Source: Peptostreptococcaceae bacterium
Lineage (GTDB): Bacteria; Bacillota; Clostridia; Peptostreptococcales; Filifactoraceae
Direction: 5' to 3'
Assembly (NCBI GenBank): GCA_030532705.1
Contig: JAUNKR010000006.1
Coordinates: 1 to 34,259 of the forward strand
Length of the DNA stretch: 34,259 nucleotides
Made by a program: the position numbers and the translations under genes. Under the pieces are notes generated by a model. That model saw only the letters and a program-made list of their open reading frames with translations. It did no database searches and was not told the DNA's origin. Positions 1 through 34,259 of the stretch are shown piece by piece. The stretch's first letter is position 1. Each line of letters begins with the position of its first letter.

Positions 1-112
1 AGATTCTATACCATTTGAAATGTAGTATAGATATGAATGCATTTGTCTTGCAATATAGGGCTATAAGTGTGGAGATTCACAATATTTCTTTTAATAGAGA
101 GTAGTGTTGCCA

Positions 113-132
113 TCGATTCGCTTAAGAATCGA
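113..132. other. Small perfect hairpin
   Basis: TCGATTC (113-119) and GAATCGA (126-132) form a perfect 7-bp stem with a 6-base loop. It lies just beyond the terminator of the large minus-strand gene and has no T tract of its own. It may be a back-up structure for that terminator or the end of a gene outside the window. The rest of positions 1-112 is AT-rich and shows no gene. Confidence 0.4.
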
Positions 133-137
133 CATAA

Positions 138-183
138 AAAAGACAGACCATATTTTCTTTTTTGAAAACATAGTCTGTCTTTT
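138..183 (-). terminator. Rho-independent terminator of the adhesin gene
   Basis: Read on the minus strand, a long stem (AAAAGACAGAC core, extended inward to about 20 bp) closes a short A-rich loop and is followed by a run of T. The two apparent mismatches on the plus strand become G-U pairs on the minus strand, which fixes the direction. It lies about 58 bases past the stop of the wall protein gene. Confidence 0.85.
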
Positions 184-240
184 ATAAATTAGGAACTTCA
201 GCTCCATTAGGGTTCTTTTACATTTATAGCAGGGTCATGC

Positions 241-3200
241 TTATTGTCTTTTCTTTGAAGCATATCCTCTTAGCAAAATGATCGCTAATAAGAACACCGC
301 CCCAAAGAGGAAATTTTGTGGTTCAGTATCTAAAATCTGAAGACCGGTTTTCGGTGCATTACCGATATTTTTTGGTTTGTTTTTTGACTCTGCCTTTGGC
401 GTTGTATTGTCATCAATCTTTTCGATATCTTGCTTGCTCGGATCCTTCGGATCGAACTGAGTATTCGGCATCTGATTCGGCGGGATCGTTGTTGGCGGAT
501 CTGTCGGCGGGATTGTTCCCGGAGGTCTTACAGGGGATGGTGGGGATGGTGGTCCACCGATACCGCCGACTTCAGGTTTTGCTGTATTCGTAAATGTTAG
601 ATATACGGTTGTGTTTGCAACGATCGTTTTGCTTTGAGCAATATTTGGCGTAACATCATAATCTTCGTACGATCTTTCTGTGATTTTTACTTCAAGATCT
701 TTTGGAAGATTTTGGATCGTTAGCTTCTCATCATGCTTCAATGTGAATTTTCCGTTGCTTGCCAGGTCGATCTCGGTGGATATCCCTTTAGCATCTGTTT
801 TGATCGCTTTATATTTATTGCCATCTGAGAATACTGCTGTAAATTCAAAATCTTTATTCAGATCTGCAGTAGCTCCTTCGACCAGTTTTTTGATCTCCAC
901 ATTACCGACGGCATTAGCAATTTTTGTATTGGTGAATGCAGCTTTGACAACATCATCCTTCACAATCGTACTGACGATACTTGGAGTGTTTACCGTATAT
1001 CCTGCCATCGTTGCTGCAAGTTCCGTTACCGTAACTTTTAGATTTTCCGGCAGATTATGAAGTGTAGCTATTTCTCCATGCTTTAATTCGAAGATATCGC
1101 CGCTCGCAACCTCGATAACGATTGGTGTAGATCCTGTTTTACCTTTAGAAAGCGTATATTTTTCTGTGCCTTCAAAGAATATTTGGAATGCAAACGGTTT
1201 GTCCAGCTCTGCATTTGCACCTTCGACTTTTTTAGAGATCTCAAGTTTTCCTTTTCCCGGCTGTGGAGCAGGCGGTGTACTGCCACCTCCCGGCGGAACG
1301 GTTTTTTGTTTTGTATTGCTGAAGGTCATTTCCAGTTCCGCATCGACCTTGACATCCAGTTGAGCTTTTTTGCCTGAAACGGTTTTTATTGCGTCTGCTG
1401 CATCCTTCGTCTCGATCTTCGCATCGTATCCGTCCGCATTCTCTTCGATCGCAACGCTTACACCATGCGGGATACTTTCGATCAATGCATATTCGCCATG
1501 CTTTAGTTTGAAGCTTTCGCCGGATCTGATCGATTTGGTCTCGCCGGCAGTATTGTTATTGTAGATCACGTAATTATATGACTCCGGAAGTGATGTCACG
1601 CCGTTGTCGATGATCGTCATCGTGAACTCAAACTCTTTATCCTGATCTACCGGTATATCTGTAAGGATCTTGGTTACCTTAAGTGATCCGGCATAGGTCG
1701 CATTTCTCTTGTTCGGGAAAGTGACTTTAGTGATCTTTGTTGTGCTATCCGGCTTGACGTCGATGTCGTCCGTGATAGGAGTTGGTCCGGTGATCTCGAC
1801 GATACCTTGACCGTTTGAGTCACGTGTCACTTTAACATCCAGAGCAGTGTCGATTTTTTCAAAGCCCTTTGGTGCGCTGACTTCTTTTAATTGGTATTCT
1901 CCGACAGGCAATCCTGTGAAGATGATCTTACCATTAGCATCTGTGCTTAGGACTTCAAAAGGATTGTCTGCAAAATTATTTCCTATTTTTGCGAACAGAC
2001 CGAATTTTGCGCCCTTCAATTTATTACTTGCATCACTTGAATCGACCTTGAGGATCTCTAAGGTCGCATTCTTTCCGAGCGTTGCTTTCACAGTGGCATC
2101 GGTGAGGACAAATTCTATGCTTGCTACTGCAGAAGCAGCTACATTAGTCGATGTTCCTGAGAAGAGGCCCGCCTCATTTTTGAATTTCTCGCCGGCATTG
2201 CCTTTTACAAGGTAAGTTTTATACTCGATAGAGTAAGACTTGACGGTACCGTCCTGTTCGATCGGAACATTAAATATCAATTTGTTATCAGCTAAGTTGT
2301 ACTCAATACGATCCTTAAGCGTTGCGGTTACATCAGCACCATCTTTGTAAACGCCGTTTTCAAAGATCCTTTCCTTGATGATCACGGCGCCATCTTCCAG
2401 TTTTCCTTCCAAATCAACAGGAAGCTTTAGGTTATCCGGTAATTGGTCTTCAACTTTGATCTTGGTATTTGGATCCTGTTTGATATTATAGGAATGGTAG
2501 TTGAGTTTCCATTGCAATGCACCATCATCTGTAATATCGTATTCACCATTGGCTTTTTTCTTGATGGATTTTCCCAGAACGGAACTCTTGATAGTATCTT
2601 CAAGTTTCACTGTTTGATCGATCCCACTCTCCGTTTTGAAGTTTACGGTATTTGTTACCGGTGTAGAATCGTTCTGCGCAAAAATCTCTTTTGCTTTTGC
2701 ATCGGTCGGAGTTGCTTTTACCAGAATGACTGCTGCACGATCAAGACTGTCAAAAGTAAAGGAGATCTTTTTATCGCCCGCTTTTCCATTCACTGTCAAA
2801 CCCATTTGCTGAGCAGGATCGGTGACTTCTGTAGCTTTGGAAACGCCTTTTCCGGAGTCATCTGTCAAAGTGACGCTTCGATTTCCGTCACCATCTGAGA
2901 TCATTCCGGATTTGAAGAGTTTGAATGGTTTTCCGTCATCAAAATTCTTGAATTCCCATCCATCCGGCAAAGTATCGGAGATCGTTACCTTGCCATGTGT
3001 TTTCAAAGTGTTGTCTGTGTCGAAGTATTGTCTTGTCTTCCAATCATGTCCAAAAGCATTGATGCTTAGACGATAGATGATCTCCTTCTTATCATAGTCA
3101 AAAGCTTGATCTTTCGCTTCAGTGACCATTCCGGAAGCCATCGTAACATTCTTTTCAAGATTTGCAGACGCTCCACGCTTTAGAAATTGTTTGTGCAATA

Positions 3201-5247
3201 GTCCGTTCTTACGATCAGCTTTTGCAGTCGCAGAATCCAGCTTTGTGTTTCCGGAGTACAGTGTGGATGAATTGGTGATCTTATCTGCGTCATTTGAGCT
3301 GCTGTCATTTTTATCTTGCAGTTTTTTAGAGACGATCTCTGTTTGGATCTTGAAAGTCTCTCTGTTTGTGCCTGTAATACCTTTTACAACAAGCAGTTGT
3401 CCGACGACCTTACCATCTTGGTAAAGATCGATAATGTCATCCCGTAGAACATTGCTATTTCCCGGAGTGGTTCTTTGGAATGTGTCTTTTATAAATCGTT
3501 GCCCAAGACCTTGTAGCTTTTCATTGCCTTTTCCATATCCTTCAAGGAATCCGGCAGGAAGAGTCTTGCCCGACTCAACTGTAAGTTTAGTTACATCCAG
3601 CGGAGTATCCCCGAAGGTCACCATATTGAAGAATTGAAGATCAGGGATTTCCTTCGTTCTTTCCTCTACAGTAATGTTCCATTCAATATTGCCATTTGGG
3701 TAGATATGCTTGGAATAGGATTCTTGGATCGAGTTGAACTTAAAGTCTGCATATAATCGATTAGACTGTATAGGACCATTGAGTCCATCCCATGTTGCAC
3801 TTGCTTGATTTTCATATCTTACTGTAGCGATATCGCTGCCTGTTACATTTTGTGGTGCTCCTGCGATCTCGGTAATGATCTTTAATCGGATATGATCATT
3901 TAGAGGATTCGGTAGTTCGTATTTTCCGCCGGCAGGTTCTGCATTCCAAGAACGCGCTAAAGTACCGTTCGCTTTCTTCCATTCGCTGCCATTGGGAACT
4001 TCGATATAAGCCTCAACAAATTTTTGCTTCGATGCAGGATCTGTCGGCATTAGATTGTCGGAGTCTTTTGCTTTCAGCATACCATCCAACAGGACATCGG
4101 TGATCGCAGCATTATTTAAGAGAGCTTTGTCTTTGTTGATCTCGATCGTCCAGATCGCCTGTCGCTTGATACTTCCGTCACTCATCAGAGTACTTAAGAT
4201 CGATCCGCCTTTTTTGATCCACTGGGATGTCAGGTCGATCGCTTTATTATTCGCTTCATTCGCTTCACCGCTTGCTACTTTATTAGCACCTTGATATAGA
4301 TCCGCAGTGTTCGAGATCTTTTTGTTGCCAAAGAAGTCTTCTTTGCTTACATGAGTCTGGAACGTTACGGTGATCGAACTTCTCGTCTGTCCCTGATCCA
4401 GCGCATCAGCTTGCTCAAAAGTATATTCGAGATTAGGAGCTGTAGCTGAAGGAGTAACCGCTCTGTTATTCACTTTTAGAGAGCCATCAACATATTTGCC
4501 GACATTGCTAAGATCATCGACAAATTTGTGAGCTTCCAATGAGATCGGCTGTTTTGAAGCATTGTCTTTTCCGGACAATACAACGGTCCATTCGATCTTA
4601 GGCTCGGCGGTTGTTCGGTCGATCAGCTTGCCGGATTTTTCTACACTGTAATTATTGTTTTGAACACCCGGCATGAGTTTGAACTCGGTGCCCCAAAAAT
4701 CAACGTTTTTTCCTGCGGCAGGAACATCCCATGCATGACCGCCATAAAGCATCCATCCGGTGATCTCAAACTTGATATCATCCGCTTTGTCAAAAACTGC
4801 TTTGACCTCATCGGATTGTTCGAAGGCGATCTTTGCAACGATATTGCCGCCTTCATTAAACAGCTTCAATGTTCCGATCTTTAGGTCACTTCCTTCGATA
4901 TGGATATCCAGCTCTTTCGGAGCATCGAGCTTAAATCCCTCTGCCACTGTAAAAGTTAAGGTATCTTCAATCAAAGGTACTGTAGGATCATCAAGCGGCA
5001 GGGTGAATTTGAGCCCAAATTCGATCCGCTTATCCGCTGTGATCTCTTCGCCATTGACCACCGCATTCGTGGCCCCTTGAACTTTTAATGAAGATTCAAC
5101 ATTCTTCATCAGCTGTTTTGTGGCATCATGATCATAATCCTTTCCGGCAGCATAAGCACCGGTCGGAATGAAGATGTTGAGCACAAGAAATGCCGCCATC
5201 AAAAAGCTCAAGAGATGTCTGTTTCTTTTACTTTGTTTTTTTGACAT
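241..5247 (-). CDS. Large sortase-anchored surface adhesin with SpaA/Cna-B-like domains
   Basis: A 1668-residue secreted, wall-anchored protein. It opens with a basic N-terminus and hydrophobic signal peptide ending near AYAA (about residue 34). Residues about 40-1050 hold repeated beta-rich adhesin-type modules. Related strings, such as ISNTADLYQG near 312 and ITNSSTLYSG near 658, recur and suggest module duplication. A SpaA/Cna-B domain follows at about 1061-1150, with LEILKVD and LKEVSAPKGF placing the Lys and Glu expected for an isopeptide bond. Three related C-terminal domains begin near 1185, 1331 and 1448 and share the strings LKHGE or LKHDE and TFSNT or TFTNT. A proline-rich wall-spanning linker covers about 1558-1606. 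The sorting signal is NAPKTG at 1630-1635, then a hydrophobic helix and the tail SKKRQ. The ATG start has AGAAAGGAA just upstream. Its ligand is unknown. It stands alone, divergent from the next gene. Confidence 0.9.
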   Translation of the reverse strand: MSKKQSKRNRHLLSFLMAAFLVLNIFIPTGAYAAGKDYDHDATKQLMKNVESSLKVQGATNAVVNGEEITADKRIEFGLKFTLPLDDPTVPLIEDTLTFTVAEGFKLDAPKELDIHIEGSDLKIGTLKLFNEGGNIVAKIAFEQSDEVKAVFDKADDIKFEITGWMLYGGHAWDVPAAGKNVDFWGTEFKLMPGVQNNNYSVEKSGKLIDRTTAEPKIEWTVVLSGKDNASKQPISLEAHKFVDDLSNVGKYVDGSLKVNNRAVTPSATAPNLEYTFEQADALDQGQTRSSITVTFQTHVSKEDFFGNKKISNTADLYQGANKVASGEANEANNKAIDLTSQWIKKGGSILSTLMSDGSIKRQAIWTIEINKDKALLNNAAITDVLLDGMLKAKDSDNLMPTDPASKQKFVEAYIEVPNGSEWKKANGTLARSWNAEPAGGKYELPNPLNDHIRLKIITEIAGAPQNVTGSDIATVRYENQASATWDGLNGPIQSNRLYADFKFNSIQESYSKHIYPNGNIEWNITVEERTKEIPDLQFFNMVTFGDTPLDVTKLTVESGKTLPAGFLEGYGKGNEKLQGLGQRFIKDTFQRTTPGNSNVLRDDIIDLYQDGKVVGQLLVVKGITGTNRETFKIQTEIVSKKLQDKNDSSSNDADKITNSSTLYSGNTKLDSATAKADRKNGLLHKQFLKRGASANLEKNVTMASGMVTEAKDQAFDYDKKEIIYRLSINAFGHDWKTRQYFDTDNTLKTHGKVTISDTLPDGWEFKNFDDGKPFKLFKSGMISDGDGNRSVTLTDDSGKGVSKATEVTDPAQQMGLTVNGKAGDKKISFTFDSLDRAAVILVKATPTDAKAKEIFAQNDSTPVTNTVNFKTESGIDQTVKLEDTIKSSVLGKSIKKKANGEYDITDDGALQWKLNYHSYNIKQDPNTKIKVEDQLPDNLKLPVDLEGKLEDGAVIIKERIFENGVYKDGADVTATLKDRIEYNLADNKLIFNVPIEQDGTVKSYSIEYKTYLVKGNAGEKFKNEAGLFSGTSTNVAASAVASIEFVLTDATVKATLGKNATLEILKVDSSDASNKLKGAKFGLFAKIGNNFADNPFEVLSTDANGKIIFTGLPVGEYQLKEVSAPKGFEKIDTALDVKVTRDSNGQGIVEITGPTPITDDIDVKPDSTTKITKVTFPNKRNATYAGSLKVTKILTDIPVDQDKEFEFTMTIIDNGVTSLPESYNYVIYNNNTAGETKSIRSGESFKLKHGEYALIESIPHGVSVAIEENADGYDAKIETKDAADAIKTVSGKKAQLDVKVDAELEMTFSNTKQKTVPPGGGSTPPAPQPGKGKLEISKKVEGANAELDKPFAFQIFFEGTEKYTLSKGKTGSTPIVIEVASGDIFELKHGEIATLHNLPENLKVTVTELAATMAGYTVNTPSIVSTIVKDDVVKAAFTNTKIANAVGNVEIKKLVEGATADLNKDFEFTAVFSDGNKYKAIKTDAKGISTEIDLASNGKFTLKHDEKLTIQNLPKDLEVKITERSYEDYDVTPNIAQSKTIVANTTVYLTFTNTAKPEVGGIGGPPSPPSPVRPPGTIPPTDPPTTIPPNQMPNTQFDPKDPSKQDIEKIDDNTTPKAESKNKPKNIGNAPKTGLQILDTEPQNFLFGAVFLLAIILLRGYASKKRQ

Positions 5248-5286
5248 ACATATTCCTTTCTTAAACCAAATAGCCTTACCAAGACG

Positions 5287-5325
5287 AACGATCCAAAGAT
5301 TATGATCTTGGCTGTTTGGATCGTT
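5287..5325 (-). promoter_or_regulatory. Hairpin in the leader of the adhesin gene
   Basis: AACGATCCAAA (5287-5297) pairs perfectly with TTTGGATCGTT (5315-5325) across a 17-base loop. On the minus strand it sits about 40 bases before the adhesin start codon, so it would be in the 5' untranslated RNA. On the plus strand it is followed by GTTTTTAT and could act as a terminator stopping antisense transcription into the promoter region. Which role applies cannot be decided from sequence. Confidence 0.5.
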
Positions 5326-5675
5326 GTTTTTATCTGTGTACTACCCATAATTGAAAATGCCGTTTATGGATCGATAGATCCAATGATCAAATAATTTTAT
5401 GATGCGGATTGGGCACAGAAATATTTATTATCACTTTTGTACCCGTTTAATTGTTAATGTAACCCCAAAATCAAAGAAAATAATACTTGAGTGCAATTAA
5501 TAAATTATGTCATTAAATAAGATTCATACCAATCAAATATATATTTCCGGAAAGCCGGAACCCCAAATCAGATTTTTGGTCAAAATATAAATGTTACAAA
5601 TAAGTGTTTTGTTAATCTACATCAAGCCTTTGAAGTGATAATAGTTACAAAAAGTTGACAAAATGCAAAGAGATA
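5326..5675. other. AT-rich divergent intergenic region
   Basis: No gene is visible. The region holds two small palindromes: TGGATC-GATA-GATCCA just before position 5385, and TTCCGG-AAAG-CCGGAA at 5545-5560. It must contain the promoter of the minus-strand adhesin gene, but I could not find a convincing -35/-10 pair in that direction. Confidence 0.4.
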
Positions 5676-5704
5676 TTGACGATGAAAATATTTTTGGTTA
5701 CAAT
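5676..5704 (+). promoter_or_regulatory. Sigma-A-type promoter for the 5755 gene
   Basis: TTGACG (5676-5681), a 17-base spacer and TACAAT (5699-5704). This predicts a start near 5711 and a leader of about 43 bases. A second TTGACA at 5655-5660 has no good -10 partner. Confidence 0.7.
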
Positions 5705-5754
5705 TTGGGGGAATTCAAACCGAAAACTTTTAATGATGAGAGGACGGGGGAAAA

Positions 5755-7560
5755 ATGAATGAGATGATCCGCAAGGAGATCATAGAACAAGATCAAAATA
5801 CAAATCAAAATATACAGGAACAGGCTCGATTTGCTTATGAACAATTTTTGCGTATAATGGCAGTTGTTTTGGTGATGGTCATCAGTTTGTTTTTGGTATC
5901 CTGTAGCAGAAAGGCGGAGTTGACTGAAAAAACGGCAGACTATGCTTTTTACCTCAAGGATTCGCAGATCCATTATGTCAATCTGGAGAACTTGGACGAG
6001 ATCGAACCGAAACAATTGACGGAACAGTGGTATAAATTTGATGAAAAGATCGATATCTATACCATAAATTCGGATGTCGCATTGATGCAAAAAAATAATG
6101 TAGTGATCTTTCCGGACGATGCAAGAGAAGACGGAGCTGTTTCGAAGCTGTACTACAAGGTTCTGGATAAAGAGGAACGCGATCTGATCGCAGAGGATGT
6201 CCTGCAATATCAGATCAGTGCAGATGGGGAACAGGTGTTGTATATAAAGGAAGCGAACAATGAGCTGTATCATTGGGATTTTAATTTGAAGCAGAGTGAA
6301 AAACTGACGGATGAAGTGAGAGAGTATCAATTTTCAAAGGATAGCAAGAAAGTTTTGTTTATCGATGACAAAGATGATCTTTACATAAAGATGAAGGGCA
6401 CTGATAAGAAATTGATCGCAAGCAAGATCAACTTTCTTGATTATACGGATCCGGATTTTACCGAATTTGTTTACAGTAAGGGCACCGGATTTTATCGTAT
6501 GATCGACGGGAAGGAAGAGAAGTTCGCCGAGAATGTGGCGCCGATCCGTTTTTTCTCTGCAAAAGAGGGCTATTATCTCACCGATGAACGACAGATCCCT
6601 TGGAAAGAGCTCGTGATCGACGATCTGCCGGAAGGGGAGAAAAAGACGAATTTCCTGAAGGTTTTTGAAGAGATGGAACAGAGTAGCGAAAGTGCTTTGA
6701 CGATGTTTACGCTCTGGTATATGAAGGATGGGGAATCCAAAAAGCTCAGCGACCGCTATCTTTCTTGGTCGGAAGCGGAGCATCCGAGTGCTTTTTTAGA
6801 TGGATGGATCATGCCGAATGCAACAAGACTCTTTTTCCGAGAGTTTGATATCGATCGGTTTGAAAAGATCAAGCTCTCCGAGCTGGATGATCCATATTCT
6901 TTTGTATCTCGGCTTTATGATCAGACAAGACCGATCGCCGATTTTCGCATCGCGATCGACGGACAGGTCGAAGCATTACCGGAGATCGACTGCTCCAGCG
7001 TTGAAGTGACCCCTTCCGGTTCGAAACTCTGCTTTATCAAAGAGATGGATCCGAATTATATAACTGCCGATCTTTATGTGATCGATATCGAGCCGGGGAA
7101 TGTCAAAGAACCTACGCTTATCGATCAGAGAGTATCTGCCGGACATGCACAATTTGTGGATGAAGATACATTGCTGTACTTTAGATCAAAGGGAGAGTTT
7201 GTCGGAGATCTTTATCTCAATGGAAAACATATCGACGATAATGTGGATGTTTATCGTATTGAATACAACAAGGGGCGCAAGGAATTGCTCTACTATACGG
7301 ACTGGAACCGCGGGAACGATCATGGAAAGCTGAAGATCTATTCGAATGGAGAAAGCAAGCTGATCGCAGAACGTGTACATGAGGCACACTTCTTAGATAG
7401 TGGAAAAGTCGCTTATACGACAGACTTTGATTTTGGAAATGGAAAAGGCAAGTTGCATGTTTACAATGGACAAAAGAGTGAGCGCATCGGCCGGGATGTC
7501 GATTTTCTGATCTATCCGATGAAACCGAGTGAAAATTTATATGATCTCGATTGGTTCTGA
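5755..7560 (+). CDS. Membrane-anchored lipoprotein-like protein, probable beta-propeller
   Basis: A 601-residue protein of unknown function. The ATG follows a purine-rich ribosome binding site (GAGGACGGGGG). A hydrophobic segment at about 35-49 ends in LVSC, a good lipobox with Cys50, but it is preceded by a 34-residue polar, charged stretch that is far longer than a normal lipoprotein n-region. No ribosome binding site supports a start nearer the hydrophobic segment, so the protein may instead keep its N-terminus in the cytoplasm as a signal anchor. The remaining 550 residues are externally placed, rich in short beta-like repeats such as YFRSKGEF, LYYTDW and VAYTTDFDFGNGK, and resemble TolB/WD40-like or DUF5050-type propellers. 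No catalytic motif is visible. The gene is monocistronic. Confidence 0.75.
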   Translation: MNEMIRKEIIEQDQNTNQNIQEQARFAYEQFLRIMAVVLVMVISLFLVSCSRKAELTEKTADYAFYLKDSQIHYVNLENLDEIEPKQLTEQWYKFDEKIDIYTINSDVALMQKNNVVIFPDDAREDGAVSKLYYKVLDKEERDLIAEDVLQYQISADGEQVLYIKEANNELYHWDFNLKQSEKLTDEVREYQFSKDSKKVLFIDDKDDLYIKMKGTDKKLIASKINFLDYTDPDFTEFVYSKGTGFYRMIDGKEEKFAENVAPIRFFSAKEGYYLTDERQIPWKELVIDDLPEGEKKTNFLKVFEEMEQSSESALTMFTLWYMKDGESKKLSDRYLSWSEAEHPSAFLDGWIMPNATRLFFREFDIDRFEKIKLSELDDPYSFVSRLYDQTRPIADFRIAIDGQVEALPEIDCSSVEVTPSGSKLCFIKEMDPNYITADLYVIDIEPGNVKEPTLIDQRVSAGHAQFVDEDTLLYFRSKGEFVGDLYLNGKHIDDNVDVYRIEYNKGRKELLYYTDWNRGNDHGKLKIYSNGESKLIAERVHEAHFLDSGKVAYTTDFDFGNGKGKLHVYNGQKSERIGRDVDFLIYPMKPSENLYDLDWF

Positions 7561-7682
7561 TGCATCGTCGGTAGTCGATGATTTTATCGGAAAAGGAAGG
7601 CTTTTTTGGGATCATCCATCTGTTGCAAGGATGGGTGCATTAAGATGAGACACATCTCCATACAACCTTATAAATGATCACA

Positions 7683-7724
7683 CATGCAGGAAGGATGTTT
7701 GAGACCAAGCATCCTTTTTGCATG
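7683..7724 (+). terminator. Long hairpin, probable terminator after the 5755 gene
   Basis: CATGCAGGAAGGATG (7683-7697) pairs along its whole length with CATCCTTTTTGCATG (7710-7724), including two G-U pairs valid only on the plus strand. The T run lies inside the descending arm, so a shorter stem (AAGGATG/CATCCTT) followed by T residues would act as the terminator. It is about 120 bases past the stop. Positions 7561-7682 hold only small inverted repeats. Confidence 0.6.
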
Positions 7725-7746
7725 CAAAAAAGATTTGATACGATAC

Positions 7747-7965
7747 CTATTCAAACTTGTCAACGATTTGTATTTTGAATAATCGTTCTTTGCTTCCGGC
7801 CTTGTAGGAAGCGGCGGCAGCAGGCACCGGATATACGATCTCTCGTTGGTCGCTGTATCCCGCCAAGTCATGCATGCGACCTACCGGAGATCTTCATCGC
7901 TTTGCTTGAAAATCGGGTAAGGTCTGCAACCCTTCCGTTTAGCCGCTCCACCGGAACGCAACGCA
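7747..7965 (+). repeat. Hairpin-rich intergenic element, copy A
   Basis: About 220 bases that align with 33253-33474 over most of their length. Shared blocks include TATTTTGAATAA, GGATATAC, CATGCATG and ACCTACCGGAGAT. The element folds into several hairpins: AACGATT/AATCGTT, GCTTCC/GGAAGC, ATAC/GTAT, GAT-TTCA/TGAA-ATC and GGT/ACC. In-frame stops and a 2-base length difference from copy B argue against a protein-coding origin. It lies just beyond a plus-strand terminator, in a gap between converging genes. The strand given is by layout only, because the wobble evidence is mixed. It could be a structured RNA, a small non-autonomous mobile repeat or a DNA-level cruciform element. Confidence 0.65.
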
Positions 7966-7980
7966 TGATGTTATCTACGG

Positions 7981-8199
7981 TTTATTAGGCTTTGGTAGGC
8001 TTTGAGATTAGGCTTTGGCATGAAAAGCCGCTCTTTCGTTCGAGGGATCTGTTTGGTTGGCGGCGCATCGATCCGCTGTGTTAGCCTCCCGGTGTGTTAG
8101 CTTCCTGTTGTGTGACAGCATTAGAGCTGCTCACCGGCGGAGCATGTTTGCGATTTTGCGGATCGGCGGCGATCTTCCTCTGAGAGTGTTTTCCAAAAC
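7981..8199. other. Gene-free stretch with short direct repeats
   Basis: Three copies of TAGGCTTTG occur at 7986, 7996 and 8009. The last forms a hairpin GGCTTT/AAAGCC (8011-8029). GTGTTAGC followed by CTCC or TTCC occurs twice near 8080-8110. GCTC/GAGC pairs flank ACCGGCG near 8130. The segment is richer in GC than the other gaps. I see no credible gene in it and cannot assign a role. Confidence 0.4.
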
Positions 8200-8225
8200 A
8201 AAAAAGAGGCTGTTGCAACAGCCCC
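8200..8225 (-). terminator. Rho-independent terminator of pepA
   Basis: On the minus strand, GGCTGTT-GC-AACAGCC (palindrome at 8208-8223) is followed by TCTTTTTT. It begins about 12 bases after the pepA stop codon. Confidence 0.9.
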
Positions 8226-8236
8226 TTGTTGTTTGA

Positions 8237-9709
8237 TTATAGCATTGAAGCCAATGTGAATAGCAATTCCACACCATAGCCTGTCGCGCCACGTCGGCAG
8301 TAAGGCTTGTCTTCAGAAACATCCGAAGTTCCCGCGATATCGACATGGATCCACGGAAGGTCTTGAACGAATTCGCCGATGAATGCACCTGCGACCTGTG
8401 AACCGCCGAAACGTCCGCCGGAGTTTTTAAGGTCTGCGATCTTGGATTTGTTCAGCTCGCGTCCTGCATCGTCCAGTGGAAGTCTCCAGGTTTTTTCGGA
8501 AGATACCTTGGATGCTTTTTCAAATACCTGGTAAAATTCTTCATTGTTTGTCACAACGCCGGCATAATCCGTGCCGAGAGAAACGAGGACAGCACCTGTC
8601 AATGTTGCGATGTCTAAGATCTTTGTCGCATTTTCTTTTTCGATCGCATAGGTCACTGCATCGATCAGAGTCAAACGTCCTTCCGCATCGGTGTTGACGA
8701 TCTCGATCGTCTTGCCTGCCATCGAGCCGATGATATCACCCGGTAGATAAGCATGTCCGGAGATCATATTTTCAGCCGCGGCAACCACCGCCACTACGTT
8801 GATCTTCAATTTCGCCTGTGCGATCGCACGGATCGCGCCGATCACCGCTGCGGAACCCGCCATATCCGTTTTCATATTCATCATTCCGTCCGTTGGCTTG
8901 ATCGAATATCCGCCACTGTCAAAAGTCAATCCTTTTCCGACCAAAGCAAGTTTTTTGTCGCTGCTTGGATTTCCCTGATAATTCATTACGATCAGTCGAG
9001 GCTCTGCGCTGGATCCTTGAGCAACTGCAAGATATGCCTTCATGCCCAATTTCTCGATCTCCGACTTGTTGCGGACTTTTACATCGACCGGCAAACCTGC
9101 CAGTGCTTCGGTTGCCAATGTTGCAAGATCCGCCGGTTTGATCACGTTGGCAGGCTCATTAACAAGATTTCTTGCAAGAACGATATTTTCGGCAAGAAGC
9201 TCTGCGCGCTTCAAGCATTTATCCGCATCCGCAAACTGTGTGAACAAAGCAACATCGCCAAGCACATGGAGCTTGTCCGGCTTCGTCTGATATTTTTCAA
9301 AAGAATACTCTGCCAAATACATCGCCTTGGTAGCCTTTAGGAATTGATCGACATTCGCAAGCTCTCTTACATTCTGGAACATGATGATCGGAAGATCTGC
9401 TTTCAATCGCTGGAGCTCCTTGATCGCCTTGCCGAAAGCATTCATCGTGATCTCACAGTTGAGCGAATCCTTGTCACCCAATCCGATCAGAATGATATGA
9501 ACATGCTTTGAAGAATTTTGGTAGAAGCTGGTAAAAGAGTAAAGCTGATCTTTTTTCCCTTCAAACAGTTTTGCATCGATATAAGGCTGAAGCATATTTT
9601 TGAAATCTTCATCAAAAAAATCGCCGAGCATCACATCAGATGTAAATGGAATCACATAAGCATCATGATCGCGCATGATGTCAAGAGTATTCAATAATTG
9701 TATTTTCAT
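8237..9709 (-). CDS. pepA: Leucyl aminopeptidase (peptidase family M17)
   Basis: A 490-residue cytoplasmic metallopeptidase that removes N-terminal residues, typically leucine, from peptides and works as a hexamer in this family. The diagnostic signature NTDAEGRL is at 339-346. The metal ligands and catalytic residues all fall at a constant offset of 11 from E. coli PepA: Lys259, Asp264, Lys271, Asp282, Asp341, Glu343 and Arg345. Length is close to the family norm (about 500). The ATG is preceded by TAGGAGGT at ideal spacing. The gene is transcribed alone, ends in its own terminator and is divergent from the HD-domain gene. The N-terminal domain is more divergent than the catalytic domain, as usual in M17. 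Confidence 0.95.
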   Translation of the reverse strand: MKIQLLNTLDIMRDHDAYVIPFTSDVMLGDFFDEDFKNMLQPYIDAKLFEGKKDQLYSFTSFYQNSSKHVHIILIGLGDKDSLNCEITMNAFGKAIKELQRLKADLPIIMFQNVRELANVDQFLKATKAMYLAEYSFEKYQTKPDKLHVLGDVALFTQFADADKCLKRAELLAENIVLARNLVNEPANVIKPADLATLATEALAGLPVDVKVRNKSEIEKLGMKAYLAVAQGSSAEPRLIVMNYQGNPSSDKKLALVGKGLTFDSGGYSIKPTDGMMNMKTDMAGSAAVIGAIRAIAQAKLKINVVAVVAAAENMISGHAYLPGDIIGSMAGKTIEIVNTDAEGRLTLIDAVTYAIEKENATKILDIATLTGAVLVSLGTDYAGVVTNNEEFYQVFEKASKVSSEKTWRLPLDDAGRELNKSKIADLKNSGGRFGGSQVAGAFIGEFVQDLPWIHVDIAGTSDVSEDKPYCRRGATGYGVELLFTLASML

Positions 9710-9930
9710 ATATAACCTCCTATTTTGATCTTAATGTATATTCTATCGCAAAAAGTTGATAAAGTACAGATATAAATAGCCAAAAAACTCGATCCTGAAC
9801 TTGAAAAGTTGCTTTAGTCGAAAATTTGAACCCCCTGTGCGCGGTTCTTTCGTCGTTGCTCTATGTGGATGCGCTATAGGATCGGATCCCCTTGCTTCAG
9901 CGCTTAGGATCCGGAGGATCTTTCGGTGCA

Positions 9931-9959
9931 CTGACAAAATACCCAAAAAATGCTATAAT
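9931..9959 (+). promoter_or_regulatory. Promoter of the 9979-14820 gene cluster
   Basis: CTGACA (9931-9936), a 17-base spacer and an extended -10, TGC-TATAAT (TATAAT at 9954-9959). The predicted start is near 9966, leaving a leader of only about 13 bases that is mostly the AGGAGG ribosome binding site. Confidence 0.8.
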
Positions 9960-9978
9960 CATCATAGGAGGTAGAGAG

Positions 9979-10434
9979 ATGATCGATTATATAAAAGCTC
10001 TTCGTATCGCGCTGAAAGCGCATCGCGGACAACGAGACAAAGCAGGCAGGGCATATATCCTGCATCCGATCCATGTGGCATTAGGCGTTCACGGCAGGAG
10101 TGAGCGCATCGTCGCATTGCTTCACGATGTATTGGAAGACAGCGATATGACGATCGAGGACCTGGGTTTTCTAAACGAAGAAGAAAAAGAGGCATTGCTT
10201 CTTTTGACACATCCGAAGCATGAGCCGTATTTTGATTACATCCACCGCGTGAAAGAAAACAAGATCGCCCGAGCGGTCAAGAGGAGCGACCTGAAGCATA
10301 ATTCGGATGCCTCTCGCCTAAAAGAGATTACGGAAAAGGATCGACAGCGCTTTGCAAAATATCAAAAGGCAAGAGCGATCCTCGGTGAAGGGAGTGAGCT
10401 TCATGAAGAAGGAGCAACTGGAAAAACATATTGA
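9979..10434 (+). CDS. HD-domain hydrolase, SpoT-like (small alarmone hydrolase type)
   Basis: A 151-residue single-domain protein resembling the (p)ppGpp hydrolase domain of RelA/SpoT. Visible HD signatures are AHRGQRDKAGRAYILHP with His29, LLHDVLED with His49-Asp50 and Glu53-Asp54, and RSDLKHN with Asp104 and Asn108. These supply the metal and catalytic residues expected of the family. No synthetase or TGS/ACT domain is present, so if the substrate is ppGpp it would act as a stand-alone hydrolase. Other nucleotide substrates are possible. The ATG at 9979 follows GGAGG, and a longer frame from 9892 lacks a ribosome binding site and overlaps the promoter. It is first in a plus-strand cluster and overlaps the next gene by 32 bases. 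Confidence 0.8.
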   Translation: MIDYIKALRIALKAHRGQRDKAGRAYILHPIHVALGVHGRSERIVALLHDVLEDSDMTIEDLGFLNEEEKEALLLLTHPKHEPYFDYIHRVKENKIARAVKRSDLKHNSDASRLKEITEKDRQRFAKYQKARAILGEGSELHEEGATGKTY

Positions 10435-10615
10435 TCAGGTGATCGAGCAGATGAAAAACGAAAAACGCCGGCAAGCGGAAAAAGAACTTTTTGATCGATC
10501 GGATGAAGAAAAGATCCGAAGCAGCTTTACCCAAAACCAGCGACGTTTTGAATACGACTATGAAGAAGATCTATATGAACCGCATTACGAAGAAGATTAC
10601 GAGGATGAATATTAG
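10403..10615 (+). CDS. Small acidic hypothetical protein
   Basis: A 70-residue protein not recognised as a known family. The first 45 residues are rich in Lys, Glu and Gln and likely helical (KKEQLEKHIDQVIEQMKNEK). The last 25 are strongly acidic and Tyr-rich, with repeated YEED and YEDEY strings. The ATG at 10403 follows AAGGGAGTG, while the upstream in-frame TTG at 10352 has no site. It starts inside the HD gene, and its stop codon directly abuts the rlmH start. This suggests translational coupling and a real gene. No signal peptide or membrane segment is present. Confidence 0.65.
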   Translation: MKKEQLEKHIDQVIEQMKNEKRRQAEKELFDRSDEEKIRSSFTQNQRRFEYDYEEDLYEPHYEEDYEDEY

Positions 10616-11095
10616 GTGAATATTAAAATTATATCGATAGGAAAATTAAAAGAGAGTTTTTTGAAAGATGCCTGCGAGGAATATCTGAAAAGATTGAGCC
10701 GATTTGCAAAGATCACGGTACTGGAGCTTCCGGAGGAGAAGATCTCGGATAAATCTTCGTCAAAAGAAGAAGAGGCGGTCAAGGATGCCGAGGCGCAGCG
10801 TATGGTGGATAAGATCAAGGAAAATGAGTGGGTGATCCTGCTCACGCCGGAAGGTAAGATGCTCAGCTCTGAGGAGCTGGCGGAGATGATCGCGAAAACG
10901 ACATTGGGGGGCATCGCAAATATCACTTTTTTGATCGGCGGAAGTCTAGGCATCGGGAAGGCTGCAAGACAGCGAGCAAATGCGCAGCTCAGTTTCGGCA
11001 AGATGACCTTTCCGCATCAGCTCTTTCGAGTGATGCTGTTGGAACAGATCTACCGCGCATGCAAGATCAATGCGAACGAGACCTATCATAAATGA
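10616..11095 (+). CDS. rlmH: 23S rRNA (pseudouridine-1915-N3)-methyltransferase
   Basis: A 159-residue SPOUT-class methyltransferase that modifies pseudouridine 1915 in helix 69 of 23S rRNA using S-adenosylmethionine. Diagnostic features are the N-terminal MNIKIISIGKLKE, the strand-loop LLTPEGKMLSSEELAE, the SAM-binding knot FLIGGSLGIG near residue 105, and a C-terminal segment including QLFRVMLLEQIYRACKI that ends in the canonical ETYHK. Length matches the family (about 155-160). The start is GTG, immediately after the TAG of the upstream gene, with GAGG about 10 bases before. It is co-transcribed with the flanking genes. Confidence 0.95.
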   Translation: MNIKIISIGKLKESFLKDACEEYLKRLSRFAKITVLELPEEKISDKSSSKEEEAVKDAEAQRMVDKIKENEWVILLTPEGKMLSSEELAEMIAKTTLGGIANITFLIGGSLGIGKAARQRANAQLSFGKMTFPHQLFRVMLLEQIYRACKINANETYHK

Positions 11096-11108
11096 TGCGG
11101 AGGACAGG

Positions 11109-12374
11109 ATGAAGATCTTGAGTATTATTGCACAAAAACCCTATGCGACCGGCAGTGGAGTCTATTTTACCGAGCTCGTGCGCCAATTTGATGATATGGG
11201 ATATGAGCAGGCGATCGTATGCGGCATCGCAGGGGAGGAGGACTTCTTGCCTTATGAACAAAAATTTCCGAAGGTCAAGATGTTTCCGGTACGTTTTAAT
11301 TCCCAAAAGCTTTCGTTTGATATTTTAGGGATGAGCGATGTCATGCCCTATCCGTCCACACGCTATCGAGATCTGGACAAAGAACAGGTACAGTGTTTTG
11401 AAAAAGCCTTTGTGCAGAAGATCAGAGAGGTGGTCGATCAGTTCGAGCCGGATCTGATCCTGTGCCATCATCTCTATCTGTTAACGTCGATCGTTGTGGA
11501 AAATTTTGCAGACCATCGGATCGCTGCGATCTGTCACGGCACTTGCTTAAGGCAACTGGCGACCAATCCTTTGGAAAAAGAACGTATCCTTTCCGCCTTG
11601 CGTAAGATCCCTTGGATCTTTGCATTGCAGAATGTTCAGAAGGAAGAGATCTGTTCCTTCGGGATCTTGGGGGAGCGTATCAAGGTGCTCGGCAATGGCT
11701 ATGACCCGTCGGTCTTTTTCGAAGAGGATAACGCAGAGAAGGATAAGGAGTCGGCACTTGCCGGGATCGAGGGATGTTGTTTGGAGAAGCCGGATCCGTC
11801 GGAGATCCGCCTCGCGTATGCCGGTAAGATCTCCTTCAGCAAGGGACTGATGTCTTTGCTTGGAGCGATCGATCGGATCGTCAACAAAAAGATCTGTCTT
11901 TATCTGGCAGGGGGCGCCGGCGTGGCGGATGAATTTGAAAAGATCAGGGAGAGAGCAGAGCGATGTCGTCATAAGGTAGTCTTCTTAGGATTGCAAACAC
12001 AGCCTGAACTTGCAAAACTGTATCGTTGCTGTGATCTTTTCGTGTTTCCTTCCTATTACGAAGGTTTGGGACTTGCGATCATTGAAGCGATGGCTTGTGG
12101 ATTGCCCGTCGTCGTATCGGAAACGGAAGGACTGCAAGAATGGGTGCGCAGCAAGCTGGACGATCCGCCGGTCGAATTTGTACCATTACCTTCCATGCAG
12201 AGCATCGACCGTCCGATCGACAGCGAGTTGCCGCTCTATGAGCAACGCTTGGCGGAGGCGATCGAGCGACAGATCGAGAGAGATCTTCAAGGTCGGAAGA
12301 TCGATATGAGTGCATTTTCGTGGGAGCGCGTAGCGGAAGGGATCCTTGCGCATTGCCGGATGGGTAATTTTTGA
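11109..12374 (+). CDS. Glycosyltransferase, family 4 (GT-B fold)
   Basis: A 421-residue retaining-type glycosyltransferase. The N-terminal acceptor domain starts with the glycine-rich loop of GT4 enzymes (SIIAQKPYATGSGVYFTELV). The C-terminal nucleotide-sugar domain shows LAYAGKISFSKG, LYLAGGAG and VVFLG, then FVFPSYYEGLGLAIIEAMAC, which contains the E-x7-E motif. The acceptor and sugar cannot be read from sequence; envelope glycans or glycolipids are the usual targets. The ATG at 11109 follows GCGGAGG with 5-base spacing. A longer frame from 11070 would overlap rlmH and lacks its own site. There is no membrane segment. It sits in a cluster with a membrane phosphodiesterase, which favours an envelope role. 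Confidence 0.88.
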   Translation: MKILSIIAQKPYATGSGVYFTELVRQFDDMGYEQAIVCGIAGEEDFLPYEQKFPKVKMFPVRFNSQKLSFDILGMSDVMPYPSTRYRDLDKEQVQCFEKAFVQKIREVVDQFEPDLILCHHLYLLTSIVVENFADHRIAAICHGTCLRQLATNPLEKERILSALRKIPWIFALQNVQKEEICSFGILGERIKVLGNGYDPSVFFEEDNAEKDKESALAGIEGCCLEKPDPSEIRLAYAGKISFSKGLMSLLGAIDRIVNKKICLYLAGGAGVADEFEKIRERAERCRHKVVFLGLQTQPELAKLYRCCDLFVFPSYYEGLGLAIIEAMACGLPVVVSETEGLQEWVRSKLDDPPVEFVPLPSMQSIDRPIDSELPLYEQRLAEAIERQIERDLQGRKIDMSAFSWERVAEGILAHCRMGNF

Positions 12375-12435
12375 TCGGATCTTTAAGATGGAAAGATCGA
12401 TCTTTTAATAAAATGTAGATGCAGAGGGGTAGATT

Positions 12436-12954
12436 ATGATCTGTTTGAAAAAAGCGGTTTTTGATGATTGTGTAGATTTCAATCGATGGGAAAATGATGA
12501 GAGCGTGATCGATTATTTGAGCATTTCGAAAGGAAGAACGAAGGAAGAGAGCATTCGCGAATTTTTGCAGCGGGAAGCCGATCCGTCGATCTTCGACTTT
12601 ACCGTGTATCATGAGGGAAAAAAGATCGGCCGGGCTTATCTCAGTCGATATGACAAAAACGCTCGATCGATCGACATCACGAGAATATATATCGGAGAGA
12701 TCGGTCAAAGAGGCAAAGGCCTGGGGCGTGCGCTGATGGAGGAATTGCTTCGTTTTTGTTTTGAGGAGCTCAAGCTCAATCGGGTGACATTGGACTACTT
12801 TGACGGAAATCCGGCGCAGGAGCTCTATCGCTCGCTCGGTTTTGTATCGGAAGGCGTGGCGAGAGAAGCGGGATTCAAGGATGGAAAATTCAACAATTTC
12901 AATCTGATGAGTCTCTTGCATCGAGAATGGCGCGAAAGATCGAAGAAGGCATAG
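12436..12954 (+). CDS. GNAT-family N-acetyltransferase
   Basis: A 172-residue acetyltransferase of the GNAT superfamily (RimI/RimJ-like size). Motif A, the acetyl-CoA pyrophosphate loop, reads GQRGKGLGRALMEE near residues 90-103. Motif B includes LYRSLGFVSEGVAREAG at about 135-152. The substrate is unknown. AGAGGGG lies just ahead of the ATG at 12436. It follows the glycosyltransferase after 61 bases with no terminator between, and the next gene begins 6 bases after its stop. Confidence 0.85.
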   Translation: MICLKKAVFDDCVDFNRWENDESVIDYLSISKGRTKEESIREFLQREADPSIFDFTVYHEGKKIGRAYLSRYDKNARSIDITRIYIGEIGQRGKGLGRALMEELLRFCFEELKLNRVTLDYFDGNPAQELYRSLGFVSEGVAREAGFKDGKFNNFNLMSLLHREWRERSKKA

Positions 12955-12960
12955 GATCAT

Positions 12961-14820
12961 GTGAAAGAAAAGGAGAATGAGATCCTTATGGAGAAAAAAG
13001 AGAATAAAATCGCAAGCCGCGGACGGATCGTATGGCTCTACACGAAATATCAGCTCATTACAAAGGGCTTGCTAACTTTGGTGATCTTTCCGATCGCCTC
13101 CGTCGTTTTGAGGTCATTGCTTGCTGCAAGTGGAAGAGCTGTGATATCCAGCGGTGATTATCTACAGTTCCTTCTCAGCTTTCAAGGGATGGGGCTGTTG
13201 ATCCTTGCGTTGATATTGCTGGTCCTGTTGATCGGGATCGATATCAATGCCTTTATCATCATGAGCGGGCTGGTGTATGAAGGTAGGATCAAGATGACAG
13301 CGAAGCATCTTGTCGTGGTCGGACTTCGATCGATAAAAGCTTTTTTGAGTCCCATTGGGGTTTTGATCATGCTCTATATGGCGATCGTCATTCCTTTGGT
13401 AGGCGTGGGCGTCACGATCTCGCCGATGAAGAATTTTCAGATCCCTAATTTTATCACGGACGTGATTTTTAAGAATGAGCTTTATCTTGGTCTATATCTT
13501 GCTTTGATATTTTTGCTTACGCTGATCAGTCTTCGATATATCTTTTTCTTTCATCATGTGTTGCTCTTAGATGAAAAAATCGGAGAGGCACTTAAAAATG
13601 CGTCTCAGCTTATGCGAAGACATTGGAAGAAATTTGTAAAAGACTTTGTGTTTTGGAGTATCAAATGGGGGTTGATCGCTTCAGCGATGCTTGTTGCGCT
13701 GTTGGCGCTCTTTATTCTTCCGGCAAATCTGTTACCGGGAGAAATCGTCGCTCGTCGGACATGGTCGATACTCGGATTGCTTGCGATCTCGGAACTGATC
13801 GCTTTTGTTGCCTTGATGACGGTGCCGATCATCAGCTATCGATTGACGGAGCTATTCTACCGATATAAAGAATCGGACGGGCAAGCGGTTCAGCTCAAGA
13901 TCAAGGTAAATGCCGAAATGCTCGGAGAAGAATCTTTCGTGAAGATCCATCCGCGAACGAAGGTTGCGGTGAGCATCCTGTTTGTGAGTATCATGGTGAT
14001 GAATATTGTGCTTTCGGTCTTTGGGGCGATCTTTTTTGATGAGATCTTTCGCGTAGGAAGAAAAATCGACATCGTTGCTCATCGCGGAGGCGGCGATCTG
14101 GCTGCGGAAAATACGGTAGCAAGTCTTGAAGCGGTGATTCGGGAAAATGTGCCATGGAGCGAGATCGATGTCCAACGGACCAAGGATGGCGAGTATGTGA
14201 TCAATCATGATCCGACTTTCTTACGGGTGGCAGGGGAATCGAGAGCATCAAACGATCTGACCTTAGAGGAGATCAAAAAACTTTGGGTGAAGGATCTTTT
14301 TGATCCAAGCAGACCTTCTCAAAGAGTGGCAACGATGGAGGAGGTTTTGGATGCTTCGAAAGGTAGGATCGGACTTTTTATCGAGCTGAAAGGCAGCACG
14401 GCAGATGCCAAAATGGCGGATGATGTGATCGAAATGGTCAGGGAACGAGGGATGGAAAATGAAGTGGCGATCCTCTCGCTCGATTATAGTTTGATCCGCT
14501 ATGTTGAAGAGAACTATCCTCAAATGCAGACGGGCTTTCTGTATTTCTTTGCGATCGGAAAAGTGTCGGAGCTTTCGGGCGATATTTTGATCATGGAAGA
14601 GCGTGAAGCGACACCGGCGAAGATCCAAGAGATCCACGATGCCGGAAAGAAAGCGATCGTTTGGACCGTCAATACCGAGGAATCGATCGATAAATTTGTG
14701 AGATCAGAGGTCGATGGGATCATCACTGACTATGTGCTGAGAGTAAAGGAAGGCATCCGAAGGCGTGATGATCGAACAGACTTAGAGATCCTGCTCGATG
14801 AGATCTTGGGGACCTCCTAA
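12961..14820 (+). CDS. Membrane glycerophosphodiester phosphodiesterase
   Basis: A 619-residue two-part enzyme. Residues about 35-360 contain seven or so hydrophobic helices like the membrane domain (PF10110-like) that precedes some Gram-positive phosphodiesterases. Residues about 370-600 are a GDPD TIM-barrel. Catalytic and metal residues are visible: His374-Arg375 in AHRGGGDLAAENT, Glu401 and Asp403 in SEIDVQRTKDG, His416 in INHDP, then FIELKG and GIITDYV. It probably hydrolyses glycerophosphodiesters or polyglycerol phosphate at the membrane, releasing glycerol 3-phosphate. The start is uncertain: GTG at 12961 has only a weak site, and ATG at 12988 has AAGGAG about 12 bases upstream. It is the last gene of the cluster and ends in a strong terminator. 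Confidence 0.88.
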   Translation: MKEKENEILMEKKENKIASRGRIVWLYTKYQLITKGLLTLVIFPIASVVLRSLLAASGRAVISSGDYLQFLLSFQGMGLLILALILLVLLIGIDINAFIIMSGLVYEGRIKMTAKHLVVVGLRSIKAFLSPIGVLIMLYMAIVIPLVGVGVTISPMKNFQIPNFITDVIFKNELYLGLYLALIFLLTLISLRYIFFFHHVLLLDEKIGEALKNASQLMRRHWKKFVKDFVFWSIKWGLIASAMLVALLALFILPANLLPGEIVARRTWSILGLLAISELIAFVALMTVPIISYRLTELFYRYKESDGQAVQLKIKVNAEMLGEESFVKIHPRTKVAVSILFVSIMVMNIVLSVFGAIFFDEIFRVGRKIDIVAHRGGGDLAAENTVASLEAVIRENVPWSEIDVQRTKDGEYVINHDPTFLRVAGESRASNDLTLEEIKKLWVKDLFDPSRPSQRVATMEEVLDASKGRIGLFIELKGSTADAKMADDVIEMVRERGMENEVAILSLDYSLIRYVEENYPQMQTGFLYFFAIGKVSELSGDILIMEEREATPAKIQEIHDAGKKAIVWTVNTEESIDKFVRSEVDGIITDYVLRVKEGIRRRDDRTDLEILLDEILGTS

Positions 14821-14872
14821 TATACTGCGATTCCAAAAGCAAAACCGGAATATCATTTACAAGGATCACAAG

Positions 14873-14895
14873 AAAAAGAGCGTTATGCTCTTTTT
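14873..14895 (+). terminator. Terminator after the GDPD gene
   Basis: AAAAAGAGC (14873-14881), loop GTTAT and GCTCTTTTT (14887-14895), about 50 bases past the stop. The symmetric A and T runs would allow it to work in both directions, but only plus-strand genes flank it. Confidence 0.9.
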
Positions 14896-14969
14896 GTGTT
14901 TTAAGGATATTTTGCATAACGAGGGAATAAAAAGGGTAAAACATAAACAATAACTACATAGGAGGATAT

Positions 14970-15923
14970 ATGAGAAGAAAATTGTTTGCTTTACTGATGG
15001 CTCTGCTGATGATCCTGACAAATCTTTCTTTTGCTGAAGTTCAGAACCCAAAAGGTGCGACATTATCTTTGGGGAAGGGGCAGATCGCGAAGAAAAAGAA
15101 AGCGGCATCGCTTAAAACGGTTAAAAAGGATTTCTTTATCAATGGAGCACCGGTCACATTGAGGGTCTTTACAAAGAAAAATGTGACGATGGTAGCTGCG
15201 CGAGATCTTGTGGACCCGCTGGGAGCGGTCCTGACGGTCAAGCCGCTCGAGAACGATCAGAGAAGTAAGGTGGCGGCTGTTTTTGTGAGCGACACTCATG
15301 AAATGGGATATCTGCTGGATACAACGATCGCTGCCTGCTCAGATGGGAGCAAGGATCGGATCGTAGAGATCTCTGTGAAAGTCGGCGCAACGATGATCAA
15401 CGGAACGACTTATGTGCCGCTGCGCACGACGGTCGAAAGGATGGGAGGGACGCTTACGCCGGTAGGATATACTCCATCAGCACAACCTTCCTCGACAGAT
15501 CAGAAAAAACCTGTCAAGAAAAATGATCAGCTCGTTCCGCAAGACAAAGAGCCCGTGCTTTCGGGACCGGTGGATACGACGATGTCGGTCGGTGGAACGC
15601 AGGTCAATGTACGAGTGCTGTATGCGAATGATGTGCTGATGCTTCGTTTTGAAGATTTTCAGACCATCGGATATGAGATAAAAAAGGATGAGGACATCAG
15701 GACCTATTATTTTATCGGTCATCAAATGGTAGATAATACGGTGATGTTTGTCGAGGGCAAAAAAGTAGTCGGCTATGTCGATGGGGATGTCGGCGAGAAA
15801 GTGGAGGATCATGAGCTCCACGAGAAGAAGATCAAAATGAAGCCGATCACGGTAAACGGAGAGACTTATCTTGAGCTCCAACCTGTTTTGGACGTGATGC
15901 AGATGAAGACGATCGGAGGCTAG
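14970..15923 (+). CDS. Secreted protein with copper-amine-oxidase-like stalk domains
   Basis: A 317-residue exported protein. It has a clear signal peptide (MRRKLFALLMALLMILTNLSFA). Two stalk-type (PF07833-like) regions follow. The first contains FINGAPVTLRVF, ARDLVDPLGAVL and the typical INGTTYVPLRTTVERMGG. The second, from about residue 200, contains VGGTQVNVRVLYANDVLMLR and ends in VNGETYLELQPVLDVMQ. A polar linker rich in Ser, Gln and Pro lies between them. The stalk domain is named for amine oxidases but has no enzyme function by itself, and in Gram-positive anaerobes such domains are common in secreted envelope proteins. The ATG has AGGAGG at good spacing. It is a single gene that converges on the next gene. 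Confidence 0.8.
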   Translation: MRRKLFALLMALLMILTNLSFAEVQNPKGATLSLGKGQIAKKKKAASLKTVKKDFFINGAPVTLRVFTKKNVTMVAARDLVDPLGAVLTVKPLENDQRSKVAAVFVSDTHEMGYLLDTTIAACSDGSKDRIVEISVKVGATMINGTTYVPLRTTVERMGGTLTPVGYTPSAQPSSTDQKKPVKKNDQLVPQDKEPVLSGPVDTTMSVGGTQVNVRVLYANDVLMLRFEDFQTIGYEIKKDEDIRTYYFIGHQMVDNTVMFVEGKKVVGYVDGDVGEKVEDHELHEKKIKMKPITVNGETYLELQPVLDVMQMKTIGG

Positions 15924-16050
15924 GCGATCGGATCGGCCGGTTGAAACAGGATGGATTGAAAAGGGATCGATGAAGGGATGTCTTCACAAAAGCCTGATCC
16001 GGTGGCAAGCATTGATCTGCGGATCGAAGATCCTTTCGGGATAAAAAAAG

Positions 16051-16097
16051 AAGCTGTTGTTGTACAGGGATGAAGTTCGCCTGCACAGCAACAGCTT
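16051..16097. terminator. Bidirectional terminator between converging genes
   Basis: AAGCTGTTG (16051-16059) pairs with CAACAGCTT (16089-16097), with an inner CAGG/CCTG stem. The hairpin is flanked by A residues on the left and T residues on the right, so it can stop both the 14970 gene and the minus-strand YARHG gene. The minus-strand stop codon overlaps its edge. Confidence 0.88.
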
Positions 16098-16098
16098 T

Positions 16099-17907
16099 TT
16101 ACATTGATTTGTATTTTGTTGTCAAGAAACGTAGATTGGCACGCTCGATCGCGCTGAATTTGTTTTCCGCATTTGCGGAAGAAGTCATCGACGCATCCGG
16201 CTTATACCAGTTCTTTTTGGAGAAGTAGTCAAACATCTGACCGGAGCCTCCGAAGTTCCATCCGTGTCGAGCAAACAATTCGTTGATCGCATAGCGCAGT
16301 TCCGCTTTGCTCATCCCTTCAAGGTCTGCATCCGTCAGTTCTCTTTCGTGGGACGGCAGAAGGTAGGAAGAGGCTTCGTCCGTCGGTTCGGTCACCGGCT
16401 CCTGCGGTTCGGTGCCGGAGCTGTCGTTTGTTTCACCGCTGTTGTCGCTTGGCTCGGAGCTGTCATTTGGGTCAGTGTTAGCATTTGGTTCGGCAGTGCC
16501 GCTCACATTCGGTGTTTGGTTCGGTTCGTTATTCTTCGTGAGCAATTTGTAGCCGCCAAATACGATCAATGCAAGGATACAGATCAGCACAAGGAGAACA
16601 AAAGGATTGTTCTCTTTTTTTGTGTGATGCTTGCTTTTTTTATGTGTCGCGGCGGCCCCTTTCTTTGCGGCAGATCGCTGCGGCTCTTTATTCTTAGATC
16701 GGTTTTCCTGCTGTGGCTGTTCTTTCGGCTTCTTCTTTTTTTGAGAAGCAGCCTTTTTATTTTCGGAGAGGCTGTAGCCATCGATCACGATCTCCGTGAT
16801 CTTTCCGCCGGAGCGGTGGATGGTCTCGGTCCTCTTTTGACCGTTTTCCATGACCTCCCGACGTTCCTTCACGCAGGTAGGGGTCGGTTCGGGGGCGGGT
16901 TCTTTTTTGACGGCGGTCTCCTTTTTCTGTACGGCTTCCTTTTTGGATGCGGTCTTATCGTCATTGAGTTTGGACTCCAGATCCAAGATCTTCTCTCGAA
17001 GTGCCTTGGTCGCAGGATCCTGCTTTCCGGGAACATGATTTTTGTCGAGGATCGTTCCCTTGATAGAGATCGGCTCGATCACGACTTCTTTTTCCTTTGT
17101 TTTGGAAGATCTCTTCGGCGGAGTCAGCTGTTCTTCCGATAGACTGAGTTGTTCAAAGACCTGCGTTTTTTCCAGATCGATCGCTGCCTTCTTGGAGGTC
17201 TTTTTCTTTTTCGGCTCGGCAAGAGCAGGGGCGTCAAAGCGGATCTGTTCGATATCCGCATCCGGATCTGCTGAATGATGTGGAAGCTCCGGTGGGCGGA
17301 TCGACTTGAAAAAATCTTCGTAGATCGCTTTTGCATTCACATTCGATCGGATCACTTCGGTCGGGGTCTCCAGCTCTTCCTCGGTGAGTTGACCGAACTG
17401 AAAGCTCGGCTTTTCGATCGAGTCCAAAAAGTCTTGCTCGATATCCTTCGCACTTTCCGTCTTATCCGTCGAGCTTTTTATAGACAGCTGAAGAACGCCC
17501 TCATCCGGAAACACTTCGTTATCGTATGGGACGGTCTTGTTGTTATATTCACTTTTGGATTTGAAATTCGGGTTGCTTTCTCTTTCGAGTTTGTATTTAT
17601 GCAGCAGTTCATAAGTCTTGCGTTCCGTGTGAAGCTCGATCAAAGTCTTATGCTGCGCAAACAGGCTACTGAATTTTGATAAGTCGCCATCGACCTCGAA
17701 TGCATCGTACATGAGATTGACGACGGACTTCAATATGATCTTGTTTAGGCTCATTTGGCTTCCGATGTTCAAAACGGAACCTAAAAGCTCTCGGTTTTGT
17801 TCGAACTCATCCAATGCCTGTTGATATGCTTGCTGATCATAATATTTTTGAACTCTCTTAAATATAAAATCAGCTTTTTCTTTCGTGAAAAGTGGATTTC
17901 TTTCCAA
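16099..17907 (-). CDS. Membrane protein with extracellular YARHG domain
   Basis: A 602-residue single-pass protein. Residues 1-430 are predicted cytoplasmic: a helical N-terminus (residues 1-115), then low-complexity Lys/Glu/Ser-rich segments. One membrane helix (FVLLVLICILALIVFGGY) spans about 436-455. A Thr/Asn/Ser/Pro/Glu-rich linker follows. The C-terminal 90 residues form a YARHG domain with LRYAINELFARHGWNF, FDYFSKKNWY and IERANLRFL. This domain is usually extracytoplasmic and of unknown function. The start is TTG at 17907, chosen because GGAGG lies five bases upstream. It is divergent from rpoB, and the two promoters share a 270-base gap. Its cytoplasmic part shows no kinase or zinc-ribbon motif. 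Confidence 0.8.
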   Translation of the reverse strand: MERNPLFTKEKADFIFKRVQKYYDQQAYQQALDEFEQNRELLGSVLNIGSQMSLNKIILKSVVNLMYDAFEVDGDLSKFSSLFAQHKTLIELHTERKTYELLHKYKLERESNPNFKSKSEYNNKTVPYDNEVFPDEGVLQLSIKSSTDKTESAKDIEQDFLDSIEKPSFQFGQLTEEELETPTEVIRSNVNAKAIYEDFFKSIRPPELPHHSADPDADIEQIRFDAPALAEPKKKKTSKKAAIDLEKTQVFEQLSLSEEQLTPPKRSSKTKEKEVVIEPISIKGTILDKNHVPGKQDPATKALREKILDLESKLNDDKTASKKEAVQKKETAVKKEPAPEPTPTCVKERREVMENGQKRTETIHRSGGKITEIVIDGYSLSENKKAASQKKKKPKEQPQQENRSKNKEPQRSAAKKGAAATHKKSKHHTKKENNPFVLLVLICILALIVFGGYKLLTKNNEPNQTPNVSGTAEPNANTDPNDSSEPSDNSGETNDSSGTEPQEPVTEPTDEASSYLLPSHERELTDADLEGMSKAELRYAINELFARHGWNFGGSGQMFDYFSKKNWYKPDASMTSSANAENKFSAIERANLRFLTTKYKSM

Positions 17908-17947
17908 GATGGCCTCCGATTTACAAGTGTAGGTTGTTACTAAATTT

Positions 17948-17956
17948 ATTATATCA
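17948..17956 (-). promoter_or_regulatory. Extended -10 promoter of the YARHG gene
   Basis: On the minus strand the sequence reads TGA-TATAAT, an extended -10 with a perfect TATAAT. The -35 region is poor, which is tolerated for extended -10 promoters. It lies about 45 bases before the TTG start. Confidence 0.6.
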
Positions 17957-18068
17957 TTTCAGCATATAAAATAGAAGAAATTTTTTTTTGCCAAGCTTTC
18001 CTTTTTATATAGTATTCAAGATCTTTTGGAAAGGAGATCAAAAAACGATCGCATCCGACAGAAAAAAC

Positions 18069-18097
18069 TTGAAAAATGATTTTGGATGTGATAAACT
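18069..18097 (+). promoter_or_regulatory. Promoter of rpoBC
   Basis: TTGAAA (18069-18074), a 17-base spacer and the extended -10 TGA-TAAACT (18092-18097). The predicted leader is about 73 bases. No ribosomal-protein binding leader is recognisable. Confidence 0.6.
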
Positions 18098-18176
18098 ATT
18101 TTAATGCAATAGATCAAAAATGGGTAATTATGACTTATTTTAGATTCTTTTTATTAAAATGAGAGGTGAAATCTTG

Positions 18177-21100
18177 ATGCCACATCCACATCCTATCCAT
18201 CGCGGAAAAAGGGAAAGAATGAGTTTTTCCAGGATAAACGAAGTAGCGGAACCGCCAAATCTGATAGAGATTCAGTTGGATTCGTACAAATGGTTTGTCG
18301 AAGAAGGACTGCGTGAAGTTTTTGAAGAAGTTTTTCCGATCGAGGATTATTCAGGGAATATCAGACTAGAGTTTGTTGACTACTATTTGGAAGAAGAACC
18401 GAAGTATGATGTTGAGGAAAGTAAAGAGCGTGATGCGAACTATGCAAGTCCTCTACGCATTAAAGTAAAATTGGTATCGAAAAAAGAAGACGGCACGACC
18501 GCTGTTCAGGGAGATGATTCGCCGGATACGGTATTTTTAGGGGACTTCCCTTTGATGACGGATAAGGGTACTTTCATCATCAACGGTGCGGAGCGTGTTA
18601 TCGTCAGCCAGTTGGTTCGTTCGCCGGGAGTGTATTTTGAGCAGGAGATCGACAAGTCAGGGAAAAGACTGATCTCGTCCAAAGTGATCCCTAACCGTGG
18701 AGTATGGCTGGAATATGAGACGGATTCCAACGATATCGTTTCGGTCAGGGTCGACCGCGATCGAAAGCAACCGATCACGATGTTGCTCCGTGCGCTGAAT
18801 TATACGACCAATGACTCGATCCGTGAGCTGCTTGGAGAGGATGAAAGACTGGAGGCGACTCTGGGTAAGGATAACACCACATCCCGCGAGGAAGCTCTTG
18901 TTGAGATCTACAAAAAATTGAAGCCGGGCGAGCAGGCAACTTTGGAATCGGCAGAACAGCTGTTCAATTCGTATTTCTTCGATCCGAAGCGATACGATCT
19001 TGCGCGTGTCGGACGTTTCAAATTCAACAAAAAACTGAGCATCTCCGATCGTGCGACCGGCAAGATCCTTGCAAGAGATGTTTTTGATCCGAGGACCGGC
19101 GAGCTGATGTTTGAAAAAGGGCATCGACTCCATGCGGAAGAAGGAAGTGCGATCGATGATACGGGGATCGAGTCGATCTTTGTTCTAAACGATCAGGATA
19201 AAGAAGTAAAGATCGTCGGTAACCGTTTTGTCGACATCAATAAATACATCGATTTTGATATAAGCCATCTTAAAATAAAAGAGAAGGTTCGTTTTTCTGT
19301 GCTCCAAGAACTGTTGGAGCAGGCAAGCGACAAAGAAGAACTGATCGAATTGATCTCGAAGCATCGCCGAGACCTTGTGCCGAAGAATATCGTCGTGGAA
19401 GATATCGTTGCATCCGTAAGTTACCAGTTCAACCTGTTGAATGGTATCGGTAACATCGATGAGATCGACCATTTGGGCAATCGTCGTGTACGTTCGGTCG
19501 GTGAACTTCTCCAAAATCAGTTCAGGATCGGTCTTTCGAGAATGGAGCGTGTCGTTCGGGAAAGAATGACGATCCAAAACTCCGATATGACAATGACACC
19601 GAACTCTTTGATCAATATCCGTCCGGTGACGGCGGCGATCAAAGAATTCTTCGGATCCTCACAGCTTTCGCAGTTTATGGATCAGAACAACCCGTTATCC
19701 GAATTGACACATAAGCGAAGACTTTCGGCGCTGGGACCGGGAGGACTTTCGCGAGATCGTGCAGGCTTTGAGGTACGTGACGTACACTATTCTCATTATG
19801 GAAGGATGTGTCCGATCGAGACGCCGGAAGGACCGAACATCGGTTTGATCAACTCCCTTTCGGTCTATGCGAAGATCAATGAATACGGATTTATCGAGTC
19901 CCCTTATCGAAAAGTGGACAAAGGAACAGGGGTCGTAACGGACGAGATCATCTATCTGACAGCAGATCAGGAAGATGCATACATTCGTGCACAGGCGAAT
20001 GAGCCGCTCGATGAGAACGGACAATTCGTCAATGAGCGAGTGGCATGTCGTACGATCGCAGGTTCCGTACAGCTGATCCCGAGAGAAGATGTAGACTTTA
20101 TGGACGTTTCGCCGAAGCAGGTCGTATCGGTTGCGACGGCAATGATCCCATTCCTTGAGAATGACGACGCGAACCGTGCGTTGATGGGATCGAACATGCA
20201 GCGTCAGGCAGTTCCTCTTGTAAGACGAGAGGCACCGATCATCGGTACGGGGATCGAATATCGTTCGGCGATCGACTCGGGTGCTGTCGTAGTTGCAAAA
20301 AATTCAGGAACAGTAGAAAAAGTTTCTGCAAACCTTGTTGTCGTTAAGACGGACGAGGGAACGCAGGATATGTATAAATTATTGAAATTCAAGCGTTCTA
20401 ACCAAGGAACCTGTATCAACCAGATCCCTGTTGTAAAAGTCGGGGACCATCTTGAAAAAGGCGATGTGATCGCAGACGGACCGGCAACGGACAACGGAGA
20501 GATCGCATTGGGACGAAACTGTCTGATCGGTTTCATGAGCTGGGAAGGATACAACTATGAGGACGCGATCTTGATCAACGAGCGATTGGTACGTGAGGAT
20601 CGACTATCCTCCATCCATATCGAAGAATACGAGATCGAGGCGAGAGATACAAAACTTGGACCGGAAGAGATCACCAGAGATATCCCGAATGTGAGCGACG
20701 ATTCGCTCAAGGATCTGGATGAGCGCGGGATCATCCGCATCGGTGCGGAGGTCAAGGCAGGAGATATCCTCGTCGGAAAAGTCACGCCAAAAGGGGAGAC
20801 CGAGATCACGCCGGAAGAGCGATTGCTTCGTGCGATCTTTGCAGAGAAGGCAAGAGAGGTTCGAGATACTTCGCTCAAGGTACCTCACGGAGAGTCCGGT
20901 ATCATCGTGGATATCAAAGTCTTTTCAAGAGAAAACGGCGATGAATTGCCATCCGGAGTCAACGAGCTCGTACGATGCTACATCGCGAAGAAAAGAAAGA
21001 TCAACGTCGGTGACAAGATGGCGGGACGCCACGGAAACAAAGGGGTCATCTCCCGGATCCTTCCGGAAGAGGACATGCCGTTTATGCCGGACGGAACACC

Positions 21101-21929
21101 GCTTGAGATCGTGCTGAACCCGATGGGAGTGCCATCTCGTATGAACATCGGACAGGTATTGGAAGTCCATCTCGGACTGGCAGCCAAAAAACTCGGCTGG
21201 CATGTTGCGACGCCGGTATTTGACGGTGCAAATGAGGAAGATATTTTCCAAGCGCTTGAGAAAGCGGGATATGACAGAGACGGAAAGATCCAATTACAAG
21301 ATGGACGGACCGGAGAATTTTTCGACAACAAGGTAACGGTCGGATACATGTATATGTTGAAACTGCACCACTTGGTCGATGATAAGATCCATGCTCGTTC
21401 GACAGGACCTTATTCTCTCGTTACGCAACAGCCACTGGGCGGAAAAGCACAGTTCGGAGGTCAGCGATTTGGAGAGATGGAGGTATGGGCACTGGAGGCA
21501 TACGGTGCAGCACATACGCTGCAAGAGATCCTGACAGTAAAATCAGACGACGTGGTAGGACGTGTACGAACCTATGAATCGGTCGTAAAAGGGAAAAATA
21601 TTCCGGAGCCGGGTATTCCGGAATCCTTCAAGGTATTGATCAAAGAGCTTCAATCGCTTTGCCTGGATGTTAAACTCCTTACCGAAAACGACGAAGAGAT
21701 CATCGTTAGAGACAATGACCACGAATATATCGAGATCGATGAAACCGTCGAGAGCGATTTTGAGTATCGAAACGAAGCGCGTGACGATATGTTTGAGGTA
21801 GACATCACAAAAGATGCTTCAAGCATGGACGAGCCGGTGACATTCGAGCTTGAAGAGCAGGACGAAGAGGACGTTGACTTTGGCGGCAGTGACTTTGACT
21901 ATGATGAAGACGATGAATATGAAGATTAG
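18177..21929 (+). CDS. rpoB: DNA-directed RNA polymerase subunit beta
   Basis: A 1250-residue beta subunit of RNA polymerase, forming the catalytic cleft with beta'. Conserved blocks include [20 protein letters not shown] at the N-terminus and the rifampicin region [20 protein letters not shown], with wild-type Asp, His and Ser residues at the usual resistance positions. Further blocks are [43 protein letters not shown] and [20 protein letters not shown]. The C-terminus has an acidic, Asp/Glu/Tyr-rich extension of about 40 residues after the conserved end. I chose ATG at 18177 because AGAGGTGA precedes it at normal spacing, whereas ATG at 18159 has no site. rpoC follows after 49 bases. No rplJ, rplL or other ribosomal gene lies upstream. 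Confidence 0.97.
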
Positions 21930-21978
21930 TTTTGTTCACAATTTCCACTTGAATTAAAAAGGAAGGGAGCGAAACTCC

Positions 21979-24900
21979 TTGTTTGAACTAGAAAATTTTG
22001 AATCAATAAGAATCGGTTTAGCATCCTCGGATAAGGTCAGAGAATGGTCTTACGGTGAGGTCAAAAAACCCGAAACGATCAACTACAGAACGCTAAAACC
22101 TGAAAAAGAAGGTCTGTTCTGTGAAGCGATCTTTGGCCCGACTAAAGATTGGGAATGCCACTGTGGAAAGTACAAAAAAGATCGGGCAAGACATAAAGGC
22201 GTGATCTGTGACAAATGTGGCGTAGAGGTCACTCGCGCTAAAGTTCGTCGAGAGCGTATGGGTCACATCGAGCTTGCAACGCCGGTATCTCATATTTGGT
22301 ATTTCAAGGGGATCCCGTCAAGAATGGGACTTCTCCTCGATATCTCGCCACGATTGCTTGAAAAAGTGATCTATTTTGCGAACTATATCGTCGTCGATCC
22401 GATGGAGACCGACCTTGTAGAAAACTCATTGCTCAGTGAAAAAGAATATCGCGATGCGATGCAGCGGTGGGACGGAAAATTCATCGCAAAAATGGGAGCG
22501 GAAGCGGTCAAAGATATCTTGCAGAGGATCGATCTGGAAGCTCTGTCCAAGGATCTGAAACTTAAACTCAAAGATGCAACAGGACAAAAGCGGGTAAAGA
22601 CGATCCGAAGACTCGAAGTAGTCGATGCGCTTCGCTTATCGGGCAATGATCCGTCATGGATGATCCTCGATGTTGTTCCGGTCATCCCGCCGGAGCTTCG
22701 ACCGATGGTACAGTTGGATGGAGGACGATTTGCAACTTCCGACCTCAACGATCTGTATCGTCGAGTGATCAACCGTAACAACCGACTCAAGAAATTGCTT
22801 GAGCTTGGTGCGCCGGATATCATCGTGCGCAACGAAAAAAGAATGCTTCAAGAGGCAGTCGATGCATTGATCGACAACGGCCGTCGAGGAAGACCGGTCA
22901 CAGGACCGGGCAATCGACCGCTCAAGTCTCTTTCCGATATGCTAAAAGGAAAGCAGGGACGATTCAGACAGAACCTGCTTGGAAAGCGTGTGGACTATTC
23001 CGGACGTTCCGTTATCGTCGTTGGACCGGAGCTGAAATTCTATCAGTGCGGTCTGCCGAAAACGATGGCGCTCGAGCTGTTCAAGCCATTTGTAATGAAT
23101 GAATTGGTAGCGAGAGGACTTTCACAGAATATCAAACATGCAAAACGTAAGGTAGAAAAGATCGAGCCGGAAGTATGGGATGTACTGGAAGAAGTGATCA
23201 AAGGTCATCCGGTACTGTTGAACCGTGCTCCGACACTACACAGGCTGGGTATTCAGGCATTTGAGCCGGTACTCGTCGAAGGAAAAGCGATCAAACTGCA
23301 CCCATTGGTATGTACTGCATACAATGCCGACTTTGACGGCGACCAGATGGCGGTCCACGTTCCATTGTCGGTCGAAGCACAGGCGGAAGGAAGATTTTTG
23401 ATGCTTTCGCCGAACAATATCCTTGCACCGAAGGACGGATCTCCGATCACGACACCTTCACAGGACATGGTATTGGGTTCCTACTATCTGACGATGGAAG
23501 ACCCGGAGGCAGCGGGCACAGGAATGGTATTCAAGGATTACAATGAGATGATCCTTGCATATTACAACAAAACAGTAGATCTACACGCTCGTGTAAAAGT
23601 GCGTGTCAAGCTGAATAAAGATGACAAAGAAGAAAAAGGAAGACTGGTCGAATCGACTGTCGGACGATTTATCTTCAACCAGGATATTCCGCAAGACCTG
23701 GGCTATGTCGATCGAGACAAAGATCCGTATAGTCTTGAAGTTGACTTTGTATTGACAAAGAGCCAGCTTGGAAAGGTCATCGATAAATGTTTTAGAAAAC
23801 ATGGAAACACCGAGACGGCATTGATGCTCGACAAGGTCAAAAATCTTGGATTCCGATACTCGACACAGGGTGCGATCACCGTATCCGTTGACGATATGAA
23901 GATCCCGGAAGAGAAAAAGACCCTGATCGCAGAAGCGGAAACGAAGGTCAAATCTTACGAGCAGAGCTATCGTCGCGGTCTGATGTCCGATGAAGAGCGA
24001 TACAATCGTGTCATCGATACATGGAAAAAGACGACCGAAGGCGTTGTTGAAGCGCTGATGAAAAACCTTGATGATCGAAACAATATCAACATCATGGCGG
24101 TTTCCGGAGCCCGAGGATCCAAGAAGCAGATCGGACAGCTCGCAGGAATGCGCGGTCTGATGGCGAATGCTTCCGGTAAGACGGTCGAGATCCCGATCAA
24201 AGCGAACTTCCGTGAAGGACTTACCGTTTTGGAATACTTTACATCATCACATGGTGCGCGTAAAGGACTTGCCGATACGGCGCTTCGAACAGCAGACTCA
24301 GGATATCTGACCAGACGTTTGGTCGACGTATCGCAGGATGTGATCATTCGCGAGATCGACTGCGGAACGACCGAAGGATTGAAAGTAAAAGCCTTTGTGG
24401 ATACTCGTGACGAAGAGCTCAAGTTATATTCAAGGATCATCAAACAGGTCGCGGCAGAGACGATCGCAGATGGCAAGAAAAAAGCGATCGTGAAAGAAGG
24501 CGAAGCGATCACAGAAGATCAGGCGAAGAAGATCCTGAAACAAGGACATTCTTCGATCAAAGTCCTAGCAAAAGGCAAAGATAGCGAAGAAGTAAGAGAG
24601 ATCCTGCTTTACACACCGCTTATCGATGCATATTCCGCATTGACCTTGACCGATCCGAAGACCAACGAAGTGATCGTTAAAGAGAATAAGCAGATCAGTG
24701 AGCAACAAGCGAAGCGGATCGTTGAAGCAGGATATGCAAGCGTTGTTACCCGAAAGATCACCGTGATCGAGGAAATGTATGATCGTATCGTTGGAAGATA
24801 TCCGGCGGAGGATATCGTTCATCCGGAGACCGGAGAAGTCATCGTAACAACGGATGAAATGATCTCCGAGAAACAAGCGGAGGCGATCATTGCGGCAGAT

Positions 24901-25905
24901 ATCGAATCCGTATTGCTACGTACGGTGCTCAACTGCGAATCCAAGCATGGAGTCTGTGCAAAATGTTACGGACGCAACCTGGCAACCGGCAAGCATGTCA
25001 ATGTCGGGGAAGCGGTCGGTATCATCGCGGCACAGTCGATCGGTGAGCCGGGTACACAGCTTACGATGAGAACATTCCACACCGGCGGGGTCGCAGGTGG
25101 TGACATCACGCAAGGTTTGCCGAGGGTCGAGGAGCTTTTCGAAGCACGAAAACCGAAAGGGCTTGCCGTGATCTCCGAAGTAGCCGGAACCGTAAAGATC
25201 GTAGAAAATATCAACAATAAGCGAAAAGACGTTCACATCATCGATGCAAATGGTGAAGAACATGAATATCAGATCCCTTATGGACTTCGTATCAACTGTA
25301 CGGATGGACAAAGAGTCGAACCGGGCGATCCATTGACAGAAGGATCGATCAACCCGCAAGACATCCTAAGGATCAAAGGAGTTACAGGTGTAGAAGACTA
25401 CATCGTCAAAGAGGTACAGCGTGTGTATAAGCACGAGGGTGTAGACGTAAACGACAAGCATATCGAGATCATCGCGCGACAAATGCTAAGCAAAGTGAAG
25501 ATCGAAGAACCGAACGATACAACATTCCTATCCGGTTCATTGGTCAGCCTTGCCGAAGTGCGTAGAGTCAATGCGATGGTCGAAGCAGAAGGCTTGGAGC
25601 CTGCAACTTATAAGCAGACCTTACTGGGTATTACCAAAGCATCGCTTGCAACAGACTCTTTCTTGTCAGCGGCATCGTTCCAAGAGACAACGAGAGTATT
25701 GACCGAAGCGGCGATCAAAGGAAGCAAGGACAATCTGATCGGACTGAAAGAAAATGTTATCATCGGAAAGCTTATTCCGGCAGGAACAGGGCTGAAGAGA
25801 TACAAATCGATTGAAATCCTCGGTGGAGAAATCCCGGAAATTCCGGTTGTCGAATCCACTTCCGAAGAAGATTACACAAGATCCGAATTTGATGAAAACG
25901 AATAA
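21979..25905 (+). CDS. rpoC: DNA-directed RNA polymerase subunit beta'
   Basis: A 1308-residue beta' subunit. The N-terminal zinc site is seen in ECHCGKYK and CDKCGVEV. The catalytic Mg-binding loop is [17 protein letters not shown]. The bridge-helix and trigger-loop region is conserved ([19 protein letters not shown]). The second zinc site is [14 protein letters not shown], followed by [20 protein letters not shown]. The protein is about 100 residues longer than usual for Bacillota. The excess lies between DCGTTEG (794) and the second zinc site, where three related 38-residue modules occur at 829-866, 890-927 and 946-983. The third is in the normal position of the single module in Bacillus. 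The start is TTG at 21979 with GGAAGGGAG upstream, and there is no alternative ATG nearby. A terminator follows. Confidence 0.97.
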
Positions 25906-25912
25906 TTAGATC

Positions 25913-25950
25913 AAAGGCGCAGCAGTTTCGATTGTTGCGCTTTTTGTATA
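25913..25950 (+). terminator. Terminator of the rpoBC operon
   Basis: AAAGGCGCAGCA (25913-25924) pairs with TGTTGCGCTTTT (25933-25944) using two G-U pairs valid on the plus strand, followed by TTTTTGTAT. It starts 7 bases after the rpoC stop. Confidence 0.9.
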
Positions 25951-26234
25951 AAAAAAATCACAGACAGATCTGCAAAGGGAAAATGAACGTCAAATGAGAA
26001 ACGCTACCGGCCGGATGGTGTTTTGGATATTGAATTTCATAGGAGGATGACAAAAGTTACTAACAACGATCGTAGCCCGTAAGCACAAGGCGAGGCACGG
26101 ATGCTTCCGGAATGTTGGAGGTAGGAGTGAAAGACCGAGGGCACGGATGGTTAAAAAAGTAAATCAAATTAAGGTTTTTGGGCTCAAAGTCGAAATATAT
26201 TAAAGATCATTTTGAAAATTTGAATTAGAAAGAT
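25951..26234. other. Unexplained gap between rpoC and the GGDEF gene
   Basis: No convincing gene. AGGAGG at 26041-26046 is placed directly against an ATG and leads only to a very short frame. A GC-rich patch (about 26070-26150) contains the motif CGAGG-(G)-CACGGATG twice, near 26091 and 26136, and then gives way to AT-rich sequence before the cyclase start. The patch has no clear long hairpin and does not match the c-di-GMP riboswitch patterns I know. It may be a leader RNA or a gene remnant. Confidence 0.4.
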
Positions 26235-27326
26235 ATGAGCACTCCAATGAAAAATTTTAGAAACCAAAGAATATCCGAGAGAAAGGTGACCATCGTCATT
26301 TCAGGCTCGATCATTATCGCACTGATGATCACGAATATGCTGATCTTCGACTATATTTATGAGATACAGGGAGATGCCAAGCTGATCAACTACACGGGAC
26401 TTTTGCGTGGAGGGACACAGCGTTTGGTCAAACTGGAAGCGAGCGGATCAAAAAATAACGGGATCGCATTAGAGCTTGAAAACATTGCACGAGAGATACG
26501 CCATAGCAAAGAGAAGGGAAACATCTATTCAAAAAACGGCTCCTATCGTGAAAAATTTGAAGAGATGGACAAAGTCTGGGATCAGATCCAAGATGAGATC
26601 ATTAGGGTGCGTGGAGGCGGTTCATCCGAAAGATTGTATCTCCTCAGTGAGAAGCATTATCGGCTCGCCAATGAGGCAACCTATATCGCAGAGCATTTTT
26701 CCGAAAACAAATTGGTACGCATCACCAATGTCCGTCAAGCGATGATGATCGGCTCCGTGTTGATGGTCATCATCTACTGCATTCAGGTTCTTGCGATGAT
26801 CCGATTGGAAAATCGCAACAAAGAGCTCGGGATCCGAGCGAGCATCGATCAGCAGACAGGAATGCCGAATCGTGGGGAATGCGATGCCATGCTGGAATAC
26901 TTCTCTGCAAGAAAACTTCCGCCGGAGCTGATGGTGATGGCGATCGACCTCAACGGGCTCAAAAAACTCAATGATAATTATGGACATAGCGTAGGGGATG
27001 TGCTGATCCGATCATTTGGCAAAATACTTATGAGGACAGCGAAAAACTATGGCTTTGTCGGTCGAAACGGCGGCGATGAATTTCTCGGGTTGTTTGAAAG
27101 TTGTAGCGAAAGCAAATTCAATAAATTTCGAGCTGAGCTCCAAGAAAGTGTCGAGATCTTCAACGCGCGCAATGGTGTGGTAAAGATCAGCTTTGCTTTG
27201 GGCAATGCCTCATCCCAAGAAGAGATCGATAATATCTACGACCTGATCCGTCTCGCCGACAAAAGAATGTATCAGAACAAAAGCGAGATGGCAAGAGAGC
27301 AGGATGGTCATACAAATCAAACATAG
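26235..27326 (+). CDS. Membrane diguanylate cyclase (GGDEF domain)
   Basis: A 363-residue enzyme expected to make cyclic di-GMP from two GTP. Two membrane helices (about 18-38 and 167-187) enclose an external helical sensor region. That region contains INYTGLLRGGTQRLVKLE, reminiscent of the PilJ/type IV four-helix sensor with its G-x-x-R-x-x-x-QR pattern. The cytoplasmic GGDEF domain starts near ASIDQQTGMPNRGECD and has DLNGLKKLNDNYGHSVGD for metal and nucleotide binding. The intact signature is GRNGGDEFLG, and it ends in LIRLADKRMYQNKS. The RxxD inhibitory site normally found five residues before GGDEF is absent, so product inhibition through it is unlikely. The start ATG has only a weak AGAAAG site. 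It is a single gene. Confidence 0.88.
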   Translation: MSTPMKNFRNQRISERKVTIVISGSIIIALMITNMLIFDYIYEIQGDAKLINYTGLLRGGTQRLVKLEASGSKNNGIALELENIAREIRHSKEKGNIYSKNGSYREKFEEMDKVWDQIQDEIIRVRGGGSSERLYLLSEKHYRLANEATYIAEHFSENKLVRITNVRQAMMIGSVLMVIIYCIQVLAMIRLENRNKELGIRASIDQQTGMPNRGECDAMLEYFSARKLPPELMVMAIDLNGLKKLNDNYGHSVGDVLIRSFGKILMRTAKNYGFVGRNGGDEFLGLFESCSESKFNKFRAELQESVEIFNARNGVVKISFALGNASSQEEIDNIYDLIRLADKRMYQNKSEMAREQDGHTNQT

Positions 27327-27438
27327 AAAAAAACAGCAAGAAAACTGTGACACGATGCGCAAAGACAAAATTACATCAAATACAAATATTCCTATATTCA
27401 TCAAACTATAGTTTCTGTTTGACGAACAGGAGTACAAA

Positions 27439-27462
27439 CGGATTGTGGCTTATGACAATCCG
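27439..27462 (+). other. Hairpin downstream of the GGDEF gene
   Basis: CGGATTGT (27439-27446) and ACAATCCG (27455-27462) form a perfect 8-bp stem. No T tract follows. It lies 113 bases past the cyclase stop and may stabilise the RNA end ahead of the terminator at 27505. Confidence 0.45.
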
Positions 27463-27504
27463 ACAATATAGAAAGAATGAAAATTTTATCCTAAAAACCA
27501 TAGA

Positions 27505-27538
27505 AGATGTTTTCTTTGACAAGAGAGCATCTTTTTTG
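27505..27538 (+). terminator. Terminator upstream of the sigma factor gene
   Basis: AAGATG (27505-27510) and CATCTT (27529-27534) form a stem with an inner TCTT/AAGA pair, followed by TTTT. It separates the cyclase transcript from the sigma factor unit. Confidence 0.7.
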
Positions 27539-27556
27539 TTGTTTAAGATCTCAATA

Positions 27557-27565
27557 TGCTAAAAT
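27557..27565 (+). promoter_or_regulatory. Possible housekeeping extended -10 promoter
   Basis: TGC-TAAAAT (TAAAAT at 27560-27565) fits an extended -10, with a weak TTGTTG 18 bases upstream as -35. It would give basal transcription of the sigma factor gene, upstream of the ECF-type promoter. Confidence 0.4.
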
Positions 27566-27575
27566 AAAAAAAGAA

Positions 27576-27602
27576 TGCAACTTTTTACATAGATGATACG
27601 TC
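27576..27602 (+). promoter_or_regulatory. ECF-type promoter, probable autoregulation site
   Basis: TGCAAC (27576-27581), a 17-base spacer and CGTC (27599-27602). This fits the TGAAAC-N16/17-CGTC pattern of Bacillus ECF promoters (SigM, SigV and SigW types). It lies directly before an ECF sigma factor gene, the classic position for positive autoregulation. The assignment to this sigma factor is an inference. Confidence 0.6.
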
Positions 27603-27653
27603 TAATAGACAAAGGAAAAACTTTTAGCCGGCTATAAGAAAAGGAGAAAGGCG

Positions 27654-28118
27654 ATGAACAATTCGGAGCGATTTCAGCGACTGATGCAGACAAGAGAAGA
27701 CAAATTGTACCGAATCGCATTCTCATATATGACAAACAAAGAGGATGCGCTCGATTGCGTACAAGATACGATGGTCAAAGCTATCGAGAGCATAGACCGT
27801 CTGGACAGAGAAGAATATTTTGATACCTGGGTCATCCGCATATTGATCAATGTTTGTAAGGATGCACTCAGAAAACGAAGGAATGACCGGCCCTTTGACG
27901 AAACACTCGATCTAAGCAGTACCGACTCCGATCAGGATGAGGTGATCGATCTGATCCGCTCGCTCGAAAAACTAAGTGATGAAGAAAGAGAGATCATCCA
28001 TCGAAGATATTTTGAGGACCGCAAGATCATTGAGATCTCACAAGCGATGAAGCTAAAAGAGAGTACTGTCAAAAGCAAGATCCATCGAGCACTTGGGAAA
28101 CTGAGAAAAGAACTGTAG
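27654..28118 (+). CDS. ECF-family RNA polymerase sigma factor
   Basis: A 154-residue group IV sigma factor with only regions 2 and 4. Region 2 is visible as LYRIAFSYMTNKEDALDCVQ and DTMVKAIESI, followed by the region 2.4 segment FDTWVIRILINVCKDALRKR. Region 4 is visible as LSDEEREIIHRRYFEDRKII and the helix-turn-helix ISQAMKLKESTVKSKIHRAL. Length and layout fit SigV/SigM-type factors. The ATG has AAGGAGAAAGG upstream. A candidate self-recognised promoter lies about 50-80 bases before the start. The next gene, a membrane DUF4179-like protein, is the usual type of partner or anti-sigma factor for such sigmas. An unusual 319-base gap separates them. Confidence 0.9.
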   Translation: MNNSERFQRLMQTREDKLYRIAFSYMTNKEDALDCVQDTMVKAIESIDRLDREEYFDTWVIRILINVCKDALRKRRNDRPFDETLDLSSTDSDQDEVIDLIRSLEKLSDEEREIIHRRYFEDRKIIEISQAMKLKESTVKSKIHRALGKLRKEL

Positions 28119-28120
28119 TT

Positions 28121-28405
28121 TAGAGTAGAGTGTGGAGAGAAGAGAGTGGAGTTGTTTTGAAGATACTTTGTAGGTCTTTCGATGTTAAGTAGATGATCGC
28201 ACCTTCACACAGAGCATTTATATAACATGGATCCCCTCCACCCTCTACACTAGAGGATGGGTTGGCGAGAAGTAAAACGAGCGAGAGTGAAGTTATAATT
28301 CCGAGACCAAACCAAGCGAAACAGGGCTGTGCAGTTATAAGGATGAAGAGTGGAGAGTGTAGTGTGGAGAGTTGGTCAGGGGCATACTGTTTGAGTGTGG
28401 AGTTG
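28121..28405. repeat. Purine-rich repeat patch between sigma and partner genes
   Basis: G/A-rich blocks built from GAGTGTGGAG-like words occur at 28121-28154, 28345-28375 and 28393-28405. Between them lie a hairpin (CCA-CCTCTA-CAC-TAGAGG-TGG, 28238-28260, one mismatch) and a direct repeat AGTTATAA at 28291 and 28333. The middle CTCTACACT is complementary to words in the flanking blocks. No gene is evident on either strand: the long minus-strand frame through here runs antisense to the next gene. The layout suggests an inserted small repeat element. Confidence 0.5.
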
Positions 28406-28437
28406 ACCTTGAAGAAGTTTTTGATTAAGGAGGAACT

Positions 28438-29514
28438 ATGAATACCAATGATTTTGATAAAATAAAGATCCCGAAGGAGCTTGAGGATCGAGTCCAAATG
28501 GTCTATAAAAGCTATGAAAGGAAGAAAAGAAGAGATCCTGCATTTCTTCGGGTTGCGGCAGCATGTCTCATCGTCTTTATGGCAGGCTTTGCCTTCCCGG
28601 GATATACGCAGAATTTGCCGATCTATTCCAAGATCTTCTCGCTTTTTGATCGAACACAGTATGAGGAATACAGTGATGAACTGTCGATCGAAAGCAAGAG
28701 CAATGGCATAAAGATCACCCTGTCGGATATGATCTATACCGGCGATGTGCTTTCCTATGGCTATGTCATCGAAAGTGACAAATACTTGGGCAAAGAAGTG
28801 AATGTGGACTGGCGGTTTGATGGGAATGTTATGCAAAGATCCGGAATAACATCGGTTCGATATCAGGGAGATAACACCTATGTCGGATGGGCGGAATGGT
28901 ATCTGGGATTTAATGATGATACAAAAGACAAAAAAACGCTGGATTTTGTTCTTTGTGCCGAAGAAATTGAGTCGATGAATGAGGGATCTACCCTTGAAAC
29001 GATCAAGGATTTCGATGGGAAGTATGACAACATCTATAAAGGAGACTGGAAATTTCCGATCCATATCAAGCAAATTCAAGGCGGAAGAGTGATCCGATTA
29101 AATCAGATCAGTCAAAATACAGGCTTTACTGCACAGCTCCATCAAATATTTATCGATAAGGTAGGAACAAAATTCAAAATAAAGATTAAAAATGAACATG
29201 GTTATCCGAGCGATATGTACGAGGTGGATCTGGCGAAGATCTATGACGAAGACGGCAAGGTTTACGAGACGGATGATCTAGGTCAAGTAGTCACTACCAT
29301 AGAGGGTTTTGACGAGGCAAGATTCCAATTGCTGATTCCGCTCAAACCGGGGACTTACAAATTAGTCTTTGAATTATCCAAAACACAGTCGCTGGATTAC
29401 TATGATGTCGCTGGAAAACTTGTGGACGAACCTTACGATGATAGCGAAGAATTCAAAAAAGCACCTGAAAAAGTCGAAATGAGCATCCCATTTGAGATCA
29501 CACAAGCGCCATAA
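28438..29514 (+). CDS. DUF4179-like membrane protein, probable anti-sigma partner
   Basis: A 358-residue single-pass membrane protein. A short cytoplasmic N-terminus of about 35 residues (FDKIKIPKELEDRVQMVYKS) could contact the sigma factor. One hydrophobic helix (FLRVAAACLIVFMAGFAF) spans about 37-54, and the remaining 300 residues are external and beta-rich, with segments such as ITLSDMIYTGDVLSYGYVIE. This arrangement is that of DUF4179 proteins encoded after ECF sigma factors in Bacillota, which are thought to act as anti-sigma or sensor proteins. That function is inferred from family and context. AAGGAGG precedes the ATG, so it has its own strong ribosome binding site despite the 319-base gap from the sigma gene. 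Confidence 0.78.
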   Translation: MNTNDFDKIKIPKELEDRVQMVYKSYERKKRRDPAFLRVAAACLIVFMAGFAFPGYTQNLPIYSKIFSLFDRTQYEEYSDELSIESKSNGIKITLSDMIYTGDVLSYGYVIESDKYLGKEVNVDWRFDGNVMQRSGITSVRYQGDNTYVGWAEWYLGFNDDTKDKKTLDFVLCAEEIESMNEGSTLETIKDFDGKYDNIYKGDWKFPIHIKQIQGGRVIRLNQISQNTGFTAQLHQIFIDKVGTKFKIKIKNEHGYPSDMYEVDLAKIYDEDGKVYETDDLGQVVTTIEGFDEARFQLLIPLKPGTYKLVFELSKTQSLDYYDVAGKLVDEPYDDSEEFKKAPEKVEMSIPFEITQAP

Positions 29515-29543
29515 GGTATTTTAGGAAATAGAATACATTTCTT

Positions 29544-29573
29544 TTGACAAAAATTTTTTAAGGGAGATAAAGA
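29544..29573 (+). promoter_or_regulatory. Possible promoter in the gap before hcp
   Basis: TTGACA (29544-29549), an 18-base spacer and TAAAGA (29568-29573). A transcript from here would run about 105 bases to the terminator at 29650-29686, over a 9-codon frame at 29578. It could be a small RNA unit, but the -10 is weak. Confidence 0.3.
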
Positions 29574-29649
29574 GGGTATGAAGGTATTTGTACTGAACAT
29601 GGTATAGAGCAAGCACGATTTCATTTTTGAAACCAATTTGAAACCAGGA

Positions 29650-29686
29650 TCGACTGATCTTTTTATGATCGGTCGATTTTTTTTGA
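29650..29686 (+). terminator. Strong terminator upstream of hcp
   Basis: ATCGAC-T-GATC (29650-29660) pairs with GATC-G-GTCGAT (29668-29678) including one U-G pair, followed by eight T residues. It isolates hcp from the sigma/anti-sigma unit. Confidence 0.9.
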
Positions 29687-29691
29687 AAGCG

Positions 29692-29705
29692 TAACAGATG
29701 TTACA
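29692..29705 (+). promoter_or_regulatory. Palindromic operator before hcp, Crp/Fnr-type position
   Basis: GTAAC-AGAT-GTTAC is a perfect inverted repeat with a 4-base spacer. Its centre (29698.5) is about 41.5 bases before the start predicted from the -10 at 29728, the position used by class II Crp/Fnr-family activators. In many anaerobes hcp is controlled by the Crp/Fnr-family regulator HcpR, which makes an HcpR-like activator the best guess. The regulator is not in the window. Confidence 0.6.
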
Positions 29706-29727
29706 GAAAAAAGGACAAGTTCTGTGT

Positions 29728-29733
29728 AAAATA
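29728..29733 (+). promoter_or_regulatory. -10 element of hcp
   Basis: TAAAAT with no recognisable -35 at the matching distance, as expected for an activator-dependent promoter. The predicted start is near 29740. Confidence 0.5.
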
Positions 29734-29790
29734 AGAGCATAAAGTTATGATTATGGTTTTAGGAAACTTGGTTAAAAAATGGAGGAAATT

Positions 29791-31446
29791 ATGAATAATC
29801 TAGCATCAAACAATCTAATGTTTTGTTATCAGTGCCAAGAGACAGCGGGAAATAAAGGCTGTACAAAAATGGGCGTTTGCGGAAAATCACCGGAAGTAGC
29901 AAATATACAAGATCTTTTGGTCTATGTATCCAAAGGGATCTCCGAGATTACGACTCAGCTGAGAGCAGAAGGAAAGACGATCGATAAAGAGATCAATCAT
30001 CTGATCACTTTGAACCTATTTACAACAATTACAAATGCAAACTTCGACGAAGAAGTTTTTATCGCAAGAATAAAAGAGACACTTGCTCGCAAAAAAGAGC
30101 TTCTTCTTCAAGTAAAAGATACATCCAAACTTTCTCCGGCAGCATTCTGGGAGAGTAATGACGTTGAAGAAATGAAAGAAAAAGCGAAGACAGTCGGCGT
30201 TTTGGCAACAGAGAACGAGGATATCCGAAGCCTTCGTGAGCTGATCATCTATGGATTGAAAGGTCTTTCGGCATACAGCAAGCATGCGAATGTGCTTGGT
30301 TATGACGATGAGAATGTAGATTCCTTCTTGCAGATGGCATTGGCAAAAACATTGAACGACAATCTGGGCGCGGAAGAGCTGGTACAGCTTGTGCTTTATA
30401 CAGGAAATGCCGGTGTTCAAGGGATGGAGCTTCTAGATCGAGCAAATACTTCGACTTATGGAAATCCGGAAATGACAAAAGTCAACTTGGGCGTTCGCAA
30501 CAATCCGGGGATCTTGGTATCCGGTCACGACCTTCGAGATTTCGAGATGCTTCTTGAGCAAACAAAAGGGACCGGCGTAGATATCTATACGCACTCCGAG
30601 ATGCTTCCGGCAAACTACTATCCGGCATTTAAGAAATACGACCACTTCGTTGGAAACTATGGAAATGCATGGTGGCAACAAAAAGAAGAATTCGAGTCCT
30701 TCAACGGTCCGATCCTGATGACGACAAACTGTATCGTTCCGCCGAAAGACAGCTACAAAGATCGCGTGTTCACAACAGGCTCCGCAGGCTTCCCCGGATG
30801 CAAGCATATTCCGGGTGAGATCGGAGAAGTCAAGGATTTCAGCGAGATCATCGAAATGGCTAAAAAATGTAAGAGCCCGACAGAGATCGAAACAGGAGAG
30901 ATCATCGGCGGATTTGCACATCATCAGGTAATGCAGCTTGCAGACAAAGTCGTTGATGCGGTGAAGAGCGGCGCGATCAAGAAATTCGTCGTAATGGGCG
31001 GCTGTGACGGACGAAGCAAGGCGAGAAATTACTATACCGATTTTGCAAAAGCATTGCCTCAAGACACCGTGATCTTGACTGCAGGCTGTGCAAAATACAA
31101 ATACAATAAATTGGCATTGGGCGATATCGGCGGAATTCCGAGAGTTCTTGACGCAGGACAGTGCAACGACTCCTACTCATTGGCAGTGATCGCACTCAAA
31201 CTGAAAGAAGTATTCGGACTTGAAGATATCAATGAACTACCGATCATCTACAACATCGCATGGTACGAGCAAAAAGCGGTCATCGTACTGCTTGCACTGC
31301 TTGCACTGGGCGTGAAGAATATCCACCTCGGACCGACGATTCCGGGATTCCTTTCACCGAATGTTGCGAATGTCCTTGTTGAAAAATTCGGTATCGCAGG
31401 GATCGGTAGTGTCGAGGAAGACATGAAGCTCTTCTTTGAACAATAA
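29791..31446 (+). CDS. hcp: Hybrid cluster protein (hydroxylamine reductase / NO reductase activity)
   Basis: A 551-residue iron-sulfur protein of the prismane family. It carries an N-terminal 4Fe-4S cluster and the Fe-S-O hybrid cluster, and in characterised members it reduces hydroxylamine or nitric oxide. The N-terminal cysteines are Cys12, 15, 24 and 30 in [20 protein letters not shown], spaced x2-x8-x5 as in strict-anaerobe enzymes. Hybrid-cluster ligands are visible in [20 protein letters not shown] (Cys314), GFPGCKH, GGCDGR, TAGCAKY and GQCNDSYS. The start at 29791 follows GGAGG at good spacing; an in-frame ATG at 29779 lacks a site. No hcr reductase gene follows, as is usual for this type. 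The upstream palindrome suggests induction by a Crp/Fnr-family regulator. Confidence 0.96.
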
Positions 31447-31506
31447 TCGAGCCGCAATCCCCCACGATCCGCCGCAAAAAATATCTTTGGAAAAAACAAA
31501 AAAGGG

Positions 31507-31536
31507 TTGACAATATACACCTAAATTTTGTATCAT
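31507..31536 (+). promoter_or_regulatory. Promoter of the 31687 gene
   Basis: A perfect TTGACA (31507-31512), an 18-base spacer and TATCAT (31531-31536). The predicted start is near 31543, giving a leader of about 144 bases. Confidence 0.75.
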
Positions 31537-31558
31537 AGTCTCTATGAGTTTCGAGACA

Positions 31559-31648
31559 TAGTAGCGACTACTAACATTTTATGAAAAGTAAACCGCATCC
31601 CTCATGAGGAACGGCTCGATCACGAACCGATCTGCGTGAGGGATGTGC
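31559..31648 (+). promoter_or_regulatory. Structured 5' leader of the 31687 gene
   Basis: Two hairpins lie in the long leader. The first is TAGTAG-CGA-CTACTA (31559-31573). The second is a 13-bp stem, CGCATCCCTCATG (31594-31606) with CGTGAGGGATGTG (31635-31647). Its two wobble pairs are valid on the plus strand, and it encloses an inner CGG/CCG and TCG/CGA stem. No terminator T tract follows. It could be a ligand- or protein-responsive leader or an mRNA-stability element. It matches no riboswitch class I recognise. Confidence 0.55.
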
Positions 31649-31686
31649 TTTGCTTTCGGATATTTTTATGGAGGAAGAATACAAAA

Positions 31687-33141
31687 ATGAAGCGATTCAA
31701 AAAACTTTTATCCATCCTGACGGCATCTGCGATGCTACTCACGATGGCAAATGCAACCAATGTTCATGCCGATGAGATGCAGCCGGCGAGAGAGCCGATG
31801 CCAAACGGCACCCACGATGATCTGCCGCTCGATGGCAACGAAGCGATGGGAGATAACAATGCAATAGCGGTCAAGCAAAACCAAGAATCCGACAAACCGC
31901 AGTTTGACACGATCATTGTTCCATTGCCGTCACCGATCGCCGGCAAGATCAAAGAATTTGCCCAAACAGCAGGAAATCACGGCTTTATGATCGAAGGCAA
32001 CAACATAACAAAAGTAGCGATCCAAAACGGCAAAGCGACACTTGCCCTCGCAAACGCGATCAGACAAGGCGACAGAGTAAAAGTCACATACGCACCGACC
32101 GATGCCCCAAACGAGCATATTTTCTTTGCCGATACACCGATGAGCAATTTTGAGCTACAGTTCACGGCAAAAGTCGATCAGACCATCCCCATCAACAATA
32201 ATGTGCCCGGTACCCCGATTGCTGAGGTCGGCAATAGCGATACCCTAGTGCTTGCGTCGGATCGTTCCTTTAGAAAACAGGAAAATATTCAAGGCATTCA
32301 GCTTTTTATGTTGACAGAAGAAAAACTGTCGCTACCGATCGAAGAATTAAAGACTTTTGTCGGAGAAGACGGATGGCTTCGGATCAAACAGATCAATGGG
32401 ATAACACCGATCGGAAAAACTATAAAACTAATTTATACCGCACCCGCGGGGAATCAAGATGCACTGATGATCCAAGGAGCGATGGCAACCGCAAAAGACC
32501 TCTCGCCGATCGAAGGCGTGCTGAACAGCCAAGGAGAGATCACGACGGTACCGAAATCAAACAATGATCAGGGATCGAATTCATCATCACAACCACCGGC
32601 ATCACCGGCGCCGCCATCCGGCGGAGGAGGCGGAGGTGGAGGACTCTCCTCAGCACCCGACCCGAAAAAGAAACCGAACGACAAAAAACAAGACCCGAAA
32701 CAAGAAACCAAAAAAGAAGAACAAAAAACAACCACGACCCAAAAAGTATCGACCACATTGACGATCGGCTCAACCGGCTACACCGTAATGATCGACGGAC
32801 AAAAAACGGAAAAAACCATGGACACGGCACCGCAGATCCATCAGGGAAGAACCGTACTTCCGGCAAGAATGATCTCCGAGCTGCTCGGCGTACAAGTCCA
32901 ATACAACCCGGCTACCAAAACGGCAAACTTTATGCTCGGCAAAGAAAGCGTACAGCTCACCTTGGGACAAAAATTCATGATGGTAAACGGCAAAGCGATG
33001 CCGCTGACCGCAGACATCCTCAATGTGAACGGCAGGATCCTGCTTCCGCTCACCGACATCCAAAAAGCATTTGCCCTGCTCGGACTCGAGGCAAAAGTAG
33101 ACTGGGACGCAAATACCAAATCCGTGATCATCGAGAAATAA
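31687..33141 (+). CDS. Secreted protein with C-terminal stalk domain
   Basis: A 484-residue exported protein. The signal peptide ends near NVHADE (about residue 30). Residues about 75-280 form an unrecognised region with motifs such as VAIQNGKATLALANAIRQGD and LMLTEEKLSLPIEELKTF-like beta segments, giving two similar Ig-like halves. A Pro/Gly-rich stretch with an eight-glycine run and a highly charged Lys/Gln/Thr linker cover about 295-360. The C-terminus is a copper-amine-oxidase-like stalk domain: GRTVLPARMISELLGVQVQY, then NGRILLPLTDIQKAF and SVIIEK. No sortase motif or membrane tail is present. ATG at 31687 was preferred over 31636 because it begins the signal peptide. GGAGG lies 12 bases upstream, slightly far. 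Its signal peptide resembles that of the 33778 gene. Confidence 0.8.
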   Translation: MKRFKKLLSILTASAMLLTMANATNVHADEMQPAREPMPNGTHDDLPLDGNEAMGDNNAIAVKQNQESDKPQFDTIIVPLPSPIAGKIKEFAQTAGNHGFMIEGNNITKVAIQNGKATLALANAIRQGDRVKVTYAPTDAPNEHIFFADTPMSNFELQFTAKVDQTIPINNNVPGTPIAEVGNSDTLVLASDRSFRKQENIQGIQLFMLTEEKLSLPIEELKTFVGEDGWLRIKQINGITPIGKTIKLIYTAPAGNQDALMIQGAMATAKDLSPIEGVLNSQGEITTVPKSNNDQGSNSSSQPPASPAPPSGGGGGGGGLSSAPDPKKKPNDKKQDPKQETKKEEQKTTTTQKVSTTLTIGSTGYTVMIDGQKTEKTMDTAPQIHQGRTVLPARMISELLGVQVQYNPATKTANFMLGKESVQLTLGQKFMMVNGKAMPLTADILNVNGRILLPLTDIQKAFALLGLEAKVDWDANTKSVIIEK

Positions 33142-33172
33142 AATAGCAAATACCGAAATCACACAACCCCAA

Positions 33173-33218
33173 AAAGAAATCAGCACAGCTGCCAACAGTC
33201 GCGCGGATTTCTTTTTTT
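33173..33218 (+). terminator. Terminator of the 31687 gene
   Basis: AAAGAAATC (33173-33181) pairs with GATTTCTTT (33206-33214), followed by TTTT. The 24-base loop is GC-rich. It starts about 30 bases past the stop. Confidence 0.8.
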
Positions 33219-33252
33219 ACTTATTATTTCTCCCTTCATATCATACTTAAGC

Positions 33253-33474
33253 CTATTAAAACAAAGAGTTGTCAACTATTTATATTTTGAATAACTGTTC
33301 TTTGTTTTTCACTTTGTAGGGAACGGTGGCAGTAGGTTACGGATATACAATTTCCTTGCAGTCATTGTATATCTCGTCAACCCATGCATGGAACCTACCG
33401 GAGATTTTTATCGCTACGCTCAAAAATCAGGTTAGGTTCGTAACCCCACCGTTCCGCCGTTCCATCGGAACGGG
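33253..33474 (+). repeat. Hairpin-rich intergenic element, copy B
   Basis: The second copy of the element at 7747-7965. It conserves the block order and hairpin positions while many bases differ. Clear stems are GATATACAAT/ATTGTATATC (a perfect 10 bp), GATTTTT/AAAAATC, GGTT/AACC and CCGTTCC/GGAACGG. In the second hairpin the arms are GTTTTT and GGGAAC, against GCTTCC and GGAAGC in copy A, so pairing is kept by compensating and wobble changes. Like copy A, it starts about 30 bases past a plus-strand terminator. A 64-codon open frame across it is not conserved in copy A. The following AT-rich stretch to about 33660 shows no gene and no clear promoter. Confidence 0.65.
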
Positions 33475-33666
33475 AAAAGAATATTTTTTCTGCAGCATAT
33501 TAGGTATTAGTATAAGATAAAATTCGCTGAGCATTGATATAACAAGTTTGTAATAGTGATAGGGAAAAGTTTCCTGTTTTCAATGCATATAAAAAAATAT
33601 GGAACAAAAAATATAAAAATAACGGTTAAGGTTTTTGGGCGAACGGACGATATACAAGATGTAAAC

Positions 33667-33751
33667 GGATCAGACTGCACCTTCGGCGATTCTTATCAGC
33701 CGAAGCAAGCAAAAAGATCCACAAAAAATCGTCCCGCGTAGGAGCGAGGAC
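33667..33751 (+). promoter_or_regulatory. Structured 5' leader of the last gene
   Basis: GGATC (33667-33671) and GATCC (33716-33720) enclose a perfect CTTCGGC/GCCGAAG stem (33681-33687, 33699-33705). A second hairpin follows, GTCC-CGC (33731-33737) with GCG-A-GGAC (33744-33751), ending 12 bases before the AAGGAGG ribosome binding site. The structures differ in sequence from the 31559 leader. A regulatory role is inferred from position only. Confidence 0.45.
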
Positions 33752-33777
33752 AAATTATTTTCAAGGAGGAAAATGAA

Positions 33778-34259
33778 ATGAACAAATTCAAAAAAGCATT
33801 ATCCGTCCTGACGGCATTCTTAATGGTCGTCACGATGGTTAATGTGGGTAGTATCCACGCTTTTGCGGACAGTGCATTTGGAGATCTGGCTGCTCAAGTA
33901 GAACAAGGACTAAAAGTAGGGAATGAGAATGTAAATGCAGATGCTACCGTAGTAACATTATCCGTAAAAGATAATGGGAATACACAAGCAGTAGCTGATG
34001 CAACATTTGAGATTTTGAATTTTGGAGACCACGCAAGCTTTAAGATGGACTCAACGAACAAGAAAGTGTTAGTAAACACAAAACTGGCTGAAGCAAAAGA
34101 GTACCAGATCAAAGTAAAAGCAATGGCACCAGGTTATACAACAAAAGAATTCACAGAAGAAGAACAGATCATAAAGATCACGGTAGCACCGGCAGATCCA
34201 AAAACATTTGGAGATCTGGCTGCTCAAGTAGAACAAGGACTAAAAGTAGGGAATGAGAA
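33778..34259 (+). CDS. Secreted repeat protein, truncated by the window end
   Basis: The first 160 codons of an open frame that continues past position 34259. The start ATG follows AAGGAGG at 8-base spacing. The signal peptide (MNKFKKALSVLTAFLMVVTM, cleavage near HAFAD) resembles that of the 31687 gene. After it comes FGDLAAQVEQGLKVGNENV, then a beta-rich segment with VVTLSVKDNGNTQAVADATF and EYQIKVKAMAPGYTTKEF. The opening FGDLAAQVEQGLKVGNE then begins again exactly 110 codons later, identical at DNA level as far as the window reaches. The protein is therefore probably a tandem-repeat surface protein with units of about 110 residues. The fold may be Ig-like. Function and full length are unknown. 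Confidence 0.85.
   Translation, partial: MNKFKKALSVLTAFLMVVTMVNVGSIHAFADSAFGDLAAQVEQGLKVGNENVNADATVVTLSVKDNGNTQAVADATFEILNFGDHASFKMDSTNKKVLVNTKLAEAKEYQIKVKAMAPGYTTKEFTEEEQIIKITVAPADPKTFGDLAAQVEQGLKVGNE
33875..33929 (+). repeat. In-gene direct repeat, copy 1
   Basis: Fifty-five bases identical to 34205-34259, with a period of 330 bases (110 codons). It encodes FGDLAAQVEQGLKVGNE at the start of a repeat unit. Confidence 0.95.
34205..34259 (+). repeat. In-gene direct repeat, copy 2 (cut by window end)
   Basis: Identical to 33875-33929 up to the last base of the window, so the true repeat is longer than 55 bases. The upstream base differs in context (ACATTTGG versus GCATTTGG), marking the left edge of the identity. 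Confidence 0.95.

Follow-up and report, generated by a model that had tools for sequence, protein, structure and literature searches.

Insertion sequences (IS) of the IS630 family follow a rule of TA duplication. Non-autonomous elements of the PATE and IS200/IS605 type have two hairpins within about 100 bp, a fixed 5' target and polymorphic sites. The repeat unit of pneumococcus (RUP) is 107 bp long, inserts at TA-containing sites and has ends in common with IS630-type insertion sequences (PMC2229807). HK022 put, EAR and Tn916 canT are cis-acting antitermination RNAs of phages and ICEs, which act on downstream terminators (PMC11658703).

We report the analysis of two hairpin-rich intergenic segments, copies A and B, within a stretch of 34,259 nucleotides (the window, meaning the whole of the DNA analysed) from a Peptostreptococcaceae MAG. 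Our best explanation, to which we assign a probability of roughly 0.8, is that A and B are old copies of a non-autonomous transposon (MITE), most likely mobilised by an IS630-like DDE transposase and carrying as cargo a cassette that is dispersed independently elsewhere. Like RUP and the Correia/NEMIS elements, which are IS630-linked or TA-type MITEs, this element is small, intergenic, high-copy and hairpin-forming (PMC2229807); it differs from RUP in its 3-bp TNA duplication, in its terminal inverted repeat (TIR) TACTAATACC and in the existence of a long form with a separately dispersed cassette. The features of the window are as follows, where R1 is a covariance model built from copies of the window's genus and R2 one built from prophage and other-family copies only, without that genus.

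7693..7719, plus strand: terminator-like hairpin and T-run directly upstream of copy A (from the sequence)
7739..7997, plus strand: MITE copy A, long form (profile match 7742-7997, 237.7 bits; ends from the alignment)
7817..7928, minus strand: cassette of copy A, two hairpins, not in short-form MITEs (long/short junction; R1 match G000:C31:7798-7967)
33177..33219, plus strand: inverted repeat resembling a terminator, with T-run, upstream of copy B (from the sequence)
33244..33512, plus strand: MITE copy B, long form (profile match 33244-33512, 274.6 bits; row L076)
33319..33328, plus strand: 5' arm of the outer palindrome of copy B, GGGAACGGTG (from the sequence; helix 1 of the 49-pair structure)
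33329..33442, minus strand: cassette of copy B, two hairpins (R2 match 33342-33439, minus)

The initial annotation had described a duplicated element of about 220 bases at 7747-7965 and 33253-33474. Both segments are real and align over that length, with 75% identity over the element in a DNA search of the own genome, but their limits were drawn too narrowly, since each copy is a long form of some 260-270 bp with terminal inverted repeats that had gone unnoticed. The ends of copy A, TACGATACC...GGCTTTGGTA, are degenerate, with TGA on the left (7736-7738) and no matching duplication on the right, while copy B ends in TACTTAAGCC...GGTATTAGTA and is flanked by TCA and TAA, a TNA pair with one mismatch. 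An exact target-site duplication (TSD) is absent from both copies, and it is from the state of these flanks that we take A and B to be old. Copy B contains no ORF of 80 aa or more, and its cassette is held in the tip of the outer palindrome, whose partner arm lies at about 33446-33456. Elsewhere in the window, the contig start (1-60) falls inside another multi-copy element with the end ATACTGATACCTAATAGATTCTATACC, which is found at the ends of contigs C42 and C73 too, and positions 241-5247 of the minus strand encode a 1668-aa protein with SpaA and three DUF7601 domains, probably a surface adhesin.

That A and B are copies of a MITE is near certain. In place of the two copies first noted there are at least 15 places matching the element in the own MAG, 67 matching stretches at no fewer than 30 loci in the congener JAUNKE01 ('Peptostreptococcaceae bacterium S30M_Sa_15') and dozens of copies across the genus; in 37 genomes from beyond the genus, searched directly at the DNA level, the element had no match. 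The termini are TACTAATACC...GGTATTAGTA, bordered by 3-bp TNA target duplications, and the alignment of full-length copies runs from TACTAATACCYATTA to TAATAGGTATTAGTA. Three genomes together contain 54 elements with such ends on both sides, and 33 of these have identical 3-bp flanks, almost always T-N-A (shuffled mean 10.9, with none of 20,000 shuffles as high); T-N-A was counted 45 and 44 times in the flanks of these 54 elements, and 4-bp flank matches are absent from them. About 11 copies of the window's own family have an exact TSD. A 2-bp TA duplication, considered for the MITE ends, was dropped because flanks and empty sites showed TNA. For the window's own family no empty site was found between congeners, their flanks being too diverged. 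Of 41 copies, 39 lie outside ORFs, and in tandem gaps copies are oriented with the genes nine times and against them seven times, which is no preference.

The plus-strand terminator that had been pointed out upstream is there for A and B, some 20-25 bp away, but it is not a property of the family, the other copies of which occupy tandem, convergent and divergent intergenic gaps. This distribution also bears on the reading of the segments as a riboswitch-like cis-regulatory RNA of the flanking window genes, duplicated together with its operons. Covariation is present and the fold of copy B is stable, as that reading would have it, but the occurrence of dozens of copies, in every geometry, next to genes that are unrelated, the TNA duplications and a sense strand that is antisense to the upstream genes in the window contradict it and leave it scarcely credible. 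Very unlikely, too, is a REP/BIME element (GTAG head plus hairpin within the outer palindrome) moved by a RAYT transposase: there is a TTGTAGGGAACGG head with a palindrome, and TIR-less copies with constant limits do occur, but the TIR-bearing copies have IS630-like ends and TNA duplications, and we rejected a REP/RAYT origin for want of Y1_Tnp in three genomes of the genus, one of them 95% complete.

The transposase most likely to have served these ends is found in the partner insertion sequences. At eight contig ends of the own MAG the MITE TIR leads into a start codon and the N-terminus of an IS630-like protein, and IS left ends with the same TIR lie at contig ends in the congener as well, as expected of a multi-copy insertion sequence that was assembled away. 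The own-genome transposase is known from its N-terminus only, since the autonomous IS is broken at contig ends, and its family assignment is based on about 40 aa together with the relatives. Intact relatives with TACTA ends, reading frames with HTH plus DDE_3 and, in five of six cases from the genus and family, exact TNA duplications are present in three genomes (G001, G004 and G008). The likeness to the IS630 family consists in these HTH and DDE_3 frames and in matching ends within the same bacterial family; the difference is that the relatives show a 3-bp TNA, not TA, and the MITE itself likewise has TNA where an IS630-derived MITE would be expected to duplicate the TA dinucleotide. Within one IS630-like transposase gene of the congener (L147, G002:C96) sits an IS30-like element (rve, HTH_38).

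A sister MITE family of about 135 bp with the same TACTAAAACC ends is found in G001 (e.g. L218, L222, L225-L228), and ends of this type also lie at contig ends in the own MAG and the congener (L155, L236-L248). Its near-identical ends break many contigs, so the family is probably recent and high-copy. Its paralogous empty sites (L225 against L130, and L228 against L226/L227) obey the same 3-bp rule, as in occupied AATTTGA/TACTAAA..TTAGTA/TGAACG, where '/' marks the limits of the element, compared with empty CATTTGAACG. From the shared ends, the TNA duplications and the DDE_3 relatives, A and B are placed among MITEs of an IS630-like group whose duplication, at 3 bp, is unusual. Of the three candidates in the initial annotation, a new structured RNA, a MITE-like repeat and cruciform DNA, the MITE is borne out by copy number, TIRs, TNA duplications, matching IS ends and the empty sites of the sister family.

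Most copies in the own MAG are of a short form, about 150 bp long, from which exactly the hairpin-rich middle is missing. The junction of long and short forms, GGTG/ACCCC, is identical in the own MAG and the congener, and the piece absent from short forms measures 112-114 nt (7817-7928 in A and 33329-33442 in B). In the own MAG this cassette occurs also without the MITE, singly and in tandem arrays with the same unit limits (L165:7135-7400, beside a tRNA-Ser gene, and L328:3790-4073; period 115-117 bp). Several copies in L165, L328, L329 and L330 have a common 5' flank like GAGTGAAGAGTTCGA.

Homology of the cassette to units outside the genus holds in both directions. R1 matches sequences in another family within the order, weakly but clearly, and R2, applied to the window, has a single match, copy B on the minus strand, at a modest 24.2 bits and E 0.0013 (the E-values of both models are rough, their calibration having been short); copy A is found by the genus model only. 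Over 833 kb of the own MAG all nine R2 matches are cassette copies, copy B being counted twice through overlapping loci. Between genus and other-family copies the surrounding stems are entirely changed, but GACCTAACCC, a hairpin, GGTAGGTCA and the loop CGACCGAAGGGAG are common to both; a bulged A after GACCTA and the loop CGACCnAAGGGAG, both unpaired, are common to genus, other family and prophages. We regard it as well supported, by sequence comparison, that the MITE middle is one unit, on the minus strand, of an independent two-hairpin cassette of about 110 nt, and its homology and spread likewise. In a covariance-model search no Rfam family matches the element or the cassette, and a literature search with one cassette motif returned human-gene papers only.

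Outside the genus, viral contigs scanned with an exact pattern yielded 25 cassette stretches, the majority from prophages of isolates; BLAST added five records of Streptococcus phages, about 80% identical, in which the unit lies in unannotated gaps ahead of the terminase gene. Additional matches to a relaxed prophage pattern were set aside, as they look like chance and lie inside genes; the plasmids searched gave only weak, chance-like matches and no cassette. Four other-family cassettes come immediately after the terminator of a T-box leader, itself an Rfam family. Among the 39 cassettes from prophages and the other family, not all independent as several come from related prophages, the orientation is that of the next gene wherever neighbours are callable; 17 directly follow a T-run and about a dozen start exactly at an upstream TAA (TAA/TGACC), and in most a gene starts 80-190 nt further on, usually behind a Shine-Dalgarno-like sequence. 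At one prophage site (L303, L307, L309, L325) hairpin 2 is predicted to pair CACCCCAT with ATGGAGGTG, hiding the Shine-Dalgarno sequence of the next gene. The antitermination RNAs offer an analogy, though no homology, in being stem-loops near terminators in operons of phages and mobile elements; the cassette follows terminators instead of preceding them (PMC11658703).

At two sites, GGTAGGTAATGAAATATC and TACTAATG, some prophages carry the cassette and others, about 90% or more identical around the site, do not, from which it follows that the cassette moves, or is exchanged, as a unit. Such precise polymorphic sites, a 5' flank that is nearly always TTA or TAA and a bulged base in hairpin 1 are what one would expect if the cassette were an IS200/IS605-type mobile element with two end hairpins, sitting 3' of a TTTA/TTAA/CTAA-like target without clear duplication, which a Y1 transposase moves elsewhere and which is a fossil in this genus. 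With PATE and its kind it shares the two hairpins, the length of about 100 bp, the fixed 5' target and the polymorphic sites. Unlike them it lies in gene sense, a placement unexpected for a plain transposon; Y1_Tnp (PF01797) is absent from the three genomes of the genus, and no full-length element with cassette ends was seen. We consider this origin doubtful, if a serious possibility.

The hairpins themselves keep their order, as first described. A structure of 49 pairs is paired in 91.4% of cells over 30 genus copies, compared with 33-51% after sliding the arms by 1-3 columns; two-sided changes are seen in 19 pairs against 8.4 in shuffles, counts that are inflated by relatedness; independent compensatory events are fewer than the cells suggest, since many changes belong to two or three subtypes. 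Against shuffles copy B folds well (z -6.7) and copy A weakly (z -1.7). Evidence from wobble pairs had been called mixed and is so, with 55 G-T against 64 A-C cells over all copies and no strand-specific bias. In L218:11978-12163 (G001) the cassette hairpin as a whole is turned round compared with the other copies. This points to palindrome-directed rearrangement of DNA and, together with the GU/AC symmetry, fits palindrome correction at the DNA level as well as it fits RNA selection.

On these grounds, namely the missing GU/AC asymmetry, the loop inverted in L218 and the lack of preference in gene orientation, one might see an ordinary foldback MITE, in which DNA repair or template switching keeps the palindromic filler symmetrical and the likeness to prophage and T-box sequences is coincidental. 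Reciprocal detection by the models with zero false positives in 833 kb, unpaired motifs common to genus, other family and prophages, and the recurrence of identical unit limits in this MAG's tandem arrays make this unlikely.

The case for a minus-strand RNA comes from gene-sense placement elsewhere, from fold stability and from the conserved G-A/G-A positions. The minus-strand fold is slightly more stable in 17 of 20 prophage and 15 of 19 MITE copies, a weak point in related sequences. The unpaired G-A/G-A positions (GACCnnnGGGA) are conserved in 28-30 of the 30 genus copies, and a tandem G-A motif, six times in sense and never in antisense among non-redundant copies, is suggestive, although its strict form missed the MITE copies. 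We put the odds that the free cassette has an RNA function at about even; a function within the MITE is unlikely. Of the new structured RNA that had been suspected, what survives is a MITE middle homologous to an independent, uncatalogued two-hairpin unit found in gene sense elsewhere, and not an intergenic RNA of two copies. It had been expected that many copies with TSDs would mark a mobile repeat, and few copies with covariation an RNA; the family has many copies with duplications and significant covariation as well.

Returning to the MITE that carries a cassette as cargo, the course of events may have been the following. The IS630-like DDE transposase is encoded by insertion sequences that share the ends of the MITE; most likely it recognises TACTAATACC and would mobilise the element in trans, inserting it at TNA with duplication of 3 bp; the ends, duplications and partner insertion sequences are observed. 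The long form bears one cassette unit, homologous to the free one, on the minus strand in the tip of its internal palindrome. The free cassette is dispersed horizontally, in gene sense and mostly right after terminators or stops of prophage and T-box operons, and because it is dispersed, and close relatives differ in having it at a given site, the MITE probably picked it up. An ancestral short MITE would then have captured the cassette and amplified it with itself, where it is probably passive cargo. We infer insertion rather than loss; the alternative is that a single early loss of the cassette, instead of its capture, separates long and short forms. For the host operon, the free cassette may most likely serve as an RNA structure between cistrons or in the leader.

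We also propose, tentatively and at somewhat less than even odds, that the cassette is a structured RNA of a new, horizontally mobile class, namely a two-hairpin unit of about 80-115 nt (UGACCUAAC...GUAGGUCA plus a second hairpin), which inserts right behind terminators or stops of Bacillota phage and T-box operons, affects the expression or stability of the next gene, and which in this genus an IS630-type MITE has captured and amplified. The work joins two fields that are usually kept apart, those of MITEs and of structured leader RNAs. The IS630-like elements, with their 3-bp TNA duplications, are a testable departure from the TA rule. If the cassette is a functional RNA, it would be one that jumps between operons, phages and transposons, and its fixed place behind terminators and stop codons would allow simple reporter tests.
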